64,000 nt of DNA, taken from contig NZ_CP060201.1 of NCBI RefSeq assembly GCF_013407925.2, positions 4,263,001 to 4,327,000 on the forward strand. The letters run 5' to 3'. Shown in pieces: positions 1 through 64,000 of this stretch (positions are counted from its first letter, which is position 1; every line of letters begins with the position of its first letter). This DNA comes from Pseudomonas protegens (GTDB lineage Bacteria > Pseudomonadota > Gammaproteobacteria > Pseudomonadales > Pseudomonadaceae). Below the pieces are notes generated by a model, which saw nothing but the letters and a program-made list of their open reading frames with translations, had not been told where the DNA came from and did no database searches. A program made the position numbers and the translations under genes.

Positions 1-1529
1 TCTTCCGGGTGCAGGAGGATTTCCCAGAAGTACTCGCCCATCTGGTGCAGTTCGGTCTTGTTGTAGCCCAGGGTCTGGCCCAGGTGGTGGTTGCTGAAGA
101 TCATCCGTTGGCTGATCACATCCTGCACATACAGGTGATCGGGCACGGTGCGCACCACGTCGGACCAGAACCCCTCGCGCTCCAGCAGCGACAGCTCGAT
201 CAGCTTGCGACTGGTGATGTCGCTGATGCTGAGGATCACCGCGCTGTAGTCCTCGACGGCCTCAGGCAGGCGCAGGACCAGCCACAGGTGCTGGTCATTG
301 CCCTGGGCGTCGCTGAGCTTGATTTCCAGTTCCAGCTGTTTCTGCTGGTTGACCACCGCTTCCAGCAATTGGCTGCCGATCGCGTTGCCGTTCTTCGGGC
401 AGCCTTCGATCAGCAGTTGCCAGGCCTGGTCGCTGGATTCGACATTGAGCAGGCGCAGAGCCACCTGATTGACTTCGGTGATGCGCAATTCGCGCAGCAG
501 TTGCTGGCGATGGTCCGGATGGCTGGCCTGCCAGCGCTTGAGCTGGTCGCTGTTGTGCACATGGTGTTTGTCGAGCAATTCCGGAAGCCCGGCGATATCC
601 ATGACGCACAGGGCCACGCCGGTGCCTTCGAAAATGTCCTGGTAGCGCCGCCGGCCCTCGTGCAACTGGCGCTGGCGCCGGCGCATGTTCAACAGGGCGA
701 TCACCGGCAGCAGGGAGAAGGCCAGGCCCAACAGGCATTTGCCAATAAAGGCCGGCAGCAGTTCCTCGATCACGGCCTGCTGGTCGAACAGGCCGCGCAG
801 TTGCCAGTCACTGTTGCTCAGGGGCACCAGCAGTGCGCTGTCGGCCATTTCATCGGGTTCCAGCATGCCCGGGGTCGGGGTGCTGTGCTCGTCGCGCTTG
901 ATCACCTGGCGGCTGAGGCGGTTCTCGATCACCCAGGTCGGCTTGAAGCTCCCTTCGCTCTGGCGCACCAGGGTCTGCAGGAAGCTGGGCGCCAGGCGCA
1001 GTACCCAGTAGCTGGGGCTGGCGCCGCTGGACTGGTGCAGCAGCACATGCACCACCGAACCGTCGGCGGGGTTGCTGTAGTAGTAGCGCTGCAAGTGGCT
1101 GCGCTGGATCAGCTCGGCGAGCCAGGGGGCGTCATGGCTGTCGCTGGCACTGTCGCTGAGTATCTGGCCGGAGGCGTCCAGCAAGGCAAAGCTGCGCACA
1201 TCCGGCAAGGAGCGCTGGAGCTTGTGCAGCAATTGCTGCTGTTGCTGGCTGTCCTGGGGCGATTCGACGATCGGTAGCAGATTGAGGGCGATCTGCGCAT
1301 TGAGTGCCAGGTTCAGGCTCAGGTGGTCGGCCAGTTCGGCACTGTAGTCGATTGCTTGTTGACGCTGGTTCTTGCGGGTCTGCTGCAGTTGATCGAGCAG
1401 TTGCCAGAACAACAGAGCCAGGAGCAGCAGCACCAGCGTTGCCAGTGCGCCTTTGAGTGTGCCCCGCAAAGGATAGGCCGACGCGGAGGCTTTAGCGCGC
1501 GCGGGCTGTGGCGAAATGACGTTGGACAA
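1..1529 (-). CDS. morA: MorA-like c-di-GMP sensor protein, N-terminal part (runs off left edge)
   Basis: About 509 residues are visible; the rest lies beyond position 1. The N-terminus has a membrane segment (about residues 20-42, rich in Leu), a roughly 200-residue periplasmic-type sensor region, a second membrane segment ending in a basic MRRRQRQ stretch, and then two PAS-like regions (ITSRKLIELSLLEREGFW joins them). This matches the sensory half of MorA, a membrane protein that in P. aeruginosa continues into GGDEF and EAL domains making and degrading c-di-GMP. Those domains are outside the window, so enzymatic activity is inferred. The start is a TTG at 1527-1529 preceded by AGGA; no ATG fits upstream in frame. 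The ettA gene diverges from it, the same neighbourhood as PA4601/PA4595. Other PAS-GGDEF-EAL proteins remain possible. Confidence 0.65.
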   Translation of the reverse strand, partial: MSNVISPQPARAKASASAYPLRGTLKGALATLVLLLLALLFWQLLDQLQQTRKNQRQQAIDYSAELADHLSLNLALNAQIALNLLPIVESPQDSQQQQQLLHKLQRSLPDVRSFALLDASGQILSDSASDSHDAPWLAELIQRSHLQRYYYSNPADGSVVHVLLHQSSGASPSYWVLRLAPSFLQTLVRQSEGSFKPTWVIENRLSRQVIKRDEHSTPTPGMLEPDEMADSALLVPLSNSDWQLRGLFDQQAVIEELLPAFIGKCLLGLAFSLLPVIALLNMRRRQRQLHEGRRRYQDIFEGTGVALCVMDIAGLPELLDKHHVHNSDQLKRWQASHPDHRQQLLRELRITEVNQVALRLLNVESSDQAWQLLIEGCPKNGNAIGSQLLEAVVNQQKQLELEIKLSDAQGNDQHLWLVLRLPEAVEDYSAVILSISDITSRKLIELSLLEREGFWSDVVRTVPDHLYVQDVISQRMIFSNHHLGQTLGYNKTELHQMGEYFWEILLHPE

Positions 1530-1811
1530 GCTGTGATCCTGCGGTTTGGCTGGGCTGGCGCGACGTGCACTATAAGCCGGACGCCCGAAGGGCGGCTAGC
1601 ATGCCTTGAGTTGTGGCAAAGTGCCAGTCCCGCCTGGCTGGACCTGGGTCGTGCATTGAGGTAGTTTTGCCGGTTACGCGGGAGCGTTCCAGCTCCAGAC
1701 CATCAGGCTTTTTCCGCCCGTCGGTGTTGATCATGGTCAATGCCGGCGCTGCGCATGGCCTGGCCCGGGCCCGGCCCGTTCTATTCATCAGTCACTGACG
1801 CTAGGTTCACC

Positions 1812-3476
<1,665 letters not shown>

Positions 3477-3497
3477 TCGGCCCGCTGCTTGAAACAA

Positions 3498-3524
3498 ACG
3501 GAGCCTTCGGGCTCCGTTTTTTTT
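3498..3524 (+). terminator. Intrinsic terminator of ettA
   Basis: An 8-bp perfect stem (ACGGAGCC / GGCTCCGT) with a TTCG tetraloop is followed by eight T residues. Confidence 0.92.
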
Positions 3525-3664
3525 CGTGCGTCGGCCAGCCGATTCCTAGAGCAATACGGCTGTGGCGCTGGGCGTTGGCTGGCCGGCGAAGGGTTTTCTG
3601 CGACTCCCCAAAAGCGTGCGGACCTTGCAATTTGTGCCACCAAATCCGTGCACAAAACCCCTGA

Positions 3665-5137
<1,473 letters not shown>

Positions 5138-5143
5138 GGCGTC

Positions 5144-5638
5144 TCAGGCCGGTTCGATGCGGATGATTTCGATCAGCTGATTGCCCGCCGGCCGTTGCCA
5201 CAGAACCTCGTCACCGGGTTGTGCTCCCAACAGGGCACGACCCAGGGGCGAGGCCCAGTTGATCAGACCCCGAGCCGCATCGGCTTGATCCTCCCCGACC
5301 AGTTGCACGCTTTGCTGATGATCCTGTTCATCGGCGAAGGTCACGCGGCTGCCGATCTGTACCTTGTTGGTCGAAGTGGCCGCCGTGACCACCTGGGCGC
5401 TGTGCAGGCGCTGGGTGAAATAACGCAGGTCGCGCTCCAGCTCGGCCAGCCGCTGCTGGTCCGCGTCGTCCCCCTGATCATGCTGCTCACTGTGCTGGCT
5501 GTGCAGCAGGGCGACTTTAGCCTGCAGTTCGGCAAAGCCCTGGGGCGTGACGTAGTTGGGCTGGTCGCTGATCTGGCGTTCCACCGGTTGCTCGGCCTGG
5601 GCTGCGGCCTGATCTTCATTGACGAAAGCGCGGCTCAT
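5144..5638 (-). CDS. GreA/GreB-family elongation factor-like protein
   Basis: 164 residues. The N-terminal half is a Gln/Glu-rich helical region (about 30-90) that could form the Gre coiled coil. The C-terminal half, with VQIGSRVTFADE, NWASPLGRALLGAQPGDEV and a final IEIIRI, resembles the FKBP-like domain of GreA/GreB. Gre factors bind the RNA polymerase secondary channel and rescue backtracked complexes. The Asp-Glu tip residues needed for cleavage cannot be assigned by eye, so it may be a Gre-like regulator such as Rnk rather than a true GreB. The ATG at 5638 has a strong CCAGGAG site. A longer reading frame upstream lacks such a site and overlaps the promoter region. Confidence 0.75.
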   Translation of the reverse strand: MSRAFVNEDQAAAQAEQPVERQISDQPNYVTPQGFAELQAKVALLHSQHSEQHDQGDDADQQRLAELERDLRYFTQRLHSAQVVTAATSTNKVQIGSRVTFADEQDHQQSVQLVGEDQADAARGLINWASPLGRALLGAQPGDEVLWQRPAGNQLIEIIRIEPA

Positions 5639-5709
5639 GATGTGCTCCTGGAGTGGAGGGCTGGACCATGGTCGCAGGCTTTTGAACCGGGCAGTTGCCT
5701 GAAAGCGAC

Positions 5710-6066
5710 CTATTGCGAGCGATAGGCCCGGGCCGCGTCGCGGTCCTTTTCCTGTTGCCAGGCCCGTTCCCGCTCGTCCCAGTGCCGCGTTCGATAGTCG
5801 TTGCGGTCCTGATTCTCCAGCATCGCCTGGCATTGGCGGAAACCGTCGTCCCAGCCTGCGGCGTATTGCGGCTCCTTGAGGTAGCGCGGCACGTCCTTGC
5901 GGAACTCCCCGCGTATCGACCCCGCCGCCTGGCGTCCACTGACGCAGCCCGCGTCGAAGCCGTCGACAAAGGCCGGCGGATAGCCTTGCTTGAGCAAATA
6001 CTCGTGGTTCGACTCACAACCACCGATCAGGGCCAGTGCCAGCACCGCCCCAGCATAACGCCACAT
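5710..6066 (-). CDS. Small lipoprotein of unknown function
   Basis: 118 residues beginning MWRYAGAVLALALIGGC: a short hydrophobic signal followed by the lipobox LIGGC, so the mature protein should be lipid-anchored at the Cys. The rest is hydrophilic, rich in Arg/Asp/Gln, with GYPPAFVDGFDAGCVSGRQAAG and later YAAGWDDGFRQC. The two similar 'xxGxxDGF' segments suggest a small repeated fold. The ATG at 6066 is preferred because GGGAG lies seven bases upstream; a GTG seven codons earlier would lengthen the signal with MKPGSFW. No function is assigned. Confidence 0.75.
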   Translation of the reverse strand: MWRYAGAVLALALIGGCESNHEYLLKQGYPPAFVDGFDAGCVSGRQAAGSIRGEFRKDVPRYLKEPQYAAGWDDGFRQCQAMLENQDRNDYRTRHWDERERAWQQEKDRDAARAYRSQ

Positions 6067-6165
6067 CCAGAAACTCCCGGGCTTCACCTGAGTGAAGTCT
6101 AGAAGGGCGATTGTCGGCGAGGCGTGAAAACCTTGTCGCTAACAGCTCGAAGCTTGCGGCTGCGC

Positions 6166-8019
6166 TTAATAGTGATACCACTTGAGTTCGAGCAGCACTT
6201 CGTTGACCGGGGTCGCCAACTGGCTGAACTGCCGTTGCGCGCTCAAACGCAGGCCCAGGTTGCGCGACAGTTCCCATTGCTGGTTGAGGCTCAGGCTGCG
6301 GCGCACTTCGCCATTGGTGAAGTAATCGCCCTTGGCTTCAAGGCTGAAGTTGCCCAGCGGGTTCTTCCACAGCAGCCCGGAGTTGAAGCCTGCCGCCGGG
6401 GCGATGAAACCGGCGAAATCGGCGTTGTGCTCGACCCGCACGGTGCCCAGGGCAAAACCCAGCGTGTCTTCGCCCAGCTGCCAGGTGCCACCGGCACCAC
6501 CGTTGACATGGCTGACCAGGGTTTCGTCGTCGTGCTTGCCCGGCACCCGTTCCAGGCCACCGGTGACCTGCCAGGACCAGGGTTGCAGCAGCTCGTTGCG
6601 TGGGGTGAGGGAGCGGATGGTGGCTAGGTCCAGCTGTTGCAGCTGCCAGTGGTTGCCTTCGTACTGGCGCAGTTTCATCTGCAGGATTTCGATCTGTGCC
6701 CCCAGGGGAAAGCCTTCGGCGTTGTCGTTCAGGTCGTGATAGGCCATGCGCAGGCCGTACTCGGCAAAGGCCTTGTCGTCCCGGGTGCCGACCCCCAGTT
6801 GCCAGGTGCGGGACTGGTGGCCGTCTTCCGGCAGGCCGGGCCGCTTTATTTGCAGCTCTGGCGCCGGGTTCTGGTTGATCGCCCGCAGCAGCTCGAAGCT
6901 GCGCTGGGAACGCTCGGCATCGCGCTCCAGGCCGTTGGCCCGGTAGCGCTCAAGGCGGTAGGCGGCATCGACGATCAAGGCCTGGCGGTCCCGGGGCAGG
7001 GCCTTGAATGGGCCTGTCTGCAATTGTTTCTGATCGGCGCTGACCTTGAGGACCCACTGCTGTTCGTCGTGGCTCAGGGGCTGGGCGCGGCTGAGCAGCT
7101 CCCGCTCACGGGACGGGCGATAGTCGATCTTCTCCACCAGGCCGGCGTCCTTGACTGCCTTGACCGTGTCGGTGGGAATGGCGGTCAGGGGGAACTGGCC
7201 GGTCAGGCGCAGGCTGGGGCGAGCCACCTGCAGCAGTTCCAGCAGGCGGTAGGAGCAGTTCTCGTCGAAGAAGAAGTAGTCGAACTTGATCTGCTTGAGT
7301 TCCCAGACGTGCTCCACCATGCGTTCGGTTTCGGCTTGTGTCAGGTTCAGCCGGTATTCCCACAGGTCGCGGTTTTCCAGGCTGCGGTATTCCGAGAGCT
7401 TTTCCTGGTAGGGCACCAGGGCGAACAGTCCCGGGTAGCCGCCCATCAGGCCTTTCCAGGCGTACAGAATGCTGTTGTCGGACCCTTCGATGTAAGCGCC
7501 GAAGTTGATCGCGTAGCTGAGCAGGGCGGTGTGGTTGCTCTGCACGTCGGCCTGGTCGATGCGCAGCAGGGTGTGGCCGAACATCGACGACGGGCTGTTC
7601 AAGTACGCGGCGGGAAAGATCATCACCGTGCTGTGGGGCGAGACATCCTTGAACCACTGGTTGAATTCGGCGCACTCCACTCGCGGCAAATCGTTCAGGC
7701 CCAGTTGGGCCTTGAGCCAGCGGGTGCGGGATGGGTAGACGCACTGGGCATGCCGGTCACCCGCGTCGGCCGGGGCGTAGAGGGCTTTCAGGGTGGCGGC
7801 CAGCTCGGCATCGGGGTGGTGGGCGCCGTCGGCCGCGAGGAAGAACTTCGGGTCGCTGACGTAACTGCGCCAGCCGCCGAGCTTGGCGGTTTCGTAATGG
7901 CCGATGGAAATCCAGAAGGGGTCGTGGGCCAGTTGCTGCAAACGTTGAGGGTCGATCTGGGGCGCGGCATACAGCGGGGCGCAGACACAGAGCGCCAGGT
8001 AGGCAAGGCGTTTGAGCAT
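6166..8019 (-). CDS. DUF4105 (Lnb-type) secreted protein
   Basis: 617 residues with a signal peptide (MLKRLAYLALCVCAPLYA). The DUF4105/Lnb N-terminal region contains CAEFNQWF, PSSMFGHTLLRID and a downstream FFFDENCSYRLLELL; the conserved His and Cys in these resemble papain-like NlpC/P60 active-site arrangements. The C-terminal 250 residues have alternating strands and end in ELKWYHY, reminiscent of an outer-membrane beta barrel. It probably acts in the periplasm or outer membrane; substrate unknown. The ATG at 8019 is chosen over one nine codons upstream because it starts directly at the signal peptide. A terminator from the upstream gene separates it from the DUF3015 gene. Confidence 0.78.
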   Translation of the reverse strand: MLKRLAYLALCVCAPLYAAPQIDPQRLQQLAHDPFWISIGHYETAKLGGWRSYVSDPKFFLAADGAHHPDAELAATLKALYAPADAGDRHAQCVYPSRTRWLKAQLGLNDLPRVECAEFNQWFKDVSPHSTVMIFPAAYLNSPSSMFGHTLLRIDQADVQSNHTALLSYAINFGAYIEGSDNSILYAWKGLMGGYPGLFALVPYQEKLSEYRSLENRDLWEYRLNLTQAETERMVEHVWELKQIKFDYFFFDENCSYRLLELLQVARPSLRLTGQFPLTAIPTDTVKAVKDAGLVEKIDYRPSRERELLSRAQPLSHDEQQWVLKVSADQKQLQTGPFKALPRDRQALIVDAAYRLERYRANGLERDAERSQRSFELLRAINQNPAPELQIKRPGLPEDGHQSRTWQLGVGTRDDKAFAEYGLRMAYHDLNDNAEGFPLGAQIEILQMKLRQYEGNHWQLQQLDLATIRSLTPRNELLQPWSWQVTGGLERVPGKHDDETLVSHVNGGAGGTWQLGEDTLGFALGTVRVEHNADFAGFIAPAAGFNSGLLWKNPLGNFSLEAKGDYFTNGEVRRSLSLNQQWELSRNLGLRLSAQRQFSQLATPVNEVLLELKWYHY

Positions 8020-8070
8020 GGTGGGCAACTTAAGTCGGAAATACAAAGACCCAAGATGGGCAAGGTCCGG

Positions 8071-8101
8071 AAAACAAAACCCGCTCCCCGGAGGAAGCGG
8101 G
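8071..8101 (-). terminator. Intrinsic terminator of the DUF3015 gene
   Basis: On the minus strand, CCCGCT and AGCGGG pair around a ten-base loop and are followed by TTTTGTTTT. It lies 11 bases after the stop of the gene at 8112-8600. Confidence 0.82.
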
Positions 8102-8111
8102 CGGGTCGAGC

Positions 8112-8600
8112 TTAAGCGGGAGTGGCGTATTTCGCCAGGCGCGCATCGTTCTTCAACACGGCCAGGGTATTGGTGTGCACATCTTCCGCGGTCACGTCAG
8201 CCTTGCTGAAGATCTGTTGGAAGTGTTCGTGGGTCACCGCGGCAAAATGCGCACGGTCTTCAGGGGCTACGCCGAGTACCACGGCATAGGTGGTCAGGGC
8301 TTCGCCTTGCCCCTTGGCCATGTCTTCGGAGAGCTCGTTCATCATGCCGTTCATGGCGAACCAGGACTTGCCGCCGTAGGTCAGCGATGCGTTGGTGGAG
8401 CAACCGTTGGTGCCGGAGGTCATGCCAAAGGTGGCGTTGCCGGAGGTGCCGTTGGTGGTGGAGGCCAGGAAGTGCGCCGGAGTGCCACGCTGGCCTTGGA
8501 ACAGCATGTTGCCCCAGCCGCAATCCGGACCGCCGGGCGCTTGAGCCATGGCGTTGAGGGATACAGCGGTGAAAAGAGTACCGAGAAGAATCCGTTTCAT
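8112..8600 (-). CDS. DUF3015 exported protein
   Basis: 162 residues with a clear signal peptide (MKRILLGTLFTAVSLNAMAQA). The mature part has the DUF3015 features PDCGWGNMLFQGQ, ATFGMTSGTNGC and a conserved WFAMNGMMNELSEDMAKGQGEAL. Two Cys (PDCG and NGCS) could form a disulfide in the periplasm. Function unknown. It has its own terminator, so it is probably monocistronic. Confidence 0.82.
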   Translation of the reverse strand: MKRILLGTLFTAVSLNAMAQAPGGPDCGWGNMLFQGQRGTPAHFLASTTNGTSGNATFGMTSGTNGCSTNASLTYGGKSWFAMNGMMNELSEDMAKGQGEALTTYAVVLGVAPEDRAHFAAVTHEHFQQIFSKADVTAEDVHTNTLAVLKNDARLAKYATPA

Positions 8601-8876
8601 AGCGTTGTTCTCTTTGTGTGCATACCAATGGACGGGGGAGACTGGCCCGTGGGGGCACCAGTGGGCCGGTTATCTATCCAGCCGCGCAGTTTGGAGTTTA
8701 GGCAGGTTCCCTGGGTTCCGTGATTTTTTACAAACAGTGCCTGAAACAGCTGGTTTTATTTGCCGGGGGTGGGCGTATCCGGCTTGTCTATGCTTTCCCC
8801 TGAGGCGCGCCTTGCCAGCCGGGCATACCCGGCGCCAGAATGCCGCCATCTGCCCCGCCTGATGTAAGGAAGCCCG

Positions 8877-11315
8877 ATGCCTGATCCTGTTGCTGCCAGC
8901 CTGCGTCTCGCGCCTGAAGCGCTGACCCGCCCTTTCTCTGCTGAACAGTTCAGCTTCTCGACCACCAATGATTTGGAGCCCTTTCGCGGTGTGCTTGGCC
9001 AGGAACGTGCGGTCGAAGCCTTGCAGTTTGGCGTGGCCATGCCGCGCCCCGGTTACAACGTGTTTGTCATGGGCGAGCCGGGCACCGGCCGCTTCTCCTT
9101 CGTCAAACGCTACCTGAAAGCCGAAGGCAAACGCTTGCAGACCCCGTCCGACTGGGTCTACGTCAACAATTTCGACGAGCCCAGGGAGCCTAGGGCGCTG
9201 GAGTTGCCGGCCGGTGCCGCCGGCAGCTTCATCAGCGACATCAACGGCCTGATCGACAACCTGCTGGCGACCTTCCCGGCGGTTTTCGAGCATCCGTCCT
9301 ATCAGCAGAAGAAGAGCGCCATCGACCGCGCCTTCAACCAGCGTTATGACCGCGCCCTGGATGTGATCGAGCGTCTGGCCCTGGAAAAGGACGTGGCGCT
9401 GTACCGCGACAGCAGCAACATCGCCTTTACCCCGATGTTCGATGGCAAGGCCCTGGACGAAGCCGAGTTCGCTCAGTTGCCGGAGGCCGATCGCGAGCGC
9501 TTCCACGAGGACATTTCCGCCCTGGAAGAACGCCTCAACGAAGAACTGGCGAGCCTGCCGCAATGGAAGCGCGAGTCGAGCAACCAGTTGCGCCAGCTCA
9601 ACGAAGAAACCATCACCCTGGCCTTGCAGCCCTTGCTCGCGCCGCTGTCCGAGAAGTACGCGGAAAACGCCGCGGTCTGTGGATACCTGCAGGCCATGCA
9701 GGTCTATCTGCTGAAGACCGTGGTCGAGCAGTTGGTGGACGACAGCAAGACCGACGCGGTGGCGCGCAAGCTGCTGGAAGAGCAGTACTGCCCGAGCCTG
9801 GTGGTGGGTCACCCGGCCAGTGGCGGCGCGCCGGTGGTGTTCGAGCCGCATCCGACCTACGACAATCTGTTTGGCCGGATCGAGTACAGCACCGACCAGG
9901 GCGCGCTCTACACCACCTACCGGCAACTGCGTCCCGGTGCCTTGCATCGGGCCAATGGCGGCTTCCTGATCCTGGAGGCCGAAAAGATGCTCAGCGAGCC
10001 CTTTGTCTGGGACGCCCTCAAGCGTGCCTTGCAGTCGCGCAAGCTGAAGATGGAGTCGCCGCTGGGCGAGATGGGGCGCCTGGCCACCGTGACCCTGACG
10101 CCGCAGATGATCCCGTTGCAGGTCAAGGTCATCATCATCGGTGCCCGCCAGCTGTATTACACGCTGCAGGACCTGGACCCGGACTTCCAGGAGATGTTCC
10201 GGGTGCTGGTGGATTTCGACGAAGACATTCCGATGGTGGACGAGAGCCTGGAGCAATTCGCCCAACTGCTCAAAACCCGTACCTCGGAAGAGGGCATGGC
10301 GCCGCTGACGGCCGATGCCGTGGCGCGCCTGGCCACCTACAGTGCGCGTCTGGCGGAACACCAGGGGCGCCTCTCGGCGCGGATTGGCGATCTGTTCCAG
10401 CTGGTCAGCGAGGCCGACTTCATCCGTCACCTGGCCTCGGACGAAATGACCGACGCCGGGCACATCGAACGAGCGTTGAAGGCCAAGGCCACGCGTACCG
10501 GTCGGGTGTCGGCGCGGATTCTCGACGACATGCTGGCCGGGATCATCCTGATCGACACCGACGGCGCGGCCGTGGGCAAGTGCAACGGCCTGACGGTGCT
10601 GGAAGTCGGGGACTCGGCGTTCGGGGTGCCGGCGCGGATTTCCGCCACGGTGTATCCCGGTGGCAGCGGCATTGTCGACATCGAGCGTGAGGTCAATCTT
10701 GGCCAGCCGATCCACTCCAAGGGGGTGATGATCCTGACCGGTTACCTGGGCAGTCGTTATGCCCAGGAGTTCCCTCTGGCGATTTCCGCGAGCATTGCCC
10801 TGGAGCAGTCCTACGGCTATGTGGACGGCGACAGTGCTTCCCTGGGCGAGGCCTGCACGTTGATTTCGGCGCTGTCGAAAACTCCGCTCAAGCAGTGTTT
10901 CGCCATCACCGGCTCGATCAACCAGTTCGGTGAAGTGCAGGCGGTGGGCGGGGTCAACGAGAAGATCGAAGGCTTCTTCCGCCTGTGCGAGGCTCGCGGT
11001 CTGACGGGGGAGCAGGGAGCGATCATTCCCCAGGCCAACGTGGCCACCCTGATGCTCGACGAGAAAGTGCTGCAGGCGGTGCGTGCCGGGCAGTTCCACG
11101 TCTACGCGGTGCGTCAGGCCGATGAGGCCCTGAGCCTGCTGGTGGGGGAGCCGGCCGGTGAGCCGGATGCCGAAGGGCAGTTCCCAGAAGGCAGCGTCAA
11201 TGCGCGGGTGGTGGAGCGTCTGCGGGTCATCGCCGAGATGATCAGTGAAGAGGATCTCAAGGAGGCGGAAAAGGAGTTGGCGCAAGAGGCGCTGAGCGAA
11301 ACCAAGCCCGCGTGA
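8877..11315 (+). CDS. Lon-like (S16, AAA_32-type) protease
   Basis: 812 residues, soluble. The C-terminal third is a Lon protease domain with the Ser-Lys dyad: Ser653 in GDSASLGEAC and Lys696 in GGVNEKIEG. A Lon-like AAA module precedes it, including GGFLILEAEKML (Walker-B-like). The nucleotide-binding loop near residues 66-74 reads GEPGTGRFS, so the usual Walker A Lys is Arg. It lacks the classical LAN N-domain of LonA and resembles the YcbZ/PA4576 group of putative ATP-dependent proteases. Substrates unknown. It stands alone, with about 275 bases upstream to a divergent gene. The ATG at 8877 follows a TAAGGAAG ribosome site. Confidence 0.88.
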   Translation: MPDPVAASLRLAPEALTRPFSAEQFSFSTTNDLEPFRGVLGQERAVEALQFGVAMPRPGYNVFVMGEPGTGRFSFVKRYLKAEGKRLQTPSDWVYVNNFDEPREPRALELPAGAAGSFISDINGLIDNLLATFPAVFEHPSYQQKKSAIDRAFNQRYDRALDVIERLALEKDVALYRDSSNIAFTPMFDGKALDEAEFAQLPEADRERFHEDISALEERLNEELASLPQWKRESSNQLRQLNEETITLALQPLLAPLSEKYAENAAVCGYLQAMQVYLLKTVVEQLVDDSKTDAVARKLLEEQYCPSLVVGHPASGGAPVVFEPHPTYDNLFGRIEYSTDQGALYTTYRQLRPGALHRANGGFLILEAEKMLSEPFVWDALKRALQSRKLKMESPLGEMGRLATVTLTPQMIPLQVKVIIIGARQLYYTLQDLDPDFQEMFRVLVDFDEDIPMVDESLEQFAQLLKTRTSEEGMAPLTADAVARLATYSARLAEHQGRLSARIGDLFQLVSEADFIRHLASDEMTDAGHIERALKAKATRTGRVSARILDDMLAGIILIDTDGAAVGKCNGLTVLEVGDSAFGVPARISATVYPGGSGIVDIEREVNLGQPIHSKGVMILTGYLGSRYAQEFPLAISASIALEQSYGYVDGDSASLGEACTLISALSKTPLKQCFAITGSINQFGEVQAVGGVNEKIEGFFRLCEARGLTGEQGAIIPQANVATLMLDEKVLQAVRAGQFHVYAVRQADEALSLLVGEPAGEPDAEGQFPEGSVNARVVERLRVIAEMISEEDLKEAEKELAQEALSETKPA

Positions 11316-11528
11316 TGGCTGTCGATGGCGAGGGCGGTGTCCCTCGCTGTCGGCGTCGGGAGTCTGACGTCAATTTGACAAAATAGACCATTCGGCGCCT
11401 GTTGGATCGCTCAACTTTGTTTATCAGGCTTTTCTTCTATTCTCAGGGCAAGGAGAACGACAGTCGTCGCTGGATCGAAACAGTCCTCAATTGAAGACTG
11501 AATAGTGGTTCTACCGAGGGTCGCCGCC

Positions 11529-11852
11529 ATGTCGCGCAACCTTTGTCTCACCCGCCAATGCCTTGGCCTGGTTACCCGTATCGAATGCAGTGTCCGCCCA
11601 CTGGCGGGGGACAACGGTATGTGGACTCTTCTCTTCGCCGCCGGAATGGCCGGTGAACAACCCTCAGCGATCAAGTCCCAGGGACCGTTTTGTGGCCCCG
11701 TGGTCGCCGAATCGATCCTCGATTCGATCGTTGAAAGCCTGACCACTCACGGCTATCAACTGGCCAACGATCCGCAGATCTGGTGCCTGCATCTGCAGGC
11801 CCAACTGCGTCAGATCAATGGCGAACGGGTACGCGGCGCCGGCGACTTCTAG
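11529..11852 (+). CDS. Conserved hypothetical protein
   Basis: 107 residues, soluble, no signal. It contains two Cys near the start (LCLTRQC, RIEC) and a C-terminal helix-rich part (IVESLTTHGYQLANDPQIWCLHLQAQLRQING). I do not recognise a family with a known role; a gene occupies the same place in P. aeruginosa. The ATG at 11529 has GAGGG eight bases upstream and is preferred over a GTG eight codons earlier. Confidence 0.68.
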   Translation: MSRNLCLTRQCLGLVTRIECSVRPLAGDNGMWTLLFAAGMAGEQPSAIKSQGPFCGPVVAESILDSIVESLTTHGYQLANDPQIWCLHLQAQLRQINGERVRGAGDF

Positions 11853-11873
11853 TTCCAGCCCGAGCCCTGGTGT

Positions 11874-13706
11874 TCATGACGCCGGCGGCGTCGATTCGCT
11901 TTTCTCAAGCTTGACCTCGAAGCCGTATTCCACGGTTTCGAGGTCGCTGCGGGTGTAGCTTTCCAATTGGCTGGGCTGGCCATAGAAGTAGTGCACGTCG
12001 AACAGTGCCGGACCATCGGCCGACGCGGTATGGCTGGTCGCGAGAATCTCCTTCAGGTACTGGCCGCTGTCGTCCTTGGCATAAAAACGCCAGGCGTCCG
12101 CGGGAAAGAGTTTCTGGTCCACGATCAGCGCATTGCCCTTGAGTTCGAGTCCTTTGGGCAGCTGTCGGGTGCTGATGCTGTCCTTCTTGATGCTGGCCAG
12201 GAACAGTGGAATGGAGCCCACGGCGTAAGCCGGGGTTTCCGGAAACAGGTTGAGGTCGTAGGTGATGACGCCGCGCAGCGGGTCGATCTCGAAGGCTTCG
12301 TCCGGCAGTTCGATCGGTTCGCCCCGCTGGCCCTTGTCGTTCTGGGTGAAGAAGGTCAAGGGGGGGGCGCCGGTGCTGAACTCCGAGCCCAGCAGTTCGT
12401 CATTGAAGGTCCGTGGATGGCTGAACTCGATGCGCATTGCGCTGGCATCTTCCACCGATTGGCTGATGGTCACGGATTTCTTCAGTGTTTCCTCATCCAG
12501 CTGGGCGCCCTTGAGGTAGTTGGCCGCCTGATCGTCGTAGACCACCACCGGCATGGGCAGCGGCTGGACGTCCTTGTCGGTGGTGCTGCGGTCGAAACGA
12601 CGCACCGGCAGGTCCAGGTCCTTGCGTGTGACGTTGGCCTGAGCGAAGTCGAGTACGGCCACCTCGAGCTTGTCCACCACACCATTGAAATACACCTTGG
12701 CGTAATGACTGGTGTGCTTTTGCTCGAAGGCCTTCTGCTCGTTCTCCAGTTGTTTCTCGAAGTCGTCACTCCAGCTTTTCTGCTTCTGCATCTGGGCCAG
12801 CTGCTGTTGGTAAAAGGCAATTTGTGCCGCGCTTTCGTTGATCGAACCGGAGCGGGACAGGATCTGGCCGGTGCTGTCCCGGGCTTGCGCCAACAGCGGG
12901 TTGAGCGACGTGTCGTTGGCCTCTTCGGGGAGCGGGGTGCTGTTGTTCAGTTCGATTTCGGCGAGGTTTTTCTCCAGCGACAGCAGGGTCAGGCGGATGT
13001 TGCCGTCCTGGCGTGGCTTGCCGATATCGGCCTGGGTCAGCTCGAAGGTGAGCACGCGACTGGGGGCGATCACTTCAAGCTTGCCCCGCAGGGAGACGGG
13101 CTGCGGCTGGTTCTGGTTGTCGACTTCCAGGCCCTCGATAAAGGGGTAGGTCACTGTCAGGTCATCCGGGTTGGTCAGGTTGGAGCTTGAGGGACTCAGT
13201 TGAATCCCCGGGTCGGTCTCCGACCATTCAGGTTGGAAGGGGATGACTTTCTTGTTGCTCAGGGTGACCGACTGCCACTCCAGGCCGTGGGGAAAGGGGA
13301 ACTGCGCGGACATGTCGAAGCTGAAGGGAAACACCGGTTGCAGGTCGGTCAGGTAGTCCGAGCTGGAAGGTTTGCGCAACACGAACAGGCCATTGACGTA
13401 GGTATCCACCAGGGCTTTTGGCGTGGGGTAATGCTTGAGCAGGGCCAGGCTGTCCTCGCCGTATTCGGTGTCGATCGGCTTGCTGGCAAGCTTGCCTTGG
13501 GCGCGCTCCAACAGCAGCAGCGAGCCCCCGAGATCGCTGATGGCTTCTTTGAGCTTGGGGTCCTCGATAGCGTCCAGGGAGGCTTCGAACTGCCTGGTTC
13601 TCTCTTCGAGGCTGGCCTGTTTGTTTTCGTCGCTGGGTGAACAGCCGCCGCTGATCAGCAGAACCAGGCCAAGGCCGATGCTTGTCAAAGGCAATCGCAA
13701 ATCCAT
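11874..13706 (-). CDS. Large lipoprotein of unknown function
   Basis: 610 residues. The N-terminus has a signal peptide with lipobox LISGGC, so a lipid-anchored envelope protein is expected. A helical stretch follows (EERTRQFEASLDAIEDPKLKEAI), then mainly beta-type sequence, with a central charged coiled-coil-like region (IAFYQQQLAQMQKQK...LENEQKAFEQKH). No catalytic motif is seen. The start at 13706 is preferred over an in-frame ATG 37 codons earlier because it has AGGAAA upstream and begins directly with the signal. It diverges from the YqhA-like gene. Confidence 0.8.
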   Translation of the reverse strand: MDLRLPLTSIGLGLVLLISGGCSPSDENKQASLEERTRQFEASLDAIEDPKLKEAISDLGGSLLLLERAQGKLASKPIDTEYGEDSLALLKHYPTPKALVDTYVNGLFVLRKPSSSDYLTDLQPVFPFSFDMSAQFPFPHGLEWQSVTLSNKKVIPFQPEWSETDPGIQLSPSSSNLTNPDDLTVTYPFIEGLEVDNQNQPQPVSLRGKLEVIAPSRVLTFELTQADIGKPRQDGNIRLTLLSLEKNLAEIELNNSTPLPEEANDTSLNPLLAQARDSTGQILSRSGSINESAAQIAFYQQQLAQMQKQKSWSDDFEKQLENEQKAFEQKHTSHYAKVYFNGVVDKLEVAVLDFAQANVTRKDLDLPVRRFDRSTTDKDVQPLPMPVVVYDDQAANYLKGAQLDEETLKKSVTISQSVEDASAMRIEFSHPRTFNDELLGSEFSTGAPPLTFFTQNDKGQRGEPIELPDEAFEIDPLRGVITYDLNLFPETPAYAVGSIPLFLASIKKDSISTRQLPKGLELKGNALIVDQKLFPADAWRFYAKDDSGQYLKEILATSHTASADGPALFDVHYFYGQPSQLESYTRSDLETVEYGFEVKLEKSESTPPAS

Positions 13707-13868
13707 TTTCCTGTCTTCCTGTCCAATGTCGGTGAGGGGTAGGAACGGTTCGACACTAGCAGAAAAAACCTGCGGAAAAACCCGTAGAAACAGCGATTGT
13801 CTGTGGTTTATGGGCATTTGGAGCGCTGATATACTCGCCGCCGTTTTTTACTCCGGGTGCGAGATTCA

Positions 13869-14357
13869 ATGGAACGTTTTATCGAAAATGCAATGTATGC
13901 CTCACGCTGGCTGCTGGCGCCGATCTACTTCGGTTTGTCACTGGGCCTGCTGGCGTTGGCATTGAAATTCTTCCAGGAAGTCTTTCACGTCATTCCCAAT
14001 GTGTTTTCCATGGCGGAGTCGGATCTGATCCTGGTCCTGCTGTCGTTGATCGACATGGCACTGGTGGGCGGTCTGCTGGTGATGGTGATGATCTCCGGCT
14101 ATGAGAACTTCGTCTCGCAGCTGGACATCGATGAAGACAAGGAAAAGCTCAGCTGGCTGGGCAAGATGGATTCGTCGTCGCTGAAGATGAAGGTGGCGGC
14201 GTCCATCGTGGCGATTTCCTCGATTCACCTGTTGCGGGTGTTCATGGACGCCAAGAACACCCCGACCGAGTACCTGCTGTGGTACGTGGTGATTCACATG
14301 ACGTTCGTGATCTCGGCGTTTGCCATGGGTTACCTGGACAAGCTGACCAAGCACTGA
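13869..14357 (+). CDS. UPF0114/YqhA-family membrane protein
   Basis: 162 residues with about four membrane helices: [57 protein letters not shown] and [21 protein letters not shown]. The conserved SGYENFV and [11 protein letters not shown] segments mark the YqhA/UPF0114 family, inner-membrane proteins of unknown function. Length is normal for the family. The ATG at 13869 starts the usual [10 protein letters not shown]. Confidence 0.88.
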
Positions 14358-14491
14358 TTGCACCTGCTGGATGAGTGCCGCCCGCCCGTGCGTTGCGAAA
14401 CGGACGGGCGGTGTTGTTTGTGGCTTGTGCTTTTCCTGGCCGAGGAATATCCATGTAGGCGTCGAGGGTTTCTAATACACGAGGTACGCTC

Positions 14492-14797
14492 ATGAACCTG
14501 CAGGAAATGAATGCCTACGCCATCGCCGGAAAAGTCGACGAATTGAACCTGATCTCCCTGGAAGGCGGGATCTATCTGCTTGAGGCGCGCATGCACGGAG
14601 CCGCTTATCCATTGAGCGATGCTCAGGGGCAGATGTTTCATCTGCGTTCGGTGGAGCATGCACGTGAGGTATTGCAGTCTTTTCCCAAGTTGCCTTTCCA
14701 CCTGATTCACACGTCGGTGCACGATGAGATGTGCGGTTTGTCCGCCAGCGCCGAAGAAAGCCTGAAGGTGCCGATCACCATGCGCTCCAGTTGGTAG
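14492..14797 (+). CDS. DUF6482-type small protein
   Basis: 101 residues, soluble, no signal. It has the pattern of a small conserved Pseudomonas protein (NLISLEGGIYLLEARMHGAAYPLSDAQG) and ends with HTSVHDEMCGLS. Function unknown; family assignment is from memory. A usable ribosome site (ACGAGG) precedes the ATG. Confidence 0.72.
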   Translation: MNLQEMNAYAIAGKVDELNLISLEGGIYLLEARMHGAAYPLSDAQGQMFHLRSVEHAREVLQSFPKLPFHLIHTSVHDEMCGLSASAEESLKVPITMRSSW

Positions 14798-14924
14798 TGC
14801 TGGGGTGGCGCTGATTATCGCCGGACTTCTGTGCTAGTCTGCTCGCCCTTTTGATTCCGGGCGCTCCGGGAGGCCCGGTGTGTCTGTGGCTGTTCCTGAG
14901 CCGTCCGCACAGCGGAGCAGTGTC

Positions 14925-15542
14925 ATGTCCGAAGTAAATCTGTCCACCGACGAAACCCGCGTCAGCTACGGTATTGGCCGTCAGTTGGGCGACCAGCTGC
15001 GTGACAACCCGCCACCGGGTGTGAGCCTGGACGCAATCCTGGCGGGCCTGACCGACGCTTTCGCCGGTAAGCCAAGCCGTGTGGGTCAGGAAGAGATGTC
15101 CGCCAGCTTCAAGGTGATTCGTGAAGTCATGCAGGCTGAAGCAGCTGCCAAGGCTGAAGCCGCTGCCGGTGCCGGCCTGGCTTTCCTGGCGGAAAACGCC
15201 AAGCGTGAAGGCATCACCACCCTGGCTTCCGGCCTGCAATTTGAAGTGCTGACCCAGGGCGACGGCGCCAAGCCATCCCGTGAAGACAGCGTGCGCACCC
15301 ACTATCACGGCACCCTGATCGACGGCACCGTGTTCGACAGCTCCTACGAGCGTGGCCAGCCTGCCGAATTCCCGGTTGGTGGCGTGATCGCCGGCTGGAC
15401 CGAAGCGCTGCAATTGATGAACGCCGGTAGCAAATGGCGTCTGTACGTGCCGAGCGAACTGGCTTACGGCGCACAAGGCGTGGGCAGCATCCCACCGCAC
15501 AGCGTCCTGGTGTTCGACGTCGAGCTGCTGGACGTTCTGTAA
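14925..15542 (+). CDS. fklB: FKBP-type peptidyl-prolyl isomerase (FklB/FkpA type)
   Basis: 205 residues. The N-terminal half is the helical dimerisation domain of FkpA/Mip/FklB proteins (TRVSYGIGRQLGDQL, Ala-rich helix near 70-90). The C-terminal FKBP domain has VRTHYHGTLIDGTVFDSS, a GWTEALQLM segment and Y-G-AQG-IPPHSVLVFDVELL. It has no signal peptide, so it is probably cytoplasmic like FklB. It speeds prolyl cis-trans isomerisation and acts as a chaperone. An upstream GTG in frame at 14880 exists, but the ATG at 14925 gives the standard MSEVNLST start. It is followed by a REP-like repeat. Confidence 0.92.
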   Translation: MSEVNLSTDETRVSYGIGRQLGDQLRDNPPPGVSLDAILAGLTDAFAGKPSRVGQEEMSASFKVIREVMQAEAAAKAEAAAGAGLAFLAENAKREGITTLASGLQFEVLTQGDGAKPSREDSVRTHYHGTLIDGTVFDSSYERGQPAEFPVGGVIAGWTEALQLMNAGSKWRLYVPSELAYGAQGVGSIPPHSVLVFDVELLDVL

Positions 15543-15546
15543 CCCG

Positions 15547-15570
15547 TGTAGGAGCCAGCTTGCTGGCGAT
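15547..15570. repeat. REP-type repeat (Pseudomonas)
   Basis: GTGTAGGAGCCAGCTTGCTG followed by GCGAT. A short GCCAGC/GCTGGC hairpin and the GTAGGAGC lead are the hallmark of intergenic REP units of fluorescent pseudomonads. A second copy is at 28689. Confidence 0.75.
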
Positions 15571-15632
15571 GACGGCCGTGCATGCGCAGTCTGTTCATCG
15601 TCGGCAAGCTTGCCCCTTTATCGGCTTTGGTT

Positions 15633-15902
15633 TCATAGACGGATTTTTGCGCCCAGGCTCTGGCCATCGGCGCCGGTTGGCCGCAAGGCTCTGGCGTAGC
15701 AGAACAAAAACAGGTTGCGCACCAATTCCTTGAGTACCAGCGGCTCGCTGGAGCTCAAACCGTTCAGGTCCAGATCCCCCTGGTCCTGCAGCTCGCTCAG
15801 GGCTTCTTCTTCCAGCACTGCACAGACTTCCCCGGTTTCCCGATGCAGGATTCGCAGGTAGGGGTGTGGGCGGTCCAGCCAGGCATCAATCAAATAAGTC
15901 AT
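15633..15902 (-). CDS. PA4570-like small iron-starvation protein (inferred)
   Basis: 89 residues, acidic, soluble, no signal: MTYLIDAWLDRPHPYLRILH, then a Glu/Leu-rich centre (VLEEEALSELQDQGDLDL) and FLFCYARALRP. I recognise no domain. Its position next to fklB/ispB and its sequence style match PA4570, which is strongly induced by iron limitation in P. aeruginosa (established knowledge, from memory). Here a Fur box overlaps the promoter, which supports the same control. The ATG at 15902 has AAGGAG eight bases upstream. An ATG three codons earlier abuts AAGGAG and would have no spacing. Confidence 0.78.
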   Translation of the reverse strand: MTYLIDAWLDRPHPYLRILHRETGEVCAVLEEEALSELQDQGDLDLNGLSSSEPLVLKELVRNLFLFCYARALRPTGADGQSLGAKIRL

Positions 15903-15930
15903 GGGTGTCATCTCCTTGAATGGGTTTCAA

Positions 15931-15945
15931 TGAGAATAATTCTTA
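15931..15945. promoter_or_regulatory. Fur box
   Basis: TGAGAAT-A-ATTCTTA, a 7-1-7 inverted repeat with one mismatch, embedded in AATGAGAATAATTCTTATTC. It is close to the Fur consensus built from GATAAT/TGAGAAT units and covers the -10 region of the minus-strand promoter. Confidence 0.85.
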
Positions 15946-15960
15946 TTCAATGAATAGCAA
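15933..15960 (-). promoter_or_regulatory. Sigma-70-type promoter of the iron-regulated gene
   Basis: On the minus strand, TTGCTA (15955-15960) and TATTCT (15933-15938) are 16 bases apart. The -10 lies inside the Fur box, so Fur binding would block polymerase. Confidence 0.6.
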
Positions 15961-16072
15961 GTACCTATTGGCGGTTTGTGCTTTTTTCTGTGTGGAAATT
16001 GTTTTCGATCAAATCGGCTGGCTTTTCGCTAGCAGGTGGGTGGATCAAGCATGGCGGGGGTGTAGGCGGGAT

Positions 16073-16099
16073 ACCCTCTCGCGGCAGGCGCGAGAGGGT
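16073..16099. terminator. Perfect 11-bp hairpin downstream of yjdM
   Basis: ACCCTCTCGCG pairs with CGCGAGAGGGT around GCAGG. There is no good T tract on the minus side, so it may work as a weak terminator or as an mRNA 3' end stabiliser. Confidence 0.55.
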
Positions 16100-16106
16100 G
16101 CGGGCG

Positions 16107-16448
16107 TCAGACCTTGCGGACGAACTCGGACTTGAGCTTCATTGGGCCAATGCCGTCGATCTTGCAGTCGATGTCGTGGTCGCCATCGCACAGGCGGATG
16201 TTCTTGACCTTGGTGCCGACCTTGACCACCAGGGAGGTGCCCTTGACCTTGAGGTCCTTGATCACGGTGATGGTGTCGCCGTCTTGCAGCACGTTGCCCA
16301 CCGAATCTTTCTTCACGGCTTCATCGGAGGCGGCTTCGGCTTCGCCGCTGGCGGACCACTCGTGGGCGCACTCGGGGCAGATCAGCTGGGTGCCGTCCTC
16401 GTAGGTGTATTCGGAATTGCATTTTGGGCAGGGTGGCAAAGTGCTCAC
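16107..16448 (-). CDS. yjdM: YjdM/PhnA-family zinc-ribbon protein
   Basis: 113 residues. The N-terminus has a zinc ribbon, [13 protein letters not shown]...CPECAHEW. The C-terminal part ([31 protein letters not shown]) is the SH3-like PhnA domain. The family was once tied to phosphonate use, but phosphonoacetate hydrolase is a different protein; its role is unknown. It is a single gene. The ATG at 16448 is preceded by a purine-rich GGAGCTTAAGTG stretch. Confidence 0.88.
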
Positions 16449-16571
16449 TTAAGCTCCTCAAAGTCAGGATGGCTAAAAAGCGCACATTGTATAGGGTTTT
16501 GTCGGGGAGGGGGCTGTGAGGCGCTTCGATGGCGTGCCGGCTCCTGCGGGCAGCAGGAACCGGGGGGCTGT

Positions 16572-17540
16572 TTAGTGGGTGCGGGCGACGGCGAATTCGC
16601 TCAATTCCACCAGGGCGTCGCGGTATTCGCTGGGTGGCAGGGCTTCCAGGCAGGTAATGGCGCGAGCCACGTAGTCGCGGGCCAATTGCGCGGTGTAGTC
16701 CAGAGAGCCCGAGGCCTCAACCGCGGCACGGATGCTTTCCAGGTCTTCGATACCGCCTTTCTGGATCGCCTGGCGCACCAGGGCTGCCTGTTCCGGGGTG
16801 CCTTCACGCATGGTGTAGATCAGCGGCAGGGTCGGTTTGCCCTCCGCCAGGTCGTCACCGACGTTCTTGCCCAGGGTTTCGGCATCGCCACGGTAGTCCA
16901 GCAGGTCGTCCACCAGTTGGAAGGCCACGCCCAGATGATCGCCAAAGGTGCGCAGGGCTTCGGCCTGTTCCGGCGTCGCGCCGGCCAGGGCGGCGGCGCT
17001 GTGGGTCGAGGCTTCGAAGAGCATCGCGGTCTTGCCGCGAATGACTTCCATATAGGTTTCTTCGGTGGTGCTGGCGTCACGCACCTTGGACAGTTGCAGC
17101 ACTTCGCCTTCGGCGATGATCCGCGTGGCCTGGGACAGAATGCGCATGACCGGCATCGAGCCCAGCTCAACCATCATCTCGAAGGAACGGGAGTACAGAA
17201 AATCGCCGACCAGGACGCTGGGCGCATTGCCCCACATGGCGTTGGCGGTGGAGCGGCCACGGCGCATGCCGGACATGTCGACCACGTCGTCGTGCAGCAG
17301 GGTGGCGGTGTGCAGGAACTCGATGGTGGCGGCCAGCAGGCGCAGGTCATCGCCTTCGCGGCCCAGGGCCTTGCCACATAGCAACACCAACAGCGGGCGC
17401 AGGCGCTTGCCTCCGGCCGAAGTGATGTAGTCGCCGATTTTCGAAACCAGCGGTACTCGGGAAGTCAACTGTTTCTTGATGATGCCGTCGACGGCGCTAA
17501 AATCGTCCGCCACCGCGCGGTAGAAAGCTTGGGGTTGCAT
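16572..17540 (-). CDS. ispB: Polyprenyl diphosphate synthase IspB (ubiquinone side chain)
   Basis: 322 residues. The first Asp-rich motif LHDDVVD is at residues 82-88 and the second is in [24 protein letters not shown] near 43-54 binds isopentenyl diphosphate. The enzyme extends farnesyl diphosphate to the long prenyl chain of ubiquinone; in Pseudomonas this chain is expected to have nine isoprene units. It is divergent from rplU-rpmA-obg, the usual gammaproteobacterial arrangement. Confidence 0.95.
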
Positions 17541-17641
17541 CAGCGACAGGTGCTCCAGAAGGGTTGCGCGGCATGCTAGGACCCGCGTCCGCAGGTGTCA
17601 AGGCGCGCTCCCGGCGGTGCCTTGCGCAGTCTGAACGGCAC

Positions 17642-17670
17642 TTGCATCGCTATTGTGCCTTGCGTACAAT
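17642..17670 (+). promoter_or_regulatory. Sigma-70 promoter of rplU-rpmA
   Basis: TTGCAT (17642-17647) and TACAAT (17665-17670) are separated by exactly 17 bases. The transcript would carry a roughly 125-base leader before rplU. Confidence 0.75.
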
Positions 17671-17803
17671 CGCGCACCCTGAACTTCCTGGGCAGCACCT
17701 GCCTTACGCAATTGCACTTGGGCCGTTCCAGCCCCATGCAGCCATGCCAGCCAATACCTCTTCTTATAAAGAGCTGGGTGAGCAGGATTATCGGAGAAAT
17801 ACC

Positions 17804-18115
17804 ATGTACGCAGTAATCGTTACCGGCGGTAAGCAATACAAGGTCGCTGAAGGTGAATACCTGAAGATCGAAAAACTGGAAGTCGCCACTGGCGAATCCG
17901 TGACTTTTGACCGCGTTCTGTTGGTCGCCAACGGCGACGACGTGAACATCGGCGCACCTGTTGTTGCTGGCGCAACCGTCAAGGCTGAAGTGATCTCCCA
18001 AGGTCGTCACGATAAGGTCCGCATCATCAAGTTCCGTCGCCGTAAGCACCACATGAAGCGTATGGGCCACCGCCAGTGGTTCACCGAGATCAAAATCACC
18101 GGTATTCAGGCTTAA
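17804..18115 (+). CDS. rplU: 50S ribosomal protein L21
   Basis: 103 residues, the normal length. It begins [14 protein letters not shown] and has the basic, 23S-rRNA-binding C-terminal [14 protein letters not shown]. First gene of the rplU-rpmA pair, 35 bases before rpmA, with GGAGAAA before the ATG. Confidence 0.98.
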
Positions 18116-18150
18116 TTTCAGCCTAATTCCTCACTAGGAGAATTGAACTC

Positions 18151-18408
18151 ATGGCACACAAAAAAGCTGGTGGTAGTACCCGTAACGGTCGCGACTCAGA
18201 AGCCAAACGCCTTGGCGTGAAGATGTATGGCGGCCAGGTCATCAAGGCCGGCAACATCATCGTGCGTCAGCGCGGCACCCAATTCCACGCTGGCTACGGC
18301 GTTGGCATGGGTAAAGATCACACCCTGTTCGCGAAAATCGAAGGCGTGATCAAGTTTGAAGTAAAAGGCGCCTTCGGTCGTCGTTACGTGAGCGTTGTCG
18401 CCGCTTAA
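18151..18408 (+). CDS. rpmA: 50S ribosomal protein L27
   Basis: 85 residues beginning [16 protein letters not shown], the N-terminal extension that reaches the peptidyl-transferase centre. The core contains GVKMYGGQ and [10 protein letters not shown]. The gene is preceded by CTAGGAGAATT and followed by a strong terminator. Confidence 0.98.
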
Positions 18409-18423
18409 TTGCGCGATCGCTGG

Positions 18424-18453
18424 AAAAGCCCTGTCTCGCGACGGGGCTTTTTC
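18424..18453 (+). terminator. Intrinsic terminator of rplU-rpmA
   Basis: A 12-bp stem (AAAAGCCCTGTC / GACGGGGCTTTT, one G-T pair) closes on TCGC and runs into T residues. Confidence 0.92.
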
Positions 18454-18521
18454 GTTTGTGGGATGAGTCTCTTGCAAAACTGTTTGTACGAGCTGGCAGC
18501 GTTGGATGTTTCGGTCGTTGA

Positions 18522-19826
<1,305 letters not shown>

Positions 19827-20011
19827 TCCTGTCGTGGCGGGCTGGCCCCGCGAAGACGGTTTATCTGGCCTGGCGCGGTGTTATCATCGCTGCCGGCCAG
19901 CTCTCAAGGCGCCGCTCATTCGAGCGGCGTTTTGGTATCTGCAAGGCGTAAATACGAATAACCCCATGAGTGGCGCTCGGTCGCGCTGCTCGCTGGCAAA
20001 GGTTGAATAAG

Positions 20012-21130
20012 ATGCGGAGCAAGGTGACGGGTGCGCAACGCTGGGTCGTGAAGATCGGTAGCGCGCTGCTGACGGCGGACGGCAAGGGGCTGGATCGCGC
20101 TGCAATGGGTGTATGGGTCGAGCAGATGGTGGCCTTGCATGAGGCTGGCGTCGAATTGGTATTGGTTTCCTCGGGCGCAGTGGCGGCCGGGATGAGCCGC
20201 TTGGGCTGGACCGCACGACCGAGTGCGATGCATGAGCTGCAGGCGGCCGCCGCCATTGGCCAGATGGGGCTGGTGCAGGCCTGGGAGTCGAGTTTTGCCG
20301 AGCATGGCCGGCATACCGCACAGATTCTGCTGACCCATGACGACCTGTCGGACCGCAAGCGTTACCTCAATGCGCGCAGTACCCTGCGGGCGTTGGTGGA
20401 GCTCAAGGTGATTCCGGTGATCAATGAAAACGACACCGTGGTCACTGATGAAATCCGCTTTGGCGACAACGACACCCTGGCGGCTCTGGTTGCCAACCTG
20501 GTGGAGGCCGATCTGCTGGTGATTCTCACGGATCGCGATGGCATGTTCGATGCTGATCCGCGCAGCAATCCCGATGCTCAGTTGATTTACGAGGCGCGTG
20601 CCGACGATCCGGCGCTGGATGCCGTGGCTGGCGGTACCGGCGGCGCCCTGGGGCGCGGTGGCATGCAGACCAAACTGCGAGCGGCGCGGCTGGCGGCGCG
20701 CTCCGGTGCGCACACCATCATTGTCGGTGGGCGTCTGGAGCGGGTGCTGGATCGCCTCAAGGCTGGCGAGCGCATTGGCACCTTGTTGTCGCCGGAGCGC
20801 GGCATGCTGGCGGCTCGCAAGCAGTGGCTGGCCGGGCATCTGCAGACCCGTGGCACTCTGGTGCTGGATGAGGGGGCGGTGGCGGCGCTTTCCCAGGGCA
20901 ACAAGAGTTTGTTGCCGGTAGGGGTCAAGCAGGTCCAGGGCGGTTTCCGGCGTGGCGAAATGGTGGTTTGCGTGGCGCCCGATGGTCGCGAGATCGCCCG
21001 AGGCCTGGCCAACTACAGTGCGCTTGAGGCGCAGAAGATCATCGGTCAGCCCTCTGATGCCATTGTGGGGGTCCTGGGCTACATGGCTGAGCCGGAACTG
21101 GTTCACCGCGATAACCTGATTCTGGTGTAA
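20012..21130 (+). CDS. proB: Glutamate 5-kinase
   Basis: 372 residues. An N-terminal amino-acid kinase domain ([44 protein letters not shown]) is followed by a C-terminal PUA domain (about 280-360), as in E. coli ProB. It phosphorylates glutamate in the first step of proline synthesis and is normally inhibited by proline. The ATG at 20012 is chosen; the upstream extension from 19970 lacks conserved sequence. It follows obgE by 185 bases with no clear terminator, so co-transcription is possible. Confidence 0.95.
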
Positions 21131-21149
21131 GCGATCTGAGGAAAAGCGA

Positions 21150-21611
21150 ATGCGCGTAGCAAAAGGATTGTTGGGCTTGCTCTTGGCGATGCCGTTCATG
21201 GTGTCGGCTGAGGAAATTGGTCAGGTATCCACGGTGTTCAAGTTTGTCGGGCCGAACGATCGCATCGTGGTCGAGGCCTTCGATGATCCCAAGGTGGACG
21301 GTGTGACGTGTTATCTGTCGCGAGCCAAGACCGGTGGTCTCAAGGGTGGCCTGGGTCTGGCGGAGGATCGCGCCGAGGCGTCGATCGCTTGTCGCCAGGT
21401 GGGGCCGATCGCGTTCAAAGGCGAGCTCAAGGACGGTGAGGAGGTGTTCAAGGAACGCACTTCGCTGGTGTTCAAGACCATGCAAGTGGTGCGTTTCCTT
21501 GATAAGAAGCGCAATACCCTGGTGTATCTGGTCTACAGCGATCGGGTGATCGAGGGGAGTCCGCAGAATGCGGTGACAGCGATTCCTATTCTGCCTTGGC
21601 CGCATCAGTGA
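21150..21611 (+). CDS. creA: CreA family exported protein
   Basis: 153 residues with a signal peptide ([21 protein letters not shown]). CreA features are [35 protein letters not shown] and SIACRQVGP; the two Cys probably form a disulfide. The function of CreA in the periplasm is unknown. It lies 19 bases after proB with AGGAAAA before the ATG, so it is probably in the same transcript. Confidence 0.9.
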
Positions 21612-21678
21612 AATGTTGAATCTTGGCGAGCCGGCTCCGGGAGGGGCTGGCTGGTTGAGCTGTTAAATGGCAGGCAAT

Positions 21679-21706
21679 AAAAAACCGACCCTTGGGTCGG
21701 TTTTTT
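21679..21706. terminator. Bidirectional terminator between creA and rpsT
   Basis: AAAACCGACCC pairs with GGGTCGGTTTT and is flanked by A and T tracts on both sides, so it can stop both convergent transcripts. Confidence 0.93.
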
Positions 21707-21720
21707 AACAAGCGTGTCGC

Positions 21721-21999
21721 TTAGGCTGCAGCAGCAAGGTTCAGCGCCTTGATGTGGCCATTCAGACGACCTTTATGGCGAGCAGCTTTGTTCTTGTGGA
21801 TGATGCCTTTATCGGCCATGCGGTCGATAACTGGCACGGCCAGAACATAAGCAGCTTGCGCTTTAGCGGCGTCTTTGGCGTCGATGGCCTTAACTACGTT
21901 CTTGATGTAGGTACGAACCATGGAACGCAGGCTGGCGTTGTGGCTGCGACGCTTCTCAGCCTGTTTTGCACGTTTTTTGGCGGAAGGTGTGTTGGCCAC
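21721..21999 (-). CDS. rpsT: 30S ribosomal protein S20
   Basis: 92 residues, Lys/Arg/Ala rich: [21 protein letters not shown] then helices through [18 protein letters not shown] and a C-terminal [13 protein letters not shown]. It is a primary 16S-rRNA binding protein. Normal family length. Confidence 0.98.
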
Positions 22000-22052
22000 C
22001 GTCGAGCTCCTCGAAAGACTTTTGGGGAAATAGCAAACAAAATAGGCCGCGA

Positions 22053-22081
22053 ATCATGCCGATGAGTTGAAGTCTTGTCAA
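22053..22081 (-). promoter_or_regulatory. Sigma-70 promoter of rpsT
   Basis: On the minus strand, TTGACA (22076-22081) lies 17 bases before CATGAT (22053-22058), about 55 bases upstream of the rpsT start. Confidence 0.65.
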
Positions 22082-22250
22082 GGGCGGGTGATACGTTCCG
22101 CTGAGTGGTCGATCTGAAGAGGCGGGATATTTATTTCCGGCGCTTGACCTGTAAACTCGCGAGCTTTGGCTCTGTGCTGTTGCGGCGCGGAGTATCGCAT
22201 AAGTAGGCGTCTTTTCGCCTGCTGTTTATCTACAGGCAAACAACCTTTTC

Positions 22251-23789
22251 ATGAACCTGCTCAAGTCACTGGCCGCGGTCAGCTCTATCACGATGCTTTC
22301 CCGGGTGCTGGGATTTGTCCGCGACACCATCATCGCGCGCACGTTCGGCGCCGGGATGGCGACGGATGCTTTCTTCATCGCCTTCAAACTGCCCAACCTG
22401 CTGCGGCGGATCTTTGCCGAGGGAGCCTTCTCCCAGGCCTTTGTGCCGATCCTCGCGGAGTACAAGAGCCAGCAGGGAGAGGAAGCGACCCGCACCTTTA
22501 TTGCTTATGTCTCGGGTTTGCTGACTCTGGTCCTGGCGTTGGTCACGGCCCTGGGCATCATTGCCGCGCCGTGGGTGATCTGGGCCACGGCGCCGGGTTT
22601 TGTCGATTCGCCGGAAAAATTCGCCCTGACCTCCGATCTGTTGCGGGTGACCTTTCCTTATATATTGCTGATTTCGCTGTCCTCTCTGGCCGGGGCGATT
22701 CTCAATACCTGGAATCGCTTCTCGGTGCCGGCTTTCGTGCCGACCCTGCTCAACGTCAGCATGATTATCTTCGCGCTGTTCCTCACGCCGTATTTCGATC
22801 CGCCTGTGATGGCGTTGGGGTGGGCGGTACTGGCCGGTGGCCTGGCGCAGTTGCTCTACCAACTGCCGCATCTGAAGAAGATCGGCATGCTGGTGCTGCC
22901 GCGCCTGAATCTGCGGGACACCGGTGTCTGGCGAGTGATGAAGCAGATGCTGCCGGCGATTCTCGGGGTGTCCGTCAGTCAGATCTCGCTGATCATCAAC
23001 ACCATCTTTGCCTCGTTTCTGGTGGCCGGCTCCGTGTCCTGGATGTATTACGCCGACCGGCTCATGGAGCTGCCGTCCGGCGTGCTGGGTGTCGCTCTGG
23101 GGACCATTCTGCTGCCGACCCTGGCCAAGACCTACGCCAGCCAGGATCGTCATGAGTACTCGCGGATTCTCGATTGGGGGTTGCGCCTGTGTTTCATCCT
23201 GGTGCTGCCGTGCTCCCTGGCCCTGGGCATACTCGCCGAGCCGCTGACCGTCTCGCTGTTCCAGTATGGCGAGTTCAGTGCCTTTGATGCCTCCATGACC
23301 CAGCGTGCGCTGGTGGCTTATGCCGTGGGTTTGCTGGGGATCATCGTGATCAAGGTGCTGGCGCCGGGCTTCTATGCGCAGCAGAACATCCGCACGCCGG
23401 TGAAAATCGCCATTTTCACCCTGATCGTGACCCAGTTGCTCAACCTGGCATTTATCGGTCCCTTGAAGCATGCCGGCCTGGCCCTGGCCATCAGTGCCGG
23501 AGCCTGTATCAATGCGGGCCTTTTGTTTTATCAGTTGCGCAAGCAGCAGATGTTCCAGCCGCAGCCGGGTTGGGGACGGTTTACCTTGAAGTTGCTGCTG
23601 GCCGTGGCGGTCATGTCTGCGGTATTGCTGGGTCTGATGCATGTCATGCCGGCCTGGGATCAAGGCCACATGCTCCAGCGTTTTCTGCGCCTGGGCGTGC
23701 TGGTGGTGGCTGGAGTGGTGGCGTATTTCGGCATGTTGGCCCTATTGGGCTTCCGTTTGCGGGACTTCAATCGCAAGGCCTTGAACTGA
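22251..23789 (+). CDS. murJ: Lipid II flippase MurJ
   Basis: 512 residues and about 14 membrane helices. The N-terminus, [33 protein letters not shown], and the conserved [22 protein letters not shown] are MurJ (MviN) signatures; the latter contains Arg and Glu needed in the central cavity. It flips undecaprenyl-linked peptidoglycan precursor across the inner membrane. Basic C-terminus [11 protein letters not shown]. Adjacent to ribF-ileS-lspA, the usual order. Confidence 0.96.
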
Positions 23790-23884
23790 CGACTGTTTAG
23801 TCTTCAGGGCGGGGCGGGCATCGGTTTTGTCGGTTCAACCACATTGGCGTAAGGTGCTGCCTGTCGTCGGCCGCCGGGTGTGGT

Positions 23885-23890
23885 TATAAT
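23885..23890 (+). promoter_or_regulatory. Perfect -10 hexamer upstream of ribF
   Basis: TATAAT 29 bases before the chosen ribF ATG. The expected -35 position (TGTCGT) is poor, so activity is uncertain. It argues against starting ribF at the ATG at 23901, which would be almost leaderless. Confidence 0.5.
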
Positions 23891-23918
23891 CGGCCACTTT
23901 ATGAGCAAGAAGCGCGTT

Positions 23919-24863
23919 ATGCAGCTGGTTCGAGGCCTCCACAATCTGCGCCCCCAGCATCGGGGCTGCGTCGCCACTATTGGCAACTTTGACGGTGTTC
24001 ACCGTGGTCACCAGGCTATTCTGGGGCGGCTGCGTGAACGTGCGCTCGAGTTGGGCGTGCCCAGCTGCGTGGTGATTTTCGAGCCGCAGCCGCGGGAGTT
24101 CTTCTCTCCGGAGACCGCACCGGCCCGCCTGGCCCGCTTGCGCGACAAGCTGCAGTTGCTGGCTCAGGCAGGCGTCGACCGGGTCCTGTGCCTGGCCTTC
24201 AATCAGCGCCTGAGCAAGCTGGGCGCCAGCGAGTTCGTCGAGCGGATCCTGGTGGACGGCCTGGGTGTGCAGCACCTGGAAGTGGGGGATGATTTCCGCT
24301 TCGGCTGCGATCGGGTCGGCGATTTCGAGTTCCTGCAGCAGGCCGGAGCCAGCCACGGGTTTACCGTGGAAGCCGCGCAGACCGTTGAGCTGGATGGCTT
24401 GCGCGTCAGCAGCACCCAGGTCCGCAATGCCCTGGCCTCTGCCGACTTTGATCTGGCCGAGCGGCTGCTCGGTCGTCCGTACCGGATTGCCGGACGGGTC
24501 CTGCACGGGCAGAAACTGGCGCGCCAGTTGGGCACGCCCACCGCCAACGTGCAATTGAAGCGCCGCCGCGTGCCGCTTTCCGGGGTCTACCTGGTGAGCG
24601 TCGATATCGATGGCAAGACCTGGCCCGGCGTCGCCAACATTGGCGTGCGGCCCACGGTTGCAGGTGATGGCAAGGCCCACCTGGAAGTTCATCTTTTAGA
24701 TTTTGCCGGCGATCTGTATGACCGGCGTTTGACGGTGGTTTTCCACCACAAGCTGCGTGAAGAGCAGCGTTTCGCCTCCCTGGAGGCGTTGAAGACGGCG
24801 ATCAATGCGGATGTTGCCGCCGCCCGTGCCCAAGTGGCACGTATCCATAGCGCCAATCGCTAA
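23919..24863 (+). CDS. ribF: Bifunctional riboflavin kinase/FAD synthetase
   Basis: 314 residues. The N-terminal adenylyltransferase has GNFDGVHRGHQ (22-32) and RVSSTQVRNAL. The C-terminal riboflavin kinase has GTPTANVQL and the GVYLVSVDIDG...GVANIGVRPT region. It converts riboflavin to FMN and then FAD. The ATG at 23919 gives the usual MQLVRGLHNL; ATGs at 23880-23901 sit on or just after a -10 element. It runs into ileS with 13 bases between. Confidence 0.94.
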   Translation: MQLVRGLHNLRPQHRGCVATIGNFDGVHRGHQAILGRLRERALELGVPSCVVIFEPQPREFFSPETAPARLARLRDKLQLLAQAGVDRVLCLAFNQRLSKLGASEFVERILVDGLGVQHLEVGDDFRFGCDRVGDFEFLQQAGASHGFTVEAAQTVELDGLRVSSTQVRNALASADFDLAERLLGRPYRIAGRVLHGQKLARQLGTPTANVQLKRRRVPLSGVYLVSVDIDGKTWPGVANIGVRPTVAGDGKAHLEVHLLDFAGDLYDRRLTVVFHHKLREEQRFASLEALKTAINADVAAARAQVARIHSANR

Positions 24864-24876
24864 TGAAGAGCCTTAA

Positions 24877-27708
24877 ATGACCGACTATAAAGCCACGTTA
24901 AACCTTCCGGACACCGCCTTCCCAATGAAGGCCGGCCTGCCTCAGCGCGAACCACAGATTCTGCAGCGTTGGGACAGCATTGGCCTGTACGGAAAGTTGC
25001 GCGAGATTGGCAAGGATCGTCCGAAATTCGTCCTGCACGACGGCCCTCCCTATGCCAACGGCTCGATTCACATCGGTCATGCGGTCAACAAGATTCTCAA
25101 GGACATGATCATCCGCTCGAAAACCCTGGCGGGTTTCGACGCGCCTTATGTTCCGGGCTGGGACTGCCACGGCCTGCCGATCGAGCACAAGGTCGAGGTG
25201 ACCCACGGCAAGAACCTGTCCTCGGACCAGACCCGCGAGCTGTGCCGCGCCTACGCCTCCGAGCAGATCGAAGGGCAGAAGGCCGAGTTCATCCGCCTGG
25301 GCGTGCTGGGTGACTGGGCCAACCCCTACAAGACCATGAACTTCGCCAACGAGGCCGGGGAGATCCGTGCCCTGGCAGAGATGGTCAAGGGCGGCTTCGT
25401 GTTCAAGGGCCTGAAGCCGGTGAACTGGTGCTTCGACTGCGGTTCGGCCCTGGCCGAGGCGGAAGTCGAATATCAGGACAAGAAGTCCGCCACCATCGAC
25501 GTGGCCTTCCCGATTGCCGACGAAGACAAGCTGGCTGGCGCCTTCGGCCTGGCCAAGCTGGCCAAGCCCGCGGCCATCGTGATCTGGACCACCACCCCGT
25601 GGACCATCCCGGCCAACCAGGCGCTGAACGTCCATCCGGAGTTCAACTACGCTCTGGTCGACGCCGGCGAGCGCCTCTTGGTGCTGGCTGAGGAACTGGT
25701 GGAGTCCTGCCTGGCCCGCTACAACCTGGAAGGCTCGGTGATCGCCACCGCCCCGGGTTCGGCCCTGGAACTGATCAACTTCCGCCATCCGTTCTACGAT
25801 CGTCTGTCGCCGGTGTACCTGGCCGAATACGTGGAGCTGGGCGCCGGCACCGGCGTGGTGCACTCCTCGCCAGCCTACGGTGAAGACGACTTCGTGACCT
25901 GCAAGCGCTACGGCATGGTCAACGACGACATCCTCAATCCGGTACAGAGCAACGGTGTCTACGCGTCATCGCTGGAGTTCTTCGGCGGCCAGTTCATCTG
26001 GAAGGCCAACCCGGCCATCGTCGACAAGCTGAGCGAAGTCGGCGCGCTGCTGCACACCGAAACCATCAGCCACAGCTACATGCACTGCTGGCGTCACAAG
26101 ACCCCGCTGATCTATCGCGCCACCGCGCAATGGTTCGTCGGCATGGACAAGCAGCCGCAAGCCGGCGACAGCCTGCGCCAGCGCGCCCTGCAAGCCATCG
26201 AAGACACCCAGTTCGTACCGGCCTGGGGCCAGGCGCGCCTGCATTCGATGATCGCCAACCGTCCGGACTGGTGCATTTCCCGCCAGCGCAACTGGGGCGT
26301 GCCGATCCCGTTCTTCCTGCACAAGGAAAGCGGCGAGCTGCACCCACGCACCGTCGAGCTGATGGAAGAGGTGGCCAAGCGCGTCGAACAGGAGGGCATC
26401 GAAGCCTGGTTCAAGATGGACGCCGCTGAACTGCTGGGCGACGAAGCCGCTCAGTACGACAAGATCAGCGACACCCTGGACGTCTGGTTCGATTCCGGCA
26501 CCACTCACTGGCACGTGCTGCGCGGTTCGCACCCGATGGGCCACGAAAGCGGTCCGCGGGCCGACCTGTACCTGGAAGGTTCCGACCAGCACCGTGGCTG
26601 GTTCCACTCGTCCTTGCTCACCGGTTGCGCCATCGACAACCACGCGCCGTACCGCGAACTCTTGACCCACGGTTTCACCGTGGACGAGAACGGCCGCAAG
26701 ATGTCCAAGTCCCTGGGCAACGTGATCGCTCCGCAGAAGGTCAACGACACCCTGGGCGCCGACATCATGCGCCTGTGGGTTTCGGCCACCGACTACTCCG
26801 GCGAGATGGCGGTGTCCGATCAGATCCTGCAGCGCAGCGCCGACGCCTACCGGCGTATCCGTAACACCGCGCGCTTCCTGCTCTCCAACCTGAGCGGCTT
26901 CAACCCGGCCACCGATCTGCTGCCGGCTGAAGACATGCTGGCCCTGGACCGCTGGGCCGTGGACCGTACCCTGCTGCTGCAGCGCGAGCTGGAACTGCAC
27001 TACGGCGAATACCGCTTCTGGAACGTCTACTCCAAGGTGCACAACTTCTGTGTGCAGGAGCTGGGCGGCTTCTACCTGGACATCATCAAGGACCGTCAGT
27101 ACACCACCGGCGCCAACAGCCAGGCTCGGCGTTCCTGCCAGACCGCGCTGTTCCACATCTCCGAGGCGCTGGTGCGCTGGATCGCGCCGATCCTGGCCTT
27201 TACCGCCGACGAGCTGTGGCAGTACCTGCCGGGCGAGCGCAACGAATCGGTAATGCTCAACACCTGGTACGAAGGATTGAGCGAGCTGCCGGAAGGCTTC
27301 GAGCTGGACCGCGCCTTCTGGGAGCGGATCATGGCGGTCAAGGCGGCGGTCAACAAGGAACTGGAGAACCAGCGCGCGGCGAAAGCCGTGGGCGGCAACC
27401 TGCAGGCCGAAGTGACGCTGTACGCCGAAGACTCGCTGTCGGCCGATCTGGCCAAGCTGAGCAACGAACTGCGCTTCGTGCTGATCACCTCCACCGCCAG
27501 CGTCGCGCCTCTGGCCCAGGCCCCGGCGGACGCGGTGGAAACCGAAGTCAGCGGCCTCAAGCTGAAAGTGGTCAAGTCCAGCTTCGTCAAGTGCGCCCGT
27601 TGCTGGCACTGCCGCGAAGACGTTGGCGTGCACCCGGAGCACCCGGAGATCTGCGGGCGTTGCGTGGACAACATCAGCGGCGCGGGCGAGGTTCGTCACT
27701 ATGCCTAA
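24877..27708 (+). CDS. ileS: Isoleucyl-tRNA synthetase
   Basis: 943 residues, class I synthetase. HIGH motif in [20 protein letters not shown] (about 57-76), KMSKS loop in RKMSKSLGN (about 608), editing-domain CP1 between them ([14 protein letters not shown]), and a C-terminal zinc finger CARCWHC...CGRCV. This is the ordinary bacterial IleS1 type, not the mupirocin-resistant IleS2. Its stop overlaps lspA by 8 bases. Confidence 0.98.
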
Positions 27709-28213
27709 CGCCGCAGGCCGTTTCGGCCGTCTGGGCTGGCTGTGGTTGAGCGTGCTGGTCCTGGTCATCGACCAGGTCAGCAAGCTGCACTTCGAAAGTT
27801 CGTTGAGCATGTACCAGCAGATCGTGGTGATCCCGGATTACTTCAGCTGGACCCTGGCCTACAACACTGGCGCGGCTTTCAGCTTCCTTGCCGACAGCTC
27901 CGGCTGGCAGCGCTGGCTGTTCGCCCTGATCGCGATCGTGGTCAGTGCGGTGCTGGTGGTCTGGCTCAAGCGCCTGGGGCGCAATGAAACCTGGCTGGCC
28001 ATCGCCCTGGCCCTGGTGCTGGGCGGTGCCTTGGGCAACCTGTACGACCGTATCGCCCTAGGCCATGTGATCGATTTCATCCTGGTGCACTGGCAGAACC
28101 GCTGGTACTTCCCGGCATTCAACTTCGCCGACAGCGCCATTACCGTCGGCGCGGTGATGCTGGCCCTGGATATGTTCAAGAGCAAGAAAACCGGAGAAGC
28201 CGTTCATGACTGA
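27701..28213 (+). CDS. lspA: Lipoprotein signal peptidase (signal peptidase II)
   Basis: 170 residues with four membrane helices. Catalytic Asp residues are in GHVIDFI and [15 protein letters not shown] precedes the first. It cleaves prolipoprotein signals before the lipidated Cys in the inner membrane, acting on the lipoproteins seen in this window (bamD and others). The ATG at 27701 lies inside the end of ileS, which suggests translational coupling. Confidence 0.96.
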
Positions 28214-28658
28214 ACAGGTATTGACTGAACAACGTATCGGTCAGAACACGGAAGTCACTTTGCATTTCGCATTGCGCCTGGAGAACGGCGACACCGTGGA
28301 CAGCACCTTCGACAAGGCCCCGGCGACCTTCAAGGTTGGCGATGGCAACCTGTTGCCCGGGTTCGAAGCCGCGCTGTTCGGCTTCAAGGCCGGCGACAAG
28401 CGCAACCTGACGATCGAGCCGGAAAACGCCTTTGGCCAGCCCAACCCGCAGAACGTGCAGACCATCCCGCGTTCGCAGTTCCAGGACATGGAGCTGTCGG
28501 AAGGCTTGCTGGTGATCTTCAATGACGCGGCGAATACCGAGTTGCCCGGTGTGGTCAAAGCCTTCGATGACGCTCAGGTCACCGTGGACTTCAACCACCC
28601 GCTGGCCGGCAAGACCCTGACCTTTGATGTCGAGATCATCGACGTCAAAGCGCTTTAA
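28206..28658 (+). CDS. fkpB: FKBP-type peptidyl-prolyl isomerase FkpB/SlpA
   Basis: 150 residues, no signal. VTLHFALRLENGDTVDSTF and a SlyD-like inserted flap (IEPENAFGQPNPQNVQTIPRSQF) mark the SlpA/FkpB group. Cytoplasmic prolyl isomerase and chaperone. Its ATG overlaps the lspA stop by 8 bases, completing the ileS-lspA-fkpB-ispH run. Confidence 0.92.
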   Translation: MTEQVLTEQRIGQNTEVTLHFALRLENGDTVDSTFDKAPATFKVGDGNLLPGFEAALFGFKAGDKRNLTIEPENAFGQPNPQNVQTIPRSQFQDMELSEGLLVIFNDAANTELPGVVKAFDDAQVTVDFNHPLAGKTLTFDVEIIDVKAL

Positions 28659-28688
28659 AAGCATCGCCGGCAAGCTGTCTCCTATTCT

Positions 28689-28711
28689 GTAGGAGCCGGC
28701 TTGCCGGCGAT
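28689..28711. repeat. REP-type repeat (Pseudomonas)
   Basis: GTAGGAGCCGGCTTGCCGGC followed by GAT, with a GCCGGC/GCCGGC hairpin. It lies between fkpB and ispH and is the same type as the copy at 15547. Confidence 0.8.
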
Positions 28712-28761
28712 CCGCTGTCTACAACGATCTAACTTCTTGCGCGCAAGACACGAGGCACAGC

Positions 28762-29709
28762 ATGCAAATCAAACTCGCCAACCCCCGTGGCTTCTGCGCC
28801 GGTGTGGACCGGGCGATCGAAATCGTCAATCGCGCCCTGGAAGTCTTCGGGCCGCCGATCTACGTCCGGCATGAAGTGGTGCACAACAAATTTGTCGTCG
28901 AAGACCTGCGCAATCGCGGAGCGATCTTCGTCGAAGAGCTGGACCAGGTGCCGGATGACGTGATTGTCATCTTCAGCGCCCACGGTGTGTCCCAGGCGGT
29001 GCGCAACGAGGCCGCCGGTCGTGGTCTCAAGGTGTTCGACGCCACCTGCCCGCTGGTGACCAAGGTGCATATCGAAGTGGCGCGCTACAGCCGCGACGGT
29101 CGTGAATGCATCCTCATTGGCCACGCCGGCCACCCTGAAGTCGAAGGCACCATGGGCCAGTACGATGCCAGCAATGGTGGCGCCATCTACCTGGTGGAAG
29201 ACGAGAAGGACGTGGCCGAGCTGCAGGTGCGCAACCCCGAGCGCCTGGCCTTCGTGACCCAGACCACCTTGTCCATGGATGACACCAGCCGGGTGATCGA
29301 CGCCCTGCGTGCGCGTTTCCCGGCCATTGGCGGGCCGCGCAAGGACGACATTTGCTACGCCACGCAAAACCGCCAGGACGCGGTCAAGCAACTGGCCGAC
29401 GAATGCGACGTGGTGCTGGTGGTCGGCAGCCCCAACAGTTCCAACTCCAACCGCCTGCGCGAGCTGGCCGAGCGCATGGCCACCCCGGCCTACCTGATCG
29501 ACGGTGCCGAGGATCTGCAGCGCAGTTGGTTCGATGGGGTCGAGCGTATTGGCATCACCGCCGGTGCTTCGGCGCCGGAAGTTCTGGTGCGTGGCGTGAT
29601 CCAGCAACTGCAAGCCTGGGGCGCCACGGGGGCCGACGAGCTGGCGGGACGCGAAGAGAACATCACCTTCTCCATGCCCAAAGAGCTGCGGGTTCGCTCC
29701 CTGCTCTGA
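28762..29709 (+). CDS. ispH: 4-hydroxy-3-methylbut-2-enyl diphosphate reductase
   Basis: 315 residues. Three iron-sulfur Cys: Cys12 in [12 protein letters not shown], one in [12 protein letters not shown] and one in [10 protein letters not shown]. Last enzyme of the methylerythritol phosphate pathway, giving IPP and DMAPP used by ispB in this window. Final gene of the ileS block; it ends one base before the convergent fimT-like gene. Confidence 0.97.
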
Positions 29710-30234
29710 TCAGCCTGCTGTCGCGCACAAGGCCTGCTCGGCGTGATCGCTGCGCAGGCTGACCCGCCCGCTGCGTGACAGCACCACCTGATGACGGCTG
29801 TGCTCCTGGTCGGCCCGGCAGATATGCAGGGTGCCGGCCTGGAAGGCGCCACTGGGCAGCAACGGGTTGCCCAGAGGGCTGAAGCGCACGTAGTGCTGCA
29901 CGGGGCGATTGCCCACAATCAGTACCTGCCCGCCGCTGCGCCGCTCGACCAGCAGCGGATTCCCCAAGTCCTCCGGCCCCCTGCCACTGATATCCAGAAT
30001 GATGCGCCAGCCTCGGCTCCAGTCGTTGTCCAGACCATGGATCAACGTGGTGCGCTGATGCAGGATCGCCGCCGCCCGGGCATTGCGCAGGCCGCTGGCA
30101 AGCATTTGCGCCGTGTCCTGATGGCGATTGGCGCGCAGCAGCTCACTGAGCGCGGTGCTGGACAGTGGCAGCAACAGCGCCAGCACCGCCAGTGCGGTTA
30201 GCAGCTCAATCAGGCTGAAGCCTTTCTCGTGCAT
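29710..30234 (-). CDS. GspH/FimT-family minor pseudopilin
   Basis: 174 residues with a short leader MHEKG|FSLIELLTALAVLALLLPLSS: Gly at -1, Phe at +1 and Glu at +5, so PilD should process it. The C-terminal part (GWRIILDISG, VRFSPLGNPLLPSGAFQAGTLHIC) is a GspH-type globular domain like FimT/FimU. Minor pilins of this class prime the type IV pilus tip complex. It is encoded opposite to the pilV cluster. A second gene of the family (FimT versus FimU) is not seen. The ATG at 30234 is set by the leader; an in-frame start 12 codons earlier would bury it. Confidence 0.83.
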   Translation of the reverse strand: MHEKGFSLIELLTALAVLALLLPLSSTALSELLRANRHQDTAQMLASGLRNARAAAILHQRTTLIHGLDNDWSRGWRIILDISGRGPEDLGNPLLVERRSGGQVLIVGNRPVQHYVRFSPLGNPLLPSGAFQAGTLHICRADQEHSRHQVVLSRSGRVSLRSDHAEQALCATAG

Positions 30235-30620
30235 GCGGTCTCCCTCCGTGGAGCGCCCTGTTTCACGCAACAGCTGCGTGCCCTTGAGCTAAAGTGCCAG
30301 TCTCCGACCGGCCAGGCGTTGCGCTGTTATAGCCGAGGACTCTGCCAAGGCTTGCCAAGTATTTGCGTACAAAGGGTTTCTGCTCGCTGTTGCCTTCAGC
30401 CGGCGCTGTGTGGGGGTACAGGGCAATGTATTGCGGGGTGTTCCAGCCAGCGGTCTGGGGGCGACGCCGAGGCTAACCTCAGGAGGCGGCTGCATCGATT
30501 TCAGCTGTCCTGACGCGCGGATCGCGGGACTTGGATAGTCCATCGCCTGGGGGCAGAAGCCGCCGCAGCGAGTGACCGGTGTCGGTTTCAACGCAGGGGG
30601 CGTCAGGGAGGAGGTTACGG
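30235..30620. other. Intergenic region between fimT-like gene and pilV
   Basis: 386 bases with no credible gene. It should hold the promoters of both divergent pilin units. A weak GG/GC sigma-54-like element (TGGATA, GTCCA, TCGCC at 30532-30547) points towards pilV but matches poorly. The last 15 bases contain a very strong GGGAGGAGG ribosome site for pilV. Confidence 0.5.
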
Positions 30621-31064
30621 ATGAACCCGTGGCAGGCACAGGACGGCATGACCCTGATCGAGGTGCTGGTGGCCCTTTCGATCTTGGCGGTGGGCCTGTT
30701 GGGAGCCGCGGCGCTGCAGATCCGGGCGCTGCAGCATACCGACAGTGCGCGAATGAGCACCCAGGCCAGCTTTATCGCCTACGACATGCTCGATCGGATC
30801 CGGGCCAATGCATCTGCCGATTACACCCTTGCCACTCCCGCTGAGGGCAACACGGGCAATGCGCGGGATCAGGACTTGCTGGACTTCGCCAGCAACGTTG
30901 CCAGTTTTGGCGGCCCCAGCGCCAAGGGCCGCATCAGCGTCAGCCAGCAGGTCTACACCGTGCGCATCACCTGGGACGACTCCCGCGCCGCCGGCCAAGT
31001 CGCTGGCCAGCGCAGCTTGGAACTCAGCAGCCGAGTCGCCGTGGACCCGGGAGGCACGCGGTGA
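30621..31064 (+). CDS. pilV: Type IV pilus minor pilin PilV
   Basis: 147 residues. Prepilin leader MNPWQAQDG|MTLIEVLVALSILAVGLLGAAALQIRALQ with Gly-1 and Glu+5, followed by the PilV-typical helix and AYDMLDRIRANA. Minor pilin of the tip/priming complex. First gene of pilV-pilW-pilX-(pilY1 remnant)-pilE, all closely spaced. The start follows GGGAGGAGG. Confidence 0.88.
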   Translation: MNPWQAQDGMTLIEVLVALSILAVGLLGAAALQIRALQHTDSARMSTQASFIAYDMLDRIRANASADYTLATPAEGNTGNARDQDLLDFASNVASFGGPSAKGRISVSQQVYTVRITWDDSRAAGQVAGQRSLELSSRVAVDPGGTR

Positions 31065-31771
31065 AGCAAGGCCATTGCGGTTTTACGCTGGTGGAGATGA
31101 TGCTGGCGCTGCTCTGGGGGCTGGTGCTGGTGTTGGGCGCGGCCCAGGTATTTATCGCGGCGAAGCACACCTACCTCAGCCAGAACGCCTCGGCCTACCT
31201 GCAGGAGGACGGGCGTTTTGTCCTGAGCAAGATGCTTCAGGAAATTCGCATGGCGGGGCTGGCCGGTTGTTTGCGAGAGGTTGAGGACGCGAGCAGCGCC
31301 ACGGAGTTCTCGCGCTATAGGGCCACCCCGATTCAGTGGGACAGCGCCGAGCACAAGCTGACCCTGATCACTGCGGATGTCGGTGAGGATGGCGGGGCGC
31401 CGACCTGGAGCCTGGTGACTGACTGTCAGCGCCACGCGGTGGCCTATTCAGGGGCTCATCAGGGGGGTGTCGGGCAGCAGGTGTTTGCCTTGCGACGAGT
31501 GTTCTACAGCTTCAAGAACCATCAACTGTTGCTCGGCAGTGGCCTGGGCAAGCAGCAAGCCGTGCTGCTGGACAACGTCGAAGCCTTTGATGTCGGCTTC
31601 GGCATGGCCCGTTCCGCAACAGAGAGCGGGGTTTCCGGCTACAGCCCGCATCCGGGTGATCCGGCGCGGATTCGCAGCGTGCGATTGCGCCTGACCCTGG
31701 CCGATCCCGACGCCCGCGTCAGCCCGCAGAGCTTCACGGTGGTGGCGGCCTTGCGCAACAGGTTGCCCTGA
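31061..31771 (+). CDS. pilW: Type IV pilus minor pilin PilW
   Basis: 236 residues, GTG start overlapping the pilV stop (GTGA). Leader MKQGHCG|FTLVEMMLALLWGLVLVLGAAQVFIAAKHTY with Gly-1 and Glu+5. The following DGRFVLSKMLQEIRMAGLAGC is the conserved PilW segment. It is somewhat shorter than PilW of P. aeruginosa (about 270, from memory). Confidence 0.88.
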   Translation: MKQGHCGFTLVEMMLALLWGLVLVLGAAQVFIAAKHTYLSQNASAYLQEDGRFVLSKMLQEIRMAGLAGCLREVEDASSATEFSRYRATPIQWDSAEHKLTLITADVGEDGGAPTWSLVTDCQRHAVAYSGAHQGGVGQQVFALRRVFYSFKNHQLLLGSGLGKQQAVLLDNVEAFDVGFGMARSATESGVSGYSPHPGDPARIRSVRLRLTLADPDARVSPQSFTVVAALRNRLP

Positions 31772-32253
31772 TGCTGTGCCCGGCAGGATGCTGGCCCGCC
31801 GGTGAGCGGGGCATGGCGCTGTTGGTGAGTCTGGTGTTTCTGCTGGTGCTGAGCCTGATTGGCCTGTCATCCCTGCAAAACGCCACCTTGCAGGAAAAGA
31901 TGGCCGCCAGCCTGGACCGGCACAATCGGTCTTTCCAGGCCGCGGAGGCGGCGCTGCGCCTGGGGGAAAGCGCGGTTCGCCAGGGGAATTACTCTTTGCC
32001 GCCGTGCGCAGATCCTGCGCGCTGCGCACCTCCGGCTGAATCGACGGTGGTCAGCGGTGCCGGCTTCAATGAGGCTTCGGCCGTGACCTGGATCGCCACC
32101 GGCGAGGGTTTTTATGCGGTGCAGAATCTGGGGGTTGTCCTGAATGCGGTCGGCCTGCCCCCCGGCACCTCGGCCACGTTGTACCGGGTGACCGCAGTGG
32201 GGCTGGCGGGGCAGGCGCGCAGCGTGTTGGAGAGCATCTATGCCAAGTACTGA
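31771..32253 (+). CDS. pilX: Type IV pilus minor pilin PilX
   Basis: 160 residues. Long leader ending PAGERG|MALLVSLVFLLVLSLIGLSSLQ; position +5 is Val, and lack of Glu+5 is typical of PilX/GspK-like tip pilins. Conserved MAASLDRHNRSFQAAEAAL follows. TGATG overlap with pilW shows translational coupling. Confidence 0.87.
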   Translation: MLCPAGCWPAGERGMALLVSLVFLLVLSLIGLSSLQNATLQEKMAASLDRHNRSFQAAEAALRLGESAVRQGNYSLPPCADPARCAPPAESTVVSGAGFNEASAVTWIATGEGFYAVQNLGVVLNAVGLPPGTSATLYRVTAVGLAGQARSVLESIYAKY

Positions 32254-32710
32254 GTCGTACTCGTTTCTGTGTCGATGGCCGTTCGTGGTTGCGGTCGTGC
32301 TGCTGGGCAGTTGGGAAGGGGTTGTCGCGGGTGAAGTCCAGTCGCTGGCCACTGTGGCTGATCAGGCTCCGGAGCCTTCTGGCGTATCCGCTTGGTTGAC
32401 CTTGAGTGCTGGCTGGTTCAGGTCTGGCGTGTATTGCTCATACATGGCCTGCGGGAAATTGATCGAGTTGCAGGCGTTCAGCGGTAAGATGCTCGACGCC
32501 GCGCTGCAGGACGCCAATCGCGATGGCATCGTGGCGGACCAGGAAGCCCTGTCCCAAGGCCTCGGGGTTGTCGATCCGGTTCCTGGCCGTGCAGGTGTTT
32601 CCAGCCATCAGCCGCGCAAGACCGTCAGCGACCCTGGCGGCGCCAGCAGCTCCCTGGAGGACAGCTCCAGCGGTGGCAGTCGGCGCATCCTGTGGCGACA
32701 AATTCAGTAA
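32240..32710 (+). pseudogene. pilY1: Reduced pilY1: signal peptide joined to PilY1 C-terminal end
   Basis: 156 residues where the roughly 1100-residue PilY1 normally sits. It starts with a signal-like segment (FVVAVVLLGSWEGVVAG). The remainder resembles the extreme C-terminus of PilY1/PilC: CGKLIELQAFSGKMLD corresponds to the family's 'GG..WL.ELDA.SG..L' block. DANRDGIVADQE is a full 12-residue EF-hand-like calcium loop, and the end SRRILWRQIQ matches the typical 'GR.SWREL' terminus. The von Willebrand and beta-propeller parts are absent. The frame is open, starts with GGAG upstream and overlaps pilX by 14 bases, so it may still be made as a small secreted protein. Whether it is a decaying gene or a functional mini-PilY1 cannot be told. 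Confidence 0.7.
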
Positions 32711-32725
32711 GCGAGATTCTTGACC

Positions 32726-33127
32726 ATGCGCAGATCCAACCAAGGTTTTACCCTGATCGAAATCATGATCGTGATTGCGATCATAGGTCTGGTCCTGACC
32801 TTGAGCCTTCCCAGCATCACCGAACACTTGAAGAAGCCCCATCGCAGTGAAATCGCTGCGTTGCTGACCGAGCAGGCACAGCAGCTCGAACGCCACTTTT
32901 CCAAAGCCGGGGTCTACAGCAACGCCGCCGACCTGAGTGCCGGCAACGATTACTACAGCATCACCCCGACCCTGACCGACACCGGCTTCTCGCTGACCGC
33001 AACACCCAAGGCCGATACGCTGATGGCGGGGGACAAATGCGGCAGTTTCAGCATCGATCAAACCGGTGCCACCAGCGTCAGCGGTCAGGCCGAAGGGCTG
33101 AAGGCCAAGGACTGCTGGGGGCGTTGA
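32726..33127 (+). CDS. pilE: Type IV pilus minor pilin PilE
   Basis: 133 residues. Leader MRRSNQG|FTLIEIMIVIAIIGLVLTLSLPSITEHLKKPHRSE with Gly-1, Phe+1 and Glu+5. The C-terminal Cys pair (DKCGSFS...KDCWG) forms the usual pilin disulfide loop. Last gene of the minor pilin cluster. The ATG at 32726 fits better than an in-frame TTG two codons earlier. Confidence 0.9.
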   Translation: MRRSNQGFTLIEIMIVIAIIGLVLTLSLPSITEHLKKPHRSEIAALLTEQAQQLERHFSKAGVYSNAADLSAGNDYYSITPTLTDTGFSLTATPKADTLMAGDKCGSFSIDQTGATSVSGQAEGLKAKDCWGR

Positions 33128-33182
33128 TCACGGGTTTCGGGGGCTGCGGCGCCCACTGTCTTTCTCTTGAATGGATCTGACT

Positions 33183-34283
33183 ATGGTTGAGCAACAGCAA
33201 GTGCTGGTGGTGGGCGGCGGCGTGATTGGCCTGCTCACGGCCTTCAATCTGGCGTCCCGGGGCCAGCAGGTACGACTTGTGGAGCGCTCGGAACTGGGGC
33301 GTGAGTCGTCCTGGGCCGGTGGCGGGATCGTCTCGCCACTGTATCCCTGGCGCTACAGCCCGGCGGTCACGGCCTTGGCCCACTGGTCCCAGGACTTTTA
33401 TCCACAGCTGGCGCAGCAACTGTTGAGCGCCACCGGGATCGATCCCGAGGTCCATACCACCGGGCTCTACTGGCTGGACCTCGAAGATCAGGCCCAGGCG
33501 CTGGAGTGGGCGCAACGTGAGGGTCGCCCCTTGAGTGCCGTGGATATTTCGGCGGTGCATGACGGGGTGCCAGTGCTGGGCGCCGGCTACCAGCGGGCGA
33601 TCTACATGGCCAATGTGGCCAATGTGCGTAACCCGCGCCTGGTCAAATCCCTCAAGGCGGCCTTGCAGGCCTTGCCCAATGTGCGGATTGACGAGCACTG
33701 CGCGGTCAGTGGTTTTATCCGCGAAGGCCAGCGCGTGGCAGGGGTGCATAGCTCGCTCGGAGAGATTCGCGCCGATCAGGTGGTGCTTTGCGCCGGTGCC
33801 TGGAGTGGCGAGTTGCTCGCAAGCCTGGGGCTGGAGCTGCCCGTGGAGCCGGTCAAAGGGCAGATGATCCTCTACAAGTGCGCCGCCGATTTCCTGTCCT
33901 GCATGGTTCTGGCCAAGGGGCGTTATGCCATCCCTCGCCGTGACGGTCATATCCTGGTGGGCAGCACCCTGGAGCATGAAGGCTTCGACAAGACCCCAAC
34001 CGCCTCGGCATTGGAAAGCCTCAAGGCCTCGGCCGTCGAGCTGATCCCGGCCTTGGCGGATGCCGAGGTGTTCGGGCATTGGGCCGGGCTGCGACCCGGC
34101 TCACCCGAGGGGATTCCCTACATCGGACCGGTTCCCGGGTTTGCCGGCCTGTGGCTCAACTGCGGGCATTACCGCAACGGTCTGGTGCTGGCACCGGCTT
34201 CCTGCCGGTTGTTCTGCGACCTGCTGCTGGGGCAGGCGCCGATTATCGATCCGACGCCTTATGCCCCGGCAGGGCGGGTCTAG
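33183..34283 (+). CDS. thiO: Glycine oxidase ThiO-type FAD oxidoreductase
   Basis: 366 residues. N-terminal FAD Rossmann motif VLVVGGGVIGLLTAFNLASRG, the SSWAGGGIVSPLYPWRY substrate region and a C-terminal HWAGLRPGSPEGIPYIGPVPG loop. DAO family; glycine oxidase makes iminoglycine for the thiamine thiazole. Another amine-oxidising DAO enzyme is possible. An ATG four codons upstream is an alternative. The stop overlaps the convergent pilR stop in CTAG. Confidence 0.86.
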   Translation: MVEQQQVLVVGGGVIGLLTAFNLASRGQQVRLVERSELGRESSWAGGGIVSPLYPWRYSPAVTALAHWSQDFYPQLAQQLLSATGIDPEVHTTGLYWLDLEDQAQALEWAQREGRPLSAVDISAVHDGVPVLGAGYQRAIYMANVANVRNPRLVKSLKAALQALPNVRIDEHCAVSGFIREGQRVAGVHSSLGEIRADQVVLCAGAWSGELLASLGLELPVEPVKGQMILYKCAADFLSCMVLAKGRYAIPRRDGHILVGSTLEHEGFDKTPTASALESLKASAVELIPALADAEVFGHWAGLRPGSPEGIPYIGPVPGFAGLWLNCGHYRNGLVLAPASCRLFCDLLLGQAPIIDPTPYAPAGRV

Positions 34284-35608
34284 TCCAGTCCGAGCTTCTT
34301 CATGCGATAGCGCATTGAGCGCAGCGACAGGCTCAACCGCCGGGCCGCCTCCGTGCGGTTCCAGCGGGTTTGCTCCAGGGTCTGCAGCAGCAACTGGCGC
34401 TCCACCTGCTGCAGATGCCGCGCCAGATCGAGGTGGGGGAGGGGCCCGGGCGCGAGCTCGTCGTCGGGTTCGGGGGCCGGTAAATTCAGGTCCGCCACCT
34501 CGATCCACGGACTCTCGCAAAGGGCCAGGGCCCGCTCCAGCAGGTTCTCCAGCTCACGCACATTGCCGGGAAAGTCGTAGCGCTCCAGGGCTTGCAGCGC
34601 TTGCGGGCGCAACTCTAGGGCCGGCCGGTCACTGGTGGTGGCCAGACGCTGGAGGATGTGCCGCGCCAGTAGCCCGATGTCGTCCCGACGCTCGCGCAGG
34701 GCGGGAACCCGCAACTCGATGACATTCAGCCGATAAAACAGGTCCTGGCGGAAGCGTCCGGCTTGCACCTCGCTTTTCAGATCCTTGTGGGTCGCGCAGA
34801 GGATTCGCACATCCACCGCCTGTTCTTGCTGAGTGCCCACTGGACGCACCGACTTTTCCTGCAGGGCTCGCAGCAGTTTCACCTGCATGACCAGCGGCAG
34901 GTCGGCGATCTCGTCGAGGAACAGGGTGCCGCCATGAGCGGCCCGGAACAGTCCGGGCTGATCCATCAGCGCGCCGCTGAAGCTGCCCTTGCGGTGACCG
35001 AAAAACTCGCTCTCCATCAGTTCGTTGGGAATCGCCCCGCAGTTGACCGGGACAAAGGGCTGCGCGCCTCTGGGCCCGGACTGGTGGATCAATCGGGCGA
35101 CGCGTTCCTTGCCGCTGCCGGACTCGCCGCTGATATAGACCGGGGCGAGGCTGGCGGCCAGTTTGGCGATGTGCCGGCGCAGCATGACCATGGGCGGCGA
35201 ATCCCCCGGCAACTGCTCAGAGGCGTGAGTTGCAGCACAGGCGTGTTGTCGTTTCAGAGCTGTGGCCACCCAGTCCCGCAGGCGCTTGAGGTCCAGAGGC
35301 TTTGGCAATAGGTCGCAGGTTCCACCATTCAGGGCGCTGGTTGGCGCGCCGGCCTCGTGGCTGAGCAGGGCCACCGGCAGTTGGGGATGGTGCCGGCGGA
35401 TATGCTGCAGCAGTTCCAGGCCGCTGCCGTCCGGCAGATGCAGATCGGTCAGGCACAGGTCGAAATGCTCCCGGGCCAGGTGGCTGCGGGCTTCCTGCAG
35501 GCTGCGGGCGCTTTGGGTGTGCAGACGCATGCGGCCCAGGGTGATCTCCAGCACGGAGCGGATTTCCCTGGTCTCATCGACCACCAGCGCTCTGTGCTGT
35601 GGATTCAT
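34280..35608 (-). CDS. pilR: Sigma-54-dependent response regulator PilR
   Basis: 442 residues. Receiver domain 1-120 with acidic pocket VVDETRE, phosphorylation Asp in LTDLHLPDGSG and Lys in PKPLDL. AAA+ domain with GESGSGKERVA (Walker A), the sigma-54 contact loop GSFSGA (family norm GSFTGA) and GGTLFLDEIADLP (Walker B). C-terminal Fis-type HTH ends TRWNRTEAARRLSLSLRSMRYRMKKLGLD, very like PilR. It activates pilA from a -24/-12 promoter, and such a promoter exists at 62191. The partner kinase PilS, normally adjacent, is absent here. Confidence 0.9.
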   Translation of the reverse strand: MNPQHRALVVDETREIRSVLEITLGRMRLHTQSARSLQEARSHLAREHFDLCLTDLHLPDGSGLELLQHIRRHHPQLPVALLSHEAGAPTSALNGGTCDLLPKPLDLKRLRDWVATALKRQHACAATHASEQLPGDSPPMVMLRRHIAKLAASLAPVYISGESGSGKERVARLIHQSGPRGAQPFVPVNCGAIPNELMESEFFGHRKGSFSGALMDQPGLFRAAHGGTLFLDEIADLPLVMQVKLLRALQEKSVRPVGTQQEQAVDVRILCATHKDLKSEVQAGRFRQDLFYRLNVIELRVPALRERRDDIGLLARHILQRLATTSDRPALELRPQALQALERYDFPGNVRELENLLERALALCESPWIEVADLNLPAPEPDDELAPGPLPHLDLARHLQQVERQLLLQTLEQTRWNRTEAARRLSLSLRSMRYRMKKLGLD

Positions 35609-35831
35609 GGCGGCGGCCGTCTTCCTCAGGGAGTGAACAGCGGGTGACAGCGCTCGTGCTGTAGGCGAGAGATGAAGTCTAGGCCGGTGGGGAGGCCCGC
35701 GCAGGGGCTTGGGCGACGGTTATTTTGTCGCCAGTTGTTTGGGGTGTGGTCGCCAGTCTGGGGCTGGCAGGGCAAGGGCTCGGGAAGCGGGTGCCGGGAA
35801 TGGCCATGCACTTGAGCCCTTGTCGGTGCAG

Positions 35832-36065
35832 TCAGCGGTCCTGGCGAGCGGGGCCTTGTTCCAGATGTGCCTGGCTGCAGTACCACTGTTGCGACAGGCT
35901 CAGCGCTCGATCCTGAGGCAGGTGCACTCCGCAATGGGCACAGCGCACCATCGGGGTAGTGGCCGGTTCGTTGGGACTGCGGGGTGTGGCCGCTGGGCGC
36001 TTGAACTTGCGCCAGAACCATACCGCAGCGGCAATCAGGGCGATCCAGAACAGTAGACGAAGCAT
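35832..36065 (-). CDS. PP0621-family small membrane protein
   Basis: 77 residues: an N-terminal membrane helix (MLRLLFWIALIAAAVWFWRKFKR), a Pro-rich linker, then a zinc-finger-like CAHCGVHLPQ...WYCSQAH with C-x2-C and C-x3-H spacing. Role unknown; it commonly lies between pil regulators and bamD in Pseudomonas. The 222 bases between it and pilR contain no gene. Confidence 0.8.
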   Translation of the reverse strand: MLRLLFWIALIAAAVWFWRKFKRPAATPRSPNEPATTPMVRCAHCGVHLPQDRALSLSQQWYCSQAHLEQGPARQDR

Positions 36066-36147
36066 GGTGACCCGCTTTGTGGGGGATAGAGGCGGCAGTT
36101 TAGCCAAGCGCCTGGCAGGCGCACAGGCCCATGAAGTGCCGGGCATG

Positions 36148-36175
36148 AAAAAGGGAGACTTGAAGTCTCCCTTTA
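36148..36175 (-). terminator. Intrinsic terminator of bamD
   Basis: AAGGGAGACT pairs with AGTCTCCCTT around TGA; on the minus strand it runs into CCCTTTTTC. It lies just after the bamD stop. Confidence 0.88.
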
Positions 36176-36191
36176 TTGACTGCGATGGCGG

Positions 36192-37214
36192 TCAGTCGAA
36201 CACGCCGAAGGTCATGTAGCTGAACCAGGAGCGGTCGCTGTTGTTGCCAGCGGCCTCGTGCTTTTCTTCCTCGACCGCATCGCCGTTGCTGTCTTTAGGC
36301 TTGAGCTCCGACGGGATCGCGTCCTTGGCGTCCTGGTACTGCTTCATCACGTCCTGGTTGGCGCGGGTTTCTCCCGGCGGCAGCGGTGGACGGGACTCGA
36401 TCAGGCCCAGGGTGGCCTTGCTCAGCCACGAGCGGTTGTCGGCTTCAGCCACGCGCGGTACGAACTGACCGTCCACCAGGCTTGGGTGGTTCGGGTAGTT
36501 GAGCTTGAGGGTTTCCAGGCTGGTGGCGGCCAGCTCGTCCAGATGCAGGCGCTGGTAGGCTTCGGTCATCACCGCCAGGCCATCACCCACGGAAGGGGTT
36601 TCCTGGAAGTTTTCCACGACGTAGCGGCCACGGTTGGCAGCGGCGACATAGGCCTGACGGGTCAGGTAGTAGTCGGCCACGTGGATTTCGTAGGCGGCCA
36701 GCAGGTTGCGCAGGTAGATCATGCGCTGCTTGGCGTCCGGGGCGTAGCGGCTGTTGGGGAAGCGGCTGGTGAGCTGGGCGAACTCGTTGTAGGAGTCGCG
36801 GGCGGCACCCGGGTCACGCTTGGTCATGTCCAGAGGCAGGAAGCGCGCCAGCAGGCCGACGTCCTGGTCGAACGAGGTCAGGCCCTTGAGGTAGTAGGCG
36901 TAGTCGACGTTCGGGTGTTGGGGATGCAGGCGAATGAAGCGCTCGGCGGCGGACTTGGCGGCCTCGGGCTCGGCATTCTTGTAGTTGGCGTAGATCAGCT
37001 CGAGCTGTGCCTGATCGGCGTAGCGACCAAAGGGATAGCGCGATTCCAGGGCCTTGAGCTTGGCGGTGGCGCTGGTATAGCTGTGGTTGTCCAGGTCGGT
37101 CTGCGCCTGCTGGTACAACTCGACTTCGCTCAGGTTTTCGTCAACGACTTCCTTCGATGAGCAAGCAGCGGTCAGTGCGAGGATGGCGATCAGCAGCAGG
37201 TGTTTCACTTGCAT
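36192..37214 (-). CDS. bamD: Outer-membrane assembly lipoprotein BamD
   Basis: 340 residues with a lipoprotein signal ([20 protein letters not shown]). TPR-like helical repeats follow ([47 protein letters not shown]). BamD anchors BamA in the outer-membrane protein insertion machine. The C-terminal 60 residues ([12 protein letters not shown]... [17 protein letters not shown]) extend past the E. coli protein (245 aa) as usual in Pseudomonas; the two RSWxS-type motifs are notable. Divergent from rluD. Confidence 0.94.
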
Positions 37215-37364
37215 GGCGGCTTGCGTCCCTATGACGGCCGCTGTCTTGGGCGGGGCCGTCCTGTTATGATGAGCGCCCCGTTGAAAGCCTCGGGGCAAAA
37301 GACGCCGTATTTAACCACAAGCGCGCAGCCGAAACCAAAGGCTGTGCCGACGCCCAGTCCGAGC

Positions 37365-38327
37365 ATGTCCGATAAAATTGAACTTCGCGCAGAGGTGCCG
37401 TCCGAACTGGGCGGTCAACGCCTCGATCAAGTCGCCGCCCAACTATTCGCTGAGCATTCGCGCTCGCGCCTTTCCGCCTGGATCAAAGACGGCCGCCTGA
37501 CTGTGGACGGAGCGGTGATCCGCCCGCGGGACATCGTGCACGGCGGTGCCGTACTCGAGCTGACCGCCGAGCAGGAGGCCCAGGGCGAGTGGATCGCCCA
37601 GGACATCGAGCTGGACATCGTCTACGAGGACGACGACATCCTGGTGATCAACAAGCCCGCGGGCCTGGTGGTGCACCCGGCTGCCGGCCATGCTGATGGC
37701 ACCTTGCTCAATGCTTTGCTGCATCACGTTCCCGACATTATCAATGTGCCTCGGGCCGGTATCGTCCATCGCCTGGACAAGGACACCACCGGCCTGATGG
37801 TGGTGGCCAAGACCATCCAGGCGCAGACCCAGCTGGTCGCCCAGCTGCAGAGCCGCAGCGTCAGCCGCATCTATGAATGCATCGTGATTGGCGTAGTGAC
37901 CGCCGGCGGCAAGATCAACGCGCCCATCGGTCGTCACGGCCAGCAGCGCCAGCGCATGGCGGTGATGGAAGGCGGCAAGCAGGCCGTCAGCCACTATCGG
38001 GTACTGGAGCGTTTCCGTTCCCACACCCACGTGCGGGTCAAGCTGGAAACCGGTCGTACCCACCAGATCCGCGTGCACATGGCCCATATCAACTTCCCGT
38101 TGGTGGGCGATCCGGCCTATGGCGGTCGTTTCCGCATTCCGCCGGCAGCCAGCCAGACCATGGTCGAGTCGCTGAAAAACTTCCCGCGCCAGGCCCTGCA
38201 TGCCCGTTTCCTGGAGCTGGACCATCCGACCACCGGTGAACGCATGAGCTGGGAGTCGCCGTTGCCGGATGACTTCGTCTGGTTGTTGTCGCTGCTCAAG
38301 CAAGACCGTGAGGCGTTTGTCGGATGA
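37365..38327 (+). CDS. rluD: 23S rRNA pseudouridine(1911/1915/1917) synthase RluD
   Basis: 320 residues. N-terminal S4 RNA-binding domain (GQRLDQVAAQLFAEHSRSRLSAWIKDGRLTVDG) and the catalytic motif HRLDKDTTGLMVVAKT. C-terminal VKLETGRTHQIRVHMA and GDPAYGGR are conserved. It modifies helix 69 of 23S rRNA. The ATG at 37365 gives MSDKIELRAEV. The stop overlaps the pgeF start (ATGA). Confidence 0.95.
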   Translation: MSDKIELRAEVPSELGGQRLDQVAAQLFAEHSRSRLSAWIKDGRLTVDGAVIRPRDIVHGGAVLELTAEQEAQGEWIAQDIELDIVYEDDDILVINKPAGLVVHPAAGHADGTLLNALLHHVPDIINVPRAGIVHRLDKDTTGLMVVAKTIQAQTQLVAQLQSRSVSRIYECIVIGVVTAGGKINAPIGRHGQQRQRMAVMEGGKQAVSHYRVLERFRSHTHVRVKLETGRTHQIRVHMAHINFPLVGDPAYGGRFRIPPAASQTMVESLKNFPRQALHARFLELDHPTTGERMSWESPLPDDFVWLLSLLKQDREAFVG

Positions 38328-39049
38328 GTGACTGGCTGATGCCTGACTGGCCCGCGCCGGCCGGGGTCAAAGCCTGTGTCACCACCCGCAGCGGCGGCGT
38401 CAGCCTGGCGCCGTTCGACAGCCTCAATCTGGGCGATCACGTTGAAGACCAACCTGAAGCGGTGGCCGAAAACCGGCGGCGCCTGACCGCGCGTTTCGAT
38501 ATTGCGCCGGCCTGGTTGCAACAGGTGCATGGGATAGCCGTGGCCCACGCTGATCCTTCGGTGGTGGCGACGGCCGATGCCAGTTGGTCCGCCACTCCGG
38601 GCATCGCCTGTGCGGTGATGACGGCCGACTGTCTGCCGGCGCTGTTCTGCAACCGAAGCGGAACCCGGGTTGCGGCGGCTCACGCCGGTTGGCGCGGGCT
38701 GGCGGCCGGTGTGCTGGAAGCCACCCTCGACAGCCTGGATGCTGCACCCGCCGAGGTGCTGGTATGGCTGGGCCCTGCTATTGGCCCTGAGCGTTTTGAG
38801 GTCGGGGCGGAAGTGCGCGAAGCCTTCGTCAGCCAGTTGGCGGCCACCGAGCAAGCCTTTGTGCCGAGCGTCAATGCCGGCCGCTTCATGGCCGACATCT
38901 ACCAGCTGGCGCGCCTGCGCCTGGCGGCCCGTGGAGTGACGGCGGTCTATGGTGGCGGCTACTGCACCGTGACCGATCCACGCTTCTTCTCTTACCGACG
39001 CAGTCCGCGTACCGGACGTTTTGCCTCCCTTATCTGGCTTGAGCGCTAG
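38324..39049 (+). CDS. pgeF: Peptidoglycan editing factor PgeF (YfiH family)
   Basis: 241 residues. The YfiH/LACC1 family motifs are CAVMTADCLPALFC, AAAHAGWRGLAAGV and YGGGYCTVTDPRFFSYRR, holding the metal-binding Cys and His. The family includes a copper- or zinc-dependent purine nucleoside enzyme and prevents wrong amino acids in peptidoglycan stems. Translationally coupled to rluD. Confidence 0.92.
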   Translation: MSDWLMPDWPAPAGVKACVTTRSGGVSLAPFDSLNLGDHVEDQPEAVAENRRRLTARFDIAPAWLQQVHGIAVAHADPSVVATADASWSATPGIACAVMTADCLPALFCNRSGTRVAAAHAGWRGLAAGVLEATLDSLDAAPAEVLVWLGPAIGPERFEVGAEVREAFVSQLAATEQAFVPSVNAGRFMADIYQLARLRLAARGVTAVYGGGYCTVTDPRFFSYRRSPRTGRFASLIWLER

Positions 39050-39079
39050 ACTAGTCTGACTTGCGTCAAGCAGCCGGCG

Positions 39080-39107
39080 CTTGAATCTCCCAGAATCGAC
39101 CGCATCT
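39080..39107 (+). promoter_or_regulatory. Sigma-32 (RpoH) promoter of clpB
   Basis: CTTGAAT (39080-39086) and CCGCATCT (39100-39107) are 13 bases apart. The heat-shock consensus is CTTGAAA and CCCCATNT, so each element differs at one base. It ends about 72 bases before clpB. Confidence 0.8.
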
Positions 39108-39179
39108 AGAGATACATCTGGCAGGTTTCTCTATTTAGGTGTGTCCATCGCTCCGGCCTGCTCAAAAGGAAGGTGACTA

Positions 39180-41744
39180 ATGCGTATAGACCGATTAACC
39201 AGCAAGCTTCAGCTGGCCTTATCCGATTCACAATCTCTGGCGGTTGGCCTGGATCATCCGGCCATCGAGCCAGCGCACCTGATGCAGGCTCTGCTTGAAC
39301 AGCAGGGCGGTTCGATCAAGCCCTTACTGATGCAAGTGGGCTTCGACGTCAACAGCCTGCGCAAGGAATTGAGCAAAGAGCTCGATAAACTGCCGAAAAT
39401 CCAGAACCCCACGGGCGACGTCAACATGTCCCAGGATCTGGCGCGCCTGCTCAACCAGGCCGATCGCCTGGCGCAGCAGAAAGGCGATCAGTTCATTTCC
39501 AGTGAACTGGTGCTGCTGGCGGCCATGGATGAAAACAGCAAGCTCGGCAAACTGCTGCTGGGCCAGGGCGTGAGCAAGAAGGCCCTGGAGAACGCCATCA
39601 ACAACCTGCGCGGCGGCGAGGCGGTCAATGACGCCAACGTCGAAGAGTCGCGTCAGGCCCTGGACAAATACACCGTGGACCTGACCAAGCGCGCCGAAGA
39701 AGGCAAGCTCGATCCGGTGATTGGCCGTGACGACGAAATTCGCCGGACCATCCAGGTGCTGCAGCGTCGTACCAAGAACAACCCGGTGCTGATTGGTGAG
39801 CCTGGCGTCGGCAAGACCGCCATCGCCGAAGGCCTGGCCCAGCGGATCATCAATGGTGAAGTGCCCGATGGCCTGAAAGGCAAGCGTCTGCTGTCCCTGG
39901 ACATGGGGGCACTGATTGCTGGTGCCAAGTACCGTGGCGAGTTCGAAGAGCGCCTGAAATCCCTGCTCAATGAACTGTCGAAACAGGAAGGTCAGATCAT
40001 TCTGTTCATCGACGAGCTGCATACCATGGTCGGCGCCGGTAAGGGCGAAGGCTCCATGGATGCGGGCAACATGCTCAAGCCGGCATTGGCCCGTGGTGAG
40101 TTGCACTGCGTAGGTGCGACCACGCTCAACGAGTACCGCCAATATATAGAGAAGGATGCGGCCCTCGAACGGCGCTTCCAGAAAGTGCTGGTGGACGAGC
40201 CGAGCGAGGAAGACACCATCGCCATCCTGCGTGGCCTGAAAGAGCGCTACGAGGTGCACCACAAGGTGGCGATCACCGACGGCGCGATCATCGCCGCGGC
40301 CAAGCTCAGCCATCGTTACATCACCGATCGGCAACTGCCGGACAAGGCCATCGACCTGATCGACGAGGCCGCCAGCCGTATCCGCATGGAGATCGACTCC
40401 AAGCCGGAAGTGCTGGACCGTCTGGAGCGGCGTCTGATTCAGCTCAAGGTTGAATCCCAGGCCCTGAAGAAAGAAGACGATGAGGCGGCGATCAAGCGCC
40501 TGGAAAAACTCCAGGAAGAGATTGTCCGCCTGGAGCGTGAATACGCTGACCTGGAAGAAGTCTGGACCTCGGAGAAAGCCGAAGTGCAGGGTTCCGCACA
40601 GATCCAGCAGAAGATCGAGCAGTCGCGTCAGGAGCTGGAAGCGGCTCGACGCAAAGGCGATCTCAATCGCATGGCCGAGTTGCAGTACGGGGTGATCCCC
40701 GATCTGGAGCGCAGCCTGCAGATGGTCGATCAGCACGGCCACAGTGAGAACCAGTTGCTGCGCAGCAAGGTCACCGAGGAAGAAATTGCCGAAGTGGTGT
40801 CCAAGTGGACCGGCATCCCGGTGTCGAAAATGCTCGAAGGCGAGCGCGACAAGCTGTTGAAGATGGAAAGCCTGCTGCATCAACGGGTGATCGGTCAGAA
40901 CGAAGCCGTGGTGGCGGTATCCAACGCGGTACGCCGCTCTCGGGCCGGTTTGTCCGACCCGAATCGTCCCAGCGGCTCGTTCATGTTCCTCGGCCCAACC
41001 GGTGTGGGTAAGACCGAACTGTGCAAGGCTCTGGCGGAATTCCTCTTCGACACCGAAGAGGCCATGGTGCGGATCGATATGTCCGAGTTCATGGAGAAAC
41101 ATTCCGTGGCTCGCCTGATCGGTGCGCCACCGGGCTATGTCGGTTATGAAGAGGGCGGCTACCTGACCGAAGCCGTGCGTCGCAAGCCGTACTCGGTGAT
41201 CCTGCTGGACGAAGTCGAGAAGGCGCACCCGGATGTGTTCAACATCCTGCTGCAGGTGCTGGAAGATGGTCGCCTGACGGACAGCCACGGCCGTACCGTG
41301 GACTTCCGCAACACGGTGATTGTCATGACGTCCAACCTGGGCTCGGCACAGATCCAGGAACTGGTGGGCGATCGTGAGGCACAGCGGGCAGCGGTGATGG
41401 ACGCGGTGTCCACCCACTTCCGGCCGGAATTCATCAACCGGGTCGACGAAGTGGTGATCTTCGAGCCTTTGGCACGGGATCAGATTGCTGGCATCACGCA
41501 GATCCAGCTGGGTCGCCTGCGCAGTCGTCTGGCGGAGCGCGACCTGAGCCTGGTATTGAGCGACGAGGCCTTGGACAAGCTGATCGCCGTGGGTTACGAC
41601 CCGGTGTATGGCGCGCGGCCGTTGAAGCGGGCGATTCAGCGCTGGATCGAAAACCCGTTGGCCCAGTTGATTCTGTCCGGTGGTTTCTTGCCGGGCGCTA
41701 CAGTCACCGCCTCGGTGCAGGACGACGAAATCGTCTTTGCCTGA
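39180..41744 (+). CDS. clpB: ATP-dependent disaggregase ClpB
   Basis: 854 residues. N-terminal Clp repeat domain, NBD1 with GEPGVGKT near 205, the ClpB middle coiled coil (about 410-520, charged: [39 protein letters not shown]) and NBD2 with GPTGVGKT near 603. The middle domain tells it from ClpA. Works with DnaK to dissolve protein aggregates. A heat-shock promoter lies upstream and a strong terminator follows. Confidence 0.98.
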
Positions 41745-41768
41745 ACCCTTGGTGGCCGGTGAGTAATG

Positions 41769-41796
41769 AGGCCTCGCGCGGCGAGGCCTTTTTTTC
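41769..41796 (+). terminator. Intrinsic terminator of clpB
   Basis: AGGCCTCGC pairs with GCGAGGCCT around GCG and runs into seven T residues. Confidence 0.93.
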
Positions 41797-41928
41797 ACTA
41801 GGGTGTTGAACTGTAAGGAAAAGGCTTGTAAAGTGCGCCCCGCAGTCAGTCACCTCCCAGGTTTTTTCTGATGTAGAAGAAACCGGCAATGAAGTCGCAA
41901 ATCATTGTCTTAAAAGCAATTTAAGGGG

Positions 41929-41956
41929 TTGACAGGTAGTTTGAAGATTGTAAAAT
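41929..41956 (+). promoter_or_regulatory. Sigma-70 promoter of the tRNA cluster
   Basis: TTGACA (41929-41934) and TAAAAT (41951-41956) with 16 bases between, followed by a GC-rich GCGCGCC, resembling stringently controlled stable-RNA promoters. Confidence 0.85.
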
Positions 41957-42038
41957 AGCGCGCCTCAGAGGCATGAACGTAGCGATACGGGAAAGCCGAA
42001 GAGGATGAGGTAAAAAGTTGTAACTTGAAATATGCAGT

Positions 42039-42114
42039 TCCGTGATAGCTCAGTCGGTAGAGCAAATGACTGTTAATCATTGGGTCCCAGGTTCGAGTCC
42101 TGGTCACGGAGCCA
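42039..42114 (+). tRNA. tRNA-Asn (GTT)
   Basis: 76 bases. Acceptor arms TCCGTGA and TCACGGA pair; D-arm AGCTCAGTCGGTAGAGC; anticodon loop CTGTTAA with GTT at 42072-42074; T-loop GGTTCGAGTCC. CCA is encoded. Confidence 0.97.
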
Positions 42115-42123
42115 ATTTCAAAT

Positions 42124-42200
42124 CGGGGTATAGCGCAGTCCGGTAGCGCGCCTGCTTTGGGAGCAGGATGTCAGGAGTTCGAATCCCCTTACCCCGACCA
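42124..42200 (+). tRNA. tRNA-Pro (TGG), copy 1
   Basis: 77 bases. CGGGGTA pairs with TACCCCG; anticodon stem CCTGC/GCAGG with loop TTTGGGA and TGG at 42158-42160; T-arm GTTCGAATCC; CCA encoded. Confidence 0.97.
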
Positions 42201-42205
42201 TTTTT

Positions 42206-42281
42206 GGGTCGTTAGCTCAGTTGGTAGAGCAGTTGGCTTTTAACCAATTGGTCGTAGGTTCGAATCCCACACGACCCACCA
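42206..42281 (+). tRNA. tRNA-Lys (TTT)
   Basis: 76 bases. GGGTCGT pairs with ACGACCC; anticodon loop CTTTTAA with TTT at 42239-42241; T-arm GGTTCGAATCC; CCA encoded. Confidence 0.97.
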
Positions 42282-42343
42282 TTTTTGAGACCAGTTCGCT
42301 GGAATCGAATCTTAAGATCAGACGCCAAAAGCTCTGTTCGCAG

Positions 42344-42372
42344 AAGGCGCCTTTTAAAGGTGCCTTTTTTTT
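42344..42372 (+). terminator. Intrinsic terminator after tRNA-Lys
   Basis: AAGGCGCCT pairs with AGGTGCCTT (one G-T) and is followed by a run of eight T residues. It separates the first three tRNAs from the second tRNA-Pro. Confidence 0.85.
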
Positions 42373-42374
42373 AC

Positions 42375-42451
42375 CGGGGTATAGCGCAGTCCGGTAGCGC
42401 GCCTGCTTTGGGAGCAGGATGTCAGGAGTTCGAATCCCCTTACCCCGACCA
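42375..42451 (+). tRNA. tRNA-Pro (TGG), copy 2
   Basis: 77 bases, identical to the copy at 42124 including CCA. It begins three bases after the T tract of the preceding terminator and has its own terminator after it, so it relies on read-through or an unseen promoter. Confidence 0.96.
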
Positions 42452-42462
42452 TATTCACGAAG

Positions 42463-42489
42463 AAGGGCACCTCTTGAGGTGCCCTTTTT
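42463..42489 (+). terminator. Intrinsic terminator after second tRNA-Pro
   Basis: AAGGGCACCT pairs with AGGTGCCCTT around CTTG and is followed by T residues. It also lies right behind the convergent rocS stop codon. Confidence 0.9.
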
Positions 42490-42499
42490 CGTTTGCCCG

Positions 42500-45400
42500 C
42501 TAAAAAGGCGTGCCCCGGGGCGGGCAGGGGCTGGCGGGCTTCGAACTGGCGAGGCTTTCGCGCTCGCCATCATCGGCCTGCCCCATGACCAGCAGGCGCT
42601 CTTCCAGCTCATCCAGGCTGATGGGTTTGATCAGGCAGTCGTTCATTCCCGCCTGGATGCAGCGCTCCACCTCCTCCTGCTGGGCGTCGGCGGTCAGGCC
42701 GATGATCACGATCGGTTCGCTGTGGGTATCGCGCTCATCCTGGCGAATTGAGCGGGTCAGTTCGGCCCCGTTCATGACGGGCATGTGGCAGTCGGTGATG
42801 ATCACGTCGAAGCCCCGCTCACGCCATATGTGCAGGGCCTGCAGACCGTTTTCCGCCTCGACCACGTCATGTCCGAGGAAGCACAGTTGCTGCTGCAGGA
42901 CCTGGCGGTTCACCGGGTGATCGTCCACCACCAGGATCTGCAAGCGGTACATGTGACGCTTGTTGACCGGTGGCAGGCGCTCGGCTGCGGCCACGCTCTC
43001 CAGCGTCTGCAGACGCAACTCCACATTCACTCGGGTACCTTGCCCGACAGCGCTGCTCATCGACACCTGGCCCCCCATCATTTCGCACAGGGAACGGCAG
43101 ATCACCAGGCCCAGGCCCGTGCCCTCGAGGTTCTGCACGTTGCGCTCCACCTGGGCGAAAGGCTGGAACAGACGTTGCTGGCTGCCGGGCGAGATGCCGA
43201 TCCCCGAGTCCTCGACACACAGCCGCACCCGCAGCACCGCGTCGTCCAGCAGATCGCCGCCGATGCTCACCTTGATAAACCCGGCCTCGGTGAATTTGAT
43301 GGCGTTGCTCACCAGATTGGACAGGATCTGTTTGAAACGCAGGCCGTCCACCAGTACGTCGCCGTTGATGCTGGAATCGATCTCGAGGATCAGGTTCAGG
43401 CATTTCTGCCGGGCCAGCCCCTCGAACACCCGCGCCACCGACTCCACCAGCTCGCGCAAATTGGCCCGTTTGGGCGAGAGACTCAGGCGCCCCGACTCGA
43501 TACGGGCGATATCCAGAATATCGCCAATCAGCTCCAGCAGGCTGTGCGCCGAGCTGTAGGCAATTTCAATGCTGGAGCGTTCGATCCGGCCGCTGTCGGC
43601 GCGTTTGAGCGCCAGTTCCAGAATGCCGATGATCGCGTTCATCGGCGTGCGGATTTCATGGCTCATGGTGGCCAGGAAGGTGGTCTTGGCCCGGCTGGCC
43701 TGGTCCGCGAGGTTCTTGGCTTCCTTCAGCTCCTGGACCAGATGGCGATGCCTGGTAATGTCCAGCCAGCCGCAGATCACGCCCTTGGTGACGCCATTGG
43801 CATCCTTGAATGGCTGAATCCAGTGCTCGATCCAGACCTCCTTGCCCTGCAGCTTCACCGCATGGACCGAAGTGATGGTCTGGTCGTCGCTGATGGCCTG
43901 CAGGTAGTTCTGATGCAGATCGGGTTGCGCCGCGAAGTGCTCGGCCGGCAGTGGCTGCACGCAGCGGTTGAGCACCTCTTCGGCGCTGAGCCCGACGCTC
44001 TCCAGGTAACTGCGGTTGCAGGACAGCATGTGGCCGTCGATATCGCGGATATAGAGCGCAGGCGGCATGTTTTCCGCCAGTGTTTCGATAAAGCGCAATT
44101 GGCCGTTGAGGGTTTGCTCGGCCTTGACCCGGCGACGCAAGTAGACGACCCAGGCCAGTGACAGCATGAGCAGCAGCGAGGCCCCGGCGATGATCTCGGC
44201 GATCATCAGGGCGTAGTCGCGCCAGGTCTGGCTGCTCATCCCAGGCGGCGAGCGCCAGTGGCTGGCGATGGCGTTCAGGTCGTCCGCCGGGAGGCTGAGC
44301 AGGGCCTTATCGAGGATGGATTGCAACTCCGGGTCGCTGCGGCGCAAGGCAAAGTGGGTGGTGGCCCGGGCGGTGGGAATCAGGTCGGCGACGGCCAGGC
44401 GGTTCTGAAACAGACGGACAATGTAGTAACGCGCGGCCGGAAGGGACACCAGCGCGGCATCGGCACTGCCTTCATAGACCCTGTTCATGGCGTCCAGCGA
44501 GGTATCGGTTTCGATGATCCGGGTTTGCCGATAGTGCTCGCGCACCTGTTGCAGCGTGACGTGGCCGCGGGGTATGGCCAGGCGCTTGCCGATCAGTTCT
44601 CCCGCAAGCTGCGCCTTGCCGTTCCGGTCGGTTGGGCTGACGAGGACAAAGGGGCTGCTCAGAAAGGGCCGGGTGAAGCGCAGCGTGTGCTCGCGTTGCG
44701 CGCTGGCGGTCATGATGGCCAGGTCCGCTTCCGATTTACCCAGGGCTTCCATCTGTTCCGGGTAGCCGCCGTTGCGGGCGGACACCTGGAAGCGCAGGCC
44801 GCTACGCTGGGCAATCAGTTCCAGCAGTTCGGCGGTGACTCCGGAGAAAATGCCGTTGGCGTCGAAAAACGCCACAGGCGCCAGGTCATCGTTGATCACC
44901 AGGCGGATCAACGGGTTGCGGGCGATCCAGCGCGACTCCTCCGGCGTCAGAACCACCTTCTCATCCGACGCAACCAAGCCACTGCCTACCCAGCGGTGAC
45001 TGAGACTGGTGAGTTGTTCTCGGCCAATGGCTTCGATGCACTGGTCGAGAATGCGCTGCAGGCGCTGGTTGTTCCCCTTGAGTGCAAAGCCATAGTCCCC
45101 TTTGGAAAACTCGGCGAAACCTTCGAGCTTGAGGTAGCTGTAGTAGGCGCGGTTAATGCGGAAATAGGCGCTGAGCACGTCGTCCAGGTACAGATCGGCA
45201 TGGCCGAAGGCCGCCGCGGCAATGGCTTCGTCGGGGCTGGGGTAGATCATCGCGTGGGCGAGAGGAAAGCGTGCCAGCAGTTCGGCGCTGTGCTCCTGAG
45301 GGACGGCCACCCGCAGCCCGGCCAGGTTGGCGGACGCAGGCCTCGGGTCGTCGTTGCGCCTGAACAGGGCCAGGCGAGCCTCGGCGAAGGGGCGGCTGAA

Positions 45401-45805
45401 CCTGAGGCTGTCGGCCGTGGCTGGCCGGGAACTGTAGCTGCCCAGCAGATCGATACTGTCCGCTTGCAAGGCCTGCAAGGCGGCATCCCGGGTGGTAAAC
45501 GGCACGACCTTGATGCGCACCCCGAGCATCTGCCCGATCAAGGCGCTGACGTCGGCGGAAATGCCTTCGTAGTGGTGGTCGTCATAGCTGACATTGAACG
45601 GTGCCGACTCGGTGGCGACGGCGCCGATTGTCAACGCTGACTTGTGACGCAGCCAATGCCAGTCTTCTTCCTCCAGGGCCAGATGGTGATGGTCGAGGTG
45701 AGCCCGACTGTGCAAGGTATTGGGCAATGTCGGGGGCTCGGCCGCTGCCGGTTGCACAGCGGTGAGCGCCAAGCAGACGAACAGCCAGATAAATCGTGAA
45801 TGCAT
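42500..45805 (-). CDS. rocS: RocS/BvgS-like hybrid sensor kinase lacking HPt
   Basis: 1101 residues. Signal peptide (MHSRFIWLFVCLALTAVQPAAA). Two periplasmic SBP_bac_3 venus-flytrap domains (about 50-275 and 290-520). A membrane helix near 550 (IIAGASLLLMLSLAWVVYL) and a PAS domain. HisKA with MSHEIRTPMN; HATPase with NAIKFTE and GTGLGL; a receiver with VVDDHPVNR, ITDCHMPVM and LIKPIS. It ends about 35 residues after the receiver. RocS1, BvgS and EvgS normally continue with an HPt domain of about 100 residues, which is missing. The start at 45805 is set by the signal peptide. Beside it are a rocR remnant and divergent rocA, the P. aeruginosa rocS1-rocR / rocA1 arrangement. Confidence 0.8.
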   Translation of the reverse strand: MHSRFIWLFVCLALTAVQPAAAEPPTLPNTLHSRAHLDHHHLALEEEDWHWLRHKSALTIGAVATESAPFNVSYDDHHYEGISADVSALIGQMLGVRIKVVPFTTRDAALQALQADSIDLLGSYSSRPATADSLRFSRPFAEARLALFRRNDDPRPASANLAGLRVAVPQEHSAELLARFPLAHAMIYPSPDEAIAAAAFGHADLYLDDVLSAYFRINRAYYSYLKLEGFAEFSKGDYGFALKGNNQRLQRILDQCIEAIGREQLTSLSHRWVGSGLVASDEKVVLTPEESRWIARNPLIRLVINDDLAPVAFFDANGIFSGVTAELLELIAQRSGLRFQVSARNGGYPEQMEALGKSEADLAIMTASAQREHTLRFTRPFLSSPFVLVSPTDRNGKAQLAGELIGKRLAIPRGHVTLQQVREHYRQTRIIETDTSLDAMNRVYEGSADAALVSLPAARYYIVRLFQNRLAVADLIPTARATTHFALRRSDPELQSILDKALLSLPADDLNAIASHWRSPPGMSSQTWRDYALMIAEIIAGASLLLMLSLAWVVYLRRRVKAEQTLNGQLRFIETLAENMPPALYIRDIDGHMLSCNRSYLESVGLSAEEVLNRCVQPLPAEHFAAQPDLHQNYLQAISDDQTITSVHAVKLQGKEVWIEHWIQPFKDANGVTKGVICGWLDITRHRHLVQELKEAKNLADQASRAKTTFLATMSHEIRTPMNAIIGILELALKRADSGRIERSSIEIAYSSAHSLLELIGDILDIARIESGRLSLSPKRANLRELVESVARVFEGLARQKCLNLILEIDSSINGDVLVDGLRFKQILSNLVSNAIKFTEAGFIKVSIGGDLLDDAVLRVRLCVEDSGIGISPGSQQRLFQPFAQVERNVQNLEGTGLGLVICRSLCEMMGGQVSMSSAVGQGTRVNVELRLQTLESVAAAERLPPVNKRHMYRLQILVVDDHPVNRQVLQQQLCFLGHDVVEAENGLQALHIWRERGFDVIITDCHMPVMNGAELTRSIRQDERDTHSEPIVIIGLTADAQQEEVERCIQAGMNDCLIKPISLDELEERLLVMGQADDGERESLASSKPASPCPPRGTPF

Positions 45806-45927
45806 GATCGCGTCGAAAGTTGGCGGGTCGTAAGGCTTGGTTCCAGAGTCGTGGCGCAATCCACGCTGGGCGGACGGTTGGTGAAACAGGGCCATGGGGC
45901 GCCACCTTGAACGGCTGTCGTGCGGGG

Positions 45928-46050
45928 CTAGCGGCTGCAAAATGCCAGGGCCTCGAGCACTTGCCCCGACAACACTTTTTTCAGCGGCGTCACGGTGACC
46001 AGGCGTTGCAGCGGTTCATCTTCCAGAACCAGGGCGTTCAAGTGTTGCAT
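45928..46050 (-). pseudogene. rocR: rocR remnant (N-terminal 40 codons)
   Basis: A short frame reading MQHLNALVLEDEPLQRLVTV then TPLKKVLSGQVLEALAFCSR and stop. It closely follows the start of RocR from memory (LNVLVLEDEPFQRLVAVT, LKKVVPG, ILEA). RocR is a receiver-EAL protein that degrades c-di-GMP and counteracts RocA. The receiver breaks off after the first helix, just where EAADG would be expected, and the next 120 bases lead straight into rocS. The phosphorylation Asp and the whole EAL domain are gone. The position between rocA and rocS fits. Confidence 0.75.
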
Positions 46051-46150
46051 GGCCGGCTCGCGTCATTACTTGTCGACCATCTTGCTTAATAACCTGGAGC
46101 GGGGGCCATAAGGCAAAACCCTGTGATTACTGGGAAATTTCCTAGTGAAA

Positions 46151-46167
46151 AATCAGACTGTCTGATT
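46151..46167. promoter_or_regulatory. 17-bp perfect palindrome in the rocA upstream region
   Basis: AATCAGAC-T-GTCTGATT, an 8-1-8 inverted repeat about 220 bases before rocA. A second dyad, CCGGGAA / TTCCCGG, is at 46211-46232. They are plausible operator sites; the binding protein is unknown. The rest of 46051-46380 is AT-rich and gene-free. Confidence 0.5.
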
Positions 46168-46380
46168 CCTTTGTGAGAAGTGATTAACCTCTTGTATCGT
46201 CCTTTATTTGCCGGGAATCTGAAATTTCCCGGGAGTCAACAGGACGTTGCGCAGGCGATGTCCCCATGGCAACAGTGTTTACACCAGTACCAAAGTTGCA
46301 CCTGATCGAGGTGCGATTGCGTTTATCTTCCGAGCGACACGTCCTGCCCTGAGGCCAGGTTTTTAAGGTGAAGTGACAAC

Positions 46381-47010
46381 ATGCACAGCGTATTGATAGT
46401 TGACGATCATCCTGTTGTCCGGCTCGCCGTTAAGGTCTTGCTGGAAAAAAACAACATGCGGGTGGTGGCCGAAACAGACAATGGACTGGATGCGCTGGAA
46501 CTGGTTCGTGAACATGAACCGGCGGTGGTGATCCTCGATATCGGTATTCCCAAGCTGGATGGCCTCAAGGTGCTGTCACGGATCAAGGCGCTGGGCATGT
46601 CCACCGAAGTGCTGGTGTTGACTTCGCAGCCTGTCGAGAGCTTCTGCAGGCGTTGCATTCAGCTCGGGGCTCGGGGATTCGTCAACAAGGAAGAGGACCT
46701 GGGTAATCTGGTGGTGGCCATTAATGCGGTGCTGGCCGGCTACACCTTTTACCCGTCCCAGGCACTGGATGTATCCACTCCCACCGCGGAACAACAGTCC
46801 GAGAGCGAACAGATAGGTTTGTTGACCGACCGGGAAATGATCGTGCTGCAGTATCTGGCCCAGGGTTATTCGAACAAGGCCATTGGTGAAAAACTGTTCT
46901 TGAGCAACAAGACCGTGAGTACTTACAAAACCCGTTTATTGCAGAAGTTGGGCTTGGGTTCACAAGTCAGTCTGGCGGAGTTTGCCAAACGCAATGCGTT
47001 GATTCCATGA
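46381..47010 (+). CDS. rocA: RocA-like LuxR/NarL-family response regulator
   Basis: 209 residues. Receiver: LIVDDHPVVRLAVKVLLE, Asp in VVILDIGIPKLDG, then VLTSQ and Lys in FVNKEED. C-terminal LuxR-type HTH: LTDREMIVLQYLAQGYSNKAIGEKLFLSNKTVSTYKTRLLQKLG. Same class as EvgA/BvgA/RocA1. In P. aeruginosa RocA1 controls cup fimbrial genes; target genes here are unknown. It diverges from the rocR remnant and rocS and should be phosphorylated through RocS, but RocS lacks the HPt relay step. Confidence 0.82.
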   Translation: MHSVLIVDDHPVVRLAVKVLLEKNNMRVVAETDNGLDALELVREHEPAVVILDIGIPKLDGLKVLSRIKALGMSTEVLVLTSQPVESFCRRCIQLGARGFVNKEEDLGNLVVAINAVLAGYTFYPSQALDVSTPTAEQQSESEQIGLLTDREMIVLQYLAQGYSNKAIGEKLFLSNKTVSTYKTRLLQKLGLGSQVSLAEFAKRNALIP

Positions 47011-47640
47011 GTTGAATGTGGCTGGCCATCTGTAGTTCTTTGCTTCATTGCGCAATGTGTCTGTTGTGTTGTTCGATGCTGAGCGACACAACACCTCCTT
47101 GTCTGTGAATAACTCCAGAAGTGCTGGAGCCGTCCTAAAAGTCGTTTACAGTTTTTTGTTGAACTTCACGGCCCATCTTGGATGGGCAGCTGGGACTTCT
47201 TGTCGTTTGAGATTTTTCTTGTTGATTGTGTAAGTGCAGTAACAGCTTTCTTGGGGCAGTGAGCTCTGTGGTTGCAGGTTATTTGTCTTTATAGAGGCGT
47301 CTTTTATCTAAAGCTCATTGGAAAACAGACGCGGGCTGTATCCTCCCGGGCCATATGGGTGCGCAGGGGGGGGCTCAGGCGCCGAGCGTATTCCTCTGGG
47401 GAGAAGGTGGAGGGGCTTTTCACCGTTGCGGAGCAAAAGGGGCTGGGGCATCTGCATGACAAGGGGCCTTGTCTGCAATGAATGATGCACGGCGCCACAT
47501 TCGGCTGGGTCATGAACTGCTGTTGCAGCAGATAGGGCAGGAGCCGGCATGCGTGGTACCGACCTTGGGGGGCATCAGCGCTGCTGGGGTAGAGCCTCGC
47601 GCAACCAGGCCGATAGCGCTGGTTGCGGGGCTTTGCTGGA
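47011..47640. other. Gene-free segment between rocA and the ABC operon
   Basis: About 630 bases with no credible coding frame. The first 340 bases are visibly AT-rich; the rest is GC-rich. Short frames on both strands lack ribosome sites or family features. A hairpin at 47593-47632 (AGCC...GCAACCAG / CTGGTTGC...GGCT) sits next to the convergent operon end and may mark its 3' end. Confidence 0.6.
47593..47632 (-). terminator. Hairpin at the 3' end of the peptide ABC operon
   Basis: GCAACCAG pairs with CTGGTTGC, extended by GC pairs and a ten-base loop. No T tract follows on the minus strand, so intrinsic termination is doubtful. Confidence 0.4.
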
Positions 47641-49155
47641 TCAGTTCTTGACGGTTTCTTCCAGGGAGAAGCGGCCCATTGGGCTCTGCTGGAAGTTTTC
47701 GATGTTCTTGCGTGAAATGTTGATGTAAGGACTGTAGTAGAGGTCGATCCAGTTCACGTCCTGTTTAGCGAGCTTTTGCAAGTCCAGATACATCTGTTTA
47801 CGCTTGGAGGCGTCCATTTCCACTCGTGCGTCAGCTACCAGTGCTTTGACCTTAGGGTTATGGTAGCGGGTCATGTAGTTCATGTTGGTGTCGTGTCCGA
47901 GGACAAAGGTGGTCTTCTGGTCGGGGTCGAGGATGTCTGCTGTCCAATACATGACAGACAGATCGTAGTCACCATCCACTAGCATCTGCCAGCTCTGGCT
48001 GGGGTCGACCTTTTGAAGATTGGCAGTCACCCCGACGGCCGCCAACTGATTCTGTACAAGCACGGCGATCTGTTCGTCTGCCTCATTGCCAGCGTTGACC
48101 ACGTAGTTGAGTTGCATCCCTTTGGCACCGGCTTGCTCCAGTAGCTTTTTGGCTTTTTCTGGATCGTAGGGACGCTGCAGGTTATCGGCGTAGTGGTACA
48201 TGGCGCCTTTTGGGATGTACGAATAGGCCACTTCGCCATGCCCGAAGGTAACGGCATCAACCAGAGACTTTTTATTGATGGCTAGATCCAGGGCTTCACG
48301 CACTTGTGGTTTGCTCAGCAGACTGTGTTCGTGGTTGATCAACAGGTGATCTTCCCGTGTGGAAGGATCCAGATGCACAACCAAATTTGGGTCTTTCTTT
48401 AGCGCATCGACTCGTGAGAAGGGGACGAAAAGCGCTGAGTCCAGTTCCCCTGCCTGGACCTTTAGCATCCGTGTGTTGTCGTCGGGGATGGAGATCCATT
48501 CAACGCCATCCAGGCTTACTGTATCGGCTTGCCAGAAGTGCGGGTTCTTTTCCAGGATTACCCTGTCCCCGTGCAACCACTCCTTGACTACGAAGGCGCC
48601 GGATGAAACGGGTCGCTGGGCGTAGGCCTCGTCACCCATCTTGACCATTGCTTCTTTTGAAAGGATCGATGCATTGGGCGAGGCCAACTGCGCGAGAAAG
48701 GGAACCGAAGGGCTTTTCAACGTTAGCACCAAGGTCTGGAGGTCTGGCGCCTCGGCTTTGTCAAGAATGGCGTAGGTGTCAGTCCACAACGAAGTTTTAT
48801 CATCGCGAATACGTAGCAGGCTGAAGACCGCATCCTGGGCGCTGATAGGCGAGCCGTCGGAGAATTTGGCCGGACGCAGTTTGAAGGTGTAGGTCAGGCC
48901 GTCGTCGGAAATGTTCCAGCTTTCTGCCAGTCCGGGGAGTAGCTTGGTCCCCGCTTTGTCTACTCGCACTAGTACGTCATATACGTTGGTAAATACCCAA
49001 CTGTCACGATTCTGTGCGCTTTTGATCGGGTCGAAAGTCGTGCTTTCTTCTCGGCAGCCGATAGTCAGGACCCCTGCAGCTTGCGAAATACCCGTTGTCA
49101 ATGTGCAGGCTAGAAGCGAGGCGGCTGCCAATATCTTTCGATGTTTTGCCTTCAT
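47641..49155 (-). CDS. Peptide/dipeptide ABC transporter substrate-binding protein
   Basis: 504 residues with a signal peptide (MKAKHRKILAAASLLACTLTTGISQA). SBP_bac_5 family: GLAESWNISDDGLTYTFKLRPAKFSDGSPISAQD is the family signature, with VREALDLAINKKSLVD downstream. It should capture peptides or similar compounds in the periplasm. Last gene of the five-gene operon, two bases after the second ATPase, with CAGGGAG before the ATG. In the context of the PipR-type regulator it may import a plant-derived signal or peptide. Confidence 0.9.
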   Translation of the reverse strand: MKAKHRKILAAASLLACTLTTGISQAAGVLTIGCREESTTFDPIKSAQNRDSWVFTNVYDVLVRVDKAGTKLLPGLAESWNISDDGLTYTFKLRPAKFSDGSPISAQDAVFSLLRIRDDKTSLWTDTYAILDKAEAPDLQTLVLTLKSPSVPFLAQLASPNASILSKEAMVKMGDEAYAQRPVSSGAFVVKEWLHGDRVILEKNPHFWQADTVSLDGVEWISIPDDNTRMLKVQAGELDSALFVPFSRVDALKKDPNLVVHLDPSTREDHLLINHEHSLLSKPQVREALDLAINKKSLVDAVTFGHGEVAYSYIPKGAMYHYADNLQRPYDPEKAKKLLEQAGAKGMQLNYVVNAGNEADEQIAVLVQNQLAAVGVTANLQKVDPSQSWQMLVDGDYDLSVMYWTADILDPDQKTTFVLGHDTNMNYMTRYHNPKVKALVADARVEMDASKRKQMYLDLQKLAKQDVNWIDLYYSPYINISRKNIENFQQSPMGRFSLEETVKN

Positions 49156-49157
49156 GA

Positions 49158-50159
49158 TCAAACTCCCTGTTGATATGTGGTTTTTAGTTTTTTGAACTGC
49201 GTTTCTTCTAGTACGCAGCTGTAGCGCCGGTTCTTCAGAAACCGGGTAGGGGGTGGAGTATTGGCGCAAACGGACTGCGCATACTTGCAGCGCGAGTGGA
49301 AGGCGCAGCCCGCGGGTAGCAGCATCGGGCTGGGTGGTTCGCCTGGTAATGGGTCTGGTGGCAAGGCCTGGCTTGGGTCCAGTTGTGGAATGCAGTTGAT
49401 CAAGGCCGCCGTGTATGGATGGCAAGGGTTGTTGAATATGGCTTCTACCGGACCCTCTTCGACGATCTGTCCCATGTACATAATGGCTACTCGATCGCAG
49501 ATTCGACGAACGACGGACAGGTCGTGACTGATAAACAGAAGTGTCAGATTTATCTGCTGACGCAACTCCAGTAGTAGGTTGATGATCTGTCCTTGGATGG
49601 AGACGTCCAAAGCCGAGAGGCATTCATCGGCGACAATCAATCTAGGTTCGACCGCGAGGGCTCGTGCAATCCCTACCCGCTGGCATTGGCCTCCACTGAG
49701 AGAGCCAGGTTTGCGAGAGGCTATCTCCACGGGTAGTCCTACCAGCCTGAGCAACTCGTCCACCCTCTCAGCGATGTGCTGCGAAGGCCATTTACGGAGT
49801 ACTCGTAGGGCTTCTCTTAGCGTTTCGCCAACACTCATTCTTGGATTGAGCGCGGTGTATGGATCTTGGAAAATCATTGCGGTTTCGTGTCGCAGACGTT
49901 GAATATCGCGCTTATTGGCAGCAGTGATATCTGTGCCGTCGAAAAGTATTTTCCCTCCGCAGGTCTCGTTTAAACACAGAATTGCTCTGCCGAGACTACT
50001 TTTGCCACTCCCGGATTCGCCCACCAACCCCATGATCTCTCCCTGGGCCAGATCCAGAGAGACACCATTGACCGCTTTCAGCCATCGGCTACGCATGCCT
50101 AACCAACTCGTGCTGGAGGCAAAATGTACGTGGAGATCTCTGACTTGCAGCAGACTCAT
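49158..50159 (-). CDS. Peptide ABC transporter ATP-binding protein (DppF type)
   Basis: 333 residues. Walker A GESGSGKSS, signature LSGGQCQRVGIARAL, Walker B LIVADECLSALD (Cys where Pro is usual in DEP) and the oligopeptide-transport C-terminal Cys cluster CAFHSRCKYAQSVC. Second ATPase of the importer. ATGA overlap with the preceding gene. Confidence 0.92.
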   Translation of the reverse strand: MSLLQVRDLHVHFASSTSWLGMRSRWLKAVNGVSLDLAQGEIMGLVGESGSGKSSLGRAILCLNETCGGKILFDGTDITAANKRDIQRLRHETAMIFQDPYTALNPRMSVGETLREALRVLRKWPSQHIAERVDELLRLVGLPVEIASRKPGSLSGGQCQRVGIARALAVEPRLIVADECLSALDVSIQGQIINLLLELRQQINLTLLFISHDLSVVRRICDRVAIMYMGQIVEEGPVEAIFNNPCHPYTAALINCIPQLDPSQALPPDPLPGEPPSPMLLPAGCAFHSRCKYAQSVCANTPPPTRFLKNRRYSCVLEETQFKKLKTTYQQGV

Positions 50160-51142
50160 TGCAAAACTCCTAGCTTCACTGGGAAGTGGCAGGCGACGAG
50201 TTGTTCTGCATTGGCTCGCTGTGGTTCTGGCTGTTGATTGACGCACAGCGTTACAGAGTGTTGGCAACGAGGCGCGAATCGGCACCCTTGAGGAAGGGCG
50301 TCGAATGAAGGCGGCTGTCCGGCTATTGTTTTCAAGCTGCCAAATCCTTTGCCGTGTGCTGGCTGGCAGCTAATCAATCCGGCTGTATAAGGGTGCTGTG
50401 GAGACCTTAGAAGCTCATGTTTACTGCCCCGTTCACACAGTCTGCCTGCGTACATCACGGCTATCGAATCACAGGTTTGGGCCACAACTCCCAAGTCGTG
50501 GCTGATCAGGATCAGTGACAAGCCTCGTTCATCTCGCAAGTTCAGAAGCAGCCGCAGAATTTGTGCTTGGACAGTCACATCCAGTGCGGTAGTCGGTTCG
50601 TCGGCAATCAGTACTTTTGGATTGCAACCCAGGGCTACAGCGATCATTGCCCGTTGTCGCATGCCGCCTGAGAACTCATGGGGGTAGTGTTCTGCTCTAA
50701 CTCGTGGGTCGGGGATACCGACCTGCCTCAGCAGGTCGATGGCCAGTGCGCGTGCCTCTCGTCTGGTTACTTCATAGTGCAGTTGAATACCTTCACTGAT
50801 TTGTTCGCCGATGCGCATCAGTGGGTCGAGGTGACTAGTGGGGTTTTGGAACACCATGCCTAGCTGCCGGCCTCGCACTGCGCGTATCTCATCCTCGTTC
50901 AGTTGCAATAAGTTGGTATCGCCAAGTTTTACGGCTCGCCCCTGAACATGCAGGTTACGCGCTGGTAACAGGCGCATGAGGGCTCGACAGGCAAGGGTCT
51001 TGCCGCTACCGCTTTCGCCCACAAGGCCAAGTATTTCTCCTTCCGCGAGAGTGAATGAGAGGCGGTCCACCAAAGTGGTCTCACTCTCGGCTGAGCGTGC
51101 GATGACGCTAAGTTCGTCGACTTGCAAGAGAGGGGGCTTCAC
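50156..51142 (-). CDS. Peptide ABC transporter ATP-binding protein (DppD type)
   Basis: 328 residues, GTG start with AGGAGA upstream. Walker [10 protein letters not shown], signature [15 protein letters not shown], Walker [12 protein letters not shown], and the C-terminal [14 protein letters not shown] cluster. First ATPase of the importer. The GTG overlaps the permease stop (GTGA). Confidence 0.92.
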
Positions 51143-51990
51143 GAGCGCTCTCCTAGCATGTCGGCGATGCCGTCTGCGATAAGACTGAAGCCCATTGCCA
51201 AGGAAATGATCGCCAGCCCTGGAAAGGTACAGATCCACCAGGCTGAAGTAATAAAACTCTGGCCTTCGGCAATCATTGTTCCCCACTCAGCAGTAGGGGG
51301 TTGAACACCGAGGCCGAGATAACTGACGGCTGCGCCGTTGAGTAGGATCAGTACTGCGTCGGACATGAAAAACACAATGGAACTGAAAAGCGCATTGGGT
51401 AGCAGGTGTCGGAACAGGATTCTCATGTGGCTGAACCCCAGACTTTGCGCTGCCAGGACGAAGTCGCTTTTCTTGAGAACCAGAATTTGTGAGCGTGTCA
51501 GACGGGCGTAAGAAACCCATCCCACAAGTGCAATAGCAATGTAGAAACTGCCAAGTCCGGGACCTATCAGCATCATGATCGCCAGCATCAGCACAAGAAA
51601 GGGAAAGGCCAGGATGATATCGGTCGTGCGCATGCACAGGGTGTCGAAGTATCCGCCTATGTAGCCAGACAAAGCTCCTAACGAGGTGCCAATCAGAAAC
51701 GGCAGGATGACTCCTAACAGTGATAACTGAAGATCTACCCGAGCTCCCCAGATGACTCGGGAGAGGATGTCGCGTCCGAAGTTATCAGTGCCGAACAGAT
51801 GTACGAGGCTCGGGGCGTGCAAACGTGACTCGATATTGTGCTCAAGCGGGTCGAACGGTGCGGCCCACGGCGCAAGTATTGCCAGCAACAGCCAGACGCA
51901 AAGAATTCCCAATCCCAGGAGCAGATTCAGTTGGCCGCGATTGATCCTCAAGTGTTGCCTCTGATTGGCAATCGTAGTGATGCTGCTCAT
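51139..51990 (-). CDS. Peptide ABC transporter permease (DppC type)
   Basis: 283 residues, six membrane helices. The N-terminal FGTDNFGRDILSRVIWGARVDLQLS is the DppC/OppC signature, and the EAA-like loop AAQSLGFSHMRILFRHLLPNAL contacts the ATPases. ATGA overlap with the other permease. Confidence 0.93.
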   Translation of the reverse strand: MSSITTIANQRQHLRINRGQLNLLLGLGILCVWLLLAILAPWAAPFDPLEHNIESRLHAPSLVHLFGTDNFGRDILSRVIWGARVDLQLSLLGVILPFLIGTSLGALSGYIGGYFDTLCMRTTDIILAFPFLVLMLAIMMLIGPGLGSFYIAIALVGWVSYARLTRSQILVLKKSDFVLAAQSLGFSHMRILFRHLLPNALFSSIVFFMSDAVLILLNGAAVSYLGLGVQPPTAEWGTMIAEGQSFITSAWWICTFPGLAIISLAMGFSLIADGIADMLGERS

Positions 51991-52934
51991 TGGAGTTTGA
52001 CTCGTGGGTCGATGGCGACTGTCAGGATGTCGGCAAGGAAGTTCACCGCTACGGTTGAGCAGGCCAGCACCATCGTTACTCCCTGGACCACCATGTAATC
52101 GCGGGTGAATATTCCACGCACCAGCAGCTGGCCCACGCCTGGAATTGCGAACAGGCTTTCAATCACGACAGTACCGCTGATCAGCCAGCCTATGTTCACT
52201 GCTAACAGGTTCACGGTGGGGATCAGCGCGTTGGGCAAGACATGGCGACGAAAGATGACTCCCTCATCAAGACCTCGCGCTCGGGCTGCGGCGATATGCT
52301 CGGCTTGCATTTCATCAATCAGGCTTGCGCGCAGATTTCGAATCAGCAATGACGACAAGGCCAGAGCAACAGTCAAACAAGGGAGTACCAAGTGGTGCAG
52401 TTTTTCTAGCCAGGTTTGACCGTAACCGGATACCGGAAAAAGGCCCCATTGCACGCTGAACAATAGAATCAGCATGATTCCCAACCAGAATGCCGGCATG
52501 CCCAGACCCGCAGTGGTCAGCAGCCGGATTAATCGATCAGGCCAGCCGCCTTGATTGCGTGCTGCCCAAGTGGCCAGAGGCAGCGTAATCAATAACGCCA
52601 GCATTACGCTGCCCAAGACGAGTGCCAGCGTAGGCTCAATACGGGTGTTTATGAGTTTCAGCGTATCGACTTTGTACAGCAAGGATTGGCCGAGTTCGCC
52701 GTTGAAAAGATTCTTCAGAAAATAGAGGTACTGTTGCCATAGAGGTTGATCCAGACCGTACTGGGTTCTGATTTTTAGTAAGGCATCCGGGGTACTGCGG
52801 TTGCCCAGCAGAATTCGGGCAGGATCACCTGGAATCGAACGTACCATCACAAAAGTCATCAGGCTGATACCGAAGAGCACTGGTAGCAATTGCAAAGGGC
52901 GGGTCAGTACAAAGCGATATCGTCCGAGGCTCAT
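51987..52934 (-). CDS. Peptide ABC transporter permease (DppB type)
   Basis: 315 residues, about six membrane helices. The DppB signature PGDPARILLG and the EAA loop AARARGLDEGVIFRRHVLPNALIP are present. First recognised gene of the transporter operon; all five genes are overlapping or two bases apart, so they are expressed together. Confidence 0.93.
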   Translation of the reverse strand: MSLGRYRFVLTRPLQLLPVLFGISLMTFVMVRSIPGDPARILLGNRSTPDALLKIRTQYGLDQPLWQQYLYFLKNLFNGELGQSLLYKVDTLKLINTRIEPTLALVLGSVMLALLITLPLATWAARNQGGWPDRLIRLLTTAGLGMPAFWLGIMLILLFSVQWGLFPVSGYGQTWLEKLHHLVLPCLTVALALSSLLIRNLRASLIDEMQAEHIAAARARGLDEGVIFRRHVLPNALIPTVNLLAVNIGWLISGTVVIESLFAIPGVGQLLVRGIFTRDYMVVQGVTMVLACSTVAVNFLADILTVAIDPRVKLQ

Positions 52935-53098
52935 GATTCAGCCCCGATAGTGTTGTGGATAGACGCTTGGTGTCTGGAAGAGCGTGGGCTGTTTTGTAGG
53001 CAGGGGGACTTTGTGGCCGGAGCTGGGAGGGGAGTCAACACGTTGAAGGCATAGGCCGCCTGATCTCGTCGCAGGGCCGTCGCCATTTCCTGCTGCAT
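52931..53098 (-). CDS. Possible small ORF coupled to the permease gene
   Basis: 55 codons beginning MQQEMATALRRDQAAYAFNV, Ala/Ser/Arg-rich, ending in TGA that overlaps the permease ATG (ATGA). An AGGA lies eight bases before the ATG. The tight coupling matches the rest of the operon, but the sequence has no recognisable family and could be leader RNA. The upstream part of 52935-53260 should contain the promoters for this operon and for the divergent LuxR gene. Confidence 0.3.
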   Translation of the reverse strand: MQQEMATALRRDQAAYAFNVLTPLPAPATKSPCLQNSPRSSRHQASIHNTIGAES

Positions 53099-53260
53099 CA
53101 CTAACATCCTGTCAGTTGCTACTTGATGAACAAACTTAATGAGGGCGCAGCGTCGCCGTAAGCTAGTAAATCTTATAGGTTCACTCTGGCTGTCCCTCGC
53201 CGAGGCGTGGCATTCTACTGATTGGTTGTCAAGAATGAAAACCATAAGGGAGCTGAAGGG

Positions 53261-54022
53261 ATGCAGATCAAGCTGTCTGAATACAACGACTGTCTTTTAT
53301 CTGGAAGGAATCTGGAGGCGCAGCTGGATGAAGCTATGCTGCTGGCTTCCAACCTGGGCTTCGATGCGTTGGTGTACGACTACAGCCCGGTACCATTTGA
53401 TCATGAGGGTTTGCTGATTACGCCGGAGGTGCTTCTGCGTAAGACGCCTACAGAATGGCAAGAGCTCTGGTGTAGTGAAGGTTACTACCAGATTGATCCA
53501 GTTCAGCAAGTGGCACTCAATTCTATCTCGCCGTTCCTCTGGTCCTACCAGCCAGAGGCAGAGACGGTGCTGAAACAAGTAATCGGCTTACGTCATGCTC
53601 CGGTGGTGAGCTATCTGCAAAATGCTCAGATGGCTCATGGCGTTTCAGTCCCCATCCATCTCCCGAAAGGCGGTTTTGCTAGCCTGGCGGGATTACGTTC
53701 CGGTGGGACTCAGAGCGCACTCAAGGATATGCGTCATGTTCTCGGGGAGTTCAGTCTGATTGCCTATGCGCTGCAAGAGGCTGCCTATCCAGTACTTAGC
53801 AAGAAAGAGGGAAATCATTCATCGGCACCTTTGACTAAGCGTGAGCGTGAGTGCATGAAGTGGGCTGCAGAGGGTTTTACGGCTTTAGAAATCGCCGCAC
53901 GATTGCACCGCTCTGTGGCGACCGTGACCCTCCATCTGAACTCTGCCATGCATAAATTGGGCGCCAGGAATCGGGTCCAGGCCGTCGCCCGTGCAGTTCA
54001 TTACCGATTATTGGATAGCTGA
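53261..54022 (+). CDS. pipR: LuxR solo of the plant-responsive PipR/PsoR type
   Basis: 253 residues. The autoinducer-binding domain (about 20-165) keeps Trp66 (TraR W57), Asp79-Pro80 (D70, P71) in YYQIDP and a Trp further on (FLWSY), but Trp70 replaces the AHL-contacting Tyr (TraR Y61). That Tyr-to-Trp change is typical of LuxR solos that sense plant compounds rather than AHLs. C-terminal LuxR HTH: LTKRERECMKWAAEGFTALEIAARL. No luxI gene is in the window. A proline iminopeptidase follows and a peptide ABC transporter diverges, as around pipR in Pseudomonas GM79. The ATG at 53261 has GGGAG upstream. Confidence 0.82.
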   Translation: MQIKLSEYNDCLLSGRNLEAQLDEAMLLASNLGFDALVYDYSPVPFDHEGLLITPEVLLRKTPTEWQELWCSEGYYQIDPVQQVALNSISPFLWSYQPEAETVLKQVIGLRHAPVVSYLQNAQMAHGVSVPIHLPKGGFASLAGLRSGGTQSALKDMRHVLGEFSLIAYALQEAAYPVLSKKEGNHSSAPLTKRERECMKWAAEGFTALEIAARLHRSVATVTLHLNSAMHKLGARNRVQAVARAVHYRLLDS

Positions 54023-54076
54023 GGTGATGTAAAACCTATTCTTTCTTCTAGTTACAGCCACTCCGTCTCGTCGATA

Positions 54077-54112
54077 TTGTGTGCCATGTGTAATACAGGG
54101 AGTGGCACACAA
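54077..54112 (+). promoter_or_regulatory. 10-bp inverted repeat spanning the pipA ribosome site and start
   Basis: TTGTGTGCCA (54077-54086) and TGGCACACAA (54103-54112) are perfect inverted repeats 16 bases apart; one further A-T and one G-T pair extend it to 54114. The loop contains AGGGAG and the right arm contains the ATG. It could be an mRNA hairpin or an operator. Confidence 0.7.
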
Positions 54113-55014
54113 TGGACTCGAACAAGATAACACTCGAAAGCTATGCCTCCTTTGGTTCTTATAAAACCTGGTACCGCGTTACGGGCGATTTGCGCAACGG
54201 CAATACGCCATTGGTGATTCTGCATGGTGGTCCAGGTTGCACCTATGACTATGTAGACACCTTCAAGGATGTGGCAGCCAGTGGCCGTGCGGTCATTCAC
54301 TATGATCAGATCGGCAATGGTTTTTCCACTCACCTGACAGACAAGCCATCTTCATTCTGGACGGTGGAGTTGTTTCTTGAAGAGCTCGACAACCTTCTGG
54401 ATCACCTCGGTATCAGCGATAACTATGCGCTGTTGGGGCAATCCTGGGGTGGGATGCTGGCCAGTGAGCATGCGGTATTGCGCCCCGCAGGTTTGCGGGC
54501 GCTGATTATCGCCAACGCTCCTGCCGATATGCGTACGTGGGTCGCAGAGGCCAATCGCTTGCGTGAGGCCTTGCCTGAAGAGGTACAGCAAACTCTGCTA
54601 CGGCATGAGCGGGCGGGGACAACGGACTCCGTAGAATATGCTGCAGCTTCGCGAGTCTTTTATGATCGTCATGTCTGTCGTATCAAGCCCTGGCCTGACG
54701 ATGTTGCTCGGACCTTCGCCAAGGTTGACGCCAATCCCACGGTCTATCGCGCAATGAATGGCCCTAATGAGTTTCATATTATTGCCAGTCTCAAGGACTG
54801 GAGCATTGTTGAGCGTCTGCCGAGCGTAAATGTGCCAACGCTGCTGATCTCCGGGCGCTACGACGAAGCCACGCCCACAGTGGTCAAACCCTATCTGGAG
54901 AACATTCCTGACATTCGCTGGGCCTTGTTCGAGAACTCCAGCCACATGCCTCACGTCGAAGAGCGGGTCGCCTGCATGGGCACCGTGGTGAGCTTTCTCG
55001 ACGAATGCCTGTAG
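54112..55014 (+). CDS. pipA: Proline iminopeptidase (S33 alpha/beta hydrolase)
   Basis: 300 residues, no signal. [10 protein letters not shown] oxyanion region, nucleophile Ser111 in GQSWGGM, Asp in GRYDEATP and His in SSHMPHVEE. Removes N-terminal proline from peptides, or hydrolyses related amides. It follows the LuxR solo by 89 bases in the same direction. Genes of this type are the known target next to pipR/oryR-like regulators. A dyad covers its start. Confidence 0.88.
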
Positions 55015-55033
55015 TCGGCCCGCCTGCTCGGTT

Positions 55034-55058
55034 GCCCCGCTACATTGCGTAGCGGGGC
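55034..55058. terminator. Hairpin between convergent pipA and ndh
   Basis: GCCCCGCTAC pairs perfectly with GTAGCGGGGC around ATTGC. No strong T tract on either side; probably a shared 3' hairpin. Confidence 0.6.
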
Positions 55059-55076
55059 GCATGGACACTCAGGGAC

Positions 55077-56375
55077 TCAGTGCAGCTTCAAGCGTGGGTC
55101 GGTGCCCCGTCCGATCCGGCTGCCGAGCATCAGCATCGCCGTGCGGAAGACGCCGTACAGCGCCATCTGGTGCATGCGGTACAGCGAGATGTAGAACATC
55201 CGCGCCAGCCAGCCTTCGAGCATCACGCTGCCGGTGAGGTTACCCATTAGGTTGCCCACCGCCGAGAAGCGTGACAGCGAGATCAGCGAGCCGTAATCGG
55301 TGTACTTGTAGGTCGGCAGGGCCTTGCCTTCGATGCGCAGTTTCAGTGATTTGGCCAGCAACGACGCTTGCTGGTGCGCGGCCTGGGCCCTGGGCGGCAC
55401 GTTGCGGTCGCTGCCAGGTTGCGGGCAGGCGGCGCAGTCACCGAAGGCGAAGATGTTTTCGTCGCGGGTGGTCTGCAGGGTGGGCAGGACCTGGAGCTGA
55501 TTGATGCGGTTGGTTTCCAGGCCGTCGATGTCCTTGAGAAAGCCTGGCGCGCGAATGCCGGCCGCCCACACCTTGAGGCTGGCGGGAATGGTCTGGCCGT
55601 CGGCGGTGATCAGGCTCTCGGCGGTCACTTCGCTGACCGCGGCATTGGTCAGAACCTTGACCCCGAGTTTCTCCAGGGTCTTGTGCACCGGGCCGCTGAT
55701 GCGCTCGGGCAGGGCCGGCAGCACCCGTGGTCCGGCTTCGATCAGGGTGATGTGCATGTTTTCCGGCTGGATACGATCCAGGCCATAGGCCGCCAGCTCA
55801 TGGGCCGCGTTATGCAGTTCGGCGGCCAGTTCCACGCCGGTGGCTCCGGCGCCGACGATGGCCACGCTGATCTGTTCCACGGCATCGGTCTGCCCGGCAT
55901 GGGCGCGCAGGTAGTGGTTGAGCAACTGCTGGTGGAAGCGTTCGGCCTGCTTGCGGGTGTCGAGGAACAGGCAGTGCTGGGCCGCGCCCTGGGTGCCGAA
56001 GTCGTTGGTGGTGCTGCCCACGGCAATCACCAGGGTGTCGTAGCCCAGTTCCCGGGCCGGCAGCAGTTCCACGCCGGCTTCGTCATAGGTCGCCGCCAGC
56101 TGGATTCTCTTGCGTTGACGATCGAGCCCGCTCATGCGCCCCAGCTGGAACTCGAAGTGGTTCCATTTGGCTTGAGCGACGTAGTTGAGTTCGTCTTCGG
56201 AGGAGTTCAGCGAGCCGGCGGCCACTTCGTGCAGCAGGGGTTTCCAGATATGGGTCAGGTTGGCGTCCACCAGCATCACACTGGCGGTGCCGCGCTTGCC
56301 CAGGGTCTTACCCAGGCGGGTCGCCAACTCCAGGCCGCCGGCGCCGCCGCCAACGATGACAATACGATGAGTCAT
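55077..56375 (-). CDS. ndh: Type II NADH dehydrogenase
   Basis: 432 residues. FAD motif IVGGGAGGLELATRLG at the N-terminus, NAD motif VAIVGAGATGVELAAEL near 175, and FAFGDCAAC later. The C-terminal helix region (FYISLYRMHQMALYGVFRTAML) binds the membrane. It transfers electrons from NADH to ubiquinone without pumping protons. The ATG at 56375 starts directly at the FAD fold. In PAO1 its counterpart PA4538 lies near clpB, so it marks the far side of the variable block. Confidence 0.94.
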   Translation of the reverse strand: MTHRIVIVGGGAGGLELATRLGKTLGKRGTASVMLVDANLTHIWKPLLHEVAAGSLNSSEDELNYVAQAKWNHFEFQLGRMSGLDRQRKRIQLAATYDEAGVELLPARELGYDTLVIAVGSTTNDFGTQGAAQHCLFLDTRKQAERFHQQLLNHYLRAHAGQTDAVEQISVAIVGAGATGVELAAELHNAAHELAAYGLDRIQPENMHITLIEAGPRVLPALPERISGPVHKTLEKLGVKVLTNAAVSEVTAESLITADGQTIPASLKVWAAGIRAPGFLKDIDGLETNRINQLQVLPTLQTTRDENIFAFGDCAACPQPGSDRNVPPRAQAAHQQASLLAKSLKLRIEGKALPTYKYTDYGSLISLSRFSAVGNLMGNLTGSVMLEGWLARMFYISLYRMHQMALYGVFRTAMLMLGSRIGRGTDPRLKLH

Positions 56376-56435
56376 GGGGATATCTCGCAAGGCTAAAAGA
56401 AATCGGTGCAGTCAACCGAGCGAGCGCGAAGCGGC

Positions 56436-56609
56436 TCATAGCGTCAGGTAACTGATAAAACGGCTCAACAGGCCGAGGGCGACAGTCACCGCAACCACCA
56501 CCACAAGGAGCATCCACGGCCGGAAGGGCCGGCGCTCGACTTGGTGCTGGGGCAGTTGCAGATATTCTTCGACATGGCGTTGGTCGTCGGGGTTCAGGCG
56601 GCTGCTCAT
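56436..56609 (-). CDS. DUF3094 small membrane protein
   Basis: 57 residues: MSSRLNPDDQRHVEEYLQLP, a basic stretch, then one membrane helix (WMLLVVVVAVTVALGLLSRFI). Conserved in Pseudomonas next to ndh; function unknown. The ATG at 56609 gives the family start; longer frames upstream are not conserved-looking. Confidence 0.83.
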   Translation of the reverse strand: MSSRLNPDDQRHVEEYLQLPQHQVERRPFRPWMLLVVVVAVTVALGLLSRFISYLTL

Positions 56610-56796
56610 ATAGGGCCTCGTCAGGTAGACGTCGCAACACAAGGGAATGTTACAGCGCGATGCAATCGGGCATGAGTCGAGCATAGCCGCTGCCGTGCAG
56701 GGATCGCTGACGAGGTCCCGGCGTTGGCAAGCAGGAGGCTTTTTTACCATTGCTGGGGGGCGTGCGCCATGCCCACGCATGGCGGATTGACGGCCG

Positions 56797-57426
56797 TTAC
56801 AAACTGATGCCGACGTCGAAGAGGATGCTGCGGCCCAGATTGCTGCGCAGGAACTCCGGTGCATCGGGATGGGCGAACAGCACCCGGGCAAAGGTCGGCC
56901 CCACCAGGGACAGTGAACGCCAACCCTGGCGCAGGTATTCGGTGGGCGGCGGGAAGTGGCTGTTCAGATCCAGCACCTCACGTTTCAGGGCGGCGAAGGC
57001 GATGATATCCAGCTCACCGAGGTTCATCCCGCGTTCCTGGTAGTTGTGGGCCTTCTTGCGCAGGGTCGGTCCCAGGCGCAGCAACAGTTCGTTGGCCGGG
57101 ATGCGTTTGGGCTTGGCTTCGCGCCGCACCAGTTGGCTCAGGGAAAACGCACTGCGCCGTCGCTGCAGTTCGTCGCGCCACTCGTCGTTGAGACGGCGGC
57201 CCTCATCGAGGACGAAGAACACCTCGAAGCTGGCATCGCGAAACAACACATCGGGCGGCTCTTGTCCGGCAGCGGTGAATTCGTCATTGCGATAGGGAAT
57301 GTTCAGGCCTTGCAGCAGGCGCTGGCAGACCCAACGCTCACGCTCCCATTTGCGGGCATTGGACAAAAATGCGTTGGCTTGTTCGGCCTGGATGGTAAGC
57401 AGGCGCAAAAAATCTGAGTCATCCAT
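56797..57426 (-). CDS. DUF1780 protein
   Basis: 209 residues, soluble, no signal. PPDVLFRDASFEVFFVLDEGRRLNDEWRDEL and NLGELDIIAFAALKREVLDLNSHFPPPTEYLRQGWRSLS are its conserved parts. The arrangement of acidic residues (Asp, Glu-x-Phe) recalls nuclease-like folds, but this is only a visual impression. The ATG at 57426 is chosen over a TTG seven codons upstream. Confidence 0.8.
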   Translation of the reverse strand: MDDSDFLRLLTIQAEQANAFLSNARKWERERWVCQRLLQGLNIPYRNDEFTAAGQEPPDVLFRDASFEVFFVLDEGRRLNDEWRDELQRRRSAFSLSQLVRREAKPKRIPANELLLRLGPTLRKKAHNYQERGMNLGELDIIAFAALKREVLDLNSHFPPPTEYLRQGWRSLSLVGPTFARVLFAHPDAPEFLRSNLGRSILFDVGISL

Positions 57427-57571
57427 GAGCTCAAGCTTAGCGCCCAAATATGACCTTTAGCAGCAGGCTCTCGGAAAAACCTTGGCCTGGGTCCGCAGAC
57501 GCGCTTGCTGGAGCCCGGCCGAGGGCGGTGTAGACTGTTTGCCGTCCTCCCCCTCGATTTAGGAGCGTGCA

Positions 57572-58039
57572 GTGAAATCCTGGTCAATTCTGTTGCTGAG
57601 CCTGTTGCCTCTGTGGGCCCAGGCCCTGGAAATCGGTGAGCGTGTGGCTCCCTGGACCTTGCTGGATCAATACGATCAAGCCTACAGCCTCGATTCACAG
57701 GCGCGGATCCTGCTGGTGGCTCGCAGCATGGATGCGGCCAAGGTGGTGAACGGCGCGCTCAAGGACAAGCCCAAGGATTATCTGCAGGCGCGTCATGGGG
57801 TCTTTGTCGCGGATATCCAGCGCATGCCGGCGCTGATCGCCAAGATGTTCGCGGTGCCTGCCATGCGTGATTATCCCTACCGGGTGATGCTCGATCGGGA
57901 AGGGCGTGTGGCCTCGCGTTACCCCGCCGCCGAAGACAAGGTCCTGTGGCTGCAATTGCAGGATGGCCAACTGGTGTCCCGGCAAGAGTTCGCCACGGTC
58001 GAGCAATTGCAGGCGGCGCTGGAGAACGTCCAGCCATGA
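57572..58039 (+). CDS. Exported thioredoxin-fold-like protein, unknown function
   Basis: 155 residues, GTG start after AGGAG. Signal peptide (MKSWSILLLSLLPLWAQA), then GERVAPWTLLDQYDQAYSL, the pattern that begins peroxiredoxin/thioredoxin-like folds, with no Cys pair visible, so redox activity is unlikely. The stop overlaps the next gene, so both are co-translated. Confidence 0.72.
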   Translation: MKSWSILLLSLLPLWAQALEIGERVAPWTLLDQYDQAYSLDSQARILLVARSMDAAKVVNGALKDKPKDYLQARHGVFVADIQRMPALIAKMFAVPAMRDYPYRVMLDREGRVASRYPAAEDKVLWLQLQDGQLVSRQEFATVEQLQAALENVQP

Positions 58040-58725
58040 TCAGCTCGGCGTTGCTGTCGCCGGAAAGCTTGAGCATCGGCTGGCTCCTGTATGTCCCGGT
58101 GCTGGCCTGGGCGGTGCTGCGGGCGCCGTGGGTCGAGCTGTTCACCGACAGCCGCCGCCAGCATCTGCTGTTCGGTACGGTGTTTGCCCTGTTTCTGCTG
58201 TGGCTGGTGCGTCGAGACTTTGACACCGGCGTGTCCTATCACTTCATCGGCATGACCGCGGTGACCCTGCTGCTGGATTGGCCGCTGGCGATCGTGGGGG
58301 GCTTGATCGCGCAACTGGGGCTGCTGGCCTTGGGCCGGCAGGATCTGGCGGCGTTGGGGGTCAATGGGGTCTTGCTGATCCTGCTGCCGGTGGCGGTTAC
58401 CGAAGCCTGTGCCTGGCTGGTGGAGCGCGCCCAGCCGCGCAATCCCTTCGTCTATATCTTCTGTTCGGGCTTCTTCGCCGCGGCCTTGTCGGCGCTGCTG
58501 TGCCTGCTCTGCGCACTGGGCCTGTTGTGGTTCGACGAGCGTTTCGCCATGCCCGAGTGGCTGGAGGATTTCGTCGGTTACCTGTGGCTGATCATCTTTC
58601 CCGAGGCGTTCATCAACGGCATAGTGATCAGTGCCCTGGTGGTGTTTTGCCCGGAATGGCTGGAAACCTTCAATCGCACCCGCTACCTCTCGGCGCCCTG
58701 GAAAGACGAGGATCCGCGCTCTTGA
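58036..58725 (+). CDS. Multi-span membrane protein (ECF/CbiM-like permease)
   Basis: 229 residues with about six membrane helices, including HFIGMTAVTLLLDWPLAIVGGLIAQLGLLAL and NGVLLILLPVAVTEACAWL. The pattern of FIGMT, NGV and an acidic PEAFINGIVISALVVF resembles the CbiM/ECF-type permease family, which takes up metal ions or vitamins. No ATPase partner is nearby, so transport is uncertain. ATGA overlap with the gene before. Confidence 0.7.
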   Translation: MISSALLSPESLSIGWLLYVPVLAWAVLRAPWVELFTDSRRQHLLFGTVFALFLLWLVRRDFDTGVSYHFIGMTAVTLLLDWPLAIVGGLIAQLGLLALGRQDLAALGVNGVLLILLPVAVTEACAWLVERAQPRNPFVYIFCSGFFAAALSALLCLLCALGLLWFDERFAMPEWLEDFVGYLWLIIFPEAFINGIVISALVVFCPEWLETFNRTRYLSAPWKDEDPRS

Positions 58726-58788
58726 TCCATATCAACGCCACGCCTGGGGCCCCGCTGCATGCTCGGCAAAAATCCCAGGAGTGCGGTC

Positions 58789-59004
58789 ATGAGTGTCTAT
58801 CAGTGGGCCCGGCAGGAAGTGCGCGACAGTCTGCACAGCGCCCAGCAGGAAGGGTTTGAACCGGGCTTGAGCCTGCGGGCGCTGCTCAGCGCGGTGGTGC
58901 AGCAGAGCAAGAGCGTGCGCAGCATCGAGGATCTGGCGGACGAGTTGCAGTTCCTCGCGGAGAACCTCGACGACGATCAGGACTACAGTTTCATGCGGCC
59001 CTGA
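58789..59004 (+). CDS. Conserved hypothetical protein
   Basis: 71 residues, acidic, soluble: MSVYQWARQEVRDSLHSAQQ then helical segments and a C-terminal ENLDDDQDYSFMRP. No recognised domain. The ATG at 58789 has CAGGAG seven to eight bases upstream; an ATG ten codons earlier lies before that site. Confidence 0.72.
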   Translation: MSVYQWARQEVRDSLHSAQQEGFEPGLSLRALLSAVVQQSKSVRSIEDLADELQFLAENLDDDQDYSFMRP

Positions 59005-59020
59005 CCGGCGGTTTGAGCGC

Positions 59021-59224
59021 TCAGTGCGCGCGGGGCGGCAGTTCTTCCGAGAACAGCTCGTCCTCGGCATCCGGGCTCACCGGGATCTTGTGTTCCTCGG
59101 CGGCCCAGGCCCCCAGATCAATCAGTTTGCAACGGTCGGAACAGAACGGCCGATGGGTGTTGGCTGGGGTCCATTCCACGGGGGCGCCACAGGTTGGGCA
59201 TTCGACGGTCAGGGGTTGGCTCAT
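59021..59224 (-). CDS. yacG: DNA gyrase inhibitor YacG
   Basis: 67 residues. Zinc finger [10 protein letters not shown]...[16 protein letters not shown], the YacG signature, and a C-terminal acidic tail. It binds GyrB and blocks DNA binding in E. coli. ATGA overlap with the coaE stop; last gene of pilC-pilD-coaE-yacG. Confidence 0.94.
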
Positions 59225-59844
59225 GACTGGCCTCCACGCAAAGTTAGGTAAAAGTGATGCAGGCGCTCGACTTCGCTGCGCAACCAGGCCTGATCGCGGT
59301 CGTTGACCAGCACATCGTCGGCGTGACGCAGACGCTCCTCCCGGCTGGCCTGGGCCTGGAGAATCGCCCGGACCTGCTGTTCGCTGATCTGGTCGCGCTG
59401 CAAGGTGCGTTCGATCTGCAATGGTTGCGGCACATCGATCACCAGAATCCGTTGGGTCATCCGTGACTGGCCTGACTCGATCAGCAGTGGCGACACCAGA
59501 ATCGCGTAGGGCGATTCGGCGCGGGCCAGATGCTTGACGATCTCCTCGGCGATCAGCGGATGCAGCAACGCTTCCAGCCAGCGTCGCTGTTCGGGGACTT
59601 CGAAGATCAACTTGCGCAGCGCCGCGCGATCCAGCTGGCCATCGGCCTGTAGCACGCCCTGGCCAAAGTGCCGGGCAATCTGTTCCAGGGCCGGGCGTCC
59701 GGGCTCCACCACCCAGCGCGCGGCGTGATCGGCATCGATCACGTGCACGCCCAGGTCGATGAAATGCTGGGCGGCGGCGCTTTTGCCGCTGCCGATGCCG
59801 CCGGTCAGGCCGAGTGTCCAGGGTGTGTTGGGGGAGCGAGTCAT
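59221..59844 (-). CDS. coaE: Dephospho-CoA kinase
   Basis: 207 residues. P-loop [15 protein letters not shown], then [13 protein letters not shown] and the lid region [17 protein letters not shown]. Last step of coenzyme A synthesis. Its ATG at 59844 overlaps the pilD stop; upstream in-frame sequence is pilD in another frame. Confidence 0.95.
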
Positions 59845-60713
59845 TGGAAGCCGACAGCCTGCAGATAGAAGTCGGTCATTTGACCACCCCAGAGCAAGGC
59901 AATCCAGCCGGCAATGGCCAGAAAGGGGCCAAAGGGGATCGGCGTCGAGGTTTTGGCCCGGTTCAGGCGCAGCATGAGGGTGCCGAGGATGGCGCCCACC
60001 AATGAGGAGAGAAGCAGGGTCAGCGGCAGCACCTGCCAGCCGCCCCAGGCCCCCAGCATCGCCAGCAGCTTGAAGTCGCCGTGCCCCATGCCGTCCTTGC
60101 CGGTCAGCAGCTTGAACAGCCAGAACACCGACCACAGGCTCAGGTAGCCGAGCACTGCCCCCCACAGGGCATCGCCCAGGCTGACCAGCAACCCGAAGCT
60201 GTTGGCGATCAGTCCCAGCCACAGCAACGGCAACACCAGCACATCGGGCAGCAACTGGTGATCGGCATCGATCAGGCTCATGGCGATCAAACCCCAACTG
60301 AGGATCAGCAGCAGGCCCGCCTGCCAGCCGAAACCGAAGTGCCAGGCAATGAAGGCCGAGATCAACCCGCAGGCCAGCTCGGTCAGCGGGTAGCGCGGGC
60401 TGATGGCGGCCTTGCAATGGTGGCAACGACCGCGCAGAAACAGATAACTGAGCAGGGGAATGTTTTCCCAGGGGCGGATTGGCTGTGCGCAATGCGGGCA
60501 CTGGGAATGGGGCAGCAGCAGGTTATAGGGCGCACCCGCGGGCTCCGGTGGCAGCCCCAGCACTTCGCGGGCCTGGGCTCGCCAGTCGCGCTCGAGCATC
60601 TTCGGCAGGCGCCACACCAGCACATTGAGAAAGCTGCCGACCAGCAGCCCCAGGATCAGGGCGAGCGACACGAAAGCCAGGGGGTAGAGGGTCAGGACTT
60701 CAGTCAAGGACAT
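59841..60713 (-). CDS. pilD: Prepilin peptidase/N-methyltransferase PilD
   Basis: 290 residues, about eight membrane helices. Cytoplasmic zinc Cys pairs at 72/75 (CPHC) and 97/100 (CHHC). Aspartic protease residues Asp149 in [12 protein letters not shown] and Asp213 in GHGDFKLLA, at the same numbers as in P. aeruginosa PilD. It cleaves and methylates type IV prepilins and type II pseudopilins, so it can be retained for secretion even if pili are lost. It follows pilC by two bases. Confidence 0.96.
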
Positions 60714-60715
60714 GT

Positions 60716-61933
60716 TCAGATCGCTGTACCGAGTTGAAAGACAGGCAGGTACATGGCCACCACCAGGGCGCCGACGATACTGCCCAGGAGCACCATGATC
60801 AACGGTTCCATCAGGCGGGTCAGGCTATCCACCAGGTGGTCCACCTCGCTTTCATAGTAGGTCGCGACCTTTTCCAGCAAGTGCTCCAGGGTTCCGGACT
60901 CTTCACCGATGGCGGTCATCTGCACCGCCATGCCAGGGAAGACGCCGCTGGCGCGCATGGCAAAGTGCAGTTGCATGCCGCTGGCCACCTGTTGGCGAAT
61001 GCGCTCCACCGCGTGCTTGAAGACCTGATTGCCGCTGGTTCCGGCCACCGAGTCCAGAGCCTGTACCAGGGGCACCCCGGCAGCGAAGGTGGTGGCCAGG
61101 GTCCGGGCATAGCGCGCCACGGCGGATTTTTGCAGCAGGGGGCCAGCCAGGGGCATGCGCAGCAGCCCCACATCCACCTTGTCCCGCAGGCGTGCCGAGC
61201 GTCGATAGGCCTGGATCAGGCAGACCCCCACCAGCAGGCTGGCGGCGAGCAAGAGTCCACCGTGGCGCTGGAGCAGGTGCGAGAGGTTGATCACCCATTG
61301 AGTGAGCGGCGGCAGCTCGGCGTCGAACCCGGCGAACAGGCTCTGGAACTGGGGAACCACCTTGAGCAACAGGATGCTGCTGACGATGACAGCCACTGCG
61401 ATCACCGCCAGCGGATAGACCATGGCGTGTTGTATCCGGGCCTTGAGGTTTTCGCTCTTTTCCTTGTGGGTGGCGACACGCTCGAGCAGCGTGTCCAGGG
61501 CCCCGGCCTGTTCTCCGGCATCCACCAGGTTGCAGTACAGCGCATCAAAGTGGCGTGGATGGTGGCGCAGCGCGGTCGCCAGGCTGGCCCCGCCCTCGAT
61601 GTCGCGCTTGAGGCTGGCCAGCAGTTGGCGCATCAGCGGCTGTTCAAAGCTTTCGGCGATGATGTCGAAGGACTGCAGCAGCGGCACACCCGCCTGCATC
61701 AATGTGGCCAGTTGGCGAGTGAACAGGGCGATCTCCCTGGCGCGGATCCGTTGCCCCAGTCGGGACCAGGCCCTTGGCTTGCGGCGCACCCGGGTCGGGG
61801 TTATGCCCTGCTTGCGCAACCGGGCCCTGATCAGTGCCGGGTTGGCAGCGCTGAGTTCGCCACGCATCACCTGGCCCTGGCCGTCAATGCCGTGCCAGAG
61901 ATAGACACTGGTCGTGGGCGCTTTTACCGCCAT
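60716..61933 (-). CDS. pilC: Type IV pilus inner-membrane platform protein PilC
   Basis: 405 residues. Two T2SSF domains, each ending in membrane helices; FTRQLATLMQAGVPLLQSFDIIAES and ARYARTLATTFAAGVPLVQALDSVAG are the paired F-domain motifs. It couples the PilB ATPase to pilin assembly. The pilB gene that normally sits between pilA and pilC is absent: pilC starts 322 bases from divergent pilA. The ATG at 61933 (MAVKAPTTS) is chosen over an extension of 30 codons. Confidence 0.93.
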   Translation of the reverse strand: MAVKAPTTSVYLWHGIDGQGQVMRGELSAANPALIRARLRKQGITPTRVRRKPRAWSRLGQRIRAREIALFTRQLATLMQAGVPLLQSFDIIAESFEQPLMRQLLASLKRDIEGGASLATALRHHPRHFDALYCNLVDAGEQAGALDTLLERVATHKEKSENLKARIQHAMVYPLAVIAVAVIVSSILLLKVVPQFQSLFAGFDAELPPLTQWVINLSHLLQRHGGLLLAASLLVGVCLIQAYRRSARLRDKVDVGLLRMPLAGPLLQKSAVARYARTLATTFAAGVPLVQALDSVAGTSGNQVFKHAVERIRQQVASGMQLHFAMRASGVFPGMAVQMTAIGEESGTLEHLLEKVATYYESEVDHLVDSLTRLMEPLIMVLLGSIVGALVVAMYLPVFQLGTAI

Positions 61934-62190
61934 GCTGCGATCCTTGGGCAGGGGAGGAGTGTGGTCGCCAGCGCCATCGAACGGCTGATCGATGATCCGC
62001 GACCGCGGATGAGGCCTTGGCACAAACGCCGTTGGGGCGTTCGGGCCGGCCGCACCTGTTCAAGCCTAGCTGCCGGGCACCTGCCGGACAGGGTCATGAG
62101 GTGACGAAATTTGTCAGTTTGTGCGACTTCTTGCGCTCAAGGCCAAGGGCTATCACCTCTGCAGGCCACGGATTCCCAGGGGCCGGACCC

Positions 62191-62206
62191 TGGCACAGGG
62201 AATGCT
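62191..62206 (+). promoter_or_regulatory. Sigma-54 (-24/-12) promoter of pilA
   Basis: TGGCAC (62191-62196), five bases, ATGCT (62202-62206). The invariant GG and GC are 12 bases apart, as the consensus TGGCAC-N5-TTGCW requires. Transcription should start near 62217, about 40 bases before pilA. PilR would be the activator. The rest of 61934-62255 holds no gene. Confidence 0.85.
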
Positions 62207-62255
62207 CTAGGTTTTGCTGACGACCCACAGAGCATTGTTGCCAGGAGGCAAATCC

Positions 62256-62672
62256 ATGAAACATCAATCCGCTTTTACCCTTATCGAATTACTGGTGGTG
62301 GTGGCCATCATCGGCGTACTCGCCATGGTGGCGATGCCGCTGTACGGCCAGTATCAGGCCCGGGCCAAGGTGATTGCCGCGTTGGCCGAGATCTCGGCGC
62401 TCAAGGTGAATGTCGAGGACCTGCTGAACCAGGGAACCGATCCGACCCTGGCCTTGATTGGCGGCTCGGTCCAGACCTCCAACTGCCAGATAAGCACCGG
62501 TGGCACGGCGGCCTCCGGTGAGGGGAGCATTGGTTGCACCATCCTCAATGCTCCGGGAGCGGTGCTGAACAAGACTCTATTGCTGACCCGCTCGGCGGCT
62601 TCCGGATGGACCTGCAGCACCACGGTGGAGGCCGATTATGCGCCCAAGGGCTGCAGGGCTGAGGACGCTTGA
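62256..62672 (+). CDS. pilA: Type IV major pilin-like protein PilA
   Basis: 138 residues. Leader MKHQSA|FTLIELLVVVAIIGVLAMVAMPLYGQYQARAKV: Phe+1 and Glu+5 are present, but position -1 is Ala instead of the usual Gly. The globular domain has several Cys, including a C-terminal pair (WTCSTTVEADYAPKGC) that fits the pilin disulfide loop. Strong CAGGAGG ribosome site and a sigma-54 promoter. Alternative view: a pseudopilin-like PilA with reduced processing. Confidence 0.9.
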   Translation: MKHQSAFTLIELLVVVAIIGVLAMVAMPLYGQYQARAKVIAALAEISALKVNVEDLLNQGTDPTLALIGGSVQTSNCQISTGGTAASGEGSIGCTILNAPGAVLNKTLLLTRSAASGWTCSTTVEADYAPKGCRAEDA

Positions 62673-62729
62673 AGCCTGACCTGGCGTTTCGGTGCTGGCC
62701 ATTTGGATCGCCCCGGGGAAAAACCGCAA

Positions 62730-62769
62730 CTTGCATGCAGATTGTTGGGCGGTCGTGCATTTTGCATGC
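62730..62769. repeat. Two TTGCATGC boxes upstream of the sigma-54 promoter
   Basis: TTGCATGC occurs at 62731-62738 and 62762-62769, each with a GCATGC palindrome, 31 bases apart (about three helical turns). They lie 65-100 bases before the -24 element, where enhancer-binding proteins usually bind. Confidence 0.5.
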
Positions 62770-62832
62770 TGCTGATTTTTTGGTTTTTCTATAAGTCATT
62801 GTTTTATAAGTAATAATTTTGTTGTCTAGACT

Positions 62833-62848
62833 TGGCACAGCACCTGCA
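62833..62848 (+). promoter_or_regulatory. Sigma-54 (-24/-12) promoter of the BON-domain gene
   Basis: TGGCAC (62833-62838), AGCAC, CTGCA (62844-62848), with correct GG-GC spacing of 12. It ends 65 bases before the ATG. Confidence 0.78.
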
Positions 62849-62913
62849 ATATCCCTGATAACCCTGCTGCCAGGACACGGAGCAGGCTTTCTAAAAGAAC
62901 AGGAGTTATTCGT

Positions 62914-63270
62914 ATGAAGAAGTTTGCTATCGCTGCTGCAACTGCTACCGCTCTGACCCTGACCATGGCTAACGCAGCTTTTGCGCAGACTACTCAAGGC
63001 ACCCAGTCGCCCATGGTTGTGGCGGCCGGTGAAGTGACCAAGGCCAAGGAGGCTACCTCCGATACCTGGATCACCACCAAAGTGAAAAGCGATCTGGTTA
63101 CCGAGAAAGGCATTCCTGGCACCGACATCAAGGTCGAAACCAACAAGGGCGTAGTGTCGCTGTCGTCCACTGTGGCGATCACCGAATCGCAGAAAGCCAC
63201 TGCCGTGGCTATCACCAAGAAAATCAAAGGCGTCAAGGCGGTTTCCGCTGACGGTCTGAAAGCCGAGTAA
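62914..63270 (+). CDS. BON-domain periplasmic protein
   Basis: 118 residues. Signal peptide (MKKFAIAAATATALTLTMANAAFA). One BON domain: DTWITTKVKSDLVTEKGIPGTDIKVETNKGVVSLSSTVAITESQKATAVAITKKIKGVKAVSADGL. BON proteins such as OsmY bind membrane surfaces or other proteins and are often stress-induced. A sigma-54-type promoter upstream would tie it to an enhancer-binding regulator, possibly nitrogen or carbon signals. AACAGGAG precedes the ATG. Confidence 0.9.
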   Translation: MKKFAIAAATATALTLTMANAAFAQTTQGTQSPMVVAAGEVTKAKEATSDTWITTKVKSDLVTEKGIPGTDIKVETNKGVVSLSSTVAITESQKATAVAITKKIKGVKAVSADGLKAE

Positions 63271-63379
63271 GGCTCCAACTTCTCGCCTGGACAGGGAGAG
63301 GAAGCGGTAGACGCGTCCAATGACACATCTGCCGCTTCTTTCATGGGTTCATGCGGAAGATCACAAGGATGTGATCATT

Positions 63380-63410
63380 ACAGGCCCCGACACTGCGTGT
63401 CGGGGCCTGT
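63380..63410. terminator. Strong hairpin terminator downstream of the BON gene
   Basis: A 14-bp perfect stem (ACAGGCCCCGACAC / GTGTCGGGGCCTGT) with a three-base loop. TTCTATT follows on the plus strand and TAATGAT on the minus side. It can serve both convergent genes. Confidence 0.85.
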
Positions 63411-63458
63411 TCTATTGTGGGGTCTTGTTGCGGAATCGATGGCGTCGCGGGGCGAAGC

Positions 63459-64000
63459 TTATTCGCTGTCCAGATGCAGCGGCGTAACTACCTTGCCGTC
63501 GCTCTCGGCCTGGCCCAGGTTGGCGTCGATGAAGTACACGCGGTCGTCGGCCAACTGGCCCTTGTCCACCAGGAAGTCCTTGATGCTGCTGGCCCGTTCC
63601 TGGCCCAGTTGGCGCAGCAACACGTCGCTGCCGCTCCAGAACTTGATCAGGCCTTCACGCAGCTTGGCGCTGCGTTCGTCGCGGCTGAGCTGCGCCCATT
63701 CTGCCGGAGGCTGCTGTTTCAGGCGGGTACGGTAGATGCCTTCCAGCAACGGTGCCTTCTCGCCTTCGGGAACCTGCAGCAGGGACGCCTGGGCCGGAAC
63801 CTTGTCGCCGCGCCGCTGGAGGATCTTGTAGTAGTTGTACTGATATTCCCGCTCCAGACGCTGTTCGGCGATCAATGGCCCATCGCTGCTCTGGGCGCTG
63901 GTGCCTTCGATTTCCAGGCGCAGGGTCGGACGTTCCTTGAGGGCCTTGGCCAGGGTGGTCAGGGCCGATTCCGACTCCTTGCTCAGTTCGCTGGAACCGG
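63459..64000 (-). CDS. DUF748 protein, C-terminal part (runs off right edge)
   Basis: About 180 C-terminal residues are visible. The frame is open to position 64000 (ELSKESESALTTLAKALKER...PTLRLEIEGTSAQSSDGPL), so the apparent TTG start at 63875 is not real. RLEREYQYNYYKILQRRGDKVP and LLEGIYRTRLKQQPP with the final EYFIDANLG-like segment fit the C-terminal, OmpA-like part of Pseudomonas DUF748 (AsmA-like) proteins. Probably a large envelope protein; function unknown. Confidence 0.72.
   Translation of the reverse strand, partial: GSSELSKESESALTTLAKALKERPTLRLEIEGTSAQSSDGPLIAEQRLEREYQYNYYKILQRRGDKVPAQASLLQVPEGEKAPLLEGIYRTRLKQQPPAEWAQLSRDERSAKLREGLIKFWSGSDVLLRQLGQERASSIKDFLVDKGQLADDRVYFIDANLGQAESDGKVVTPLHLDSE

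Follow-up and report, generated by a model that had tools for sequence, protein, structure and literature searches.

The 40-codon frame between rocS and the divergent rocA in Pseudomonas protegens is, judged against the genes of its relatives, the scar of an internal deletion in rocR, and this cluster has lost its RocR. The neighboring rocS bears a second lesion, absent from the earlier note: the loss of its C-terminal Hpt (H2) domain. Of this duplicated cluster only rocA looks whole. We consider it probable that the locus is a decaying copy of a Roc phosphorelay that occurs in more than one cluster in the genome, with rocR and the H2 of rocS deleted and RocA fed in trans by a second cluster. 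The case is one of ordinary gene decay, for which an intact second cluster provides a backup; no novel type of system is involved. The coordinates in Table 1 are those of the window, that is, the whole stretch of 64,000 nucleotides analyzed (NZ_CP060201.1, positions 4,263,001 to 4,327,000).

Table 1. Features of the Roc locus, with window positions
Feature	Position	Strand	Basis
rocR deletion scar: first ~34 and last ~6 codons plus native stop	45928..46050	-	phmmer, alignments of relatives, cut scan
rocR deletion junction region	45941..45955	-	1053 bp = 351 codons relative to 391-codon relatives; cut scan
Intergenic region between divergent rocA and rocR scar/rocS	46051..46380	.	
rocA, 209 aa, receiver and LuxR-type DNA-binding domain, open frame	46381..47010	+	Pfam, relatives
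rocS, 1101 aa: two SBP_bac_3 stretches, PAS, HisKA, HATPase_c, receiver; no C-terminal Hpt (H2)	42500..45805	-	Pfam
rocS deletion junction, about 393 bp, Hpt domain and stop removed	42514..42528	-	CCCGGG at both ends in G082, G375
tRNA-Asn, -Pro, -Lys, -Pro genes past rocS end	42039..42451	+	synteny

The 40-codon frame and its origin

The frame runs from ATG to TAG and encodes 40 residues (MQHLNALVLEDEPLQRLVTVTPLKKVLSGQVLEALAFCSR), which we compared with the PDB sequences using phmmer at E values up to 10. The single match was to residues 1-34 of RocR (3sy8; E 2.8e-8), and a local alignment of the peptide to RocR of strain PA7 scored 115, where the top of 2000 shuffles scored 46. The N-terminus of the RocR receiver is present for ~34 residues only, without a Pfam receiver match; the EAL domain is absent from the 40 codons, in which Pfam finds no domain, and none of the 31 EAL matches in the whole genome falls there (0/31). 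The locus has a Roc1-type layout, in which rocS and rocR lie together and are divergent from rocA, and its gene order is that of PA7 (L046), P. protegens FD6 (L042), G082, and G375. The earlier note had recognized the frame as a rocR remnant at the place of rocR in P. aeruginosa; the 3sy8 match and the rocR-like position bear out the first of these claims, and the comparison with PA7 bears out the second. A different arrangement was observed at loci of P. alcaligenes and P. otitidis (L047:979-4638, L048:978-4652), where, unlike in the window, rocS lies on the opposite strand to rocR and the two genes converge.

The nearest relatives found, G375 and G082, share 91-96% DNA identity with the window over rocS and the outer flank and 86% on the rocA side. 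Their DNA matches the window to either side of a single point in the frame (86-87% and 84-85%; query 1-191 and 200-651), and an open rocR of 391 codons occupies the space between the two parts. An in-frame loss of 351 codons (1053 bp; 391 minus 40) thus joins the first ~34 codons of rocR to the last ~6. The last six codons of the scar, LAFCSR, correspond to IAYCSR in G082, IAYCTR in G375, and IAYCIR in FD6, and the bases 3' of the scar stop continue as they do in G082 and G375. Because the last codons and the DNA past the stop both match the rocR end of these relatives, we take the stop to be rocR's own and reject a premature stop inside the receiver. The receiver does end early, as had been proposed, but not through an interrupting stop: a native stop was brought to codon ~34 by the 1053-bp in-frame deletion. 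Aligning the DNA, as the earlier note had suggested, also gave the approximate ends of this deletion. In a cut scan that tried every position for a gap of fixed size (1053 bp), the single cut that fitted best relative to G375 and G082 lay after frame base 101-103 (about 45948-45950), and relative to G398 and G346 after base 101. The window bases CGAGGCCCTGGC also match rocR codons 38-42 of G082 and G375 when the sequences are compared by eye; thus, the left edge may reflect a single cut or, equally possibly, a two-step path of 18 bp plus 1035 bp, which would fit as well.

DNA spanning 45750-46400 matched 10 other genomes in a genus sample of 398 and 7 of 398 in a family sample, and all 17 matching genomes carry a full-length open rocR at the matched place (for G293 this was read through L044, with the same RocR match). 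In the strongest other matches (G375, G082, G398, and G346) the alignment breaks near the junction, where an open 391-codon rocR is found; an unbroken alignment over the junction was obtained for G000 only, a member of both samples. The scar was not found in any other genome by DNA searches of overlapping samples of 398, 398, 392, and 390 genomes. The last two of these searches, which added no new genome, used a stricter threshold of 1e-20, and weak relatives would therefore be missed in those two. The RocR frame is open at 390-406 aa in 24 of the 24 RocR places read; these places were selected for the presence of RocR, and a few of the genomes may be duplicates. Among 80 loci, seven have a RocR match at 1e-40; in the remaining 73 the RocA match reaches 61% at most. 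A single genome is thus known to carry the scar, with one strain of the species sampled. Searches of open-licence papers, on RocR in P. protegens and on rocR pseudogenes beside cup fimbriae, found no report of this scar, and the main text of PMC12051241 makes no mention of protegens.

With no EAL domain and hardly any of the receiver left, the 40-codon scar is, on sequence grounds, most likely without function. That it should instead encode a small protein with a function, such as a decoy imitating part of the RocR receiver, appears exceedingly improbable to us. The frame does keep the native rocR start and, in frame, the native stop; however, it was seen in one genome only of the samples searched and not as a stand-alone small gene conserved in many species, and what it lacks is the EAL domain and almost the entire receiver. 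Its residues also depart from RocR: positions 6, 22, 27, and 32 differ where the four nearest relatives agree, and position 22 is a proline where all 10 RocR sequences compared have alanine. On the window branch the scar has accumulated four changing and four silent substitutions in 33 codons, too few for a test.

The missing H2 of rocS

Of the features of an unorthodox kinase, Pfam recognizes HisKA, HATPase_c, and receiver domains in window RocS; an Hpt was found neither by Pfam in this protein nor at the locus in genome-wide searches. Its 1101 residues compare with 1215-1282 codons for the 11 homologous rocS frames first compared (start codons unadjusted), and the protein aligns with those of the two nearest relatives to residue 1093 and then stops. 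Pfam places an Hpt in RocS of 16 of 16 complete relatives examined (3/3, 9/9, and 4/4), a count that leaves out L163 of G094, with its 735-codon rocS frame, and the seven short loci L153-L159.

Past the end of window rocS, the DNA corresponds to the stretch beyond rocS in G082, with its terminator-like sequence and tRNA genes. Because this stretch directly follows the rocS end, the Hpt DNA is gone, and the terminator-like stretch and tRNA genes fix the outer edge of the deletion by synteny. The two matching pieces at the junction overlap on CCCGGG, and their offsets, with the difference taken by hand, give a loss of about 393 bp. A 131-aa frame (42612-42217) that overlaps the rocS end raised the question of whether a frameshift had cost rocS its Hpt; this was rejected, since the frame has no Pfam match and the terminator/tRNA stretch follows. 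When we searched the genome with the RocS C-terminus of G375, five places were recovered, none at the scar locus and each in an open frame at least 592 codons long, with the best in the second cluster described below. One short stand-alone Hpt in the Pfam list, a 119-codon frame at C1:1384138, gave no BLAST match to the roc H2. As RocS has no H2, the RocS-RocA relay is therefore broken as well.

Deletions made in the laboratory typically leave in-frame scars that retain both gene ends. The rocR scar has this form and carries a CTCGAG hexamer, and we therefore weighed whether it is a made deletion or an assembly artefact. This is hard to credit: both the scar and rocS bear further lineage-specific substitutions, the rocS deletion sits on a CCCGGG repeat that is present at both ends in relatives, and the genome is a single contig rated 99.99% complete.

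Another eroded Roc sensor was encountered in G094 (L163:3546-5753), in which rocR is open and the rocS frame has only 735 codons. The part of RocS beyond residue 727 finds nothing in the 12 kb of this locus except, at 7279-7878 on the other strand, a receiver matched at 30%, in the place expected for rocA.

Constraint on rocS and rocA

We polarized changes with G398 and FD6 as outgroups and counted them by branch. For rocS, the window branch has 64 non-synonymous to 32 synonymous changes versus 29:41 on the G375 and G082 branches (Fisher p 0.0015), and after removal of sites where the changed base equals that of the paralogue the counts are 44:24 versus 22:32 (p 0.011). This excess of amino-acid changes falls in the sensor, PAS, and receiver parts. 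The corresponding rocA counts are small, at 3:4 on the window branch versus 4:11 on the sister branches (p 0.63), and window rocA and window rocS do not differ significantly in their branch counts (p 0.24). Pairwise dN/dS is 0.045-0.091 for window rocA and 0.038-0.081 for other rocA pairs, the highest value (0.091) belonging to a pair with the window; for rocS, the range is 0.15-0.30 with the window and 0.12-0.17 for other pairs. We read these values as a sign that constraint has relaxed on rocS and persists on rocA; for rocA this rests on the pairwise values. Window rocS may nevertheless not be dead, because its 1101-codon frame is open with HisKA, HATPase, and receiver domains and its pairwise dN/dS is below 1.

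Within the receiver part of rocS, at codons 1022-1045 (about 42670-42745), 11 window-specific changes match the second-cluster RocS and two do not, so that this patch has the look of conversion by the paralogous gene, not of drift. We rejected the idea that gene conversion produced all of the rocS changes: a match to the paralogue is seen for 28 of the 96 changes on the window branch, and the sister branches have 15 of 69 (p 0.37), with one dense patch.

The product of rocA has the receiver and LuxR-type HTH of a RocA-type regulator, is closest to RocA, and shares 97% identity with its counterpart in G375, 96% with that in G082, and 77% with that in PA7. Beside rocA, a stretch at about 47565-55035, which starts with a family-5 solute-binding protein gene, is missing from this place in G375 and G082.

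Further Roc clusters and the fate of the relay

The 6.82 Mb genome holds a second rocA-rocR-rocS cluster, in which a RocA 88% identical to that of the window (C1:665404) adjoins a full-length RocR of 399 aa, starting near C1:666250, and a RocS with Hpt. The H2 of this RocS is 81% identical over 115 residues to that of G082. A third RocR of 395 aa starts near C1:6615900 (L125), where a RocA-like regulator (54%) and an Hpt-bearing RocS accompany it. Judged by a loose pattern of six EAL motifs, the second RocR has all six and the third has five of six. An intact rocR elsewhere in the genome is thus present twice over, and the claim of the earlier note that losing RocR would remove the c-di-GMP-degrading antagonist is not supported for the cell: because the genome keeps two full-length RocR genes, loss of rocR at this locus does not mean that the cell has lost RocR.

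The same observations bear on the proposal that RocR loss leaves a working two-member RocS/RocA system without an antagonist. The rocA frame is open, as is rocS over 1101 codons, which speaks for it; but RocS is without its Hpt/H2, and two full-length RocR genes exist elsewhere, which makes such a system very unlikely.

For P. aeruginosa, two-hybrid tests showed binding of the RocS1 and RocS2 Hpt domains to the receivers of RocA1, RocA2, and RocR (PMC3083521). According to the same paper, RocA1 mediates the action of both sensors on cupC, and RocR holds the two systems in check, cupC being induced more strongly in a rocR mutant. PMC12051241 adds that RocA3 is activated by RocS1 and RocS2. The decay that we favor for the window starts from the two deletions. 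An in-frame loss of 351 of the 391 rocR codons left the 40-codon scar, and a separate second deletion removed the rocS H2, after which the relay of RocS itself could no longer pass phosphate to RocA. Window RocA would survive as an output regulator, probably taking its phosphate from the H2 of the second cluster's RocS, as we infer by analogy; the second cluster's RocR would restrain it in trans, and window RocS would be drifting.

Alternatively, window RocS could have turned from an unorthodox (H1-D1-H2) into a hybrid kinase (H1-D1) that stays active by passing phosphate to an Hpt on another protein, in the simplest case the paralogue's H2, which would be consistent with kinase and receiver domains in an open frame and with a pairwise dN/dS below 1. 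A published H1-D1 sensor with a separate Hpt exists in the two-hybrid pair RocS4 (PA2583)-HptA of P. aeruginosa (PMC12051241), and RocS4 resembles window RocS as a Roc-type hybrid kinase without its own H2. In contrast to that pair, no stand-alone roc-type Hpt was found in the genome when the H2-bearing C-terminus of a relative was the query: the five places recovered all lie in the long frames noted above, and the sole short stand-alone Hpt in the Pfam list shows no BLAST similarity to the roc H2. Together with the amino-acid change excess on the window branch in the sensor, PAS, and receiver parts, this leaves the hybrid kinase possible though doubtful. We regard as unlikely an extension in which the two deletions rewired the clusters, with RocS an H1-D1 hybrid sensor sharing the paralogue H2 and RocA, freed from its own RocR, sharing that of the second cluster. 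If true, this would be a natural step by which an unorthodox relay becomes branched, with two sensors on one H2.

Compared with the P. aeruginosa Roc1 cluster (rocS1-rocR-rocA1, viewed through PA7 L046), the window has the same order and orientation, the same RocA domains, and the same RocS domains up to the receiver; it differs in a rocR cut to 40 codons and a rocS without Hpt/H2. The closest published parallel for the decay that we favor is roc3 of P. aeruginosa, in which rocA3 is kept, rocR3 occurs in some clades only, and a putative rocS3 survives as remnants, the extent of loss of the latter two varying with the clade (PMC12051241). Both loci keep a RocA-type regulator while the sensor and EAL regulator decay; the window, however, concerns another species and locus, keeps most of rocS as a long open frame, and has lost rocR through an in-frame scar. 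The window shows one way in which a duplicated Roc relay can be eroded outside P. aeruginosa: the antagonist and relay domain are lost and the DNA-binding regulator persists. This pattern agrees with the idea that regulators of the RocA type receive input from other clusters and may last longer than the sensor of their own cluster. As for the cup operons that RocA controls in a working Roc system, the genome has six usher matches, of which none lies in the window, one lies near the second cluster, and two lie near the third.
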